Below, one piece after another: positions 1-64,000 of a DNA stretch of 64,000 nucleotides (the stretch's first letter is position 1; each line of letters opens with the position of its first letter). This DNA comes from Promethearchaeota archaeon (GTDB taxonomy: Archaea; Asgardarchaeota; Lokiarchaeia; Sigyniarchaeales; SOKP01). A program made the translations under genes and the position numbers. The DNA lies in the NCBI GenBank assembly GCA_029838195.1, contig JALGVJ010000010.1:1-64000 (forward strand), written 5' to 3'. Below the pieces are notes generated by a model that was not told where the DNA came from, did not search any database, and was given only the letters and a program-made list of their open reading frames with translations.

Positions 1-392
1 ATTTTTCGATACATTAATATATAATAGATCGTTATGTTTTTTCAACTTTTTAGTGGTTTTGTCGCCAATCTTAGAGCTGGAGCGTGGTAACTGAGATTAA
101 TTTGCTACCTCATATTTTTTTTATACTCGTGTTCATGATTAAGGATTTATTAGATATAAAAAGTGATATTTTCTTTAAATTTATATGAAAAATGTTGATT
201 TTGAATCCAAACAAGATCAAGTCTTAGATTATTGAAGGCCCCTAAAAATAGGGATAAATATATATTCACGATTTTTAATGTATTTCTTGCAAGAAATTTT
301 TATTATAAAATTAAAAATATTTTTATAGATTCACATCAAAATAATCTTTTGTAAGAATCGATTCCTCTATAAAAAGGGATAGAGCGGAAGAA

Positions 393-3335
393 GTGAATTC
401 ATTAATTTTAAATACTAAAGAGATTAAGGAATTAATCAAATTTGGCAAGCATGCAGAGGCCGCTGAAAAATTATTTTCAATATTAGAGGAAACTAAAAAT
501 TATCAGAATAAAGATCTCTTATATGCCGCATTATCTCTCTTAAATTTAATCAGCGATAAATCACCATCTATTTCTTTACGAGCGGCTAAAACTGTTCAAT
601 ATTTTATTAATGACATTAATTCATGGATAAGATTAGTTAGCTTGGAAATATTGTATCAAATTTCTAAATATCGTCCAAATTTACTTATTGATCTGATAGA
701 CAAGATTAGAGCCCGCATGTATGATAGAGATGTTCCGGTTCGGCGATTAGCGGTAAAAATAATGGGATCTTTAATCTTATCATTACACATTGACATTAAT
801 GATTTACGAATTCTAATTGAAGAATATACGGAGAAATTATTAGACAATGATTGGAAAGTAAAATTACAAGCGATCAAGACCATTAAAACCATTTTAAATG
901 AAGATTATACGAAAATCCCTGATCTAGAACCTCTTTTATCCATCGTGATAATCAATCTAAGAGATGAAGATGAAGATGTGGCGAGAGCTTCTGCAGAATT
1001 GTTAAAATTAATTGGAACTTATTTCCTTTCTAAAGAAAAAATTTTGCACGTGCTTTTAAACTTGTTATATAATGAAGAAACAGAGGTTAAAGAACACGTT
1101 ATTAAGTTATTTGGGGAGATCGGGAAGGAAAAATCTTCTGAAATCATTCCTTTCATTCCAAAATTGATCAACTTATTAAAAGAGCCGGAATATTCGCTTC
1201 AAATGAGAGCCATAGAAGCCCTCGTGGATATTGGGAAAAATAATTTTGATCAAATATGGTCTAATTTGATTAATTCATTAGATTTGGGAGATCAAGAATT
1301 TCGAAATAATCTCATAAATACCTTGTATCACTTATGCGAAACTAATTTAGATAAGATACTTCCTCGCATATTTGAGGAAATAGAGAATCCCTCAGAAAAT
1401 ATTCGAAAATCCATTTCTCTCGTGTTAAAACGATTATTTGATGAGCATCCAACCGAAATCAATACCGAAATTGCGAAAATATTTTATAAATTAGAATCTA
1501 AATTTTGGAGGAAACGACAAGAAGCCATTCATTTACTTTTAAACTTGTTTTTCATTCTCAAGGATGAGAAATTGGCTATATGGATTTTGATCGAATTCAA
1601 TGAAGCCTTAAAAAAAGAAAAAGATTATGATGTAAAAAAAGAAATTATTAATTGTATGGAAAAAATTACTGCATCATTTAAAGATATCCCCCAAAAATTA
1701 GAAGAAATTTATACTCAAATTGCTCTCTTAAAAGAAGGAATAAAGAGATTTCAGCGAATGCCCGCTCAATTTCGAGAACGCTTGAGTTTTTACGTAAATA
1801 AATTCAAGTTTAATAAGACGGAAATTCAGTTGAAGAGAATGCATGATCATATCATGAAAAGAATCAAGGTGTTCGATGAAAACGTGAAAAAATTTGAGTA
1901 TAAATATCTGAGCATTGATTTATTTGAGGAATGGGAAGAAACCAGAGTACAAATTATTGAAGAATTGAATATCATTAGGGAATTTATTTCTGACATGTGT
2001 GAAGTAAAAAAAAAAGAATTCCTTACTGAATTACAAGATAAAATCGCTTTCTTGGAAAAAAAAATTGAAGTGCTTAGAGTAAAATTCGACCATGTAAAGA
2101 ATTATAAATTTCGATTAAATTTATACATGGCATTAACGGAAACAGAATTGGAAAATGATTTGGAAGAAAAATTAACCTTGATGATGGATATTAGAAAGCA
2201 TTTATTCAATCTCGATGGAGATATCAGAGAATTATTGATTCAAAATCTAGAATTTAGTGATATCTTTAATGATTTAATAAAAAAATGGATTGAGCTCAAG
2301 ATTGAAATTCAAAAATATCTTTCCGAGTTTGAACGACAAATAAAAACCATGAAACATAAAGTGCTCACCCATTATCTTAAATTAAAAAATAAACCCCATG
2401 TGTTAGGGGAAAATAAAATTAATGGCTTGGATAAAGAATTAACTCTCCAAATACTTCAAGGCCATTTTCAATCAGTGATTTCTCAAGCAATTAATGAAGT
2501 TAAAAAGTTTAATGAAAACCATAAAGGTCTGAAAGTTAAATTGAATTTTTTAATAAAAAAGAGGGAATATGTTCAAGTAAAAAAATTGATTGAATTAAAT
2601 TCTACTCAAATTCAAAATTTCATTCAAGAAATAGATGCTAGAATTGATGAAATTATTGGAAAAGACGAGATTTTTGAAAAAAGCAACGGGTTTACCTTAT
2701 TCATTCGTCCTTATCTTATTCGATGGAATAAATGGAAGGATAAATTATTATCCAAATCGAAAAAATTCATGGAAATGAGCATGGAAAGATTATATTTGAG
2801 TCAAATCAAGTATTATTTAAACATTATCAATCCTATCGACCTAGAATTTTTATCCTCTTATATAGGATTACAACCAGGCCATATGAAAAAATTAATTATC
2901 GCTTTCATCAATAATGGCAAATTGAATGCCAAAATTATAAAAAATTCTCTTTATTCCCAAGAAATCAATAATGATTTTCTTGAATCGAAACCCATCACGC
3001 TACAAAAACAATTAAAAAAAGTGGGAGATGAGATACAAGGCTACTTTAAATTAATGAATCCTTCCTCTCTCGTTTATCAAGATATACAAGTCATGCTTCA
3101 AATTCCTTCAATTTTAAAACTTAAAAAAGAAATCAGCTATCCTAAAATCTTTTATTTGAATGATCTAAAACAAGGAAAGAGTTTTGAATTTAATTATGTT
3201 TTTCTCATGGATAAAGAATCGAAAAAAACTCTTACTACCATGGACTCACAAGAAATCATTTTAAATATTTATTACAAGGATCCTTTTAATATTAGTCATG
3301 AAAAATCCGAAAAAATCTCTATCCTCATTCCGTGA
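393..3335 (+). CDS. HEAT-repeat protein with long C-terminal coiled-coil region (GTG start)
   Basis: 980 aa ORF; N-terminal repeated helical units (e.g. DRDVPVRRLAVKIMGSL, DEDEDVARASAELLKLIG), then K/E-rich coiled-coil. Confidence 0.75.
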   Translation: MNSLILNTKEIKELIKFGKHAEAAEKLFSILEETKNYQNKDLLYAALSLLNLISDKSPSISLRAAKTVQYFINDINSWIRLVSLEILYQISKYRPNLLIDLIDKIRARMYDRDVPVRRLAVKIMGSLILSLHIDINDLRILIEEYTEKLLDNDWKVKLQAIKTIKTILNEDYTKIPDLEPLLSIVIINLRDEDEDVARASAELLKLIGTYFLSKEKILHVLLNLLYNEETEVKEHVIKLFGEIGKEKSSEIIPFIPKLINLLKEPEYSLQMRAIEALVDIGKNNFDQIWSNLINSLDLGDQEFRNNLINTLYHLCETNLDKILPRIFEEIENPSENIRKSISLVLKRLFDEHPTEINTEIAKIFYKLESKFWRKRQEAIHLLLNLFFILKDEKLAIWILIEFNEALKKEKDYDVKKEIINCMEKITASFKDIPQKLEEIYTQIALLKEGIKRFQRMPAQFRERLSFYVNKFKFNKTEIQLKRMHDHIMKRIKVFDENVKKFEYKYLSIDLFEEWEETRVQIIEELNIIREFISDMCEVKKKEFLTELQDKIAFLEKKIEVLRVKFDHVKNYKFRLNLYMALTETELENDLEEKLTLMMDIRKHLFNLDGDIRELLIQNLEFSDIFNDLIKKWIELKIEIQKYLSEFERQIKTMKHKVLTHYLKLKNKPHVLGENKINGLDKELTLQILQGHFQSVISQAINEVKKFNENHKGLKVKLNFLIKKREYVQVKKLIELNSTQIQNFIQEIDARIDEIIGKDEIFEKSNGFTLFIRPYLIRWNKWKDKLLSKSKKFMEMSMERLYLSQIKYYLNIINPIDLEFLSSYIGLQPGHMKKLIIAFINNGKLNAKIIKNSLYSQEINNDFLESKPITLQKQLKKVGDEIQGYFKLMNPSSLVYQDIQVMLQIPSILKLKKEISYPKIFYLNDLKQGKSFEFNYVFLMDKESKKTLTTMDSQEIILNIYYKDPFNISHEKSEKISILIP

Positions 3336-3473
3336 CTTAAAATAATGCGCATTAATAAGAAATAAATGAAAAAACTTTACCCCAAAGTGGATTGTAAACT
3401 CAAGGAATTTAATCATCATCAAAAAAATAAAAGGAAATTAGAAGCGATGTAAAAAAATTACTTTAAATATTTT

Positions 3474-3698
3474 TTATTTTATTGATATACCCCATTCCAC
3501 GCAATATTTTGCTGATATGGGATTACTTGCTTCACAATGAGGATAATATTTTATACACCAAGGATTACATAATTTTTAACTGAGGGTATAAGATATTTCT
3601 CAGGTGGTTGAGTTTCTTTCGGATAACTATACCTTTGAAGTTCAATATAAATACTTGCTAGTTTTATTGCTTTTGCTTTTTCATAAAATTAATTATTT
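3474..3698 (-). pseudogene. Relic of a small cysteine-rich (zinc-binding) protein, frameshifted
   Basis: Minus strand reads FYEKAKAIKLASIYIELQRYSYPKETQPPEKYLIPSVKNY in one frame and continues KLCNPWCIKYYPHCEASNPISAKYCVEWGISIK* in another. Confidence 0.4.
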
Positions 3699-3973
3699 TT
3701 TACTCCATGTTAATTCATTTAAATTAATTTGATCTATCGAGCCCTTCGATAATACCTAACGAAAGCCTTAATAAATACTCGGCATTATTTTCATTACAAT
3801 TAATTTAAATTTTATCGATAAATTTAAAATGAATATACGCACGGAAACAAGGTTATTCATGGGAATCGAGATTAATAGAGTCAAGAATATGGGAATTGAG
3901 AATAACGAGAAAATAAAATTTTAAAAAAATTATAAATAATTGTTTAAATATTAATTAAAAAATGAGGTGCAAA

Positions 3974-4996
3974 ATGGAAGAAAAATATAGACTAACCCAA
4001 CAAGTAAAAATTCACGGATGAAGCTGTAAACTTGGTCAAAAGAATCTTCAAGATTTATTGAATAAAGTAAAATTGGATGCAAATGCCGAAGACTCTGCTG
4101 TCATTCCCGTTCCAAACTCAGAATTAGTTTTGGTCAAAAATATTGATATACTTACACCAATCGTTGATGAACCAGAAATCATGGGCCAAATCGCAGCATG
4201 TAACGTTACTAACGATATTTTTGCGATGAATGTACCAGAAATTTCAGGCATGTTAGTATTTCTTGCGATTCAAACAAATACTCCGGAGGAAATTGCAGAA
4301 GGGTTATTAAAAGGAGTAAAGACTTTCTTGGAAACTAAAATTAACTCTAAAATTGTGGGAGGGCATACAATTTACTGCGAATGGCCATTAATAGGAGGAG
4401 AAGCCTCCGGGTTTGTTCACGAAAAGGCGATTATCCCTAAAGGTGGAGTAAAAAGAGGAGATCAATTAATTTTAACAAAACCCATGGGCATTCAAGCCAT
4501 CACTGCGGCCTATAGACTCCAAAAAGAGTTTCCCGAAATGCTAGAAAATTATTCTCTAAAAGAACTACAAAATTCAATAGATTTAGCCATTAGCCTCATG
4601 ACTACTTCCAATCAAGGAGTTGTTAAAGCCATTCATTCATTCGAGGATTTTTCTTTCATTCATGCCATGACTGATATTACGGGTTTTGGATTGGCGGGAC
4701 ACGTACGTGAAATGCTTCAAGATTCCCCCCTTTCAGCTACTATCTACACGATTCCTTCTATAAAACTTGCAAAAGAATTATCCAATGAATTCGGCTATGC
4801 TTTTGATGAATGCTTGTGTCATGAAACTGCTGGAGGCATGATAATGGCTGTTGATCCTTCTAAAGCGGAAGAATTTAGCGAAAAGTTAAAGAAAAAAGGT
4901 ATCTCTAATTGGAACGTAGGTGAAATTGATAAAATAAAAGCCGGAGTCGTGCGCATTTCTGAACATGCTGAAAATATAGAAATTTCTAAATATTAA
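3974..4996 (+). CDS. selD: Selenide, water dikinase (selenophosphate synthetase), selenocysteine-containing through in-frame TGA at 4019-4021
   Basis: ATG at 3974 gives MEEKYRLTQQVKIHG-U-SCKLGQKNLQDLLNKVKLDANAEDS..., in frame with the track ORF 4058-4996; TGA falls at the catalytic Cys/Sec site; body has SelD features (GGHTI, MTDITGFGLAGH). Confidence 0.9.
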
Positions 4997-5063
4997 AGAT
5001 GCCTTTGATATAAACTTTAAATTTTAGAGTTTATGGAGGATTCCACTCGCAAGGTGGCATCTT
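4996..5063 (+). promoter_or_regulatory. SECIS-like element in selD 3' region
   Basis: AAGATGCC (4996-5003) pairs perfectly with GGCATCTT (5056-5063); inner perfect stem ATAAACT/AGTTTAT with A-rich loop, flanked by TGA on the 5' side and GGA on the 3' side. Confidence 0.75.
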
Positions 5064-5157
5064 AATTCGTGCTTTTCTATTAATTTTGAATCTTTCACTT
5101 TTTATTTAAATTTCACGTATTAAATTAATCTAAATCAAACACGTTATTGACCATCAT

Positions 5158-5949
5158 TTAATATTCTTTCAGCTTACCATTAAGCTCCAAGACAATCTTT
5201 TTCATTTTTTCAATAACTTCATCAACTAATTGTTCGCCGTTTTCCACATTAAAACACGTTATAGAAAGCTCAACCTCAATAGATAATCCTACCTTTGGAT
5301 GTGTTTTAATCCAGAGTTGTGGATACTCCTTTTCTAACCTCGTGACATGAGGAGCAATCTGGGATTCTCCAATACCCATGAATATGAAGCCTTTTTGAAT
5401 GAATTGCTCCTTTTTTTCTTTAAGCATGGGGAGGATGGAATTCTTAAACATGGCTTTCATTTCCATTGGAACTCCGGGAAGACAGAAGATTTGCGTTTTT
5501 CCAACTTTCAATTTCACACCAGGCGCTGTTCCCCTGATATTTTTTAAAGGAATGCTTCCCCTTGGAAGATATGCCATTTTCTCTCTTTCGGGAGTCATTC
5601 CTTGGAGTTTCAAGATACCTTGCTTATAAGCATTTTCATATGCTTTTTCAATGCTTCTACGTGCTTCTAAGTTTAATATTAATTTTCGATTTAACGCTTT
5701 TGCAACACCTTTTAAAGTCATATCATCAAAAGTAGGACCCAGCCCGCCTGATATTATTAGCACATCTGGTTGCCTCTCTAAAATACTGCGCAAAGTACTT
5801 GATATGTCATCCAAATCATCTCCTATTGTTGTAATTCTACGCACGTGATGTCCATGTTTCGTTATTCTTTTAGCCATCCAATTGGAATTCGTGTCTTGAG
5901 TTTTACCGATTAAGATTTCGTTTCCAATGATGAGCAGTTCAACATTCAT
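5158..5949 (-). CDS. CinA/MoaB-like molybdopterin-binding domain protein
   Basis: MNVELLIIGNEILIGKTQDTNSNWMAKRI..., SGGLGPTFDDMTLKGVAKAL, FCLPGVPMEMKAMF. Confidence 0.85.
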   Translation of the reverse strand: MNVELLIIGNEILIGKTQDTNSNWMAKRITKHGHHVRRITTIGDDLDDISSTLRSILERQPDVLIISGGLGPTFDDMTLKGVAKALNRKLILNLEARRSIEKAYENAYKQGILKLQGMTPEREKMAYLPRGSIPLKNIRGTAPGVKLKVGKTQIFCLPGVPMEMKAMFKNSILPMLKEKKEQFIQKGFIFMGIGESQIAPHVTRLEKEYPQLWIKTHPKVGLSIEVELSITCFNVENGEQLVDEVIEKMKKIVLELNGKLKEY

Positions 5950-6523
5950 TTTTAAAAAACAGAAGGCTAAATTTTTAAAAGTTAATAATTAAAATCTTCT
6001 TTTTATCTTTAATTTTATAAGTTTACTTCAAGATGGATAATAAAACATTTGAAGTTCATTGCATGATAAACTATTTTAACTCTCAATGAGATTTCTTCAT
6101 TCTTTTGATAAAAAAAGCCTATTTTGGTGCTATTTTGCATCTAGATCCGGCGTTGTTCTCTTTTATAAAAAAAAGTCTCCTCCTTCCTTTATCATCATCG
6201 AGTATTTTTCATTTTTAAGATATATTTTTTAAAAGAGAGAAGCATGTTAAAACGGGGTTTAAGCAATGGAAAAAAATATGGCGAGAACGTGCAATTAAAA
6301 AATATCTCGCATATGAAAAGCAACGTAAATCCTGAAATCATTATTTTGCGTGTGAATATTAATCGAGAAACAAGGTTCATGGTCCAATATTGAACAATGA
6401 GATTCTCCAAAAATTCTTATATGTATTATAATGTTTTATCACAAAGGCTCTTATGGAAAACTGAATTAGATCTTTTTATAATACAATTTTAACAAGCAAA
6501 TAAATTAAGGATGGGATAAGATC

Positions 6524-7207
6524 ATGAAAATTGTTATTTTTGCTCCTCATCCGGATGACGAAATTTATGGATGTGGAGGGAGTATTTTGAAATGGATGGA
6601 AGAAGATCATGATTTAGAAATTATCTATGTTACAGATAACCGCGTTCTCATCTCGTGGGGGAGAGCTAATAATCAATTAATAGAAGAAGAGGCAAAGGAT
6701 TTTATTAATTTGACTGAAGAAGAAGTTGCTCAGATAGCATTAAAAGAAGCGGAAGATGCAGCGAAAGCTTTTGGTTTTAAAAAGGATAAAGTTCATCTCT
6801 TTAAATTTCATGATCAAGAAGCCATGAATAATGTAGAGAAAGGCATGGAATTAGCCAAACCCATAATTAAAGATGCAGCTAGAATTGTCTTACCAAGTAA
6901 TAATAATAATCACGTGGATCACCAAGCAACTCACTTAATTGCTAAGAATGCTGCGAAAGAGCTGAACCTGACCATGACAGAATTTTATGTATATGCGATT
7001 TATAACGTGCTAAAAGCTCCCAGGGAAAAGCAAGTTAAGATTAATATTGTCCCATATCGCGATAAACTTTACGAAATAATGAAGAATTATAAGACTCAAT
7101 TGTGTTTAAAAGATACGAGAGTGGGCTGGGAGACCCTAAAGAGGAAACGTAGCGAAAGGTTTGGTGTTTTTCATTTCGAAGACATGAATCAGTATTATAA
7201 TTTTTAA
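6524..7207 (+). CDS. PIG-L/LmbE family deacetylase
   Basis: N-terminal MKIVIFAPHPDDEIYGCGGSI; NNNNHVDHQATH. Confidence 0.9.
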   Translation: MKIVIFAPHPDDEIYGCGGSILKWMEEDHDLEIIYVTDNRVLISWGRANNQLIEEEAKDFINLTEEEVAQIALKEAEDAAKAFGFKKDKVHLFKFHDQEAMNNVEKGMELAKPIIKDAARIVLPSNNNNHVDHQATHLIAKNAAKELNLTMTEFYVYAIYNVLKAPREKQVKINIVPYRDKLYEIMKNYKTQLCLKDTRVGWETLKRKRSERFGVFHFEDMNQYYNF

Positions 7208-7941
7208 TTTAATTCAGTACCACAATTTTTACACGTTTTTGAGCCCGGAGGGTTTCTATGACCGCAAGCAAAACATACTACCTCGCCCGTTTCAGTTTTT
7301 TCATCTAATTCAATTTTTACTTCTCCGACTGTAGGTTCTGATGAGGTGGTTCCCTTTTTTTCTGTTTTTTGAGGCTTTAAAAGCTCTGTTTCATCACTTT
7401 TTTTGATTAATTTTTCAATATACGCCGCATCATGGGGAGTAACGATTTTAAACTCTTTTGGAGCTTCAATTTCTTTAAAACCATTTGGGATCTTTTTGCT
7501 TTCAGATCCTTCCATTTGGACTGATGGGTGTTCATTTTTGGTTTGAGCCTCCTTTTTAATACTTGGTTGATTCGAATCAAGAAAATCATGGTTAACTTCC
7601 ATTTCTTGTTTAACCTCTTTTTCTGAAGCAGATAGCTCGTCAATCTCTTCAATGAGTGGTGTTTCTTTGGATCCTATTGATATTTCTTCTTCTGGAATGG
7701 GCATGGAAGCCGCCGTGGCCTTTAATTTTAAATCTTTTACATGATCAATGATTTGTTCGGTTTTTTTAATTAACATGGCTTTAAATTTAAACTCAATATC
7801 ACTCCGTTTTGAGGCTTGCAATGCCAATTCTGAGATTTCTAACCATCGCTTTATGGCGTCTTGCAATTCTCCATGATTCTCAAGTCTTTTAGCCGTTGCT
7901 ATTTTATCTTTAAGGATTTTATTAAATCGTGCTACATCCAT
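7204..7941 (-). CDS. Uncharacterised protein with C-terminal zinc ribbon
   Basis: VCFACGHRNPPGSKTCKNCGTELN at C-terminus; helical N-terminus, acidic linker. Confidence 0.6.
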   Translation of the reverse strand: MDVARFNKILKDKIATAKRLENHGELQDAIKRWLEISELALQASKRSDIEFKFKAMLIKKTEQIIDHVKDLKLKATAASMPIPEEEISIGSKETPLIEEIDELSASEKEVKQEMEVNHDFLDSNQPSIKKEAQTKNEHPSVQMEGSESKKIPNGFKEIEAPKEFKIVTPHDAAYIEKLIKKSDETELLKPQKTEKKGTTSSEPTVGEVKIELDEKTETGEVVCFACGHRNPPGSKTCKNCGTELN

Positions 7942-8126
7942 TCTTGAAGTATCCTCATTTAATTTTGATCCAATTAAGAAGAAAAAGAAATTTCATCTAT
8001 TAATTTCTATGTGTTCAAAACCATTTTATTAAATTTTTAGAAGAAAATTATTTTAGGAGAGAATTTTTAAATTAATCGGGTTTTTATCAAGCTTCTTTCT
8101 TTAATTCAGATACATTTTTTTCCATA

Positions 8127-8264
8127 ACTATAGACGATTACAGCCATATTGATGAATTAATCGCTCGATTTGAATCTCGCCTGGATATTACTATATAATA
8201 ATTTTTTCAAGAAATTGTAAGACGTTATGTGGAATTATTCGATTTTCAACAAAATGAGAAGTAA
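8127..8264 (+). pseudogene. Possible short gene relic
   Basis: Reads TIDDYSHIDELIARFESRLDITI**FFQEIVRRYVELFDFQQNEK*; amphipathic protein-like sequence with tandem TAA TAA inside. Confidence 0.3.
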
Positions 8265-8276
8265 TAAAAAAAAATA

Positions 8277-10160
8277 TTAATATAAATCTTTCAGAGTAAA
8301 TTCTAAACTTAACTCCATTAATGTCTTCTTTAGAGGATATCCCGTTTCTGGATTCCATCCCATTTTTTTACAATATCCCTTGTAATCTCCAACATAATCA
8401 ATCGTGATACCTTTCCATGGCCCTCGTTCAAATGGAGGGTCTCCAATTGATCTGCCTGGTAACTTATTTCTTGCTATAGTGATTCCTTCTCGAATCGTAA
8501 AGGCTTGCCGTAATGTTTGAATTCGCATGCCACATTCAAGTAATTCTTCCATGGATATGTCCCATCCCGTAAGCGCATTTAAGAATTTTAATAAGGGATA
8601 AGATTGGATGTCCCATGAAAACCAACAGATCCCCAAGCTATTTGTTGATTGGGTTAGACACGTTATTCTTTTCATTGCTTCATGCCTGCTACTTGATCCC
8701 ATTTTTTCGAGACCTTTCGGCAAGGTAAATCCTTCATATAAATCTCCATCTTTTACGGGTGATGTGAGGTACCAATCTAAGCTTGCTGCTGTATGGCGTC
8801 CTGGTGTTGGGTCAAAAGAATACGTCATTCCGAGGGAGGGATAAATCTTAGGATCATGCATGGGAAGTTCTTGTCCTAACGAATGAATGGCGTATTTTTC
8901 GCTTCCTTTCCCTATTTTTTGTGAGGCACGTTTAACGCCATCTGCCAAAATATCTCCAATCCCCTCTCTATTAATGATCTTGTTTACCAATTGTATAATT
9001 GCTTCCGAATTTCCCCAGTTGAGTTCAAGCCCATCAGTATCTTCTTTAGTGAGAATCCCTTTTTCATAACATTCAAGAGCAAATGAAATAATTCCTCCGG
9101 TAGAAATGGTATCTATTCCGGCGCGATTGCACGTGTCATTAAGCTTAAAAATGGCCATTAAATCATCATTTAAGAGTAAAGATCCAAACGCAGAACATGT
9201 TTCATATTCCGGCAAGTGCATTTCCGTAATTCCCAGCTCTTCTATTTTCATGATAGCTCCACATTGTATTGGGCACGAAAAGCATCCATAATCCTTAACC
9301 TTGTATTCTTGAATTTTTTCTCCGGAGATTTTTTCCAATTTATTCTCGGGAAAATGATCCTCCGGATTTCCACTCCAATTCTTTATTGGGCTGTCCCCAA
9401 TTTTTCCTGCTGATACTATGTTTGAGGTAGTTCCAAATTCCCTCCATGTTTTGATCCTTGTCTCGTTCCTAATGGCATTAAAGGACTCATGATATTTTTT
9501 TATCAATGCTTTTAACTCGCTTTCTCGAGCAATCGGTATCTTACTTGTTCCTTTTAAAACGAGGGCTTTTAAATTTTTAGAGCCCATGACCGCTCCGAAG
9601 CCAGACCTGCCTGCAGCTCTTCCCAAATCATTAATAATGGCGGATACGAGCGAAAGGTTTTCTCCTGCTGGGCCTATACAAGCAACCCTTACATTTCCGT
9701 GCTTTTTTTTTAATTTTTGTTCCGTTTGCATGCAATCCAATCCCCAAAGTCCAGTCGCGTTTATAATCTCTTTTTGATCGTCTTTAATCAGTATATAGAC
9801 GGGGTTATCTGCTTTTCCTTCAATTAAAATCCCATCATATCCGCATTTTTTAATTTCGGGTCCGAAATATCCTCCCGCATTAGAATCTCCCCACGTTTCC
9901 GTAAGGGGCGATTTTCCCGCCACCATGTAACGTCCCGTAAAAGGAATGGACGTGCCGGTAAAAAGTCCCGGAAAAAAACCAAAAATGACTTCCGGGTCAA
10001 GAGCAGCAATTCTTGCCGGCATCCTTTCATAGATCAGCTTGCAAGCCAAGCCGTATCCTCCAAAATATTGGAGATAATCCGTTTCGGGGATTTCAAGTTC
10101 TTGAATTTCTTTATTGGAGAGATTTATTAACAAAACCTTGCCAAAATACCCTTGCTTCAT
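8277..10160 (-). CDS. Aldehyde ferredoxin oxidoreductase family (tungsten/molybdopterin enzyme)
   Basis: GYFGKVLLINLSNKEIQELEIPETDYLQYFGGYGLACKLIYE; GRYMVAGKSPLTETWGDSNAGGYFGPEIKKCGYDGILIEGKA; CFSCPIQCG. Confidence 0.93.
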   Translation of the reverse strand: MKQGYFGKVLLINLSNKEIQELEIPETDYLQYFGGYGLACKLIYERMPARIAALDPEVIFGFFPGLFTGTSIPFTGRYMVAGKSPLTETWGDSNAGGYFGPEIKKCGYDGILIEGKADNPVYILIKDDQKEIINATGLWGLDCMQTEQKLKKKHGNVRVACIGPAGENLSLVSAIINDLGRAAGRSGFGAVMGSKNLKALVLKGTSKIPIARESELKALIKKYHESFNAIRNETRIKTWREFGTTSNIVSAGKIGDSPIKNWSGNPEDHFPENKLEKISGEKIQEYKVKDYGCFSCPIQCGAIMKIEELGITEMHLPEYETCSAFGSLLLNDDLMAIFKLNDTCNRAGIDTISTGGIISFALECYEKGILTKEDTDGLELNWGNSEAIIQLVNKIINREGIGDILADGVKRASQKIGKGSEKYAIHSLGQELPMHDPKIYPSLGMTYSFDPTPGRHTAASLDWYLTSPVKDGDLYEGFTLPKGLEKMGSSSRHEAMKRITCLTQSTNSLGICWFSWDIQSYPLLKFLNALTGWDISMEELLECGMRIQTLRQAFTIREGITIARNKLPGRSIGDPPFERGPWKGITIDYVGDYKGYCKKMGWNPETGYPLKKTLMELSLEFTLKDLY

Positions 10161-10532
10161 TACACCACTTAACCATGTTGTTGATTGAAAAAAGATATTA
10201 ATGATAGAAAAAAGATATCACTTGTTAAAGCATTTTACATTAAAATAACAAAGTGAATCATGGATTCTTAATAAGACTTAAACATTAAAAATATTAAAAA
10301 TGAGATCATGTCCAATAGTTCTTCTCACGATTTTCCTTCATTTTTTCAGTCTCTTTTAAATTTTAACTTATCTCTCTTATTTTACTTGATACCCGAATAA
10401 TTGAAAATTCCCTCTTTCCAAAAACGGATTAAAATCGCTTTCCACGCGTGAAAAAAAGTCGAACCTTTATATCCCTTCAGAAATTATTAAAAAATGCAAT
10501 TATATAATTAAAAAAAAAAAAGAAATATTATC

Positions 10533-11717
10533 ATGATAAACATTAAAGATGTAGAACATGTAGTCGCATATAAAGATCCGGAGTTAGCTCACGCTTGTAA
10601 TCAAGGCAGTTTAATTCTATTGCAAAATGGTGAACTCTTATTAGGCTTCAACGAAGAAAGATATCCTGTTCATGCAGATAGTGGTCAAGCTTGTTTCATT
10701 AAATCAAAAGATGGAGGAAAAACGTGGGATCCTTCTACCAAAAAAATAGTTTGGCCTTATACTGAATTTCAAGGCAATTGGGACTGTGCCTTCGCCCAAT
10801 TATCTGATGGCACGATAATCATGCACTCGCGCGTGTGCCATTTCCTCGCACCACGAGGCATCAAATATGAAGGAGACCAGATTCTCGGAATGCCCCCGCC
10901 AGGGATGCCAGAACGATTAAAAAGGCAAACGGGATACGTGGTATTTAAATCAAAAGATAATGGAAATACTTGGATGGGGCCTATCGAAGTTAATACGAGT
11001 CCTATTGCGAGCTCGTCATGGTCACCTTATGCTTGTGGAGGCTCTGGCGCAGGACATGTTATTGAACTTCCGGATAAAGGATTATTAATGCCCTTAGAGG
11101 GTACAATCTCCCAAGAAGCAGAACCAGGAATGGGACCTGAACCGACCCGTTGTTTTTTGTTGAGATCAGATGATGGCGGTGATAATTGGGAATATTGGTC
11201 TACTGTAGCCTATGATCCTGCGGGTATTATTAGTTTTATGGAGCCCGGCATGACCCGTCTCAACGATGGAAAATTAATTTGCTTGATGCGAACGCAACAT
11301 AAGCCAAAGCGGCAAGATAACTTATGGTTTACGTGGTCGGATGATGATGGCATCACGTGGGCCCCTCCCAAGAGAACATCCTTGTGGGGATATCCGGCGG
11401 CCGTCAAGCAATTAAGAGATGGACGCGTATTAGCAGTATATAGTTATAGAAAGGCACCATGGGGTGTACGGGGATGCATATCTGACGATGGCTTAATATG
11501 GGATATAAAGAATGAGTTTATCATTAGGGAAGGTGGCGTTCCAGAACCCGTGCTTGGCGAAACCCTGCAAGATGCATTAATAATGATGCAATATTGGCAT
11601 ATAGGATACCCAACTGTGGCTCAATTAGAGGATGAGACGATTGTAGTTGCTTATCATGAATATAGCCAAGATGAGCATCCTCTCCATTACATGATGGTCA
11701 CGCGCTTCAAGCTTTAA
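10533..11717 (+). CDS. BNR-repeat sialidase-like protein
   Basis: Repeated Asp-box-like motifs (SKDGGKTWDPST, SKDNGNTWMGP, SDDGGDNWEYW, SDDDGITWAPP). Confidence 0.85.
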   Translation: MINIKDVEHVVAYKDPELAHACNQGSLILLQNGELLLGFNEERYPVHADSGQACFIKSKDGGKTWDPSTKKIVWPYTEFQGNWDCAFAQLSDGTIIMHSRVCHFLAPRGIKYEGDQILGMPPPGMPERLKRQTGYVVFKSKDNGNTWMGPIEVNTSPIASSSWSPYACGGSGAGHVIELPDKGLLMPLEGTISQEAEPGMGPEPTRCFLLRSDDGGDNWEYWSTVAYDPAGIISFMEPGMTRLNDGKLICLMRTQHKPKRQDNLWFTWSDDDGITWAPPKRTSLWGYPAAVKQLRDGRVLAVYSYRKAPWGVRGCISDDGLIWDIKNEFIIREGGVPEPVLGETLQDALIMMQYWHIGYPTVAQLEDETIVVAYHEYSQDEHPLHYMMVTRFKL

Positions 11718-11847
11718 TTTTTGGATTCAAATCCTTCATAAAATTGAATTTTCTTTTTTTTTTAAAAATATCCAAGATACTTTCCAGAACATTCCAAAAC
11801 TAAATATAGAATTCATGATTTTAATTCCCATAATACCATAAAATAGG

Positions 11848-12507
11848 ATGATAATGTTCGATTTTACCAGATTTGAAATAATTGATATTTCTTACACGGT
11901 AATTCCCGGTGAAGATCCGGATCGTCCTTTTGCGATCCAAAAAGCTCTTTTGCAAGATTATACTTTTCGATATGATATATTAAAGACGCATTCACACGTG
12001 GGAACGCACGTAGAAGTAGGGGCTCATTTTTATGAAGGGGGCAAGACTATAACGGATATACCCTTGGATAGATTTCATGGTCCTGGCGTATTATTACCCG
12101 TTAGAGAAATGGTGGTAACGGAGGAATATTGCGAAGGTATTCTTGAAGGGAAAATAAAGGAGGGAGACATCATCGTGATTCGAAATGATACGGGGATAAA
12201 ATTGTCAAAACAACAGATATATTTAGAAGGGGAAGAAAAATTGCCTAAATTAACACCAAGTGCTGCCAAGTGGATGGTACGATACAAGCCGAAATTATTA
12301 GTCTTAGATTTTATACGTTTTGGGGAAGATATTGAGGAAACGCGACAATTTCATGATATTTTAATGAGTCAAGGCACTTGGTTCGTGGAATTCGTGGATA
12401 ATTTGGACAAGATCACGCGCGATCGATTTTATGTAATGGCATTGCCCTATAAAGTTCAAGGATTAGACAGCAGTTTTTGTAGAGCAATTATAATTCAAGA
12501 AAAATAA
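11848..12507 (+). CDS. Cyclase family protein (kynurenine formamidase-like)
   Basis: DISYTVIPGEDPDRPF; KTHSHVGTHVEVGAHFYEGGKTITDIPLDRFHGPGVLL. Confidence 0.85.
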   Translation: MIMFDFTRFEIIDISYTVIPGEDPDRPFAIQKALLQDYTFRYDILKTHSHVGTHVEVGAHFYEGGKTITDIPLDRFHGPGVLLPVREMVVTEEYCEGILEGKIKEGDIIVIRNDTGIKLSKQQIYLEGEEKLPKLTPSAAKWMVRYKPKLLVLDFIRFGEDIEETRQFHDILMSQGTWFVEFVDNLDKITRDRFYVMALPYKVQGLDSSFCRAIIIQEK

Positions 12508-12519
12508 GGTAGATTTAAA

Positions 12520-13611
12520 ATGGTTTTTTCTTTTTTAGAAAAACAAGACCTATTTTTTTCCCGGACTGAAGGATATCATACCTATCGAATTCCGGCCATG
12601 GTGGTGTCCACGAAAGGAACTATTCTTGTCTTTGCTGAAGCGAGGAAATTGGATAGTGATTGGGCACCTAGTTCCATCGTAATGAAACGCAGTCATGATG
12701 GGGGAATTTCATGGGAACCCATGAGAACCCTTGTATCTGATGATAAAAAGCCTATGCATAATCCCGTGCCAATTGTATCGAATAAGTCTAACACGATTCA
12801 TTTCCTTTATTGTAATAATTATAAGAAAGCCTTTTACATGCAAAGTGATGATGATGGAGGCACTTTCACGGAACCACGAGAAATAACGGACGTATTTGAA
12901 TCTTTTAAATCAAAATATAAATTTCGAATTCTTGCAACTGGTCCGGGGCATGGAATTCAGCTTAAAAATGGTCGCCTCATCGTTCCGGTATGGCTTGCGC
13001 GCCGGCACATCCATAGACCTTCCGTAATTTCCGTGATTTATTCTGATGATGAGGGAGATACATGGCACGCAGGTGAAATCATTTTAGGCTCCCTCGTGAA
13101 TCCAAGTGAATCCCAAGCAGTACAATTAGCTAATGGAGATGTTTTATTAAACATTCGAAATGAAACTGAAATTAGTAGGAGAGCCATATCTATTAGTAAG
13201 AATGGAGCAACTGATTGGAGTGAACCCGTGTTCGATCATGCATTACTTGAGCCAACTTGTCAAGCAAGCATCATCCGCTTTACTCTTCAAGAAAAAGAAG
13301 GGAAGAATAGAATTCTCTTCTCAAATCCGGATTCTCTTGAAGGGGAACCGGGCGTGTTCAATATTCGACCTCGAAGAAATCTTACAATTAAAATGAGTTA
13401 TGACGAATGTAAAACTTGGGCTTTCAGTAAAGTTTTAGAAAAAGGAGTAGCTGGATATTCTGACCTTGCGATTGGAAAAGATTATACTATTTATTGTTTT
13501 TATGAGAGAGGCAGTGCATCGGGAAGTGATTTTGATACATCATTTCTCTGTCTTGCCCGATTTAATATAGAATGGCTCACGGATGGAAAAGACACGATCA
13601 ATTTTTCATGA
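12520..13611 (+). CDS. Sialidase (exo-alpha-sialidase-like, BNR repeats)
   Basis: YHTYRIPAMVVSTKGTILVFAEAR (RIP motif), SHDGGISWEP, YSDDEGDTWHAGE. Confidence 0.88.
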   Translation: MVFSFLEKQDLFFSRTEGYHTYRIPAMVVSTKGTILVFAEARKLDSDWAPSSIVMKRSHDGGISWEPMRTLVSDDKKPMHNPVPIVSNKSNTIHFLYCNNYKKAFYMQSDDDGGTFTEPREITDVFESFKSKYKFRILATGPGHGIQLKNGRLIVPVWLARRHIHRPSVISVIYSDDEGDTWHAGEIILGSLVNPSESQAVQLANGDVLLNIRNETEISRRAISISKNGATDWSEPVFDHALLEPTCQASIIRFTLQEKEGKNRILFSNPDSLEGEPGVFNIRPRRNLTIKMSYDECKTWAFSKVLEKGVAGYSDLAIGKDYTIYCFYERGSASGSDFDTSFLCLARFNIEWLTDGKDTINFS

Positions 13612-13615
13612 ATTT

Positions 13616-15007
<1,392 letters not shown>

Positions 15008-15347
15008 CTATTTTTAATTCGAGTTATAAAAACAAATTTTCTAAATGAATAAAAAATTTCTTTTCTTTACACTAACATTAAAAAAGAAATGACAAATTTC
15101 ACAGATTTAAGGTTCTTGAAATCTTTTTTCTTTCCCAAAAGCAATGATTCCAATAAGAAGGGATTCAACAAGATGTCTTATCTAATGAGAAGTGAAGTGT
15201 TTTATCAACACCCTAAATCATTTTAATGAACTTTATTAAAGATCATATCTTCTTTTTTTTTTTTAAAAAGGAAAAGAGACAAATTTTGGATGAATTCATT
15301 GCTAATTTACCATTATTATTATAAATAAATTATCATCTTATATTATC

Positions 15348-17240
15348 GTGCCAATCACTCCTCTTTCTCGTGCTGAAATAGAATCTATTAAGCAAGATTT
15401 ACGTTCAAATGGATGGCATTCCAAGGCCACCATGAACCACGAGCTACGCTTTAGCTTGAAAAGAAATAATGTCATTACTCTTGCTATCAAAATTCCACTC
15501 AGGCTAGCGATTAAAACGGAGATTCCCGTTGAAATCGTGAAATTTCATTTGTCCATAACTTGGCAATTTTGGAATTTAAACACCATCATGAGCACTTTCC
15601 TTCAAGATTTAAGAAGGAACTTGGAACAGCTGAAAGAGGAAGTGAAAATTGATTTTAATTTCTCTCAAGAAGAACAAGACTCGAAATTGATAGAACTTTT
15701 CAATGACGTAATGCCCGAGCCTCTAAAAGAAGAAGATGAGCGGACGTTTCTAAATCGCCTTCGAATTGCCATGCTAAATAATGAAACTCTTTGTCATGAA
15801 ATTCCTGATGAGATCCTCCAAGTAATCGTGACCGTGATTGAGAAATTAGGACTTTCTTCCTCCTTCAAGATCCCTTGGGAATTAAAAAAAGGAATTGCCC
15901 GTTTTCGCATTTCGGATCTCTTGATCTTTTCTAATGAAGAAACGGAATATTTTTTATTAGAAAAGGATGGATACATGACATATTTTAAAGATATTTATTA
16001 CCAAGAAAAATTTTACATGAGGGCTTTTTTTGAAAGCTTTTTCCTCCCCTTCTTCCTCTCCTTTTATGAAAAAAAAGAATTTGGAGAACAGATTCAAATT
16101 TTCTTAGAAAACTGGATAATATTCTGTAGAATGCTCCTAAACACTCTCTTCAAACTCGTGGATTCTCTCTCCATCAATTATAATGAATTCGTGCAATTCC
16201 ATCCCGAAAAAGAATTATTAAGCAATAAATTTGAGGATAATCGAAATAATTTTCCCTTTTCTGCCCTATACCACGAGACTCTCTTCCAAAAAGAACTATC
16301 TTCTATACAAAATGAACTTTTAATCGCTCCTCCAACCAATTTCAAGGTAATGCAATCCATTACTTTTCTCGTCGAAGCAAAGGACTTGATAGAATCCCTG
16401 AAATTTAAAGACGCTTTAAAACTTTTAGAAGAAGCCGCACAAATATTTAAAAAGCATGATCAAGTAAAACTTCTTCTCTCCACCTATTTTTTGCTAGCTA
16501 AAATTTATAAAATCCTAAGGCAATACAATATCTCCTTAAAATATCTGAAAAATTCATTTGAATTAACGAAAACCGGGAAAATCCCCATTAATCTTATCCT
16601 TAAGGTTCATCATAAATTAGGAAAGTTGTATTTCCTATTAAATCGCCCTGAAGAAGCTCTCTATCACCTCAATATCCTCGTTAATTTCTCCGAACATGAA
16701 AAACAATTCGCCGTTCCAGTGAAATATTTAGGACATGCTTATCTCTTGCTAGGAATTATCCATTCCCGCAAAAAAAATGTAGCACAGTCAAAAACATGCT
16801 TCAAAAAAGCTAAAGAATTAGGAAAAATCCATCCCGTGACATTTGTGAAATTGTTTCTATTCCGAATTAAAGAATTCTCGAAAAATAATAAAATCTCTCA
16901 AGCCCTTAAATATATTAACGCCCTATTTACTTCAGAAGAAATTAACATTGAAAATCCCGATTATATCGATTATTACATTGATATTTTATTTGAACTCGCA
17001 CGAATTTATATTTACCACAGAAAAAGTAAGAAAAAGGCCCTTCAAGTACTCTTAAAACTTAATAAAATCCTCAAGAACATGAGATCTTCCGTAAAAAAAA
17101 TCGAATTTACCGTTCAATGGAATGTATTGATGGGCTCTTATTTTAAATTCTTTGAAAATGATGAACATGAATTCAAAAAACATTTATTAAAAAGCGAACA
17201 ACTAAAAGAAAAATTAAGAAAAATCGGTGTCATGCAATAA
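15348..17240 (+). CDS. TPR-like repeat protein of unknown function (GTG start)
   Basis: Helical repeats such as LKYLKNSFELTKTGKIPINLILKVHHKLGKLYFLLNRPEEALYHL. Confidence 0.6.
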   Translation: MPITPLSRAEIESIKQDLRSNGWHSKATMNHELRFSLKRNNVITLAIKIPLRLAIKTEIPVEIVKFHLSITWQFWNLNTIMSTFLQDLRRNLEQLKEEVKIDFNFSQEEQDSKLIELFNDVMPEPLKEEDERTFLNRLRIAMLNNETLCHEIPDEILQVIVTVIEKLGLSSSFKIPWELKKGIARFRISDLLIFSNEETEYFLLEKDGYMTYFKDIYYQEKFYMRAFFESFFLPFFLSFYEKKEFGEQIQIFLENWIIFCRMLLNTLFKLVDSLSINYNEFVQFHPEKELLSNKFEDNRNNFPFSALYHETLFQKELSSIQNELLIAPPTNFKVMQSITFLVEAKDLIESLKFKDALKLLEEAAQIFKKHDQVKLLLSTYFLLAKIYKILRQYNISLKYLKNSFELTKTGKIPINLILKVHHKLGKLYFLLNRPEEALYHLNILVNFSEHEKQFAVPVKYLGHAYLLLGIIHSRKKNVAQSKTCFKKAKELGKIHPVTFVKLFLFRIKEFSKNNKISQALKYINALFTSEEINIENPDYIDYYIDILFELARIYIYHRKSKKKALQVLLKLNKILKNMRSSVKKIEFTVQWNVLMGSYFKFFENDEHEFKKHLLKSEQLKEKLRKIGVMQ

Positions 17241-17259
17241 TATCCCGTTATTAAATTCT

Positions 17260-17463
17260 TTAGGCACCAAACCTGGAACGCCTAGCTCCAAGACTATCAG
17301 GCTGGCCTGCGTATTTTCTCTGAATGACTCTTTTAATGTAAAGATCTCTAAATCGCATTCTCGGTGGCTTCTTAGGAACGGCATTTACACCACTCTTGCT
17401 AATCTTAGGCGTTTGCTGGCGCACTTTTCCCGCTTTAGTTAAACTACCATGAGAACCGGGCAT
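17260..17463 (-). CDS. rps30e: 30S ribosomal protein eS30
   Basis: MPGSHGSLTKAGKVRQQTPKISKSG..., characteristic S30e N-terminus. Confidence 0.9.
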   Translation of the reverse strand: MPGSHGSLTKAGKVRQQTPKISKSGVNAVPKKPPRMRFRDLYIKRVIQRKYAGQPDSLGARRSRFGA

Positions 17464-17882
17464 TTTGGCTCACTTACTCTTTTTTGATAATTTTTATAAA
17501 TTATTTTCTTTAATTTTGAAAATAATTATTATATTATGAATTTTTTCGTTTGATATGTGGTTTTTAAATTATTATTAAAAAAAAGCCAGAATAACATCTC
17601 ATTTAAAACCTAAAATTTCAAATTACTAGCAATTAAAACACCAAGAAAAACCATGAAAATATGTTCATTTTTCTTGTTCTTTTAAAATATTATTCTTGAA
17701 AAATAGATATATCATAAAATTTCTTCGGGCTTTATTTGAAAGTGGTTAAAATTTCGATTTAATTGATTTTCGTTTCTCATGAATTATGATTAAAGATTGG
17801 ACTCCTTATAATTTAATATGTTTGGACCTATTTTATACCATGAGCTTAATGTGTTAAATAACATGTATAAAAATTTTTTACC

Positions 17883-18044
17883 ATGACCGGTGAAAAAAGT
17901 AAAACAAATAAAGAAGTATTTGATAAAGAAGACGTGAAAATCCTCATCGGAGAAAAATTAATCACCTGTTTTGCATGCGGTGAAAGAATCGATAAAAATT
18001 CCGAAATTTGCCCTTTTTGTAATACCAAGCAAAATATTAAATGA
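17883..18044 (+). CDS. Small zinc-ribbon protein (53 aa)
   Basis: MTGEKSKTNKEVFDKEDVKILIGEKLITCFACGERIDKNSEICPFCNTKQNIK*; CxxC...CxxC. Confidence 0.65.
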   Translation: MTGEKSKTNKEVFDKEDVKILIGEKLITCFACGERIDKNSEICPFCNTKQNIK

Positions 18045-18414
18045 TCATGACACTAAATCAACTTACCCCGCCAATATTTCGAAATTGACACAATCCATTG
18101 AACATTTAATCATCTCAGAACGTGCTTGTTCATTGGCATTCCGCTTGTTTTAGTTTAAATAAGATCTTATTAAATAAAGGTATTTCATTTCATGGCTCGT
18201 GAAAAGTGGAGCATGACATGTTTGAATTTTAATTTTCGATGGTTCTATTCCTAATTTCCACGTGCCATCCTCCGACTGATTCTTAAACCCCCATTAATTC
18301 TCATGATGAGAAAAAATGCATTCAAAAGATTACATGTAAAAAATTTCGTGCATCTTGGGTTCGCATAATACTTTTATCTCATAAAAGAAAATCTCTTGAA
18401 AATAAAAAAAAGGA

Positions 18415-18555
18415 TGGGAACTGAGGGATTTGAACCCCCGACCAACAGGTTTCTGCTCGGAAATTGCTTGCCGAAGGGATCTGGAGCCTTGCGGTCAAGA
18501 GCATGAATAAATCATTCTCTATAATTGCCGCGATACCGAGCTTCGCCAAGTTCCC
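18415..18555 (-). tRNA. tRNA-Trp (CCA) containing two introns (18490-18526 and 18451-18480)
   Basis: Spliced: GGGAACT TG GCGA AGCTCGGTA TCGC G GCAGG CTCCAGA CCTGT TGGTC GGGGG TTCAAAT CCCTC AGTTCCC A = 74 nt, all stems paired. Confidence 0.85.
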
Positions 18556-18755
18556 GCAAATTTACCAATTCCCGCCAAATTCCTGTAATTTTTTAACATC
18601 TTTGAAACATGTCTTGAATCCGAGGTAAGTCATACCCATCATTTTCAAGCTTTCAAACTTGATATTAATTAATACCCCATTATATTTGAGTTTAATCAAA
18701 GTAATAAAAAGAATCCTACTCAAGAACTTTCATTAATTTTCCAACAAATTCAAAT

Positions 18756-19220
18756 ATGATTAAAAAAATTTTTACTTTAGAGATGAATAAAGAACGATTA
18801 ATGCGATATAAAGCAAAATTGAATTATTTAGAAAATACCATTGGAAATTTAGAAGAATGGACTGGAGATATTAATCATGAATATTTTGTTAACGAATTAA
18901 ATTTACAAAAAAAATACGGTATTTATCATGCTTTCCAAATTGCGGTAGAAATCATTACGGATATAACAGCGATGATCGTTAAGGACGAAAAGACCATGCC
19001 TAAAGATGATTATTCAAATATTTCTATTCTCGTGAAAAAGAAAATCATAGACCCTTTAAGCGGTAAGAATTTAAAAGAAGCGAATGGATTAAGAAACAGA
19101 ATAGTACATGATTATAATGGTTTAAATGATTCTATCGCATATGAACGCATGATAATTCTTATTAAAAGTTTTAAAACTTTTTTAAAAGATGTAAATCAAT
19201 GGTTAATAAAAAACTCTTAA
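18756..19220 (+). CDS. HEPN domain toxin, HepT-like
   Basis: RNRIVHDY = Rx4HxY HEPN motif; paired with the overlapping MNT gene. Confidence 0.85.
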   Translation: MIKKIFTLEMNKERLMRYKAKLNYLENTIGNLEEWTGDINHEYFVNELNLQKKYGIYHAFQIAVEIITDITAMIVKDEKTMPKDDYSNISILVKKKIIDPLSGKNLKEANGLRNRIVHDYNGLNDSIAYERMIILIKSFKTFLKDVNQWLIKNS

Positions 19221-19597
19221 AGCAAATAAGAAAAGATTTTACAAGAGTTATAAAAACTAAGAAAATCTTAGGAATTCTCTTATATGGTTCACGTGTTAAT
19301 AATATGGAAACTAATAGAAGTGATATTGATATTTGCGTTGTAGCACCTGAAGAGAACGATGTGGAATTATTGTCATTCATTTTACAAAGTGTAAACGTGA
19401 CCTTGAGAAAATATGATGTGAGATTATTTAATGAATTGCCCCTTTATATAAAAATTCAAGTGATTGAACGAGGTATTTTAATTTGTTCGCCAAACAAATT
19501 CGATCTCTACGAATATTTCTATATCTATCGAAAATTATGGAATGATCAAAAACACCGACAAGAGGTTTCCAGAGAAGATTTACTTTCTCTTGAATGA
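19199..19597 (+). CDS. MNT nucleotidyltransferase antitoxin, MntA-like
   Basis: LLYGSRVNNMETNRSDIDICVVAP (GSx10DxD motif). Confidence 0.88.
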   Translation: MVNKKLLKQIRKDFTRVIKTKKILGILLYGSRVNNMETNRSDIDICVVAPEENDVELLSFILQSVNVTLRKYDVRLFNELPLYIKIQVIERGILICSPNKFDLYEYFYIYRKLWNDQKHRQEVSREDLLSLE

Positions 19598-19848
19598 TTA
19601 TAACTTCATTCCTTGTTTAAGAATTATTTGAATTTTAAAAGATGCGTACTTATTATCATTTAATCTATATCAGACTATTATTTTAAGAAGAATTTATTTA
19701 ATCCATGAAACAGATGTTCGGTTGATTTTTCCTTGATTTCGAACTGATCTAGGAAAAAAAACAAATGATTTAAATACAAGTTTCATCATATTAATATTAG
19801 TAAACATCTTATTGATATTAAAACATAAAAAAAAGGTCCCCTCTATTC

Positions 19849-19965
19849 ATGTGCTCCTATAACATGTACTGGCAAGGGAAAAAACTTGAGCCTCAAGAGG
19901 CAGATGAGCCATCCTTTCCTCAAGAGGAGCTGGTTCCCGAGCTAAACAAGCCTACTTTTAATTAA
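19849..19965 (+). CDS. Candidate 38-aa microprotein
   Basis: MCSYNMYWQGKKLEPQEADEPSFPQEELVPELNKPTFN*; more GC-rich than its surroundings; not in the ORF track. Confidence 0.35.
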   Translation: MCSYNMYWQGKKLEPQEADEPSFPQEELVPELNKPTFN

Positions 19966-20101
19966 ATCTTTTCTTTTTTTTCATTTCTTTATCATTAATA
20001 GCTCAAATCCCTTTTTTAACGAATTTTACTCATTATTTGCAATTTTTTTGATGAAAAATCAATGAAAAATTATAAATAAGAGGCTCGATAAAATTACTAT
20101 T

Positions 20102-20923
20102 ATGCCACTTGTAGATGTAAATGATATAAAAATATATTATGAAATCCATGGTGAAGGAGAGCCGGTCATTCTCCACCACGGCTATGGTGCCACGGCAAAA
20201 ATCTGGATTGGCCAAATTGGAGAGCTTTCAAAACATTTCAAAGCAATTACTTTAGATTGCCGAAGTTCTGGCCGTTCTGATCATCCTACTGAGCCCTATA
20301 CACTAGATACGCTTGTAGAAGACCTGAAAGGGTTAATGGATGCGTTAAATATTCAAAAAACACATTTAATCGGGCAATCAATGGGCGGCTGGATTTCTCA
20401 AAATTTTGTATTGAAATATCCGGAGCGCGTGAATAAGCTCGTCTTAATTGGTACAAACTACACAGGAGCTGGAATACAATTTATGAAAAACGCCATGATC
20501 AATAATTACGAGCTTCAAAAGAAGGATAAGCTTCAAGCATATTGGAATTATGCGAAATTAACACATTATCGGCAGTATATAAAAGAGATGCAGGCAGATT
20601 TGAAAAAGAAATTTTATGGGCTATGGAGCGCAGAGGATTTGATAAATGAACTAACAGAAAATCACATGACACCTCAAGACTATGAATTATTAGCTAAAGC
20701 CATAGAAAAACATGACGTGACGGATAGATTATCGGAAATAAAAGCTCCAACTTTACTGATTGCTAGTTCGCACGACAAATTATCTCCTAAATCGGTCATG
20801 GAAGAAATTCATCAAGGCATTCCAAATAGTCGATTAGAAATAATCAATAAGACTGCTCATCATGTTTTTCTTGAAGCGGCGCCGCAGGTAAATCAATTAA
20901 TCATTGATTTTTTAAAGTCGTGA
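20102..20923 (+). CDS. Alpha/beta hydrolase
   Basis: VILHHGYGATAKIW; GQSMGGWIS nucleophile elbow; C-terminal His in NKTAHHVFLE. Confidence 0.92.
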   Translation: MPLVDVNDIKIYYEIHGEGEPVILHHGYGATAKIWIGQIGELSKHFKAITLDCRSSGRSDHPTEPYTLDTLVEDLKGLMDALNIQKTHLIGQSMGGWISQNFVLKYPERVNKLVLIGTNYTGAGIQFMKNAMINNYELQKKDKLQAYWNYAKLTHYRQYIKEMQADLKKKFYGLWSAEDLINELTENHMTPQDYELLAKAIEKHDVTDRLSEIKAPTLLIASSHDKLSPKSVMEEIHQGIPNSRLEIINKTAHHVFLEAAPQVNQLIIDFLKS

Positions 20924-21255
20924 ACCCTCCGAAAACCGTCCACGCGTTAATCAATCGAGAATCTTGGGTTATTAATCTTCACTTAGAGTAAAAAGAATAT
21001 TAATAGCAAGTGAATCAATAAAATCCATGATGGGATCACAATATAAGGAAATAGAATGGGTCATGGTTAAATTTTTCGAGGGTAAAAATAAATTTTAAAA
21101 AATTTTTTTCCATTTATAATGACTTTTCATAGAAATGAACAAATTTATATTAATCAATTTTTATTATTTAATAAATAAAGCGAGGATTTTGTCGCTCAAA
21201 AGGATAAATTCTTTTAAATGAATCATTTCTTTTCATCTTTCTATATCGGTATAAA

Positions 21256-21429
21256 ATGACGGAACTCATGCCTCAAAAGGTAAAAATCAGCTCAACTTTA
21301 AAAACGTGCGAAAAATGCGGAAACCTGATGGTAAATAGAGTTATCATCATAAAAAATGGTAAGGGCATCAAGGAGAGACAAAAAATTTATCAGTGCATCG
21401 TGTGCCGTCATTGGATACCTAAAAAATAA
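21256..21429 (+). CDS. Small zinc-ribbon protein (57 aa)
   Basis: MTELMPQKVKISSTLKTCEKCGNLMVNRVIIIKNGKGIKERQKIYQCIVCRHWIPKK*. Confidence 0.6.
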   Translation: MTELMPQKVKISSTLKTCEKCGNLMVNRVIIIKNGKGIKERQKIYQCIVCRHWIPKK

Positions 21430-21606
21430 TATTTCCTCCTATTTTTTGTTTCTGGCTTTCTCATGCTATTTTTCTTTCTATCTGATATTAAAGAAGGCGA
21501 AAAGATCGTTTGATTTAAGTGTTTTATTATTTATTAAAAAATGGTTCAGTATTTTTTTTATACATGACGAATTTGTTTATAATGGACATGCGGAGGGAAT
21601 AACTGA

Positions 21607-23010
21607 ATGGTGAAAATTGCTATTGTCGGAGCAGGTGCTGCTGGACTTTTCGCTGCTAATGAATTAGGTAAAACAAAAGACAGCAACCTTGAAATTCATG
21701 TATTCGAACAAGGAGCGGAAGTAAACAAGCGATTTTGTCCTCTAAAAAATGGATATGCTTGTGCGCAATGCTTTCCTTGCAAAATAATGAGTGGCATTGG
21801 CGGAGCAGGGCTTTTCTCATCGGGTATTTTAAATCTTCACAAGCATATTGGAGGAAATTTAGAAGAATTATGTAATAAAGCACGATTAAATGTAGAAGAG
21901 ATAATAAAACAAATTGATGATTTCTTTTTAGAGCATGGAGCACCTCCTACTCTGTTTGACCCTCATGAGAATGGAAAAAAGCTCCATGAGTTAAAAAGAA
22001 GATGTGCTGCCGTGGATGTGAGGTTTATCCCCATAAGACAAAGACTAATTGGCTCAGAAAACACTCCTAAGGTCATAAAATCCATTCAAAAATTCTTAGA
22101 AAATGATCTAGGAATTCAAATTTTTCCCAATCGAGAAGTAATCTCGTTTGATAAGGAGAGGCGACTGACCTTTAAGGATGGGAAAACCGAACAATTCGAT
22201 TACATCCTTTTCGCTCCTGGTCGATGGGGGATGATTTGGCTTGCTAATCAATGTGAAATAAACGGCATCAAGACCTTTCATGAACCCCTTGATATCGGCG
22301 TGCGAGTAGAAGTGCCTTCCATTATCTTGGAAGAGATTTGCGAAGAAATCCAACGGGATCCTAAATTCCATATCATCACGCCTACTTATAATGATTTCAT
22401 CCGAACGTTCTGCGTGAATCATAAAGGCTATGTAGTAAAAGAAACGTATGAAGAAAAAATCGTGGGTGTTAATGGACATCAATTAAAGAAGGATGGGGAT
22501 TCAGAAAATAGCAATTTTGCTTTTCTAATTCGGCAGTTTTTAACAAGCCCCTTGGAGGATACGACGGAGTATGGTAGATCCATATCTAAGCAAACTTCGA
22601 TTTTAGGAGGATATAAGCCTTTAATCCAAACATTAGGAGATTTACGGAGTGGGCATCGTTCAAGGGCGTCATTAATTAGTCGGAACCTTGTTCAGCCGAC
22701 GCTTCGGGATGCCACCCCAGGAGACATTGCCATGGCGTTTCCTTATCGTTTTATAGTAGATATTTTAGAAGGGTTAAAAATCTTAGATAAAATCATTCCA
22801 GGAGTTAATAATGCGAGCACGCTCATATATGCTCCGGAATTCAAGCGAAGTGCGAAAAGAATTGATACGAATGAATTCTTGGAATCAAGAGCAATTAAAA
22901 ACATGTTTTTTGCAGGCGATGGTGCCGGCATCTCACGAGGCATCATAGGAGCTGCCGTGACGGGCATAATTGCTGCGTGTGGAATTTTAAGAAAGCTTCA
23001 TTTGGAATAG
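21607..23010 (+). CDS. FAD-dependent oxidoreductase/dehydrogenase
   Basis: VKIAIVGAGAAGLFAANELGK (Rossmann); CAQCFPCKIMSGIGGAGLFSSG; FFAGDGAGISRGIIGAA. Confidence 0.85.
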   Translation: MVKIAIVGAGAAGLFAANELGKTKDSNLEIHVFEQGAEVNKRFCPLKNGYACAQCFPCKIMSGIGGAGLFSSGILNLHKHIGGNLEELCNKARLNVEEIIKQIDDFFLEHGAPPTLFDPHENGKKLHELKRRCAAVDVRFIPIRQRLIGSENTPKVIKSIQKFLENDLGIQIFPNREVISFDKERRLTFKDGKTEQFDYILFAPGRWGMIWLANQCEINGIKTFHEPLDIGVRVEVPSIILEEICEEIQRDPKFHIITPTYNDFIRTFCVNHKGYVVKETYEEKIVGVNGHQLKKDGDSENSNFAFLIRQFLTSPLEDTTEYGRSISKQTSILGGYKPLIQTLGDLRSGHRSRASLISRNLVQPTLRDATPGDIAMAFPYRFIVDILEGLKILDKIIPGVNNASTLIYAPEFKRSAKRIDTNEFLESRAIKNMFFAGDGAGISRGIIGAAVTGIIAACGILRKLHLE

Positions 23011-23559
23011 AGAGCTCACGTGTCTTGCTCTTTCTTAACATGGGAAAATTTATGTGTCTAATTTAGTTGAATGGTTTTTTTTAAACCGTTTTCTTGCTTA
23101 TTTTTTCCCTCCACGGAACTTAGCCATGAATGAAATCTGCTCGACTTTTTTAAGCATTCATTAAGTACTAAATTTTTTACTCCAAAAAGTAATTCCTTAA
23201 TATGTTTCTAATTTTCAATCAAAATGAAAGTATCATTATACTTATACGATAATGCTAGCAAGCGGATAAAAAATTAAGAATAAAATATTTAAAGAAATTC
23301 CCATGATTTCAATACAGAAAAAAACATGTTTAATTCTATAAATTAAAGGGGTTTCTATAAAGTATAGTGAATTAGGATTTTATGGCATGTGAAAATAAAT
23401 ATTTATCTTGATATTATTTTTTAATTAAATAATAAGATGAATATAAAAAATATTACGAATGAAAAACTTCTTTTACCTCTCGTTCCTAATGGATGTTCTT
23501 TAAAAATTTTTATCCATCACTTTAAATACAATCAAATATTTTTCATGAGAAGTTGAATC

Positions 23560-23970
23560 ATGGTAAAAGTACAATTAACAGTCAAAATGGATATTGAAAT
23601 TAAAAGCATCGAAATCTCTCACTTGGCCAAGCTCGATGCCTCTTCTATCAATCGACTCCTCCATGAAATCAAAAAACAAATCCAACACCTCTTCCCCTAT
23701 GAAATCCGGGTGCGTGAACGCCACACCAGTGGATTGCGATGGTGTCCCTACTGTAAGAAAGAATTCAATGGCTCTAAAGGTTTGAATCTCCATATCACGA
23801 AGGCTCATTCGGATAAAAGAAAAACTCCTGCAATTCTCTTTTTATCTGCTCACAAAATTAAGATCAATAAGGTGCCTTACCTTTACATTTTACTCGAAAA
23901 CATCAGTGATAAGAGCTCCCAAAAAATCATGAAAATTAAATTACCACGCAAGAATAAAAATAATCTCTAA
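23560..23970 (+). CDS. C2H2 zinc-finger protein
   Basis: RWCPYCKKEFNGSKGLNLHITKAHS. Confidence 0.7.
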   Translation: MVKVQLTVKMDIEIKSIEISHLAKLDASSINRLLHEIKKQIQHLFPYEIRVRERHTSGLRWCPYCKKEFNGSKGLNLHITKAHSDKRKTPAILFLSAHKIKINKVPYLYILLENISDKSSQKIMKIKLPRKNKNNL

Positions 23971-24295
23971 TATTTTAGACGGGTATCATGAAATTTTAGT
24001 TTCACATTTCCAATCGCTTTTCTAACACGTTTAAGATTAACTGTTCTTATGAATTGACCTCTTTCCTTCCCAATTCTCATGATTTTTTCTTTATATATCA
24101 CGTGTTCGGGATGATAAACTCCTTTTTTAAAAGCTTAAAAATCATGCTTTCAAATTTTCAAATTTTCAAATTTTTTTTTCTTGTTCGTACTCCTCTCAAG
24201 AACTTCCAATAAAAAAGAAATTTTTTTTAAATTAAATATTATTATTTAATCATAATGGAAGAGATCTATAGGATTTCACATTGGATTTCGCCCTC

Positions 24296-24329
24296 AGCCG
24301 ATCTTTTAAAAATATTAATCTGGTCGGCT
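24296..24329. other. Hairpin in a long AT-rich intergenic region
   Basis: AGCCGATC...GGTCGGCT, 8-bp GC-rich stem (one G-U), 18-nt loop; T-run follows. Confidence 0.4.
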
Positions 24330-24861
24330 AAATCTTACTTTTTTTCACATATTTAGTCCGTATAGTTCTCTTCCTTTCCTTTTTCCTTTTTTCAAACACG
24401 GTTAAGGAAAAATTAAATTCAAGAATTCATGAAAGTAATGGACTTTTATTTAGTATAGTTTATTTTAGATTTCTCTTCACTTCTAATATTATAAGATGAT
24501 ATTGTTTTTATAAGTATTTTTTTATTTTTCAAAATTCTTTCTTTATTAAATCAAAAAACGTACAAAATTAGGTTTAATCATTATATTTCATTAGGTATTG
24601 AGTATTTTAAAATTAAAAGGAAATGAGAGAAAAGAGACTTTATTTTAATTATTTTTTGTTATTTTTATTTTATTTTTTTGTCATTAATAGCAATTAGAAT
24701 AAATGCTTTCTTTTTAATTATCAGTGGAGTAGGTCATAATATATTTCCAATTTTAGATTGAAGAATATTATTCTTTTATTTTTTAGAAATACTTGTTTAT
24801 CTTCTCCTAATCTTGAGTGTTTATTTAAAAAACAGATTAATTTGTTTTAACTGGTTAAAAA

Positions 24862-25671
24862 TTATTTTTCGAGAAGCTCCTCAATTCTTAATTTTAACCC
24901 ATCTTCCGCTGCGATGACTTTTTTGATATTAGTATGTTGTTGAAATTTTTTTACTTGACTTGGCACGCGATTAATATCAGTACGAGGTCCATCCATGTAA
25001 GAGCCGAAGTGAGTGAGGATGAGGCAATCAAGGGGAGGGTTAATTTTATTAAGATACGGAAGGACTTGGTCCGTGCAAAGATGTCGCTTGCACGTGATAT
25101 TATCGGGACGTAAGAGATTCAATACTAGGATATTTACGTTATTATATTGTTCTGAAAAGCCGGGAAAGACCATGGTATCGCTGGTGAGGGCGATGGAGTA
25201 ATCCTCGAGGATAAATTTCACGCCAAAACCTCCGATCTGTGCGTGCTTAACGCTAGTTCCAATAATAGTAATGTTATTATCGTGGTGATAGATATCACCA
25301 GCTTTGAATTCAATGATTTTTTGGAGCATGTTGAGGTGATATTGAGGAACATGTTCAAGCATGTCTTTTGTCGTGATGAGAACGCCTTTCTTGTAATAGT
25401 TATAATTTTTATCGTGGAAATTTTTACGAGATGATTCAATAATTGCGCAAAGATCATTGTAATGGTCGACGTGGGAATGTGTTACGATAAACAATTCCGT
25501 CTTCAGTGGATCTTCCTTGTATTGATTGATACGAACGATGGCACCGGGTCCCGGATCGATGTGGGCTTGAACTCCGTTGACTTTAAATAAGATCCCTCCG
25601 GTAGCGCGATGCTGAGTTCTGACGTGATGTCGGCCTCCGCCGGTTCCCAGAAAGACGATCTCATCATTCAT
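24862..25671 (-). CDS. MBL-fold metallo-hydrolase
   Basis: FIVTHSHVDHYNDL (HxHxDH); IALTSDT; ILTHFGS. Confidence 0.88.
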   Translation of the reverse strand: MNDEIVFLGTGGGRHHVRTQHRATGGILFKVNGVQAHIDPGPGAIVRINQYKEDPLKTELFIVTHSHVDHYNDLCAIIESSRKNFHDKNYNYYKKGVLITTKDMLEHVPQYHLNMLQKIIEFKAGDIYHHDNNITIIGTSVKHAQIGGFGVKFILEDYSIALTSDTMVFPGFSEQYNNVNILVLNLLRPDNITCKRHLCTDQVLPYLNKINPPLDCLILTHFGSYMDGPRTDINRVPSQVKKFQQHTNIKKVIAAEDGLKLRIEELLEK

Positions 25672-25929
25672 GATGGAATATAGTAAAGATAATTGTTGTT
25701 GAAGGATAAAAAGAGTACAAGGGAAAAATTTTTTTCTATATTTTTAGGGGCAAGAGAAATATGGAGTCAAGAGAAATGATAGATTGGGGTGCAATAGGAA
25801 GGAGGGAAATTAAAGAAGAGATAAAATGAGAATGGAAAAAAATAAGAAGAAGGAAGAAAAGAAAAGAAGAAGAGAAGGAAGAGATAAAAAAAGTAAAGGT
25901 AAATCTTCGGGTTAATAGGTGAAGATTTT

Positions 25930-28125
25930 TCATTTTCTAAATTCTTTTAGAGTAAGAGCATCAATTTTGGAGAGAATATCATTTAATTCTATTTTTAATT
26001 TATTTTGGAGTTGGAATTTTGAAAAGTGGCTATTATTAGTACTTAGGAAGCGGTTGATAACGGTTCTTGCAATCATTTCCCCTTTTCTTCCCAGCATGGC
26101 TAATTGCACGTGGGATTTATCTTGCGGATTGAACAATTTAATAGGAAGTTCAAATGGGATTTTAAAAATATGGCGTGAGCTTTTTCTGAGTTTAATTTGT
26201 TCTGTCATGACATTCGAGTTGAGAATCGCAGAGAGGTAATAAGCTTCATCGAGCGAGGGCGGAGTATAAAAGCTCAGATCCCCTGTTATTAAAAAATCTC
26301 CTTGGACCACGGCAGCGTTAAGGTTGGAGCCTGAATTGTTATAAACAACTTTAAATTGAGCCATTTGTCTCTGATTAATTAATTTATTCCATCGATTTAG
26401 ATTATCCATTAAACATTCATGAGATGTAGTAATTTTTTTCTTTTCCAAATAGATTTTATTGATGAACTCATGGAATTTTTTAGAATGGGGGAGAAGGGCT
26501 TCGGGTTGATAGGATAAGTCGTGCTTGTTGAGAGGGAGAAACACGTGATAACCATCAAAAATGTAGAATTTAACTAATTCCGTGCTTTTAATTACCTTGA
26601 AAATGTATTGGGGCTCTATTTTCCAAGAGATATATTCTTTTTTATTCCAGGGAGGTTTAGCTTTTAAAAAGATGCGATCATCAGGGTGGATTTCGACTAA
26701 GGAATCACTTAATTTTTCAAAGGATACGAATATGAGATTTCTTGGATTTAGATCTGCCCCTTTATGAAATTTTTTTTTATAACTGCTTTCTTCATTGGGG
26801 ATTAAAAAACGGGCATGTTGCTTTAATATTAGTTTTTTCACACGTGAATTTTTTTTTTTTCCATCCCTTCGGGCATCATAAGGGATCAAGCTATCAACGC
26901 TTACAAGTGTTAGGTTAATATTTGAAAAATAATAAAAATCATCCGTGTTGTTTTTCTTTTGATAATGGTAAATAGGAATTTCCCCATTGACAAGTTTTTT
27001 ATCTTCCTCATTACCGTTAGCCTTCCGGGCGAAAAGGCAAATAAAATTAATATTAAATAGTTTTCTAATTTGTTCATCAAAACTCCAAACTTTTAAATCT
27101 TTAAAACCATGGAAATTTCGAAAACGAGACGCATGAGAACCCGTGAGGATTCCTCGTGGCATGACAAAAAAGAGTTTACCACCTTCCTTCATGAATAATT
27201 CTCTTGCTTGATAAAAAAAAATGGTTGCAAGTTCAAGGTTTAAAATATTTTTAGGAGCGGGTTTAACATTTAATTTACCGGCTAAATGTTTTAAGTATTC
27301 TTGTTGATGCGGATCTTCTATATCTCGATAGGTAAGCCAAGGTGGATTCCCGATGACTAAATTAAACTGATGTTTAAGATGAGTGGGAAAATCTCTTAAT
27401 ACATCCATTTTAAAAATATTTAAAGGAATTTCTAAAGGCAGTTCTCTTAGGAGATAAAGCAAGTTTAATTTAGCTAAAAACACTGAAAGGGGATTGATAT
27501 CACATCCGTAAAGGAAGCGTAAAGCTTCTAATTTAGCAGATAAATTAAGGGGACTAGATAAAATTTTTTTAACAATTTCTATCAAGAAATTGGCCGTTCC
27601 AAGACATGGATCCAGTACCTTTTCTCCAATTTTATATGTTTCTTTAACCATTTTTTTTGCGATAAAAGGTGGGGTATAAAATTCCCCCGTAGTATGTCTT
27701 ATTTTTTTTGAAAGAAGATCTTGGAGTAGATAATCAAAATAATATTCTGGCTGGAGAGATGATTTTTTTAATTCAATGAATATTTTTTTAATTGAATTCC
27801 GGAATGAAATTTCTTTTATTTTATATTTAAGTAGGGTAAGAGCTGGTGAAAAATAAGAGTTTAGTTCTTGAGACTCACTTTTCAGGAACTGATTTTTAGT
27901 TACTAAAAATTCATGAACGAATTGATGGGCTAATGAATATATTATCAAATGGAGGGCATATAATTCAAGGTTAACTTGAGAAGCTCCGTACATGCTTTTA
28001 AAAGCCTTACTCCAATCCCTAAAGAAAGTGGTTGATGGAATATCATGCTCCATTAAGGAAAGTGTAATAAATCTTATTAGAGCTTTCTTATTTTCCAAAA
28101 AATTGTTGTTTCTTAAAAATTTCAA
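25930..28125 (-). CDS. N6-adenine DNA methyltransferase-like protein
   Basis: HTTGEFYTPPFIAKKMV; GEKVLDPCLGTANFLIEI; NLVIGNPPWLTYRDIED (NPPW). Confidence 0.9.
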   Translation of the reverse strand: MKFLRNNNFLENKKALIRFITLSLMEHDIPSTTFFRDWSKAFKSMYGASQVNLELYALHLIIYSLAHQFVHEFLVTKNQFLKSESQELNSYFSPALTLLKYKIKEISFRNSIKKIFIELKKSSLQPEYYFDYLLQDLLSKKIRHTTGEFYTPPFIAKKMVKETYKIGEKVLDPCLGTANFLIEIVKKILSSPLNLSAKLEALRFLYGCDINPLSVFLAKLNLLYLLRELPLEIPLNIFKMDVLRDFPTHLKHQFNLVIGNPPWLTYRDIEDPHQQEYLKHLAGKLNVKPAPKNILNLELATIFFYQARELFMKEGGKLFFVMPRGILTGSHASRFRNFHGFKDLKVWSFDEQIRKLFNINFICLFARKANGNEEDKKLVNGEIPIYHYQKKNNTDDFYYFSNINLTLVSVDSLIPYDARRDGKKKNSRVKKLILKQHARFLIPNEESSYKKKFHKGADLNPRNLIFVSFEKLSDSLVEIHPDDRIFLKAKPPWNKKEYISWKIEPQYIFKVIKSTELVKFYIFDGYHVFLPLNKHDLSYQPEALLPHSKKFHEFINKIYLEKKKITTSHECLMDNLNRWNKLINQRQMAQFKVVYNNSGSNLNAAVVQGDFLITGDLSFYTPPSLDEAYYLSAILNSNVMTEQIKLRKSSRHIFKIPFELPIKLFNPQDKSHVQLAMLGRKGEMIARTVINRFLSTNNSHFSKFQLQNKLKIELNDILSKIDALTLKEFRK

Positions 28126-28376
28126 TTCTTGATATCCCTTCTTAAAATTTTAAAAAGTTTATCCAGATATTATTTTACATGCATGTTAAAAAGATTTCCA
28201 AGTAATTGATAATATAAAGGCATCTTTAAAAAAATAGTTTTAAATACCATGATTATGTTAATTCCATTATATTATATAATTGAAATGGTTTATTTATTTC
28301 AATTAACCAATCAATTCCATCTTTCTGAAGATATTGAGTTCCATTAATAGCATTTAATAAAACCCCCTAAGAATGT

Positions 28377-28988
28377 ATGATTATTGAAAAATCTAAAATA
28401 TCAAAAAATTTTCAAAACGGAATTTATTTTTCTTGTCATCAATGCGGCACGTGTTGCCGAGGCTTAAACGAGGGGGAAGTTTACATCTATTTAGATGATA
28501 TCAATCGACTCATAAAATTTTTAAGGAAAAAAGGAAAACATTACACGCAAAAAAGTTTCGCAAGAAAGTACCTTAAAATTACATCCCAAGGAATGTTCTG
28601 GAAAGATTCCACTTCTTCGAAGAAAGGGAGGATCTATAACTTGGACACTTTAGGGTTAAAATTCACAGGAGATGATGATCATTGTTATTTTCTAAGCGAA
28701 GATAATACTTGTATGGTTCATGAAGCCCGGCCCTTCCAATGTCGGGCCTTTCCAATTGGTTGGAACATGCTCATGAATAATTATACTAACTTGCGAGAAT
28801 ATTCAAAAAAATGTCCTGGTTTAAAAGGCACATTAGAAAATAAGGGCAAATATTATTCTAAAGAAGAAATCATTAAATGGACCCAAAAAGAATTTGAAAT
28901 GGAATATAATTATTTCTTAGCCATGAAAAAAAATGGATTTGACATTTTTAAGGTATATAAATTTCTACCACGAGATATAGAATGTTGA
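28377..28988 (+). CDS. YkgJ family cysteine-cluster protein
   Basis: CHQCGTCCRGLNEGEVYIYLDDI; ARPFQCRAFPIGW. Confidence 0.85.
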   Translation: MIIEKSKISKNFQNGIYFSCHQCGTCCRGLNEGEVYIYLDDINRLIKFLRKKGKHYTQKSFARKYLKITSQGMFWKDSTSSKKGRIYNLDTLGLKFTGDDDHCYFLSEDNTCMVHEARPFQCRAFPIGWNMLMNNYTNLREYSKKCPGLKGTLENKGKYYSKEEIIKWTQKEFEMEYNYFLAMKKNGFDIFKVYKFLPRDIEC

Positions 28989-29219
28989 GTGGTGTTAATG
29001 AATTCTTGTATTCATTCGTATAAAATTATTTAAAGATATAACTCTTTTTTCTCAAATCTTTAGATTATAAATAAAGAACGAAGTTCAGTTTTATTATGCA
29101 ATCGATAATATATTTTTCTTGAAAACATTTTAATCAACTGTAATTAGATACTAAATATACTAAAATTAATTATCATTTTTCCATATCATCACGACCAATT
29201 TGAGAGAGAATTAAAGAAC

Positions 29220-31610
29220 ATGAAGATCGGGCTATTTGTTTGCCATTGTGGCAAAAATATTTCGGGAACCATCGATATTGATGAGCTAATGAATTATTTC
29301 AAGCAAGTTCCGGATGTAATCATATTTGAAGATCAATATTTATGTTCTGAATTAGGGTTAAATAAGATCATTGAACAAGTGCAAGAAAAGAAGATTGAAA
29401 GAATAGTTATTGCGGCTTGCTCTCTTAAATTACATGGATTATTATTTCAAAAAACGATTGAAAGAGCAGGAATTAACCGTTTCTTAATTTCTTTCGCAAA
29501 CATCCGCGAGCAAAACTCTTGGGTTCATTCTGACAATCCTAAAAAAGCTACTAAGAAGGCGATTGATCAAATTAAGATGGCAATCGAACATGTAAAGCTT
29601 TTGGAGCCATTAGAAGTAAATAAAGCATCCATCACGCCTTCTGTTTTAGTAATTGGAGGGGGCGTTGCCGGGATTAAAGCAGCTCTCTTGGTAGCGGATG
29701 CGGGATATAAAGTATATTTGGTAGAAAGAGAACCCACGATCGGAGGGCACATGGCATTATTTGATAAGACATTTCCGACTTTAGATTGCTCTATTTGTGT
29801 TCTTGGACCGCTCATGACGGAGGTAAAAGATCATCCTAATATTGAGTTATTAACATATTCAGAAGTAAAAAAAGTTGATGGATTTATAGGGAATTTTGAG
29901 GTCTCCATTCTGAAAAAGCCCCGATATATCGTAGAGGAAAATTGCGTAGGATGTTTTGATATTTGTAGAGAGGTGTGCCCTATTGAAATAAATAGCAGTT
30001 TTTTCCCAAGAAAAGCCATTGATGTACCATATCCTCAAGCCATTCCCCTTTATCCCACGATCATAGAAGAAGCTTGTATAGGATGTAAAGCGTGTGAACA
30101 AGCTTGTGATAGAGACGCTATAGATTTTGATCAAGAGCCGAAAGAGCTAAAAATTCAAGTGGGATGCATCATCGTTGCAACAGGATATGATACTTTTGAT
30201 CCGTCCTTATTAGGAGAACTGAATTATCACAAATATCCTAATGTCATCACGACCATGGAGTTAGAGCGATTATTAAATAATGATGGTCCTACTAAGGGAA
30301 GAGTAATAGTACCTTCAAATGGCCTTCCACCTAAAACAGTTTCATTTATCCTCTGTGTGGGCTCGCGAAACAAAAAAATTCATAGGGAATATTGTTCCCA
30401 AGTTTGTTGTAATGTAGCGATAAAACAAGCTGTTTTAATAAAAAAAGAATATCCGGACGTGAACATTAACATTTTTTATAATGATATAAGAGCCGTGGGT
30501 AAAAACTGTGAAGAATTTTATAATAGAGCTAGGGAGCAATTTGGAATTCGGTTTATAAAGAGTAATATATCCACCATCTTGAAACACGATACCATGGATA
30601 AACTGGTTATAAGAGGAGAAGATATCATCGAGGATAGAATTTTTGAAAGTTTGACAGATTTAGCCGTTTTAGCCGTAGGGATCGAGCCTGCAAGAGGTTC
30701 GGATGAATTAAGCCAAATTTTAAATATTTCTCAAGATCCTAACGGCTTTCTGTTAGAACGACATTTAAAAATGAAACCCTCGGAAACCTCTGTTAGTGGA
30801 ATTTACATTGCGGGAGCTATTCAAGGCCCTAAAGATATCCCCAATAGCATTTCGCAAGCAGAAAGTGCTGCTGCTAAAGCTATAGCTTTAATTTCAAGAG
30901 GAGAGATTGAATTAGATCCTTATATCGTTCGTTACATTAAAGAAAAATGCACTCTTTGTAGATTATGCGAAAATATTTGCGCTTTTAATGCGATAACCAT
31001 CAAGGAAAATCAATTATATTTAACTAATGCTAATTGCACTGGATGTGGGGCGTGTGCCGCCATGTGTCCTGAAAACGCGCTCTACATTCCTGGCTTCAAA
31101 AAAGAGCAGTTCTCTTCACAATTAAAATCATTATTAGAGAAGAAAAGCGAGTATCCACTGATCGTGGGATTTTTATGCAATTGGTGTGCCTATGCGGGAG
31201 CGGATTTGGCGGGCACCAGCAAATTAACATATCCAACTAACATCAGAACATTAAGAGTGATGTGTACGGCGATGATAGATCCCGCCCTTGTACTTGAAGC
31301 TTTCTTTCAAGGAGCTGATGGTGTTCTAATTGCTGGCTGTTATGAGCAAGACTGTCATTATAATACGGGTTTCATTAAAGCAAAAACGAGATATGAAAGT
31401 ATTCGGGAAATCTTAGCAGAAGCAGGGATCAACGAAAAACGAGTTAGAATTGAGAGCATTTCGGCAGGGGAGGGAGAAAAACTCGCACGAATAGTAAAGG
31501 AATTCAAGGAAGAACTCATTAGACTGGGACCCCTTACCCCTCATGAATACGAAAGGATGGTACAAGTTCCCGAAAAAATGAAAGAATCTGCCCGACTAGA
31601 TGAAATATGA
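29220..31610 (+). CDS. hdrA: Heterodisulfide reductase subunit A with C-terminal MvhD-like domain
   Basis: Second GxGxxG (VIGGGVAGIKAALLVADAG), GGHMALFDKTFPTLDCSICVLGPLM, CxxC ferredoxin clusters; C-terminus FLCNWCAYAGADLAGTS...VMCTAMIDP...GCYEQDCHY. Confidence 0.95.
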   Translation: MKIGLFVCHCGKNISGTIDIDELMNYFKQVPDVIIFEDQYLCSELGLNKIIEQVQEKKIERIVIAACSLKLHGLLFQKTIERAGINRFLISFANIREQNSWVHSDNPKKATKKAIDQIKMAIEHVKLLEPLEVNKASITPSVLVIGGGVAGIKAALLVADAGYKVYLVEREPTIGGHMALFDKTFPTLDCSICVLGPLMTEVKDHPNIELLTYSEVKKVDGFIGNFEVSILKKPRYIVEENCVGCFDICREVCPIEINSSFFPRKAIDVPYPQAIPLYPTIIEEACIGCKACEQACDRDAIDFDQEPKELKIQVGCIIVATGYDTFDPSLLGELNYHKYPNVITTMELERLLNNDGPTKGRVIVPSNGLPPKTVSFILCVGSRNKKIHREYCSQVCCNVAIKQAVLIKKEYPDVNINIFYNDIRAVGKNCEEFYNRAREQFGIRFIKSNISTILKHDTMDKLVIRGEDIIEDRIFESLTDLAVLAVGIEPARGSDELSQILNISQDPNGFLLERHLKMKPSETSVSGIYIAGAIQGPKDIPNSISQAESAAAKAIALISRGEIELDPYIVRYIKEKCTLCRLCENICAFNAITIKENQLYLTNANCTGCGACAAMCPENALYIPGFKKEQFSSQLKSLLEKKSEYPLIVGFLCNWCAYAGADLAGTSKLTYPTNIRTLRVMCTAMIDPALVLEAFFQGADGVLIAGCYEQDCHYNTGFIKAKTRYESIREILAEAGINEKRVRIESISAGEGEKLARIVKEFKEELIRLGPLTPHEYERMVQVPEKMKESARLDEI

Positions 31611-32143
31611 GTCCTTATTCATTAATTCATGAAGCTCTAACATTCATGGGAAAAAAACATGGTAATCAATTGAGAAAAGATGGGAAAACACCCTACATCA
31701 TTCATCCCATGCGAGTCTTTATTCTTTTAAGGTGGGCGGGGTATTCTGAATTTATGGATGAGAATATGATGGTTGCCGCCTTATTACATGATATTTTAGA
31801 AGATACGGATACTACATCTGGAGAAATTGAAGAAAAATTCGGTCCCGAGATATTTTCTATCGTAATGGAACTAACCAGACCTAAAGGAATGAAAAAAGAA
31901 CAATGGCTAAAATCTTTTGAGACATGCTCAAGAGAGGCAAAAATCATTAAATTAGCCGATAGAATTGATAACCTTATCGATTTGAAGGGCAATCATCTGT
32001 CTAAGAATTGGAAATATTCTTATGCTAAACAAGGAGAAATCATTTTGAAAACGTGTGGCGATGCGGATAAAAAATTAGCCTTGGAATTAAAACGGTGGAT
32101 TCAAGACATTTTAAACGAAAATAACGATATGTCTCCCATTTAA
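31607..32143 (+). CDS. HD-domain phosphohydrolase, RelA/SpoT-hydrolase or MESH1-like
   Basis: KHGNQLRKDGKTPYIIHPMRV; AALLHDILEDTDTT (HD motif); KLADRIDNL. Confidence 0.85.
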   Translation: MSPYSLIHEALTFMGKKHGNQLRKDGKTPYIIHPMRVFILLRWAGYSEFMDENMMVAALLHDILEDTDTTSGEIEEKFGPEIFSIVMELTRPKGMKKEQWLKSFETCSREAKIIKLADRIDNLIDLKGNHLSKNWKYSYAKQGEIILKTCGDADKKLALELKRWIQDILNENNDMSPI

Positions 32144-32197
32144 ATCTCATGGATTCTTTATCAAGTTTTTATTTCATTCCTTCTTTTTAATAGATTA

Positions 32198-33478
32198 ATG
32201 AAAATAAGAGCAATAACGTTCGGCATAAGAGTACCCTTTTTTAAAGATATTACTACTTTTGAATCCATGATTTCTAAGAGATTAACCTATCTCTCAGAAA
32301 TTCACCAGACTTTACGCACGGTATTTGAAAAAAATCATCTTGAGGTTGAGACCGTAAGAATTTGTACTCAACCAATGATTTCTAGTGAAAATAATATGAG
32401 AAGGTTTCTAAATAGAATGCAAGATGTTCACGAGTTCAACGAGAAAATAGAAATCTTACAAGAAAAATGTAATGCCCATGGATTTCACTATTTTGCTTCT
32501 TGCGCGATGTTAGCAGACCAAGTTATTAATATTAAGAAATGTGAAGCGTTTCTTACTTCTACTCTTCCCTCAACATTAAAAACCTTCGATAATTTTTTTA
32601 CTTCTTTGCAAATCAGTTCAACAGCAAATGGATTAAATTTAAAGGGATTAAAATATTGCTGTAAAATAATAAAAAGCTTGGCTCATCCCAATCCATTTAA
32701 TAATCTAAAATTTTGTGTATCCTCCAACGTACCGCCAAATACTCCCTTTTTTCCCGCCGCATATCACGCTTCGGAACATGCGAAATTTTCCCTGGCATTA
32801 GAAATGGCAGATGAAGTGGTAAAAATTTTTGAGAATTATACTTCTCTGACCTTGGTACAACAAGAGTTAAGAAAGAAATTTAATGAAATTTACAATGAAT
32901 TAATTAAAATCTGTGAAAATGGCGCTAAAAAATCGAATGTTAAATTTCATGGCATTGATTTTTCTCCTGCACCCTATCCCACCCTAGAAAAAAGCATAGG
33001 AACTGCGATTGAGAAATTAAATTTTGATCACTTTGGATGCCGAGGATCATTAATTGGAATTGCATTGATTAAAAGTTGCATTCCGAAAAAAGAAAAAGTA
33101 ATTGGATTTTCTGGTTTCATGCAACCAGTTCTTGAAGATTTTATCATTTCAAAAAGGGTAAGTGAAGGAAAAATTTCCCTTGAAGCTCTTTTATTAAATT
33201 CTGCTATATGTGGAACGGGACTGGATTGCATACCCTTACCCCATGATATATCTGAGAGAGAACTCTTTTATATATTGTTAGATCTCTGTACTCTTTCCAT
33301 ATCTTTAAATAAACCTTTAACGGCGAGATTGATGCCAATTAAAGGTAAATTATCGGGAGATGAGGTGGATTTTGATTTTGAATATTTTGCAAAATCAAAA
33401 GTCATGAACGTTCCTCGGCTGATGGATATTAAAAAAAGTGACTTGTTTTATCAAAACGATGACTTTTTCAAATTTTAG
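32198..33478 (+). CDS. DUF711 family protein
   Basis: MKIRAITFGIRVPF...; FHGIDFSPAPYPT; ICGTGLDCIPLP. Confidence 0.7.
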   Translation: MKIRAITFGIRVPFFKDITTFESMISKRLTYLSEIHQTLRTVFEKNHLEVETVRICTQPMISSENNMRRFLNRMQDVHEFNEKIEILQEKCNAHGFHYFASCAMLADQVINIKKCEAFLTSTLPSTLKTFDNFFTSLQISSTANGLNLKGLKYCCKIIKSLAHPNPFNNLKFCVSSNVPPNTPFFPAAYHASEHAKFSLALEMADEVVKIFENYTSLTLVQQELRKKFNEIYNELIKICENGAKKSNVKFHGIDFSPAPYPTLEKSIGTAIEKLNFDHFGCRGSLIGIALIKSCIPKKEKVIGFSGFMQPVLEDFIISKRVSEGKISLEALLLNSAICGTGLDCIPLPHDISERELFYILLDLCTLSISLNKPLTARLMPIKGKLSGDEVDFDFEYFAKSKVMNVPRLMDIKKSDLFYQNDDFFKF

Positions 33479-33588
33479 GAATAAAATTTTAAATCATCCT
33501 TGCTTATTTCCATGGGATTAATTTAATTATTTAAATGCGTTCATGTATAATAATAATAGAATTAATCAACTGAATTAGGGTTAAAAAA

Positions 33589-34038
33589 ATGAAAAGCAAA
33601 CCTCATTTTAAAAAGGCGGTAGATTATTTTGAAATGATTTTAGAACCAAATTTTGATGCTCCAGACTCACCTTTAGGTAAAATTAAAAAAAACATCATCA
33701 ATGCCAACAATCTTTATGAAGAAATGCTCCAAGAAATTAATAATTTAAGAGATGTTTTATTAAATTATTCAATTAAAGAGCAAGACTCCATGAGTCCAAA
33801 AGAAAAAGAATTATTTCATAAATTTATGACATTCTACGCTACGTGTCCCATTTGCAATAAAAAGAATCACCAAAACTATCTGAAAAGGTTTTATTTTAGT
33901 GATGATCCTAATATCATGCAAATTAAAAATGCGTTAATTAAACTCATGATGATGGAGCCTCAAGAATCTTGGATTCATGTAGGAATTCCATGTTGTGAGT
34001 GTCATGATAAATATTTTAAAGGAATAAATCACGAATGA
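33589..34038 (+). CDS. Uncharacterised Cys-containing (likely zinc-binding) protein
   Basis: CPICNKKNHQNYL and PCCECHDKYF. Confidence 0.55.
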   Translation: MKSKPHFKKAVDYFEMILEPNFDAPDSPLGKIKKNIINANNLYEEMLQEINNLRDVLLNYSIKEQDSMSPKEKELFHKFMTFYATCPICNKKNHQNYLKRFYFSDDPNIMQIKNALIKLMMMEPQESWIHVGIPCCECHDKYFKGINHE

Positions 34039-34057
34039 GCAGAACACGAGAATCAAT

Positions 34058-34432
34058 TCATAAATACTCAATAATTTTTCCTGCTTGAGTTATCTCATAC
34101 TTTACCTCGTCATTTTCATTTTTCTCTTTAATGCAGAGTGCTTTAACAAGAAAATCAAGGTTATATTGAAAAGTATTCTCATCAATCTCGATGCCATTCT
34201 GCTTCATATAAGCATATAAATCTCCTTTTAAAATGCTTTTCTCCCTATTCACTTTTTCTAACATTTTTCGCCGAATGGGATGATTAACGGCTTTTAAATA
34301 GAGACCATGATAATATCGTGAACCTTCCACGGTCTTAAGATATTCCTCAATATTCTCATAATTTCTAAATTCAAACTCATCTGACATCTCTTTCAAGTAA
34401 TTGAAGGATGTGCACAAATTAAATTTTTTCAT
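34058..34432 (-). CDS. Winged-helix transcriptional regulator-like protein
   Basis: NHPIRRKMLEKVNREKSILKGDLYAYMKQNGIEIDENTFQYNLDFLVKALCIK. Confidence 0.65.
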   Translation of the reverse strand: MKKFNLCTSFNYLKEMSDEFEFRNYENIEEYLKTVEGSRYYHGLYLKAVNHPIRRKMLEKVNREKSILKGDLYAYMKQNGIEIDENTFQYNLDFLVKALCIKEKNENDEVKYEITQAGKIIEYL

Positions 34433-34694
34433 GTTGTTTTTCGCATTCCTTGTAAAAAAATCAGAAGAAAATTGCTCAATTTACCCCATGATTTAATGAG
34501 ATAATGATTTTGGAATACAAATCAAGTGTTAAAAATGCATAGTAAGTTTGCTTATAGAAACGAAGATGTATAAAAATAGTGAGTGTTCCTCCTCTTTTTT
34601 ATGAATTTTCATAAAGAAAATAGGAAATTATTTTACAATTTATTTCTTATTCTTACTCGAAAATCTAATAAATTTTAGAGGTTGTCATGTTAAA

Positions 34695-35759
34695 ATGGAT
34701 ATAAATGAAATAAAAAGTTTAATTGGACCTGAAGAAGCAACGGATCTCCTAACACATAAATGCGTGGGCATTCCCAAGGATAAGATACATCTCCCTGGCC
34801 CAGATTACATCGAACGTGTCTGGGAACACTCAGATAGAAATAATCGCGTATTAAATAACATGCATAGATTATTCAATTCTTGTGGACGTTTGGCAGGAAC
34901 CGGTTATCTCTCCATTTTACCCGTGGATCAAGGCGTCGAACATTCTGCTTCCGCCAGTTTTGCCCCCAATCCTCTCTATTTTGATCCAGAAAACATTATT
35001 AAATTAGCCATTGAAGGAGGATGCAACGCCGTGGCCTCGACTCTAGGCATCCTTGGATCCGTAGCCCGACGATACGCCAGGAAAATTCCCTTTATCATGA
35101 AAATCAATCATAACGAGTTGCTGACTAAACCAGAATTATCTGACCAAACCTTATTTGCCAGTGTCGAACAAGCATTCAAGATGGGTGCTGCAGCAGTAGG
35201 AGCAACAATTTATTTTGGCTCTCCTGAAAGTAGACGCCAGATAAAAGAGGTAAGCGAAGCTTTTGAATATGCCCATGAATTAGGATTGGTCTGCATTTTA
35301 TGGTGCTATTTACGCAATAAGAAGGAGTTCATCAAAGATGGGAAAGATTATCACACGTCTAATGATTTAGAAAGCCAAGCTAACTATTTAGGTGCAACAA
35401 TTGAAGCAGATATCATCAAACAAAAAATTTCCACCACTAATAGAGGATTTTTAGAATTAAATTTCGGAAAAACGGATAAATTAGTATATGAAAAACTAGC
35501 CACGGATCATCCCTTAGAATGGAATAGGTATCAAGTAGCCAATTGTTTCATGGGAAGAGTTGGTTTAATAAATTCAGGAGGCGAATCTGGTAAGACAGAT
35601 CTAGCAGATGCCGTGAGAGCAGCAATCATTAACAAGCGAGCTGGAGGGATGGGCCTTATATTGGGCCGAAAAGCTTTCAAGAAGTCAATGACTGAAGGAA
35701 TTAAAATTCTAAATGCCGTCCAAGATGTTTACTTGAACAAGGATATAACTATCGCATGA
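34695..35759 (+). CDS. Class I fructose-bisphosphate aldolase (DhnA-type)
   Basis: [47 protein letters not shown]. Confidence 0.93.
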
Positions 35760-36004
35760 AGTATTTAATTATTTCACATTTTATTTTTAAGATTGCTAAC
35801 GAGTATTTAATCCCATCTTTCCTCTTATTTATTTTTTAGTTCATGAAAAAGGAACTCTTTTTATCCTAATTTATTTAATAAAAGCATTAATCATTAGTTT
35901 TTATAAAAACTGGACTATGCAAATTATTAAAAGATTAGATTACATTACCTTTATAGATATAGAAAAAATAACTCAAATTTAAAATTATAATGTGAGATTG
36001 AATC

Positions 36005-36799
36005 ATGGGAAAAAATAATGATTTTTATCCTGATCCAAAAAAAAATCCTTATCGTGTTCAACCAGGATATTCTCCCTCCAAGCCATTTCCACCTCAAACT
36101 CCACCGATTCCCTCCACTTCTTCTCAACAAGGCATTAACTTTGATATTCTACGATTATGCCCTAAATGTGGGAAAATAATCAAAATTTCATATAAATTTT
36201 GTAAATTTTGTGGTTTAAACTTGAGTGAGATCCCATCGTTGAAAGATTCTGATGACATTTCCAAGCAGTTGGCTCTTACAGCAATTACCGACCCAGAGTC
36301 ATCAGTAAGAAAAGAAGCGGTTGATACATTGGGTAATTTCAAGGAGTTTTCAGTTTTAGGGGTCTTGACCCATGTACTTCTGAATGATCCTGATGAGAAT
36401 GTAAGAAAAGTTGCGGCGCACGAGCTTGGCGAGCTCGCACACCTTATTTCACTTGATCCATTGACTGCCGCGTTAAAGGATCAATCTCCTAAGGTCAGAA
36501 AGGAAGCTATTGAAGGATTGAAAAAAATTAGAGAAAAAATTAAACCCAAAGAAAAGGAAAAAGAAGAGATAAAAGAAAAAATTAAAGAAAACTCAAGTCC
36601 TACCATTTCAGAACAAAATTTTAACTCAATTCCGAAAATAATGGATGAGCCTAAAGAAATAGAACTAGAAGAAGTCCCGCTAAAAGACACGGATGAGAAT
36701 AAAAAAAGTGAAAATAATCTCGATTTGGAACCAATTGGCGGGGAAAAAGAGACCAAATTGAAAGAAAAAGACGTAGATGAATTACTTGATGAGATATAA
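36005..36799 (+). CDS. Zinc-ribbon plus HEAT-repeat protein
   Basis: LCPKCGKIIKISYKFCKFCGLNL; DPESSVRKEAVDTLGNF, DPDENVRKVAAHELGEL. Confidence 0.8.
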   Translation: MGKNNDFYPDPKKNPYRVQPGYSPSKPFPPQTPPIPSTSSQQGINFDILRLCPKCGKIIKISYKFCKFCGLNLSEIPSLKDSDDISKQLALTAITDPESSVRKEAVDTLGNFKEFSVLGVLTHVLLNDPDENVRKVAAHELGELAHLISLDPLTAALKDQSPKVRKEAIEGLKKIREKIKPKEKEKEEIKEKIKENSSPTISEQNFNSIPKIMDEPKEIELEEVPLKDTDENKKSENNLDLEPIGGEKETKLKEKDVDELLDEI

Positions 36800-36876
36800 T
36801 TAAATTTTAATGTTCTTTAATAATTCCCTCAAATTATTACCTCAAATTATTATACAATTTTTTCAGAGAAAATAAT

Positions 36877-36904
36877 GAACCATCAATTTTGGTGATGATG
36901 GCTC
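36877..36904. terminator. Possible bidirectional hairpin between convergent genes
   Basis: GAACCATCA / TGATGGCTC, 9-bp stem with one mismatch, 10-nt loop, between convergent CDS. Confidence 0.35.
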
Positions 36905-36928
36905 TTATTTTCATGAAAAATAGTGATT

Positions 36929-38101
36929 CTATGCTTTAGGGATTTCTGGTAATTTTCTTTTTTTAGGAGTGCCTACTCTTTCTTTCTCTTTCTCATTCTT
37001 GAGCACGTTTTCAATAATCTCAATAATCTCGCCTTTTTTTGCTTTGGTAGGCAATTCAATCTTCCTTTCTTTTGCGAAAAGCTTGAGCTCTTTTACTGTC
37101 ATGGGACTAAGATCAAGAGAATTCTTATTGTCGTTTTTAGAATCTCCATTATCCGATGAAGTGGTATCTTTATCACTTACTTTTTCCCTAGTAATTATTT
37201 CGACCGCTTCTACGATGCCTTTATCATCATTAAAATACACGCGAAATAAATGATCATCCAATTCTACCATGTTTTTTGGAAGTGTTTTTAAAGGTTCCCA
37301 TTCCGTTTCTTCCACGTCTTTACCGAACACGTTTACTTTTTTGAAAACAGGAGCATAAAGCTGGTTTCCTAAAATTAAATTTTGTCGCTTATGGTTTTGA
37401 GGAATCTCCGATTTAAGAATCCGGTCTAAAAGCCGTTTTTTATCTTCTTCAAAGAGACCCCCAAAATTCTTACTTTCCTTTCCCGTCGGATAAGGGATGT
37501 ACGTGCGGGTAGGAGGAGGGGTAGTGCGAGCAGGAGAAGGTTTCTTACGCTCCATTGGAGTAATGTTTTTTTTAGAAATTGATATATCTTGCAAGGCTGA
37601 CACATCGATCTTTTGACCCGTCTTCTTCTCTATTTCTTGAAGTGCTGGCGAAAAATATGGCTCAGATTCAGCCTTACCACCGATCTCTTTTGATTCAACG
37701 ACTTTTCCTAAAGCCTCTCCCCGTTCCTTTTCGATGTTGCGAACATATCTCATATCTGCCAGTCGTTCTGTTACTTCCATCGACTTGAGACCAAATGCCC
37801 TTAAAAATTCTTCAACTTCATCTCCTTGGTCCACACTAACGATTTTACACCTATGAAACGCAGCCTCTTTTACTAACTCCTCTTGTAGAGCACTCGCAAT
37901 CCTTGAACTGATGAATCTTTTTCTTACGGGAGATTTTGCTCCTTTCCAAATATAAATTCTTCTGAGTTCTTCCTTCACGATTATAAAAACTTCTTCAGGA
38001 TGTAATATATTTTCTAATTCTTCTTCCGATACGGCTAATCGCACTCTCTCGCCTGTTTCTGAAATGCCAAATACCATGAAATAATCGTACGAGTCGGACA
38101 T
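36929..38101 (-). CDS. Gelsolin-like domain protein with C-terminal SAP-like domain
   Basis: VFIIVKEELRRIYIWKGAKSPVRKRFISSRIASALQEELVKEAAFHRCKIVSVDQGDEVEEFLRAFG; C-terminal MTVKELKLFAKERKIELPTKAKKGEIIEII. Confidence 0.7.
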   Translation of the reverse strand: MSDSYDYFMVFGISETGERVRLAVSEEELENILHPEEVFIIVKEELRRIYIWKGAKSPVRKRFISSRIASALQEELVKEAAFHRCKIVSVDQGDEVEEFLRAFGLKSMEVTERLADMRYVRNIEKERGEALGKVVESKEIGGKAESEPYFSPALQEIEKKTGQKIDVSALQDISISKKNITPMERKKPSPARTTPPPTRTYIPYPTGKESKNFGGLFEEDKKRLLDRILKSEIPQNHKRQNLILGNQLYAPVFKKVNVFGKDVEETEWEPLKTLPKNMVELDDHLFRVYFNDDKGIVEAVEIITREKVSDKDTTSSDNGDSKNDNKNSLDLSPMTVKELKLFAKERKIELPTKAKKGEIIEIIENVLKNEKEKERVGTPKKRKLPEIPKA

Positions 38102-38283
38102 GTTCTTCTTTTAATCTAGCATTTGTAATATTAATAATTTCACTCCATTCAGGTTTTTATTAAACTGCTTAATAGAGATTTTTACTTATTTTATATCATT
38201 ACAATAATTTTTTAAAAATTTATATTTATCTGAAAAAAAAGATCGTTAAAAAAATTCAATTTAAATTAGAAAATATTACAATT

Positions 38284-38964
38284 CTATTTTGTATCATGAA
38301 GTACGTTGTCTATGGAAAGTACAAAGCCCAAAAGAATTCTGCGGTCGGTTTCATTATCCAAAATTCTAAGTGCATACGTATCTTTAAAGTCAAATATCCC
38401 TCCTAAAAAGATATCTCTCCATTTATCAGCTTTTTCTATTTCTGCGACGATTTTTCCCGTAGATAAATCCTTGATCTTAAAAGAAAAACCCATGAAATTA
38501 CCTTGTGCCTCATACCATTCGTTTCCTTCCGGATCTTCCAAATAAAATTTCGGTCTGAAAAAGGATAATATTTTTTTCTTAATACGAGCAATAAGATTCC
38601 CTTCAGCGTCTTTTAAATCTTGAGCTCCTCGCGCAGATATGATTTTTGCATGTATGGACGCAGCAACTGTACCATCGAGTTCTAATAATTCCACTTTCTT
38701 TCGAATACTAAAGATTTTTCTTTTCATTTTTCCAATGACTTGGTTGTTCTCATCTAGAATATCTCCACTTCCCCAGTCCCAATATTTTTCCTTCAAGATG
38801 TAATAATTTCTATTCAGGGAAAACAAGCCTTCTTGGGGAGAAATTTGGCTTGGTTTCGGACTAGCTTGCGGGGGCGTTGTACCACCTTTTAATTGGGCAC
38901 CACATTGTTCGCAAAAATTTTGATCAGCGGAGCGCAGTTTTGCGCCACATGACGGACAGAACAA
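38284..38964 (-). CDS. Zinc ribbon + LURP-one/scramblase-like (Tubby-fold) protein
   Basis: FCPSCGAKLRSADQNFCEQCGAQL; NYYILKEKYWDWGSGDILDENNQVIGKMKRKIFSIRKKVELLELDG... Confidence 0.7.
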   Translation of the reverse strand: MFCPSCGAKLRSADQNFCEQCGAQLKGGTTPPQASPKPSQISPQEGLFSLNRNYYILKEKYWDWGSGDILDENNQVIGKMKRKIFSIRKKVELLELDGTVAASIHAKIISARGAQDLKDAEGNLIARIKKKILSFFRPKFYLEDPEGNEWYEAQGNFMGFSFKIKDLSTGKIVAEIEKADKWRDIFLGGIFDFKDTYALRILDNETDRRILLGFVLSIDNVLHDTK

Positions 38965-39225
38965 TTGTAATCAACTCTTTACAATAATATTTATTAATAA
39001 ATTAAAGAAATTATACTCTTAAATTATTTTGTACTTAAAAAATAAATGCAGTTTTTTGGATAATACTATTTATTAATGAATTTGAGGGGTATTTTTGATT
39101 TGTCTCATCATATTATTAAATTAGAGTCCATCTTTAATACTGATGGAATGAAAACAAAAGGTTATTTTATTTACGAGCAATACTTTTAATTATGAGCATG
39201 ATGTAATGGATCGTGAATATTAAAA

Positions 39226-40017
39226 ATGGCTAGCATGAACGATTTATTAAAATTAAAGGATTACGTGACGTTGACCGGAACGACATTAGGAGTTATAGCT
39301 CTCATCATTGGGGCGTCTGGAGGAAGAGAAAGCATTTCTTTGGCATTTTTTCTGCTCGTCATTACCCTAGGAACGGATTTATTAGATGGGTGGATTGCTC
39401 GTAAGATGAATACGGTCAATGAAATTGGGATTCAACTTGATTCCTTGAGCGATTCTCTTACTTTTGGAATAGCGCCAGGAATTTTGATTTTTATAGCATT
39501 TCAGAGGGGAGAATTATTTGATCTCATTCTTATAGTGGGATGCATTTGTTTTGTTTTAGGAGCGATATTGAGGTTAGCAAGGTTTAATATTTCAAAAACA
39601 CCGGGATACGTGGGTGTTCCCGTACCCATAACTGCCTTGATGATAATTTGCTTTTTTTATAGTAATTTTTTCTATTTTCTTGCCATGATTAGTGAGAATC
39701 CTAGTGAATCTGTGCCTTCCTTTCCTCTTATTTCTTATTATATTCTTCCCTTCTTGCTCATATTGATGGGTTGGTTAAATATTACCACGCGCGTTAAATT
39801 TGGAAAGAAAGGAAAGGAAATTTATATATTGTTTTTAGTGGGAGCTCCATTAGCACCTATATTAGGAATAATTGGCTTGTTAAGGCCAGGACCTGCAATT
39901 TCTTTAATAATTTCTGGATTCTTTTTCGGTTCCTTAATAATACAATTTGGTATTATTATAAAGGGTTTACTTAAAAAAAAACCAGAAAAAGAGTTATCTG
40001 AAAAAATCAAAGAGTAA
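39226..40017 (+). CDS. CDP-alcohol phosphatidyltransferase (archaetidylserine synthase-like)
   Basis: DGWIARKMNTVNEIGIQLDSLSD = DGx2ARx8Gx3Dx3D; multiple TM segments. Confidence 0.9.
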   Translation: MASMNDLLKLKDYVTLTGTTLGVIALIIGASGGRESISLAFFLLVITLGTDLLDGWIARKMNTVNEIGIQLDSLSDSLTFGIAPGILIFIAFQRGELFDLILIVGCICFVLGAILRLARFNISKTPGYVGVPVPITALMIICFFYSNFFYFLAMISENPSESVPSFPLISYYILPFLLILMGWLNITTRVKFGKKGKEIYILFLVGAPLAPILGIIGLLRPGPAISLIISGFFFGSLIIQFGIIIKGLLKKKPEKELSEKIKE

Positions 40018-40023
40018 GGGATT

Positions 40024-41529
40024 CTATTGAATGTTCAATTTTTTTTTCCATTGTTCTATATTAGAGATGATGAGTTCAATATCTTCTTCATTTAGTTGTG
40101 TTTCTGATCCTTTAAATTGATTGATGATCCGACCGATCTGGTGGAGCGTGACAGAGAATCCTTTTTCTTCCAAAATTTTATCAGCAATTCCTTGTAATTG
40201 TCTACTAAAATCATTACTTTTTAAGTTTTTTAGATTCTTAACTAAATTATTAAACATCATCCCGATAGATTCTGGTTCTTTTTTTACTTCTGTTTTAGGT
40301 ACTTCTTTTTCAACTAAAACTAAATCATGGGAACTGACACTGGGTTTCAAGGGAGGCGGCGGTTCTTCCTTTTTTAGAGCCTCTAACTTTTTAACCGTAG
40401 GACGAGGCGCTGAAAATTTGATGGAGGCTGGTTTTACTTTAGCTTCTGGTCTCTCTTTTTTTGGGGGAATATGTGGTCTTTCAATCTCTTCTTTTTGAAG
40501 GGTTGGTACTTCCTCCTTTTTTAGCGGCACTTTTTTACTCGTTAATTTTCTCAGGTAATCCGAGAGCAGGAGTGTTATTGGTTCATTCAATCCAATTATA
40601 TCTTTTATTGATTTATCTAATAATGAAGACATCGTGGAAAGTATTCCTTGTTTCAAGGTTTTGATGTTTTTCTCGTCCGTTTCCTCATGTGATTTCAGAA
40701 GAGAACTGATGCGATTCAATTTTAATTCGAAATCATTCAATAGATTTAACAAGATTAATTTCAAATCTGTTTGATATTGTACGGATTGCACGAGTAACTG
40801 TTCAAACGTGCCTTTATTCCGTTCGTTCTCTACTGCAATCTTGATTTGCTGCGCATTATTTACCAAGATTTCATTAAATTTAATTTTTAATTGTTGTTCC
40901 ACTTCATTCAAGAAATCTTCTTTATTTTTTTTTAAGTCATGATGATTCATAAGGGTACTAATGATAGATCTCAAATCAGTAATCGTTTGATCTATGGTTT
41001 TACTTGATGGTTTAAGATGTCCCGTGATGGTTTTTACTAATTGTTCTTGTTGATTTTTCATTTGAGTATTAAGTTGATTTAGTTTTACCACCAAATCATC
41101 CACGTCTTTTTTTTGAACAATACTGAGAGATTCATAATCCTTAAAAATTTCGGTGAAAGGTTGGTGGAGAGTCTCATTTTTTTCAGCTTCATGGCTATCT
41201 ATGATTTTTTGGAAAGATTTATCAAAATGTTCCATTATTCGGGAATGAATCGAGGAAAGGTTTGAAGCAATGTTCTTATAATATTTATTGATTAACTCGA
41301 GAGGAGGATTAGGCATGAACACTTCGGGGCGAGAATGGTCGTCTCCTTTAATAGGAACTAGAAGATTATTATCCATTAATTCTTCAATAACAGAGTTGAA
41401 TTGTTCTTCTGGTAAATCCGGGAGATATTTTTTTAAATCTCCTTGTTTTAATGAAGGTAATCCAATAATCCGAGAGTATAAGTTTATCCCCTCTTTTGAA
41501 ATTCGGGAATTTTTTAAAAATTCTTCCAT
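40024..41529 (-). CDS. Winged-helix-like N-terminus plus coiled-coil protein
   Basis: N-terminal helical region RISKEGINLYSRIIGLPSLKQGDLKKYLPDLPEEQFNSVIEELMDNNLL; long coiled coil; Pro/Lys-rich linker. Confidence 0.55.
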   Translation of the reverse strand: MEEFLKNSRISKEGINLYSRIIGLPSLKQGDLKKYLPDLPEEQFNSVIEELMDNNLLVPIKGDDHSRPEVFMPNPPLELINKYYKNIASNLSSIHSRIMEHFDKSFQKIIDSHEAEKNETLHQPFTEIFKDYESLSIVQKKDVDDLVVKLNQLNTQMKNQQEQLVKTITGHLKPSSKTIDQTITDLRSIISTLMNHHDLKKNKEDFLNEVEQQLKIKFNEILVNNAQQIKIAVENERNKGTFEQLLVQSVQYQTDLKLILLNLLNDFELKLNRISSLLKSHEETDEKNIKTLKQGILSTMSSLLDKSIKDIIGLNEPITLLLSDYLRKLTSKKVPLKKEEVPTLQKEEIERPHIPPKKERPEAKVKPASIKFSAPRPTVKKLEALKKEEPPPPLKPSVSSHDLVLVEKEVPKTEVKKEPESIGMMFNNLVKNLKNLKSNDFSRQLQGIADKILEEKGFSVTLHQIGRIINQFKGSETQLNEEDIELIISNIEQWKKKLNIQ

Positions 41530-41668
41530 TCAAGATCTTCTCATGGTTAAATGACTTTAATTAAGTACTTAAATGTCAATTAATAATAATAAATCTATCG
41601 TACCCCCCATTAAATATATCTTATCTTAGTACTTATTTTATTTATAAACTATATGCAATGATTTTTAT

Positions 41669-43063
41669 ATGCGTGGTCATTTAGAAGACGTGTTTTTTTA
41701 TTTGGATTTATCTAAAGAATTATTGAAGAAAAAGGATATCAAAAAAGCAATTAAATTCTATATTGAAGAAAAGAATAAAACAAGTAATCTAGGGCTATAT
41801 GGTATTTTTTTGTTCCAAAAGGATGGTAATCCTGTATTTATAACTAATAAAAGAGATCCAGAAGTACTGTTGAATGCCATTGAAGAAAATTGGAAAAATA
41901 GATTCACGGAACAGAGTTATTTTGAAAATGGCTTATTCTATATCTTTTCTTATATCGCAGAAACCATTCGAGAGCAATCCAAGTTTAATCGTGTTATTAT
42001 AATCACGGACACACCCAGCGATTTAAATGAGGAATACCAAGAAGCCTTGTTTAATTTAGTGGCTAAAATACGATTATTCCCGACCTTCGTCGATATTATT
42101 CGTGTCTCTGAAAAAAATCAAAGATTGTTCAAAGATGACGTGAAATTGAACATGCTAGCAAGGGATACAAAAGGAGGCATCTTTTATGTTCATGATAAAA
42201 ACGAATTTTTTGCCACTATGAAAAAATTAGTAAAGAACAAACAACTCATCTCAACTTTCGCCAGTGAACCTGATAAAATCGAAATCACAAAAGAGGATTA
42301 TGTTTTCTATAGTAAATTAGCTAAAAAATTGAGTCTTATAGATCCTCAAGAAGAAGCGGATTGCTTTTTCTGTCATGATACTGTTTGTCCTATTTGCGAA
42401 AACGTAGAAGATATTCCTTTAAAATGCCCTGATTGCAAAACAACTTTTCATAATTGCTGTATCATTAATCATGCCCTTCATCATAATATTGGCATTCCAA
42501 ATATCTTTCGTTGCCCGAATCCTAATTGTGACGTGCTCTTGCAGGTCAGGGCTGAAGAATTTATGGAACTTTCAGATACAACAAAGACCCCAACCTCCAT
42601 CGATGAATATCTTGAAGGCGAACAAGGTGAAAACATGATTCCTCAAGATGAATCACGGCCTTCTCTTCACTTCGATAACTCCTTAAAAGTTGAAAAATGG
42701 GTGAAGAGTGAAGAAGAAGAAACTAACACTCTTAGTATCGAAAATAGCCATGAAGAAACCTTAAAAGCTGATGTGATACAAGAAAGACATATCAGAATAG
42801 GTGGATTTTTTGGACCCGTTTTCAAGGTGAAAAAAATTGGAGATAAAATCATTTATGAACGCGCAAGTCAAACTAATAAGAATGAGTCAAAAGCCATGAT
42901 GAGAGACATCTCATCTCCAAGATCGACTTATTGGAGTCCTTCGAGAGATAAAACACGTGAAAACCGAACTAAAGTCGTGATATGTTCCGTCTGTGGAACT
43001 CAAGTCAAAATGAAAAATGAAGGCCAAAAATTTTGCCCTACTTGTGGTGAAAAACTTTTCTAA
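41669..43063 (+). CDS. vWA-like + RING-like zinc module + C-terminal zinc ribbon protein (paralogue 1)
   Basis: vWA-like region with NRVIIITDTPSDLNEEY and LARDTKGGIFYVHDKNEFF; CFFCHDTVCPICENVEDIPLKCPDCKTTFHNCCIINHALHHNIGIPNIFRCPNPNC; C-terminal CSVCGTQVKMKNEGQKFCPTCGEKLF. Confidence 0.7.
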   Translation: MRGHLEDVFFYLDLSKELLKKKDIKKAIKFYIEEKNKTSNLGLYGIFLFQKDGNPVFITNKRDPEVLLNAIEENWKNRFTEQSYFENGLFYIFSYIAETIREQSKFNRVIIITDTPSDLNEEYQEALFNLVAKIRLFPTFVDIIRVSEKNQRLFKDDVKLNMLARDTKGGIFYVHDKNEFFATMKKLVKNKQLISTFASEPDKIEITKEDYVFYSKLAKKLSLIDPQEEADCFFCHDTVCPICENVEDIPLKCPDCKTTFHNCCIINHALHHNIGIPNIFRCPNPNCDVLLQVRAEEFMELSDTTKTPTSIDEYLEGEQGENMIPQDESRPSLHFDNSLKVEKWVKSEEEETNTLSIENSHEETLKADVIQERHIRIGGFFGPVFKVKKIGDKIIYERASQTNKNESKAMMRDISSPRSTYWSPSRDKTRENRTKVVICSVCGTQVKMKNEGQKFCPTCGEKLF

Positions 43064-43282
43064 ATTTAAATTTTTATTGAGTATAACATTGGAAACAACC
43101 ATGCTTCAAATCTTATTTATTGTATTTTTTTCTAGAGCTTCAATTTAACTTTCTCTCTTAATTTCTTTTCCTTATAATGTATTATTCGTAAAAAAAATTT
43201 TTTGATGGCTTAAAAATAAATAGCTAATTTCCCTTATTCATATTATAGATTTTAGAATATTTCGCATCTTAAAGAAACCATC

Positions 43283-44593
43283 ATGGTTGCGTCGATAAGA
43301 AAAGAAGAGATCATCTTTTTCATTAATTTAATCACGGATTATCTTCCGAAGAAAACAATATTAAAAAGCTTGCGAAATTTTATACGAGAAAAAAAAAAAT
43401 ATAGTTTAAGTAATCCCAGTTCTTTTGGCTTAGTATTATTCCAGCAAGATAGCGATCCGATTGCCATTTATGATGAACCAAATGAAGTAAAAATCCTCGA
43501 ACTTCTTGATCATGCTTGGGAATCTCGAGAAATGGAAAAAAATTCGTTTGAAAACGGATTATTCGAAATTCTCTCTTATGTTTTCAGAAAAGGAAGAGAA
43601 ATTAAAAATGTTTACCGAGTTCTCGTGATCTCTGATGCTGCAAGCACGCGCTCAGATGAGTATTACAATGCAGCGTATGAATTAATTATTAAAGCTAAAT
43701 ATTTTGATACCATTATAGATGTTATTCGTGTAGGAGACACCACTTTTTATGAAGATGAAATTCGCTTAAAAGTAATAACATCGGAATCTAATGGCGGATT
43801 GTTTTTCTGTGATGCCAAGCAATTTGATATAGTGCTTAGTTCCTTAATCCAAAGGAAATCGGAATTCCCTATTATCCAACCAACGAGAGAGGATCTAGAA
43901 AAAATGATGGAAGATAAAACATTTTACGAGAAACTCGCGGTAGATCTCATTTCTTTAGATATAGATGATGAAAGAATCTGTAGTATTTGTCAAAAAGAAA
44001 TCTGTGCCATCTGTGAATTAAATTCGGATGATTTAAGTAAGTGTTTTAATTGCGGAGCTAAATTCCATTCTTGCTGTATTACCGAATATGCCATTGCAAA
44101 TAATATTGGACTAAAGCATATCTTTAGATGCCCTAATTGTGAAACCCTTTTAAAAATTGATGAAGAATTCGCTAAAATACTATATACAGAAAAATTTGAA
44201 GAAGATATGGAAGAAAAAATTGAAAATAAAGTAGTCGAGAAAGAAATAATTGAAAATGAATTACAAGTTAATGAGAGTGGACAAGTGAAAGAAAATATAA
44301 TTAAATCCGAACTTGAAGAGGAAAAACCTCCCGAAACTCCGCAAAAAGTTGAAGAGGAAGTGATTGAGGAAAAAGAAATTACCGTTGGAGGGTATTTTGG
44401 ACCAAGAGTTAAAGTTAAAACAAAAAAGCAATTAAAAATTAAAGAGTTAGAAGAGCCCCTCCAAGAAGAAAATATTCCTGTTAGAAAGTCCATAACGTCT
44501 TTAAAGCCTCCTAGCAAGGTTAAAATTTGCCCAATTTGTGGCGCTAATATTTTTAACTCTTTTAAATGTAATAATTGTGGATATCGTTTCTAA
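43283..44593 (+). CDS. vWA-like + RING-like zinc module + C-terminal zinc ribbon protein (paralogue 2)
   Basis: Colinear with 41669-43063: YRVLVISDAASTRSDEY; CSICQKEICAICELNSDDLSKCFNCGAKFHSCCITEYAIANNIGLKHIFRCPNC; CPICGANIFNSFKCNNCGYRF. Confidence 0.7.
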   Translation: MVASIRKEEIIFFINLITDYLPKKTILKSLRNFIREKKKYSLSNPSSFGLVLFQQDSDPIAIYDEPNEVKILELLDHAWESREMEKNSFENGLFEILSYVFRKGREIKNVYRVLVISDAASTRSDEYYNAAYELIIKAKYFDTIIDVIRVGDTTFYEDEIRLKVITSESNGGLFFCDAKQFDIVLSSLIQRKSEFPIIQPTREDLEKMMEDKTFYEKLAVDLISLDIDDERICSICQKEICAICELNSDDLSKCFNCGAKFHSCCITEYAIANNIGLKHIFRCPNCETLLKIDEEFAKILYTEKFEEDMEEKIENKVVEKEIIENELQVNESGQVKENIIKSELEEEKPPETPQKVEEEVIEEKEITVGGYFGPRVKVKTKKQLKIKELEEPLQEENIPVRKSITSLKPPSKVKICPICGANIFNSFKCNNCGYRF

Positions 44594-44713
44594 AAATTGA
44601 TTTTCTTTTTTTTTCCTTCATTTTTTTCAAAATCATCTTTTCAATCAAGTCAATTTTAAAATTAAAAATATCTTAATCAATCATAATTATTATAGTGAAT
44701 TTAATATTTAATA

Positions 44714-45286
44714 ATGGAGCTCACACCTCGCAAGATACTCGAGGATTTGAAGAAGAATCTCATGAATGAGAAAATGGCAATGGATTTGTTAATTTATTTT
44801 TTAGAACATGTGAATGATGATGAGATACGGGTAGAAAGTTTAAAAGCAATTAAAAAGATCAACTATTCTAATGAAAAGCTATTTGCACTTTTAGAATATT
44901 TGATGATTTCAGATATTAAAGAAGAAATTAGAAAGCTCTCCTTTAATATCCTCGTGAGCAAGTTTCCAAAAGAGAAAATTATTAAACCGCTTTTATATGC
45001 TATTCAACACGAGAAGAATGCATTATTAATACAACTAGTTGATTACTTAGCAAAAGTTAACGGTTTTTTATGTAAAATTTCCTTAGTTAAAAAACTCTTA
45101 TCGTTAGAATCGGCATGTTTAGAATACTTCCAAGATTATTCTTACTTGATGCGTCAATCTTTAGAGGAATTACAATTGATTCTCTTGAGATATTTATTCA
45201 ACAAATCTTCTGAATCCTTGTATTTTCATAGAAGAAAAATTGTTCTTGCCTTAGACGAACAAGATCTTGATCTTTTTATAAAATGA
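44714..45286 (+). CDS. HEAT-like helical repeat protein
   Basis: NDDEIRVESLKAIKKINYSNEKLFALLEYLMISDIKEEIRKLSFNILVSKF. Confidence 0.55.
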   Translation: MELTPRKILEDLKKNLMNEKMAMDLLIYFLEHVNDDEIRVESLKAIKKINYSNEKLFALLEYLMISDIKEEIRKLSFNILVSKFPKEKIIKPLLYAIQHEKNALLIQLVDYLAKVNGFLCKISLVKKLLSLESACLEYFQDYSYLMRQSLEELQLILLRYLFNKSSESLYFHRRKIVLALDEQDLDLFIK

Positions 45287-45292
45287 GGAAGA

Positions 45293-45580
45293 TTACTCAA
45301 GGAATGTAATTTTAACATTAAGTGCTCGTCCTTCTTGAATTAATTGGGTTTCAAGTTCGCCGGGAGAAATGCGTGCTCCTTACACGATGGCAGAATAATA
45401 TACGGTTTTCTGATCTTTTTCTAAAACGTTCCCCTCACCATGAATGATGGAGAATCATAATTCTCCTAAAATAGATGCTATTTGTCCTAACGCACCAAGA
45501 ACATCCTCAATGGATATTTCAAGTTTTAATACTTGCTGATTTTCAACCCACCCTAATGAGCTGCATGATCTTTATTACTT
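45293..45580 (-). pseudogene. ACT-domain protein relic
   Basis: Minus strand: SLGWVENQQVLKLEISIEDVLGALGQIASILGEL*FSIIHGEGNVLEKDQKTVYYSAIV*GARISPGELETQLIQEGRALNVKITFLE*; internal TGA and TAA. Confidence 0.65.
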
Positions 45581-45616
45581 TTACTTCTGAGTTCCTTTTA
45601 TTTTATAATCTTGCCA

Positions 45617-46924
45617 TTAAAAGGTGATTAAGTCAATACCCAACAATGATGCTAATCTCATTAATTTACTTCCATGGGTTCCACGAGCAATGATCCAATG
45701 ATGTCCTAAGCCGGCCTCTTCCACGATGTTTAAAAAATCTGGGATGCTTACCGGTAATCTCACCTTAATGGGATTTCCAGGAAAGATGAGCTCTGTTTCA
45801 AGAGCTACTCCCTCTAAAACACCCATTCTATAAGTCCCCTTTCTCCCGACTAGATTTGCCATTGTCACTTTACCGGTTTGAGAAGGAAAAAGAACACAAG
45901 TCCCTTTATTTGCTAAACGTACGTGTGCCAATTCAATAGCCCGTGGCGAGCTTGCTAATTTAAAAGAACCGCATCCACAATGACTACCTAATAAACAATT
46001 TTCTTGTTCAAAAAAATATAATAAATCTATGTTATGAACGGGCTCACCTGAAAATTTCATGAGAATATACATTAAGATTAATGAATTGAGATCTCCTTCA
46101 CATGCGCCAGGAATTCCCTCATCAGCTAAAAGGCTGAAAGCAAGGCACGCTTCCCCCATGTGAGAGGGATAACATTGAATCGTGATCCCACTCCATTGTC
46201 CGGATTCGATTATCTCTTTTAAGGCAAAATAATTTTTTATTGCCATTATTCCATCAGTATCCGTAATTGAAATCTTTCCTACTCGAGATTTTATTTCTTC
46301 CCAAGTGCTCATTACCATGACATCAGTGAATTTCTTAGATATTTCACGGAATTTCTCAAATGCAATGGATTCAACCCTCGGACCGATTATTTCTCGAATG
46401 GAAAATTCATCACATGCTACTTCTAACATGCCTTGAGTTCGAGTGCCAATTTGACCTAATCGTATCCTTTTCAATTGATTCCTCAAAGCAACACATTGAG
46501 CATATTCCATGATTTTTTGAAGGGCTCTCTCATCCTCGCCGTAAACGAAAATGCATTCTTTCCCTAATTCTTTAAAAATCATGTTAAATTGCTGACCACC
46601 GCATAAACTCCCGGCATGAAGATGAGAATACGTCCAAAAAATATAAGGCACTTCACATTCTGAAAAGATTTCGAGTAGAAGTTCATCGGAACTCCATGTA
46701 GCAAGTTTTAAGCATGCTACATCTACCCCAACTTGTTTAAATTTCCTTCCGACTTTAATTGCTGAGTTTAAATCTTTAATTAGATCATCGGCTACAACAA
46801 TTTCAAGGTCTTTTTTTGAGGTTAATATTGCTTTTCCATTTTCAAAGATCTCTTGAGCCATATCGGCGTTCTCTTCAAATGGATGGAAGATCACGGCAAA
46901 TCCAATTTTTGGAATAATTTTCAT
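45617..46924 (-). CDS. L-fucose/L-arabinose isomerase-like family protein
   Basis: GRKFKQVGVDVACLKLATWSSDELLLEIF; CYPSHMGEACLAFSLLADEGIPGACEGDLNSLI; GCGSFKLA. Confidence 0.75.
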   Translation of the reverse strand: MKIIPKIGFAVIFHPFEENADMAQEIFENGKAILTSKKDLEIVVADDLIKDLNSAIKVGRKFKQVGVDVACLKLATWSSDELLLEIFSECEVPYIFWTYSHLHAGSLCGGQQFNMIFKELGKECIFVYGEDERALQKIMEYAQCVALRNQLKRIRLGQIGTRTQGMLEVACDEFSIREIIGPRVESIAFEKFREISKKFTDVMVMSTWEEIKSRVGKISITDTDGIMAIKNYFALKEIIESGQWSGITIQCYPSHMGEACLAFSLLADEGIPGACEGDLNSLILMYILMKFSGEPVHNIDLLYFFEQENCLLGSHCGCGSFKLASSPRAIELAHVRLANKGTCVLFPSQTGKVTMANLVGRKGTYRMGVLEGVALETELIFPGNPIKVRLPVSIPDFLNIVEEAGLGHHWIIARGTHGSKLMRLASLLGIDLITF

Positions 46925-47121
46925 GATACCTCTTTTCTCTTTTTAACAATTTAGATGATTTTATTAAAGAAATTTAAATTTTAAAAATAATTAATGATAC
47001 TCGAAATAAGTAAGCTATTAAATATCACACACACATCCTTTATGTTTTTAGTAACTCTTTTAAAGAATTATTCATTAAAAAAGTAGTAAAAAAATTAAAA
47101 CATCAGAAAAAGTGATGGAAA

Positions 47122-47907
47122 ATGGATAATTTTGCCATGGTACGAAATTTTGATCAAGCCGGATATTATGAAACACGCATGATCTTACTGATTTTTGCCT
47201 TAGCCTTATCTCTTTATTTCATGACTAAAAAAAAGGATAAAAATTATATTGTTATTTTTCTTAGCTCCGCTATTTTCTTCAGTATCGTAGAATTAATCAT
47301 GACAATTTTGGGGATGAGAGCAGAAAATTGGACTATTTCGATTTTTGGCTTAATAATTCCCTCTTATTTAACGTGGATTGTCCAAGGCTTTGGTGAAGGG
47401 TGTATTTATGGAGTCTCTGGATTTTTATTCTTAGACATGTATTTAAAGAGAGCAGATAAAACCGAATATAATTTACGCCGAAATTTATTCATTGTCGATA
47501 TGGTGCTAGTTTTTGGTTGCTCCATTATTATTGGAATTGTAGCCTATAAGAGACCCATAACTTCGGTGAGGCCCATGTTTGGCGTGGTTCAATTTCTATA
47601 TTTAACGTCCGTCATCATCATAAGTATTATTTTAGCAAAATTTTATGGAGGTCCAGGTTTCTTTAAGATGCTTGCTTATTATTTATTAGGATCCTTTCTT
47701 TTTATAGTCATTAATCTTGAATTCTTGCAGTTCATCGATGTAAGATATATTGGTGTATTAAGAGAGGACGGAACGGTTGTAAAAGCAAATCTTGGATATC
47801 AGATTCTTATCATGGTTTATTCCTATTTATACGAAATTACCCTTCCACGAGCCCATTATCTCGTTGTCCCAGTCGCTTTAGGTCTTATTAAACTTGAGAA
47901 AAAATGA
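47122..47907 (+). CDS. Multi-pass membrane protein, unknown function
   Basis: About 7 hydrophobic segments. Confidence 0.55.
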   Translation: MDNFAMVRNFDQAGYYETRMILLIFALALSLYFMTKKKDKNYIVIFLSSAIFFSIVELIMTILGMRAENWTISIFGLIIPSYLTWIVQGFGEGCIYGVSGFLFLDMYLKRADKTEYNLRRNLFIVDMVLVFGCSIIIGIVAYKRPITSVRPMFGVVQFLYLTSVIIISIILAKFYGGPGFFKMLAYYLLGSFLFIVINLEFLQFIDVRYIGVLREDGTVVKANLGYQILIMVYSYLYEITLPRAHYLVVPVALGLIKLEKK

Positions 47908-48150
47908 GAAATTATTTTCATGATATTATTTCACATATTTTCATTAAGATATAACAATTTTTATTATATTCAATCAAATCTTAACAAGGCTGAATTATAT
48001 TATTAGCCAACATTAATCCTTTAATTATTTTTCTCTCATTGGTTAATCTTCTCTTATTAAATTCATTCAATAGATTCAAGAAAAATTCTTCATTTCAATT
48101 CTTATTAAATACAACTTACACGTGTAAAAATTATCATAAATCGTTAAAAA

Positions 48151-49164
48151 ATGTTTAAAAAACCAAGAGTTTTATCTTATGGATTAGGTGTAATAGGAAA
48201 GAAAATTCTTAAGCAACTTCTTTCCACGGATAGATTTGAAGTAGTCGGGGCTATTGATATTAATAAAGAGATCGTGGGAAAAGATCTCGGGGATGTATTA
48301 AAGTTAGGAAAAAAGCTAAATGTAATTATTTCTAACGATCCTGAAAGTGAACTCTCAGAAAAAAAACCCGATATCGTCATTCACACCACGCAATCCTATC
48401 TAAGGCAGGTTTATTCCCAATTAGAAGGCATTGTTAAAAAAGGCGTGAATGTTATTTCTACTTGTGAAGAATTAGCAAATCCATACATCTCTTCTCCTAA
48501 TTTAGCAGCAAAACTCGATGTCATGGCAAAACAAAAAAATGTTTCTATATTAGGCACGGGGATTAATCCGGGATTTTTAATGGATTACCTTCCCCTAGTA
48601 TTAACGGGACCTTGTGCTCGAGTGGATAAAATTGAGGTAATAAGACAGATTAATGCCTCAACCAGGCGATTACCTTTTCAAAAGAAAATCGGAGCAGGAT
48701 TAACTCGAGAAGAATTTGTTCTTAAAATAAAAGAAGGAAGCATCACTGGGCATGTTGGACTTGAACAATCGCTGGCCATGATTGCTGCGGGCTTAAATTG
48801 GAAATTAGAACAGATTGAAATCGAAGAAAGTAAACCAATAATTTCTGAAGAGGGCGTTTCAAGTGAATTCCTCAAAGTTAAAGCTGGAGATGCTTGTGGC
48901 CTTACTCAAAAAGCACGGGGCTTCATGAAAGGGGAGGAAAAAATTTCATTGGATTTTAGAGCATGGTTGGGCGCACCAGAAGAATTTGATTCAATCACTA
49001 TCACGGGAGTTCCAAGTTTTACTCAAAAAATAATACCTTGCGTGCAAGGAGATATTGGAACGGTTTCCATGATAATTAATTCCATTCCTCGAATAATTGA
49101 CGCTCATCCGGGATTAATTCTAATGAAAGATCTTCCTCCGCCCATTTCACTTTCAGGACTATAA
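48151..49164 (+). CDS. Dihydrodipicolinate reductase-like / 2,4-diaminopentanoate dehydrogenase-like
   Basis: RVLSYGLGVIGKKILKQLLSTDRFEVVGAIDINKEIVGKDLGDV; GTGINPGFLMDYLPLVL. Confidence 0.75.
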   Translation: MFKKPRVLSYGLGVIGKKILKQLLSTDRFEVVGAIDINKEIVGKDLGDVLKLGKKLNVIISNDPESELSEKKPDIVIHTTQSYLRQVYSQLEGIVKKGVNVISTCEELANPYISSPNLAAKLDVMAKQKNVSILGTGINPGFLMDYLPLVLTGPCARVDKIEVIRQINASTRRLPFQKKIGAGLTREEFVLKIKEGSITGHVGLEQSLAMIAAGLNWKLEQIEIEESKPIISEEGVSSEFLKVKAGDACGLTQKARGFMKGEEKISLDFRAWLGAPEEFDSITITGVPSFTQKIIPCVQGDIGTVSMIINSIPRIIDAHPGLILMKDLPPPISLSGL

Positions 49165-49216
49165 AAACGATAAAAATGATAACAGGGAACTAAAAAAATA
49201 AGAGAAAATTTATTTG

Positions 49217-49666
49217 TTAATCGTTTTTTACCTTTTTATCTATTTTTAATCTAAATCGGGCAAATATCGTAAGAATTACTCCGAGAAAGCCATAACTTCC
49301 ATTAAGGATTCCAAGAAAAATTCCGAACAGATCAGAAAGTAAAGATCCTGCTATTAAACTCGTGGTAATAAAAATTAATAGCCCTATTGACCCCATTCCT
49401 GCTCCTAATCCGATTATGAATTTACCTAAACGATATTGATTTAATGTAATTATAAGGGCTCCACCAATAACAGAAATCCCTCCCCCCGTTGCTATGATGG
49501 AGAAGATTAGAAGTATGATTGAAAATGTTAAAGCGGATTCTGGACCGATAATGCTGGATGCTATTCCGAATATTAAAATAAAAAAAGATACATTGCCCAC
49601 GATGGAACTGATAAGCATTAAAATTCCGCCAATAATGCATGTAATTATCCATTTTTTATTTTCCAA
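49217..49666 (-). CDS. Small multi-pass membrane protein
   Basis: Four hydrophobic segments, Gly-rich. Confidence 0.5.
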   Translation of the reverse strand: MENKKWIITCIIGGILMLISSIVGNVSFFILIFGIASSIIGPESALTFSIILLIFSIIATGGGISVIGGALIITLNQYRLGKFIIGLGAGMGSIGLLIFITTSLIAGSLLSDLFGIFLGILNGSYGFLGVILTIFARFRLKIDKKVKND

Positions 49667-49869
49667 GGGGTAATCCCTCTTGAATTATTTATCATTTAAT
49701 CTTTTTAACTATGATATATTTAGTCATTTTTCATTAAAAATTTTAAAGGAGAAAATTTTTTTCTCCTTCACCATGAATTTTTGTAATGATATTTTTTTTG
49801 TGAACTTATTTTTACATAATTTGAAGCTTATGAAAGTAATAAATTGGAAAAAAAAGAATAGGAGTAAGA

Positions 49870-50649
49870 ATGAAAAGTGATGACATGACAAAAAATAAAG
49901 AAACCGTTGGAGCCAATTCCATAATAGGAATTCTAGGTGGCATGGGCCCAGAAGCGACAGTCTATCAATACCAATTAATTGTGAAACATACCCCCGTATC
50001 TAAAGATCAAGACCATGTTCCAACCATTATATATTCAAATCCATTAATTCCAGACCGCACCGAAAGTATTCTTACTAATTCGCATGAAAAAATAATAAAA
50101 GAACTCATCAAAACGGCTAAAGTATTAGAATCCGCAGGAGCCAGTTTTATTATCATTCCATGCAATACTGCTCACTATTATTTAGAGCATGTTCAAAAAG
50201 CCATTTCCATTCCGATTATTGACATGATTCAAATTACAGCAGAAAAAGTAAATCAAGACTTTGATAATTCAGACAAAAAAAAGAGAGAATATCGGATTGG
50301 ATTATTAGCAACTAATGGAGTTATTAAAACACGAATATATCATGAAAAATTTAAAACTCATGAAATGCAGATTTTAACGCCTAATGATGAAGACCAAGAA
50401 AAACTCATGAATATCATCCACGATATTAAAATAAATGGAATTAAAAATAGCTTAAAAAAAGATTGTATCCGAATTATAAATAATTTACAAGATAAATATC
50501 CCCTAAGCCACGTGATATTAGGATGTACGGAATTACCCTTACTTTTTCAAGGAAATAATAAAATCAACCAAACCTTGCTAATAAATCCGATGGAAATTTT
50601 GGCAAAACATCTTATAATTAATATCAAGGGAAAAATAAAAGAAAGTTGA
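49870..50649 (+). CDS. Aspartate/glutamate racemase family
   Basis: IIGILGGMGPEATVYQYQLIVKHT; IPCNTAHYYLEHVQKAISIPIIDMI; VILGCTELPLLF. Confidence 0.92.
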   Translation: MKSDDMTKNKETVGANSIIGILGGMGPEATVYQYQLIVKHTPVSKDQDHVPTIIYSNPLIPDRTESILTNSHEKIIKELIKTAKVLESAGASFIIIPCNTAHYYLEHVQKAISIPIIDMIQITAEKVNQDFDNSDKKKREYRIGLLATNGVIKTRIYHEKFKTHEMQILTPNDEDQEKLMNIIHDIKINGIKNSLKKDCIRIINNLQDKYPLSHVILGCTELPLLFQGNNKINQTLLINPMEILAKHLIINIKGKIKES

Positions 50650-50923
50650 AAAAATTAAAAAATTCTCGTTCAAAATCTAAAATTAACTATAAGATGGCCA
50701 AAATTCTACTTTTAATTAAAGTTCCCGGAGGATATATTACATGACGATTGGAATTTTCCTCTCGTTAAAATCTATCCTAAGAAAAATCATAATTAAAACA
50801 CGTTATAGGCATCCCGGATTATTAAAGCGTGTCATTTCTAGTTGTCTTTTTTTGCCTTTAATTCTTTTTATTATTATTCAATACATTCTAATGAGAAATA
50901 AAAATAATTTTGGAAATAGAAAA

Positions 50924-51892
50924 ATGGTTGAATATGCGGATATTTTAGAAGCTTATCAAAGAATTAAAACTGAAATAAACAAAACCCCAGTAATGACCTC
51001 AAGAACATTAAATGCAATGGTGAATGCTAAAGTTTTTCTTAAATGTGAAAATTTTCAGAGAATTGGAGCTTTTAAAATGAGAGGAGCATTTAATGCCATT
51101 TCTCAATTGACAGAAGAAGAAAAAAAGCGCGGGGTAATTGCTCATTCCAGTGGAAATCATGCGCAAGCCGTGGCGTTAGCTGCGAATTTGCTCGGGGTCA
51201 AAGCTACAATTGTAATGCCTTCTACCTCTCCAAAAGTTAAAGTTAATGCCACGAGGGATACTTATGGAGCAGAAGTTGTGTTTTGTGACCCTACAATAAA
51301 AGCGAGAAGTGAAACAGCTCAAAAATTAATTGAGCAACATGGGTATACGCTCATTCATCCTTATGATAATGAGGACGTCATTGCGGGTGCTGGAACTGCT
51401 GCCCTTGAATTATTTGACCAAGTTAATGGATTACAAATGGTTTTTGCTCCCGTAGGAGGTGGAGGACTCTTGAGCGGAACCTCCTTGTTCGTGAAAGGAT
51501 ATAATAAAGAAATTAAAGTTATTGGAGTTGAACCAAAAAATGTAGACGACGCATATCGTTCCTTTATATCGGGTAAAATTGAGGTAAATGAAACGACAAA
51601 TTCCATTGCGGATGGATTGCTGACCAATTTGAGTGAATTAACTTTCAGCATTATCAAAAAGAATGTTGATCAAATCATTACTGTTTCTGAACGAGAGATA
51701 CTCAATGCCATGCGCTTTGCTTGGGAGAGAATGAAAATTATTATCGAGCCTTCGGGAGCATGCTCGTTAGCAGGCGTAATGTCTAAACAAATACCCGTTG
51801 AAAACAAAAAAATTGGCGTGATAATAACCGGAGGCAATGTGGATTTAACTGACTTTTTCAATCTTCTAGAAAATAAAATTTCAAATTTTTAA
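50924..51892 (+). CDS. PLP-dependent threonine/serine dehydratase or serine racemase-like enzyme
   Basis: FQRIGAFKMRGAFNAISQL (PLP Lys); AHSSGNHAQAVALAA; GGGGLLSGTS; track ORF starts at 50741 but homologous sequence begins at MVEYADILEAYQRI. Confidence 0.9.
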   Translation: MVEYADILEAYQRIKTEINKTPVMTSRTLNAMVNAKVFLKCENFQRIGAFKMRGAFNAISQLTEEEKKRGVIAHSSGNHAQAVALAANLLGVKATIVMPSTSPKVKVNATRDTYGAEVVFCDPTIKARSETAQKLIEQHGYTLIHPYDNEDVIAGAGTAALELFDQVNGLQMVFAPVGGGGLLSGTSLFVKGYNKEIKVIGVEPKNVDDAYRSFISGKIEVNETTNSIADGLLTNLSELTFSIIKKNVDQIITVSEREILNAMRFAWERMKIIIEPSGACSLAGVMSKQIPVENKKIGVIITGGNVDLTDFFNLLENKISNF

Positions 51893-51911
51893 TTTCTTAT
51901 TTTGGAAGATA

Positions 51912-53090
51912 ATGACATTAAAATTATATTGGAAAACACCTTACAAATCAGAATTTCAAGCACGCGTGAAATCCATTTCAGAAAAAGGGCTTCTCCTTGA
52001 TAAAACGTTATTTTATCCCCAAGGAGGAGGACAGAAATGTGATAAAGGAGTACTCTTTAAAAAAACAAAAACGGTTCCCGTTTTAAGAGTAATTCAAGAA
52101 GATAAAGATATTTATCATCAAATTCCTATTCCCGATTTAAATCATTTTAACGTTGGGGATGAGATTAAAGGCAAAATCGATTGGGAATATCGTTTTGGTT
52201 TAATGAAAGCTCATTCTTCACAACACGTGTTTTCCGCCGTGCTATATAATCATTTCAAAATTTCTACTACTAAAGTTTTTATTAATTCTGAGGAAGTATC
52301 CATTCATTTTGATAAAAACATCACAATTGAGCAATTAAAAGCCGCATTAAAGAAGGTAAATGAAATTTGCATTTCCAAAAATCATTTAATAACTTCCAAA
52401 ATTTTAAGCCCTTCGGAAGTCATGAACTTGACAAATAAAATAAGAGGACACATTCCTGATAAAAAAACGCTCCGGCTAATTGAAATAGATGAGGTGGATA
52501 AAACTTTCTGCGGAGGAACTCATGTTAAAAATACTATTGAAATTGGACCACTTTTCATCCATGAGTTTAAAAAAGGAAGAGAAATTAAATATTACCTGGG
52601 AAAGAAAGCTTCAGATCTTCTTTCCGTGATTAATGCTGATTTATTGGATTTAACAAATCAATTAAATAACCCCCTCACGGAATTAAAATACTTGATATCC
52701 AAGAGATTTGAACAAAATGAAGCCTTAAAACGAGAAAAAATAAAAATATTATCTCAACTTTTTAAAAAATGTGCAACCCATCCCGACCAAACCATACATG
52801 ACATTAAACTATCCATAATAGAATCGGATCTAGAAAGCATCATGCTCAATAAGATGATGAAAGAATTTCCTCCTGAGCACGTGCTTATTTTGATATTAAA
52901 TGAAAATAAAATTAAAATTTTATCAACCAGCGAAAAAATAACGGCAAACGTGCTCATGCAACAATTATTAAAAAAATTTAAAGGTAGAGGGGGAGGGTCT
53001 CCTTCACAAGCTCAAGGTAAATTAAAAAATTTCCCAGTAGATTTAAGTTCTGAAGTTATAAATATCATTAATTTCTTACTAGGGTCTTAA
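51912..53090 (+). CDS. Alanyl-tRNA editing protein (AlaX-type)
   Basis: LLLDKTLFYPQGGGQKCDKG; AHSSQHVFSAVL; CGGTHVKNTIEIG. Confidence 0.9.
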   Translation: MTLKLYWKTPYKSEFQARVKSISEKGLLLDKTLFYPQGGGQKCDKGVLFKKTKTVPVLRVIQEDKDIYHQIPIPDLNHFNVGDEIKGKIDWEYRFGLMKAHSSQHVFSAVLYNHFKISTTKVFINSEEVSIHFDKNITIEQLKAALKKVNEICISKNHLITSKILSPSEVMNLTNKIRGHIPDKKTLRLIEIDEVDKTFCGGTHVKNTIEIGPLFIHEFKKGREIKYYLGKKASDLLSVINADLLDLTNQLNNPLTELKYLISKRFEQNEALKREKIKILSQLFKKCATHPDQTIHDIKLSIIESDLESIMLNKMMKEFPPEHVLILILNENKIKILSTSEKITANVLMQQLLKKFKGRGGGSPSQAQGKLKNFPVDLSSEVINIINFLLGS

Positions 53091-53391
53091 TTCCTGATTT
53101 TTTTCAAATATGATAAAATGTTCCAAAAAAGACATGCTCTTATTTATTTATATTTTATGATTCCATTGAATCGGTATTAATTATCTCTTTTTCTCTTGAT
53201 GATTTATTTATTATCTTGATATTACCTGAAAAAATAAAATTTCATGGAAATTTTTTCAAAAGTATTAATATTTAATATTACTCGTTTAAAATTTAATGAG
53301 AAGTTTAATAATAAAAATATGAACTTGGATACTGAAAAAATCAAAGATTATTAAAAAAAAACAAAAGAGTTATTTAAATATTATTCATTGG

Positions 53392-54810
53392 TTAGTGGAG
53401 ATCTTTCTCATGTAATTGATGTTCTAACCACGCTTTCTTCTCTCCCTTAATATCATAAGTTAGCGCAAATAAAAGCGTGAAAAGCGCTGTAGATATCATG
53501 GGGATTATGGCAAAAGTGAGGATTATTCCTAATTCTGCTAAGGGCGTTTGCATTCCTTTTCCTATAGGAGCTGCGGCATTAAATCCCGTGATATCGTGAA
53601 TGAATACCATGAAAAACGTGAATACGATGATTCCTAATCTTCCAAAGAAAATATAAATGCCAACATAGACACTAGAATCTCTCTTTCCCGTTTGTATGGA
53701 TAAACTATCTAGTGCTTCTGACAAAATAGGTGCTAGCATGCTCCATAAGGCCGCATTTCCGAAACCCGTGATGAAGATGAAGATATAAGCCGTATTTACA
53801 TCCCTAATAAACACCAATGGCAACGTAGTCATGCTTTCCAAGAACCCACCGAGGACAGCTGTCTTATAGAAACCTATCTTTTTAGAAATCCAAGTAAAAA
53901 TGGGCACGCAAACGAATTGTCCGATAATGAAAAATACATAAATTAAAGTTAGCTCTGACGCCGGAACGCCTAATATCCACTTGGCGTAATAATTCACGCC
54001 CCCTATAACGAACAAGTCCCACATCTTATTTCCAAAATAAAATAAAATATATCCGAGGAAGGCTTTGTTGCTCAAGGCAATTTTGAGCGATTTGAAGAAT
54101 GGATCTTGTTTGACCATGCCTTGCTGAACTTCTAAAGCTTTTCGAGCGGGATCTTCTCTAGCACCATAGATAACAACCAAACCTGCCACAACACCGATAA
54201 GAAGTATGACAGCTGCCATTTCAGCGTATGATTCCACGACATCATATTCATATATATTAGGAGGTAAAAGAGTTCCTATGATAACGCTAAATATGGCTAA
54301 TATAAGCTTAAACATGTTTCCCTTGCGCTTAGCATCATCCGTTCGAAATTTCTCCGGAAACATCCCATACCACGCACAGAAAAAAGCTGAATAACACGTG
54401 TCAGCAAGGCAGAGCATCGTGCACATCCAAAAGAATAATCCAATGGGACCTAAGGTGCGTGGAGGCGCAAAAAGGAGGAAATAAAAGACATACATGGGAA
54501 TGAGCATGGTAGCAATCCATGGAAATCGTTTTCCGTACTTTCCCCACCAAGATCTGGGTGTTTCCTCAATGTATCCAATGATGGGGTCATTCACGGCGTT
54601 CCATATGGCAAATACCACGTTTGCAATTATCAAGAAGATGCCCGGCAATAGGAGTTCCGTTTCATAGAAGAAAAAATATAAGCCTGCGAATGCATTTCCT
54701 ACGAGTTCAAAGCCAAAAGCGCCAAAGCTAAAACTAATCATGGACTTTAAAGAAGTATGCCATTCAGCCCAATCATCTAGTTTTTTAATATCTTGTTGTT
54801 CACTTGTCAT
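53392..54810 (-). CDS. MFS transporter, glycoside-pentoside-hexuronide (GPH) symporter type
   Basis: 12-TM pattern; WNAVNDPIIGYIEETPRSWWGKYGKRFPWI. Confidence 0.88.
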   Translation of the reverse strand: MTSEQQDIKKLDDWAEWHTSLKSMISFSFGAFGFELVGNAFAGLYFFFYETELLLPGIFLIIANVVFAIWNAVNDPIIGYIEETPRSWWGKYGKRFPWIATMLIPMYVFYFLLFAPPRTLGPIGLFFWMCTMLCLADTCYSAFFCAWYGMFPEKFRTDDAKRKGNMFKLILAIFSVIIGTLLPPNIYEYDVVESYAEMAAVILLIGVVAGLVVIYGAREDPARKALEVQQGMVKQDPFFKSLKIALSNKAFLGYILFYFGNKMWDLFVIGGVNYYAKWILGVPASELTLIYVFFIIGQFVCVPIFTWISKKIGFYKTAVLGGFLESMTTLPLVFIRDVNTAYIFIFITGFGNAALWSMLAPILSEALDSLSIQTGKRDSSVYVGIYIFFGRLGIIVFTFFMVFIHDITGFNAAAPIGKGMQTPLAELGIILTFAIIPMISTALFTLLFALTYDIKGEKKAWLEHQLHEKDLH

Positions 54811-54937
54811 GTTATATAATCCCTATTCTCCATGAAAATTGAACGGTGATTAATAAATTTTCATATCATATTTAAACTTAATTAATTAATCATCATTTAA
54901 TTAACTAAACTTTAAAAAATAGAGAGTATGACTTGTC

Positions 54938-56362
54938 ATGGAACAAACAAACAAAAAAAAAATACCCGAAAAAAAAATAGAAAGACTTCCCTTATTTTTA
55001 AATAACACGGAAATTGCCAAGGAAACAATAGAATTTCTCCAAAACAGCATCCAAATTAATACCACCAATCCGCCAGGCAATGAAATTGCTTTAGCCCGCT
55101 TCATACAAGAGAAATTTGAAAATGAAAATAATCCACGCATAAAAACCAAATTAATCGAGACCAGACCTTCGCGAGGAAATTTAATAGTCACGGTTGAGGG
55201 GGCTGATCCAAAAAATAATCCTATTTGGGGTTTTGCTTCGCATTTAGACGTGGTTCCTGTTAGTGAGGATGAGCATTGGGACCATCCCCCTTTTTCAGGG
55301 GAGCTCGTGCAATTAGAACACGATCAATTCATTTGGGGGCGAGGAGCATTTGACATGAAACAAATTGGAGTAGCTCATGCAATGGGGCTAATAGTTCTCT
55401 TGCGAGAGGGATTTCAACCAAGAGGAACGATAAAACTGATCTATGAAGCGGATGAAGAGAGAGGCGGGGAAGAAGGAATGGCCATTTTAATGGAAGAGTA
55501 TTGGGATGACATGAAGGTGGATTATTTAATTACAGAGGGAGGAGGATATAAACTTCCCACGGGGCGAGATTTTGCCATTCAAACAGGAGAAAAGGGAAAA
55601 TGCCAGACATTAATTAGAGCAACAGGCGTAGCGGGTCATGGATCTACGCCAGATCCTTATGAAAAGTTTGCAATTTATAAGATAGTAAAAATTCTGGAGA
55701 AAATTCGTAAGAAAAAACGTAAAATTTACATGCTAAAAGAATACAAGCAACTTATTGATGCTGCTTCCTTGCCCACGTTATTAAAAATATTATTAAAGAG
55801 AAAAAGGATGGTTCGAAAAATCCTCTCTCTTGCCTCAAAACTTACTCATGAACCTTTTGATAAATTTTTCATTCCCATGTTAACGGATACCATCGCACCC
55901 ACTATTATTCGTGCGGGCAATAAAGTTAACGTGATCAGTCCCACAGCAGAGCTCTCATTAGATATAAGGGTATTACCCGGTCATGACCGTGAATTCATTT
56001 ATAATAAATTAGAAAAAATCATTGGAAAGAAACTTTTTCGAGAATTGGAATTAGAGTCAATTGATTATGCGTTAGCCACAACCTCTCCCATTAACACGAT
56101 CCTTTATGATAAAATTCAAGCGACTTTAGAAGAGATGTATCCTGGTGCCAATTTAGTACCCATTTTAGATACAGGAGGGTCTGATATGAAGCATTTACGC
56201 AAAAAAGATATTCCTTGCTATGGCTTTTCTTTATTATTGAAAGATCCGGACCTCACCTATGATGATTTGGTGGGCATGTCCCATGCTCCTAATGAGCGCA
56301 TTTCTGTGACTAATCTCATGCTTGCAACGGAATTTACTTATCGACTCATGAAAAAATTATGA
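54938..56362 (+). CDS. M20 family peptidase/deacylase (ArgE/DapE-like)
   Basis: WGFASHLDVVPV; WGRGAFDMKQIG; YEADEERGGEEG; LDTGGSDMKHLR. Confidence 0.93.
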   Translation: MEQTNKKKIPEKKIERLPLFLNNTEIAKETIEFLQNSIQINTTNPPGNEIALARFIQEKFENENNPRIKTKLIETRPSRGNLIVTVEGADPKNNPIWGFASHLDVVPVSEDEHWDHPPFSGELVQLEHDQFIWGRGAFDMKQIGVAHAMGLIVLLREGFQPRGTIKLIYEADEERGGEEGMAILMEEYWDDMKVDYLITEGGGYKLPTGRDFAIQTGEKGKCQTLIRATGVAGHGSTPDPYEKFAIYKIVKILEKIRKKKRKIYMLKEYKQLIDAASLPTLLKILLKRKRMVRKILSLASKLTHEPFDKFFIPMLTDTIAPTIIRAGNKVNVISPTAELSLDIRVLPGHDREFIYNKLEKIIGKKLFRELELESIDYALATTSPINTILYDKIQATLEEMYPGANLVPILDTGGSDMKHLRKKDIPCYGFSLLLKDPDLTYDDLVGMSHAPNERISVTNLMLATEFTYRLMKKL

Positions 56363-56573
56363 GTTAACCGATTTTATTTGTAATAATTTTTTAGTCGTTG
56401 TTTTTTCATGTTTCGCTATCGTGGGCCTCCTCTTAGAAATAATTCTATTTTTTTTAATTAATTAATGATATTACGAGCTTAGAGGGGGGTAATCTTTAGA
56501 GAAATTAAGGTTCATGAATCCAACTCAAGTGAAAATGAAAAAGAAAAAATCGAAAAAAAGAATTTAAATATGC

Positions 56574-57077
56574 TCACGCTACCATTTCCGTTTTTTGAAT
56601 TTCGAAACCTTTCCCACAATACTCGCAATACACGCGTCCGCGAGAGTTTAAAAACTCCTTCATTTTTAACGTAAATTTTGCGCCACATTCATTACAAAAC
56701 TTAATTTGAGAGTCAATTTTCTGTTTTTTTATTAAAGTGGAATGTACTTCGGTAGGTGATTGGATTTTTTGTTGATGAGGATGATCAGGTTGATGAGCTC
56801 CTTGATCAAATATCATGCGATAAATACCCTTGCTTAATCTAAGTAAGAGATGCCCGACTTCCTTTAATAAATAATACAAACCTTTCAATAGATAATAGAC
56901 GACATATCCAAGTCCCAATATAATGTAAAAAATTAACGCAAAAATTAAAGCAAGAATTGCCATGATGCTTAAAACTATTAGAACTTGACCAAAAAGCGGT
57001 AGGCTAAAATACCAGTCAGCTAATTGCTCTCCAGTCATGCTATATTCTCCTAATTGGAAAAAAATCATATCAGACAT
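56574..57077 (-). CDS. Membrane protein with C-terminal zinc ribbon
   Basis: TM segment then KFCNECGAKF...YCEYCGKGFEIQ. Confidence 0.6.
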   Translation of the reverse strand: MSDMIFFQLGEYSMTGEQLADWYFSLPLFGQVLIVLSIMAILALIFALIFYIILGLGYVVYYLLKGLYYLLKEVGHLLLRLSKGIYRMIFDQGAHQPDHPHQQKIQSPTEVHSTLIKKQKIDSQIKFCNECGAKFTLKMKEFLNSRGRVYCEYCGKGFEIQKTEMVA

Positions 57078-57326
57078 TATATTACCTCTTATTCGTGATT
57101 ATTGACATGTATTTTTCTTATATTTTAAACATTTTTCTTCGATAATAAAAAAATTGGAGTCCAATTTTTAAAAACTCTCGATTTTATCGATATTTTCCAT
57201 GAATGCTTATATTCATACCAAGAAATTCCTTATAATAAGGAAGTAAAATAATTAAATGATATTTAATTATCTTTTTTTTATTCATCATGAATTTTTCAAA
57301 TTTTAAACAATTTAAATAACCTTTTC

Positions 57327-58061
57327 ATGAAAATGGATACAATTAGAATTGATGAAATGAATTGGGTGGATATCAAGGAAAAAATTGAAAGGGGATATAC
57401 AACGGTGATATTTGGAGTAGGATCTACTGAACAACATGGGCCTTCCTTACCAGAGCAAACGGATGCATTACAAGCGGATAGATTCGCAAATCTAATTGCT
57501 CGTGAACTTGGCAAAGCATTACAAGCCCCTACGATTTCCGTTGGGTTTTCTGAATATCATTTAAACTTTCCAGGTACCATTTCCCTTCGTGAATCGATAT
57601 TAACCGCAGTAGTTGAGGATTATATTAGTAGTTTGGCTGGACATGGATTTAAAAATATTGTTATTTATGTTTCGCATGGAGGGAATGAAGAATCCGTGAA
57701 AAAAGCCATCGCTAACATGCAAAATAAATTTCCTCACATCAAAATGATTTATTATTATACTCAAGACATTTATCCGGCCATTCGAGCTATGGGGCAAAAA
57801 TATGGATTAACCGTTGGCGAGATAGGTTCGCATGCGGGAGATATGGAAGCCTCAATAATGCTATATTTAGCACCAGAATTGGTTAAAAAAGAACGATTAG
57901 TAAAAGGATTAACAAAAGTAATTACACCCAGGTTGAGGAAAAAATTTCGAGCTGAAGGGTTCAATGCCATAACGGAAAATGATGTTGTTGGAGATCAAAC
58001 AAAAGCTTTGGCAGAAAAAGGCTTCGACAGAAAAAGGAAGGAAGTCATTGGACATCAATGA
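57327..58061 (+). CDS. Creatininase family protein
   Basis: VIFGVGSTEQHGPSLPEQTDAL; YVSHGGNEES; GSHAGDMEAS. Confidence 0.92.
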   Translation: MKMDTIRIDEMNWVDIKEKIERGYTTVIFGVGSTEQHGPSLPEQTDALQADRFANLIARELGKALQAPTISVGFSEYHLNFPGTISLRESILTAVVEDYISSLAGHGFKNIVIYVSHGGNEESVKKAIANMQNKFPHIKMIYYYTQDIYPAIRAMGQKYGLTVGEIGSHAGDMEASIMLYLAPELVKKERLVKGLTKVITPRLRKKFRAEGFNAITENDVVGDQTKALAEKGFDRKRKEVIGHQ

Positions 58062-58322
58062 TTTGCCTCGTCCTCCATCTCATTAAAATTAAAACGTAGA
58101 AATGTAAATTTTTTTATTTTTATAATTATAATTAAATGAATAAATGAATTAATTCCGGCTTTCAAAAATTCACTCGCGTTTAATTTATTAAGAAGATTTA
58201 GAAATTTGTGTGCCTCATTCTTTTTTTATTTATTCTATCTTTTTCAATAATATATGATTTATATTGCTCAATCATAATTTATGAGCTTCTAATTAATGAA
58301 GTACGCAAATTAAAGCAAATGT

Positions 58323-58745
58323 TTGATTTACATGTATGATGATTTAAAAGAATTTCAGAATAAGAAATATAGCGGGATGAAAATAGGAAATTCTCATTCA
58401 TGGCATTATTCCAATGGAAGATGGTATGAAACAAAAAAAACTCCGGATGAATGGGAAATTAATTTTGAATGCGTGAAGAAACGCATGAATCCTGCTCCAT
58501 TTAATTCCGGTGCAAAAATTGGAACAAAATATCATTGGTATATACTTGCTGACCAATTTGCCATTAAATTAGATCCGAATTCTTACATGACAATAATGAG
58601 GGGTGTGAAATTTAAAATTGGGCACAAGCGCCCTCATTGGAAGAAATTTAGTTATGAATACCCCCAACAACTTAGTTATAAAGAACGAATTATCAATATT
58701 TTAGAAGAGACTTTAAAAAGATTAAAAAATGATTTTTCATGTTAG
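58323..58745 (+). CDS. Uncharacterised protein
   Basis: 140 aa ORF, Trp/Tyr-rich (SWHYSNGRWYETKKTPDEWEINFECVKKRMNP). Confidence 0.5.
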   Translation: MIYMYDDLKEFQNKKYSGMKIGNSHSWHYSNGRWYETKKTPDEWEINFECVKKRMNPAPFNSGAKIGTKYHWYILADQFAIKLDPNSYMTIMRGVKFKIGHKRPHWKKFSYEYPQQLSYKERIINILEETLKRLKNDFSC

Positions 58746-58995
58746 ACGAATTGAAAATCATTTTTACATGTTATCCTAAGTGCCGCGAAAATGGATGAGA
58801 TGTTATATTATTGATCATGGCAAATTTTTTGATATTTTAATTTAACTTGTAAAGAGATTTGAAATCATCGCATATTTCAAGAATTCAAATAGTCTATGAA
58901 TATTTTCGTGAACTCTCCTTGAACCTTAAAAATCTTTCACGAAAATGTAAAAAGTAAGAAAAAAAATTATCGAAATGCTATTAATTTATTTAATT

Positions 58996-59649
58996 TTATT
59001 TATTCCCTATTTTTTCATGAAATATATTTATTGCCACTAACGTGATCCAAGCTTCTGCTATATAAATTGCTATGAATTCCATGAAAAAATTCCATCCTCC
59101 CGGAAGATCGATAAAAATTAAGATAACACTCATCAAACCCGTTAAAAAACCAAAATAAGCAATGGATTTTTTAAATTTTGGGTGGGTTAAAAGCACACCA
59201 TTAATGAAAAATTCTGCTACAATTATGCTTGTAAAAATTACCATGCTCCAGAAAGCGTGAGTTTCTCCAAAATCCTCTGAAAATATTCCATTCATTACCA
59301 AACCAATGCCCGCAAGTATCCCAAAAAATTGCGCAATGTATAATACAAGGTTTTTGAGTTTATTGTCCATGTAGAAAACGTATAAACCTCCGGTAAATAA
59401 TATTATCGTTAATCCCATCCAAACTTGTCCTGTATTATAGAATTGTGCTCCTAATGGGCTATTATAAAAATTGCGCGTGGGATGAAGGGTAGTTCTTCCC
59501 AGATCGCTATGATAATTCGTGAATGGACTAAAAGGAGGGACCTCAGAAGGCCATAAAAGATAGGCGGGAATATTAAAAAAAAGATCCGTACACCACATTA
59601 GCAGAGTGGCAAGCACGGATAAAGGCCATTTAAAAGGATTTTTTTCCAT
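58996..59649 (-). CDS. DUF998-like multi-pass membrane protein
   Basis: NYHSDLGRTTLHPTRNFYNSPLGAQFYNTGQ; six hydrophobic segments. Confidence 0.65.
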   Translation of the reverse strand: MEKNPFKWPLSVLATLLMWCTDLFFNIPAYLLWPSEVPPFSPFTNYHSDLGRTTLHPTRNFYNSPLGAQFYNTGQVWMGLTIILFTGGLYVFYMDNKLKNLVLYIAQFFGILAGIGLVMNGIFSEDFGETHAFWSMVIFTSIIVAEFFINGVLLTHPKFKKSIAYFGFLTGLMSVILIFIDLPGGWNFFMEFIAIYIAEAWITLVAINIFHEKIGNK

Positions 59650-59917
59650 AATATCTTCACGGTGTTAAAATTGTTTTATAATATTGTAGTAATAACATGA
59701 GCTAAATGAAAAGTCTATGAATAGTGATAGAATTAAAATAATAAAAATACTTTTTCTTCCCTTCAACACCCACCACGGGATGGCTGATTTTCATTAAATA
59801 ATCTTGCTCATTTAATAATTTGAAATCTTTCAATTAAAAATGAAGCTTCTTTTGGTGGGAATTTATATTATTTTTAACATTGTATCAAATATTAAAACTA
59901 AAAATTTAACTTGAAAA

Positions 59918-60637
59918 ATGTTTTGTACTATAGAAGGTATTAAAATTCCGCTTGTAATGACCGGAAGCTCCACATTTGTCGGTTCTGCTCAATTTGGAAA
60001 AAATGCCCGGATTTATCGGAAGAAGTTTTTAAAAAACACGGAAGCAATGTTGGAAATTTTAAAAGCTAGTTATCAAGCAGGAGGAAGAGGGTTTCACGTG
60101 GTGGATGCTGGCAAAATCGTGGAGGCGGCAAAAATAATGCTTGAAACCCATAATGATTACGTCGTAATTGGTTCTACTTTTCCCGGCCCAGATCCCTTGA
60201 TTGAGAATTTAATTGCTATCGGAGCAAAAATAATTTTCATTCATGCAAGTGCTGCGGACAGAAAAGATCAAAGATTAAATGCACTCATTGAGGAAATATC
60301 TTCTCGTGGAGTTCATATTGGGTTAGCTGTTCATAATGCTATATCCACATTAACCTATGCTTTTGAGAATCTACCTGATATTAAAACCTTTTTGACGCCA
60401 TTCAATAAAGCAGGACTTTACATGGGTTATAAGGAACAATTAGAACAGTTAATCGATCAAAAAAAAGACTGTTTCTTCATCGGAATGAAGACCATGGCTG
60501 CGGGAAAATTAAATCCAGAAGAGGCATTTGATTATATTTCCAAACATAATATTTGTGCGGCGACCATCGGAATGGTAACTCTCGAAGAAGCTACCATTAC
60601 GACGAAAATGGCATTAGAAATGTTTTCAAAAAAATAG
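59918..60637 (+). CDS. TIM-barrel-like protein of unknown function
   Basis: IKIPLVMTGSSTFVGSAQFGKNARIYRKKFL; alternating beta/alpha pattern. Confidence 0.5.
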   Translation: MFCTIEGIKIPLVMTGSSTFVGSAQFGKNARIYRKKFLKNTEAMLEILKASYQAGGRGFHVVDAGKIVEAAKIMLETHNDYVVIGSTFPGPDPLIENLIAIGAKIIFIHASAADRKDQRLNALIEEISSRGVHIGLAVHNAISTLTYAFENLPDIKTFLTPFNKAGLYMGYKEQLEQLIDQKKDCFFIGMKTMAAGKLNPEEAFDYISKHNICAATIGMVTLEEATITTKMALEMFSKK

Positions 60638-60687
60638 TTTTATTCTTCTTTTTTTTTAGAAAAAGATTGAATTTTGAATTTTGAATT

Positions 60688-61595
60688 TTAGCTAAGTAAT
60701 TCAAAAATATCCTTGATTTTTGGTTTAATATGGCTCTTCTTTCCAAAGCGGTTTAAAATCCACCAACAACTCACGCAATAAGTTGTCACGTAATCAATAT
60801 CATCTCGATTAAAATCCTTCATTCTTTTATTCGCAATGGCCTCTATAATATCCGTTCGATGTTGATAGCCGATACCTCCTCCACAACACCAATGGGGCAC
60901 GTTGGCTATTTTATATCCACTTTTTTTCATGATTTCCTCAACTTGTTTATCGAGGTCGGGAAATCCGCGATTTTTTAATTGGCATAAATGTTGGAATGCA
61001 ACCGTTCCTGATTTTTTGGTTTGGCTGGGTCTTAAATAATCCGTGATATATTTTATCTCAACATTTTTTAATTCGGGGCAATAATAATTTGCATATAAAT
61101 AAAAACAAGCGGGACAAAGGCAAATTATCCTCTTGAACTGAGAGAAAATCTCCAAGTTTTCTTTTTTACACGTGTCAATCTCGACAGTAGAGCCCGAGAC
61201 ATGCCATGTTCGGTATATCGTGGAATTCGAATGGTAGAAAGGCACCCCATGAAGAAAAGTGTATCAGATTTTTTTGGAATGCCCTCTGGAATTCTAATGC
61301 GCATGGTATTGGAGGGATAAGGAGTTCGATATTTTTTAAAATACTCTTGCATTTGTTCCCATCCCTCGAACGATTTCACTTGTTTTAGATATTCTCTTTT
61401 TAGCTGGATTCTCTCTTCTTCAGTTGGGCATTCACCGCAATGTACGCAATTATAGAGTTTCTTAAAATCTTCCGGAACAAACTTGATTTGGTCTACATGT
61501 TTAATCATGTCTTTAATATCTTCATCCTTGATGAAATTCTCGGGATCAATTTCTTTGGTAGGATAATTTTTTCTTCCGGGAATTCTTTCATTCAC
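60688..61595 (-). pseudogene. Heterodisulfide-reductase-like CCG/ferredoxin protein, frame-disrupted
   Basis: Two overlapping ORFs in different frames: N-part NCVHCGECP...FFMGCLSTIRIPRYTEHGMSRALL, C-part CKKENLEIFSQFKRIICLCPACFYLY...HWCCGGGIGYQ...TYCVSCWW; the first CC-G segment is missing at the junction. Confidence 0.65.
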
Positions 61596-61951
61596 TTTAG
61601 CTCATCTATTCTCTTAAAATTTCAAGGCATTTTTAAATATTATTCTTCTTTTTAATAAATCGACGATAACAATCAATATTTAACTCAGGAAATTTATTTT
61701 TTTTTAAAGAGGCTTCTTAAAAATCGAGAAGTTTATTTTCGTGCTTTACTCTCATTTTTATACGTAAGTAAAATTAAGCTCTTTTTTGGTATACATCGCG
61801 CAGTCCTTTAGAATAAATAGGGTTATAAATTTAAAATGAATTAATGAAGAGGTTCCAACGGATGAAATAATATTTAACATTAAAAGAGGGAAACAAATTT
61901 CAGGAAAATAAGAAAGGAAAATTCGTAGGATACTTGGTTAAGTTTCAACTT

Positions 61952-62281
61952 TCATTTATAATCTTCTCGTGTAGGGCTAAAAATTTCTACGACTTCACTA
62001 TATTCTAACATCTTAGCACCATGCTTTTCAAAAGAATCAAATACGTAGCTATCACCTTCTTTTGCTATAAATTCCCCCTTTTCCGTAATGAATTTTATTT
62101 TTCCCTTTAAAACATAACCAATTTGATGCGCCTCATGATCATGAAGGGGAATTTCCGCATCTTTTTCGAGAATGAAAAAACAAGACATCACGGTGTCATT
62201 ATAAGCTAACGTTTTTCGATAAACACCTTCGAGCATTTTTACCATATCTACACCATCCTTATTGATCGGACCTTTTATCAT
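61952..62281 (-). CDS. Cupin-domain protein
   Basis: EIPLHDHEAHQIGYVLKGKIKFITEKGEFIAKEGDSYVFDSFEKHGAKML. Confidence 0.9.
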   Translation of the reverse strand: MIKGPINKDGVDMVKMLEGVYRKTLAYNDTVMSCFFILEKDAEIPLHDHEAHQIGYVLKGKIKFITEKGEFIAKEGDSYVFDSFEKHGAKMLEYSEVVEIFSPTREDYK

Positions 62282-62434
62282 TTTATTCCCTTTTTTATTT
62301 TTTTTAATTTTCTCTATTTATCATGTAATTTAAAATTTCTTAGTTCAAGAAAATCACGAGGGCTTTCAAGGTTATGGCCATTCATTTTCGTGGGAATAAG
62401 TTGATAGTAATATCTCTAACTATTATGGAACCGT

Positions 62435-62520
62435 GATATCATTATTCGAAATGGAACTTTAATTGATGTAACTGGAAATCCACCATGTTCCGCAGAAATG
62501 GGAATAAAATCCTCGGATTT
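62435..62520 (+). pseudogene. N-terminal relic of an amidohydrolase (N-acyl-D-amino-acid deacylase-like)
   Basis: DIIIRNGTLIDVTGNPPCSAEMGIKSSDLKN, typical amidohydrolase N-terminus with no catalytic domain following. Confidence 0.5.
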
Positions 62521-62690
62521 AAAAAATTCTTCAACTATATTTTTCACTATATATTCCAATTTTAACCGGGATCCCCGAAAAATTAGAGAGGATGAAAAAT
62601 AAAAAAATTAGGAAACTTCATGCCTACAATGCTTATATATTTTAAGGATTTTAAATTAAAATTAATAATATTTTTTCTTAAGGGGGTACC

Positions 62691-63263
62691 ATGCGAGAAT
62701 TGAAATTTTTTATTAAACCTTTGAAATTCTCTGATATAATTTTTGATTCTAACGTGTTTTCCTATTGTAAAAATGAAAAATTCACATGTCCGAATTATGG
62801 TCATTCTTGGGCATGTCCTCCGGCTTCTACTTCTTTAGAAAGGGAGTTTTCGCACTATAAACACTTTTATCTAATAGGTGTAAAATTAAATTTAGATAAA
62901 TATATTAAGCGCTTGCAAAAGAAATTTCCAAAAAAAAAAAGAGAACGTTTGATTAATGAATTATATAGAAAAAAAATCCTCGAGCGCGAATTGAACAATT
63001 TTATCATAACTTTTTTAGAAAAAAAGAAAGAAAAACACGAAAACTTTTTTATACTATGGGCAGGGTCGTGCGATACATGTGAACTTGAAGGAAAAAGGTG
63101 CACTTATGAGGAAAATGAGCCTTGTCGCTATCCCGAGAAAATGAAACGTGGAATGACCTCTGCTGGAATAAACACGGTTGAAACCGTAAAAAGATTTGGA
63201 TTAAATCTTAACTGGAAAAATGAAAAATACACCTACCGATTTGGATTAGCGTGTTTTAATTAA
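62691..63263 (+). CDS. DUF2284 metal-binding protein
   Basis: CPNYGHSWACPPASTSLE; WAGSCDTCELEGKRCTYEENEPCRYPEKMKRGMTSAGINT. Confidence 0.85.
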   Translation: MRELKFFIKPLKFSDIIFDSNVFSYCKNEKFTCPNYGHSWACPPASTSLEREFSHYKHFYLIGVKLNLDKYIKRLQKKFPKKKRERLINELYRKKILERELNNFIITFLEKKKEKHENFFILWAGSCDTCELEGKRCTYEENEPCRYPEKMKRGMTSAGINTVETVKRFGLNLNWKNEKYTYRFGLACFN

Positions 63264-63333
63264 AAATTTTTGATTAAGCATTTTTCCCTTTTCTTAAGAT
63301 ATATTACTCCTATTAAATTATCTTTATTTGAAA

Positions 63334-64000
63334 ATGCAATCTTCGAGTATCTACCAAGAATTAAAAGAGAAACCATTTAACAAGGCGGATATCCCATTAT
63401 ATCGATTATATTGTCATGGATTTCGCTCTGGAGGATATGTAGATGTCATCAATAGAGAAATCAACCGCATGAGAAGGGAGAGACTGGATTTAAAAGAGTT
63501 CGATGCCTTATTTAATGCCCAAATCGCGCTTGAAAAAATTTTAACTTTGCGGGAAGAGCCCATCCCCATTGATAAACATGTAGTACGACGATTTCTTCAT
63601 TATGACTCTCTCCATGAAAGAGCTTCAAAGCATTTAAAGGAAGCTGGAAAACAATATAAAGAAATAAAAAGATTACACCAGATTTTCATCGAGATTTTTA
63701 GAAAAATTAAGAATAGTGGAGGGTATTTTATCATTAATTGGTTAGATCCTTTTTTATTAAACCATGGTGCTCTTGATCTTCCTGATCAAGGATTGAAAAT
63801 TATTCAAGGAGTTTTTGCTGATAATTTTAGTTTAAATCATGCCGTGGTTTCTCCGGGATGTTCATTCTATCACGACCATGCACATCTTTGGGAATTTCAT
63901 TTTATTGATCATTATAGTAAGGAATTACTTTATGAACATTTTCGGGCGGGAAAAAAATTTAAAATCATCGGTAATGACATCATCTCAATGGGACCTACCA
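63334..64000 (+). CDS. Uncharacterised protein, 3' truncated by window edge
   Basis: Open frame from ATG 63334: MQSSSIYQELKEKPFNKADIPLYRLYCHGFRSGGYVDVI...; HDHAHLWEFHFID; not in ORF track because it runs off the end. Confidence 0.6.
   Translation, partial: MQSSSIYQELKEKPFNKADIPLYRLYCHGFRSGGYVDVINREINRMRRERLDLKEFDALFNAQIALEKILTLREEPIPIDKHVVRRFLHYDSLHERASKHLKEAGKQYKEIKRLHQIFIEIFRKIKNSGGYFIINWLDPFLLNHGALDLPDQGLKIIQGVFADNFSLNHAVVSPGCSFYHDHAHLWEFHFIDHYSKELLYEHFRAGKKFKIIGNDIISMGPT

Follow-up and report, generated by a model that had tools for sequence, protein, structure and literature searches.

Tandem vWA-zinc proteins of a Lokiarchaeal genome are built like the TFIIH subunits p44 and p34

Results

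A conserved tandem gene pair

The window analysed here is a 64,000-nucleotide stretch of contig JALGVJ010000010.1 from a Promethearchaeota archaeon of the class Lokiarchaeia. It contains two neighbouring open reading frames, encoding the proteins referred to below as P0001 and P0002, at the positions and with the sequence given by the original prediction (Table 1). Because homologues of the pair are carried by 49 of 58 related genomes, the two reading frames represent real genes. They are also tandem paralogues, as had been proposed: the proteins align with ~33% identity, and the same-strand tandem arrangement is kept in 40 of the 49 named loci with a spacing of 108-475 bp, most of the exceptions being cut by contig ends. 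In the phylogenetic tree, P0001 and P0002 each form a separate orthologue group across the family. Synteny extends across Lokiarchaeota, and the named relatives carrying the pair are all Candidatus Lokiarchaeota, apart from one contig labelled Bathyarchaeota. The member on that contig (L175:7324-8337) may reflect mis-binning or transfer. Scans of P0001 and P0002 against Pfam and NCBIfam gave no matches above the cut-offs.

Table 1. Coordinates of the gene pair, its domains and the conserved neighbouring genes (window positions).
Feature	Coordinates	Strand	Evidence
Gene 1 (P0001, 464 aa): vWA, C4HC3 zinc module, GGFFG motif, zinc ribbon	41669..43063	+	
Gene 1 vWA domain, aa 6-190, degenerate MIDAS	41684..42238	+	AF2 beta-alpha order; Foldseek; column counts
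Gene 1 C4HC3 (PHD/variant RING) zinc module, aa 230-292	42356..42544	+	Invariant ligands; PHD/FANCL/APC11 profile matches
Gene 1 GGFFG motif region, aa 371-400	42779..42868	+	G378 G379 F381 G382 invariant
Gene 1 C-terminal zinc ribbon, aa 436-464	42974..43060	+	
Gene 2 (P0002, 436 aa): tandem paralogue, architecture as gene 1	43283..44593	+	
Gene 2 vWA domain, aa 7-190	43301..43852	+	AF2 model
Gene 2 C4HC3 zinc module, aa 231-292	43973..44158	+	Invariant columns
Gene 2 GGYFG motif region, aa 362-380	44366..44422	+	G369 G370 F372 G373 invariant
Gene 2 C-terminal zinc ribbon, aa 413-436	44519..44590	+	
Divergent gene: N-terminal TrmB-like winged helix, long coiled coil	40024..41529	-	44/49 loci; alignment
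Gelsolin-domain and SAP/Rho_N-like gene, conserved upstream block	36929..38101	-	30/49 loci

Domain anatomy

AlphaFold2 models were obtained for both proteins, that of P0001 from an 85-row alignment, with mean pLDDT values of 78.6 (P0001) and 79.8 (P0002). In P0001 the values were mostly above 85 in the vWA and zinc regions, and the linkers were disordered. Residues 1-190 of the models, with pLDDT again mostly above 85, follow the classical beta-alpha order of strands and helices of a vWA domain. Membership in the vWA superfamily is further indicated by Foldseek matches to vWA domains and by the Pfam VWA model, which recognises 19 of 85 family members (best 2.6e-6). An intact MIDAS (D-x-S-x-S..T..D) is typical of vWA domains but not required of them, and the proteins of the window type, branch A1, do not have one. 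Column counts place the A1 metal site at D13, [TS]15, [DE]17, S83 and D114, so that D13 and the invariant D114 are retained and D-x-S-x-S is replaced by D-x-[TS]-x-[DE].

The zinc module that follows contains eight ligands (C232, C235, C253, C256, H261, C264, C282 and C287), which stand in C4HC3 order and show little or no variation among 44 sequences. Their arrangement, CxxC / CxxC / HxxC / CxxC, is that of PHD and variant RING fingers and matches the eight-ligand cross-brace pattern of RING and PHD domains, a likeness that concerns the pattern itself and not E3 activity. The zinc-module part of the family profile gave weak PDB matches to PHD fingers, FANCL and APC11, and one relative (L031) passes the Pfam PHD model. 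Most family members have an additional CPxC pair in the module. The last ligand pair of P0001 is spaced as C-x4-C (CPNPNC, window 42512-42529); nearly all relatives have C-x2-C at this position. Further downstream, the GGFFG motif is found in 86 of 89 family ORFs within a tail that is mostly disordered, and a terminal CxxC...CxxC ribbon is present in ~35 of 44 sequences. The anatomy foreseen from sequence, an N-terminal vWA region with a degenerate metal site, a Cys/His module and a terminal zinc ribbon, was confirmed.

Likeness to p44, p34 and Rpn10

When the models were compared with the whole PDB using Foldseek, chains of the TFIIH subunits p44/Ssl1 and p34/Tfb4 occupied ranks 1-31 for P0001 (best 2.5e-9) and ranks 1-21 for P0002 (best 1.4e-9). 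The closest overall fold of both proteins is therefore p44/Ssl1 or its partner p34. Full-length superpositions had rmsd values of 13-22 A, reflecting a match of domains and their order without a match of their orientation. With the vWA domain alone, p44 led only for P0001, at TM 0.73-0.75 (0.75 for chain 5ivw_0) versus 0.67 for Rpn10 and 0.65 for integrin I domains. The vWA domain of P0002 was not p44-specific (p44 0.62-0.70, Rpn10 0.66-0.72), vWF A domains being equally close. In profile searches of the PDB, the full-length window family found weak matches to Rpn10 (1.3e-4) and p44 (0.02). A vWA-only A1 profile found Tfb4/p34 first, in a weak and partial match of 114 columns (1.5e-4), followed by Rpn10 (1.2e-3), with no others below 0.01.

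We also looked in the window pair for features particular to the TFIIH subunits. The Pfam Ssl1 model (PF04056) did not reach its gathering score on either protein. The C4C4 RING of p44 (PF07975), considered as support for a p44-type RING, was over its cut-off in 0 of 56 genomes, and both window proteins have a zinc ribbon at the C-terminus. P0001 has no N-terminal XPB-binding extension, as its vWA domain starts at residue 6. The residues with which human p44 contacts XPD, D75 and L174/T175/D178 (PMC6422496), are not kept in A1. The D-x-x-P-N-R segment has been lost from A1, which has TDTPSDL in the loop; in a second branch described below, A2, the segment is kept. The Pfam Tfb4 model (PF03850) matched no A1 protein and was over its cut-off for one A2 protein. 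The D-x-S-x-x-M...D-x-x-P-N-R signature of p44 was set aside as proof of identity, since it occurs also in bacterial BatA/BatB-type vWA domains.

The p44/Ssl1 lead of the original prediction therefore stands in part. The Foldseek ranks of both proteins support a p44/p34-like build for the window pair, and p44 is the best PDB sequence match of branch A2, although the Ssl1 model itself fails on the pair. That the pair is an archaeal p44 is not supported, given that the other p44 features tested were not found and that the gene context points to GTPases and actin, not to XPD or XPB.

A canonical branch with affinity to p44 and Rpn10

Searches with PF04056 revealed further family members elsewhere in the genomes, which make up branch A2. 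The window's own genome has two copies (G000 C1:172589-173074 and C35:29904-30218). A2 proteins are ~400 aa long and have an intact MIDAS (DTSRSM-x-R-x-D-x-x-P-N-R). They share the first zinc module with A1, ending in FRCPxC, and continue into a C-terminal RING-like module that in some of them passes Pfam zf-RING_2. Domains resembling this C-terminal module are present in many proteins of other Asgard classes (L180, L183, L184 and others). An A2 profile retrieved A1 proteins at about 1e-22 to 1e-32, with four matches in the window genome, and A1 formed one clade in the tree (support 99). The window pair is a diverged branch of a family whose canonical branch is A2.

Against the PDB, the A2 profile found human p44 first (2.2e-19), followed by Rpn10 (1e-18) and, at a wide distance, bacterial BatB (4.7e-11). 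A profile of the A2 vWA domain alone (A9) gave the same order. For comparison, 13 vWA domains from other Asgard classes were combined into a control profile. It retrieved collagen VI, ITIH, BatB and integrins, and both p44 and Rpn10 were absent from its best 60 matches. Of 57 Lokiarchaeia genomes, 55 have a match above the curated cut-off of PF04056, as against 0 of 139 genomes of other Asgard classes, with the caveat that the generic VWA_2 model outscores Ssl1 for single A2 proteins. From the control profile and this distribution it follows that the affinity to p44 and Rpn10 belongs to the family and not to archaeal vWA domains generally. Hardly any members of the family are found outside Lokiarchaeia. 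One A2 branch comes near the Pfam Tfb4 model as well. When p44 and Rpn10 served as outgroup, the tree gave no order of nearness, because the long branches meet. A related vWA-zinc protein of 608 aa (L038:4857-6683) has a C-terminal PCI domain above the Pfam cut-off, a combination that recalls subunits of the proteasome lid, CSN and eIF3.

These searches bear on whether the family descends from p44 at all. It might instead be a Lokiarchaeal lineage that has in common with p44 only a cytosolic type of vWA domain, to which zinc modules were added independently. Restriction to one class and the near tie of p44 and Rpn10 would fit such an origin, as would the higher scores of VWA_2 and the zinc modules of A2, which have no significant similarity to those of p44 (3.6 bits). 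The failure of the control profile to retrieve either p44 or Rpn10 argues in the other direction, and so does the vWA-Zn-Zn domain order common to A2 and p44. We regard independent assembly as possible though doubtful.

A closer tie to TFIIH appears much less probable. If the proteins were archaeal counterparts of p44/p34, they would share a common ancestor with both subunits and would still regulate an XPD-type helicase in repair or transcription. The Foldseek ranks, the A2 match to p44, the appearance of Ssl1 over cut-off in Lokiarchaeia only and the A2 branch near Tfb4 are consistent with this, and XPD-type DEAD_2 helicases are indeed encoded in these genomes. Co-occurrence with XPD, suggested earlier as a check, nevertheless does not discriminate, because DEAD_2 helicases are found in 112 of 119 Asgard genomes, whereas the other Asgard classes examined do not have the family. 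No XPD or XPB genes were seen among the annotated neighbours of family loci. Together with the missing PF07975 RING and N-terminal extension and the lost XPD-contact residues of A1, these results make a surviving helicase regulator very unlikely.

A role in the ubiquitin system, with the C4HC3 module acting as a RING-type E3 or the vWA domain as an Rpn10-like receptor or adaptor, is somewhat easier to entertain. Rpn10 is among the closest vWA matches, some A2 RINGs pass zf-RING_2, E2 enzymes are present in 39 of 39 relatives, and Ssl1 has itself been proposed to be an E3 (PMC4094531). However, the ligand spacing CxxC-x4-HxxC-x17-C is PHD-like, in keeping with the Pfam PHD match of one member, A1 is without the C-terminal RING of A2, and the annotated neighbours include no ubiquitin genes. 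On balance we consider this role unlikely.

Gene neighbourhood

Both the adjacent divergent coiled-coil gene and a downstream HEAT-like gene had been suggested to belong to the same module. The former is kept at most loci (Table 1); the latter occurs in only 3 of 49 and was dropped. Two members of the divergent-gene family match Pfam TrmB weakly (0.002). Alignment columns 359-500, ~140 residues retained in the aligned relatives, are missing from the window protein; the segment may be a TrmB-type regulatory domain. The upstream block conserved in Lokiarchaeota also contains genes for a CDP-alcohol phosphatidyltransferase and a LURP-one/scramblase-like zinc-ribbon protein. A profile of the gelsolin-domain protein in this block matched Asgard gelsolins in the PDB at 4.1e-6, and the protein matches Pfam Rho_N at 8e-5. 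This product may be an actin regulator with a C-terminal, Rho_N/SAP-like tail that would bind nucleic acid.

In four genomes from two other genera, an A1 gene adjoins, in divergent orientation, a pair of genes for a Ras-family GTPase and an actin (L045:2902-6228, L046:787-4197, L058:10244-13828 and L206:2422-5784). Branch A2b adjoins a Gtr1/RagA-like GTPase with an N-terminal extension at five loci (L077:8915-11602, L088, L092, L095 and L096), and another A2 branch adjoins a Ras-like GTPase in two loci. The gene context is suggestive of small GTPases, actin and membranes and not of DNA repair. As Lokiarchaea have many small GTPases, such adjacency is a pointer and not a proof.

Discussion

The reading we favour, with a probability of roughly one half, is that P0001 and P0002 are a pair of non-catalytic scaffold (adaptor) proteins of p44/p34 build, probably serving GTPase and cytoskeleton signalling rather than XPD. 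The vWA domain, its metal site decayed, would provide a docking platform for protein partners. The C4HC3 module, terminal ribbon and tail motifs would probably join the paralogues to each other and to those partners, by analogy with TFIIH, in which p44 and p34 are held together by the p34 vWA domain, the p44 RING and interlocking zinc fingers (PMC6422496, PMC4094531). Small-GTPase, actin or membrane signalling is a more plausible client than XPD. The scaffold reading draws on the Foldseek ranks, the A2 and control profiles, the PF04056 distribution, tandem pairing and the actin, GTPase and gelsolin neighbours. Weighing against it are the high rmsd of the superpositions, a P0002 vWA domain that is not p44-specific and the lead of VWA_2 over Ssl1 in A2; neighbouring genes also vary between subfamilies, and their adjacency may be partly chance.

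In a bolder variant, the family would be a proto-TFIIH scaffold with an ancestor in common with the eukaryotic pair. A2 would supply its p44-like and the A1 pair its p34-like component, and together they would form a heteromeric regulator whose target may be an XPD-type helicase. We give this variant very little weight. Because the other Asgard classes examined have no member of the family, these data do not demonstrate a simple vertical inheritance by eukaryotes. Loss elsewhere, transfer from eukaryotes or convergence may each account for the distribution.

XPB- and XPD-like helicases exist in archaea. A RAD25/XPB-like family has been reported in some Asgard genomes (PMC9258230). Our search of the literature on Asgard TFIIH, p44, Ssl1, vWA and RING proteins found no description of p44-, Ssl1- or vWA-RING-like proteins, nor any report of an archaeal p44 or p34. 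With a vWA domain closest to p44 and Rpn10 and models that match p44/p34 first, the family makes the origin of the TFIIH scaffold, and of Rpn10, testable. Its recurrent actin and small-GTPase neighbourhood would point to an unrecognised adaptor family in the Lokiarchaeal cytoskeleton.

Among known systems, p44/Ssl1 (PF04056) has the same succession of a vWA domain and zinc modules and is the top structural match of both window proteins as well as the top sequence match of the canonical branch. The window pair differs from it in being without the XPB-binding extension and the C4C4 RING, in its C4HC3 module and terminal ribbon and, as A1 proteins, in the degenerate MIDAS and lost XPD contacts. 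p34/Tfb4 (PF03850) shares a degenerate-MIDAS vWA domain followed by a zinc module and is the best sequence match of the A1 vWA domain, but its Pfam model does not extend to A1 proteins and the zinc modules are unlike. Rpn10/S5a of the 26S proteasome is also a cytosolic vWA protein, the second closest by sequence for A2 and A1 alike; where it has a UIM tail, the window pair has zinc modules. PHD and variant RING fingers (FANCL, Nse1, APC11, MTF2) share the C4HC3 order and an aromatic residue two positions before the last cysteine pair, whereas in the window pair this module is fused behind a vWA domain.
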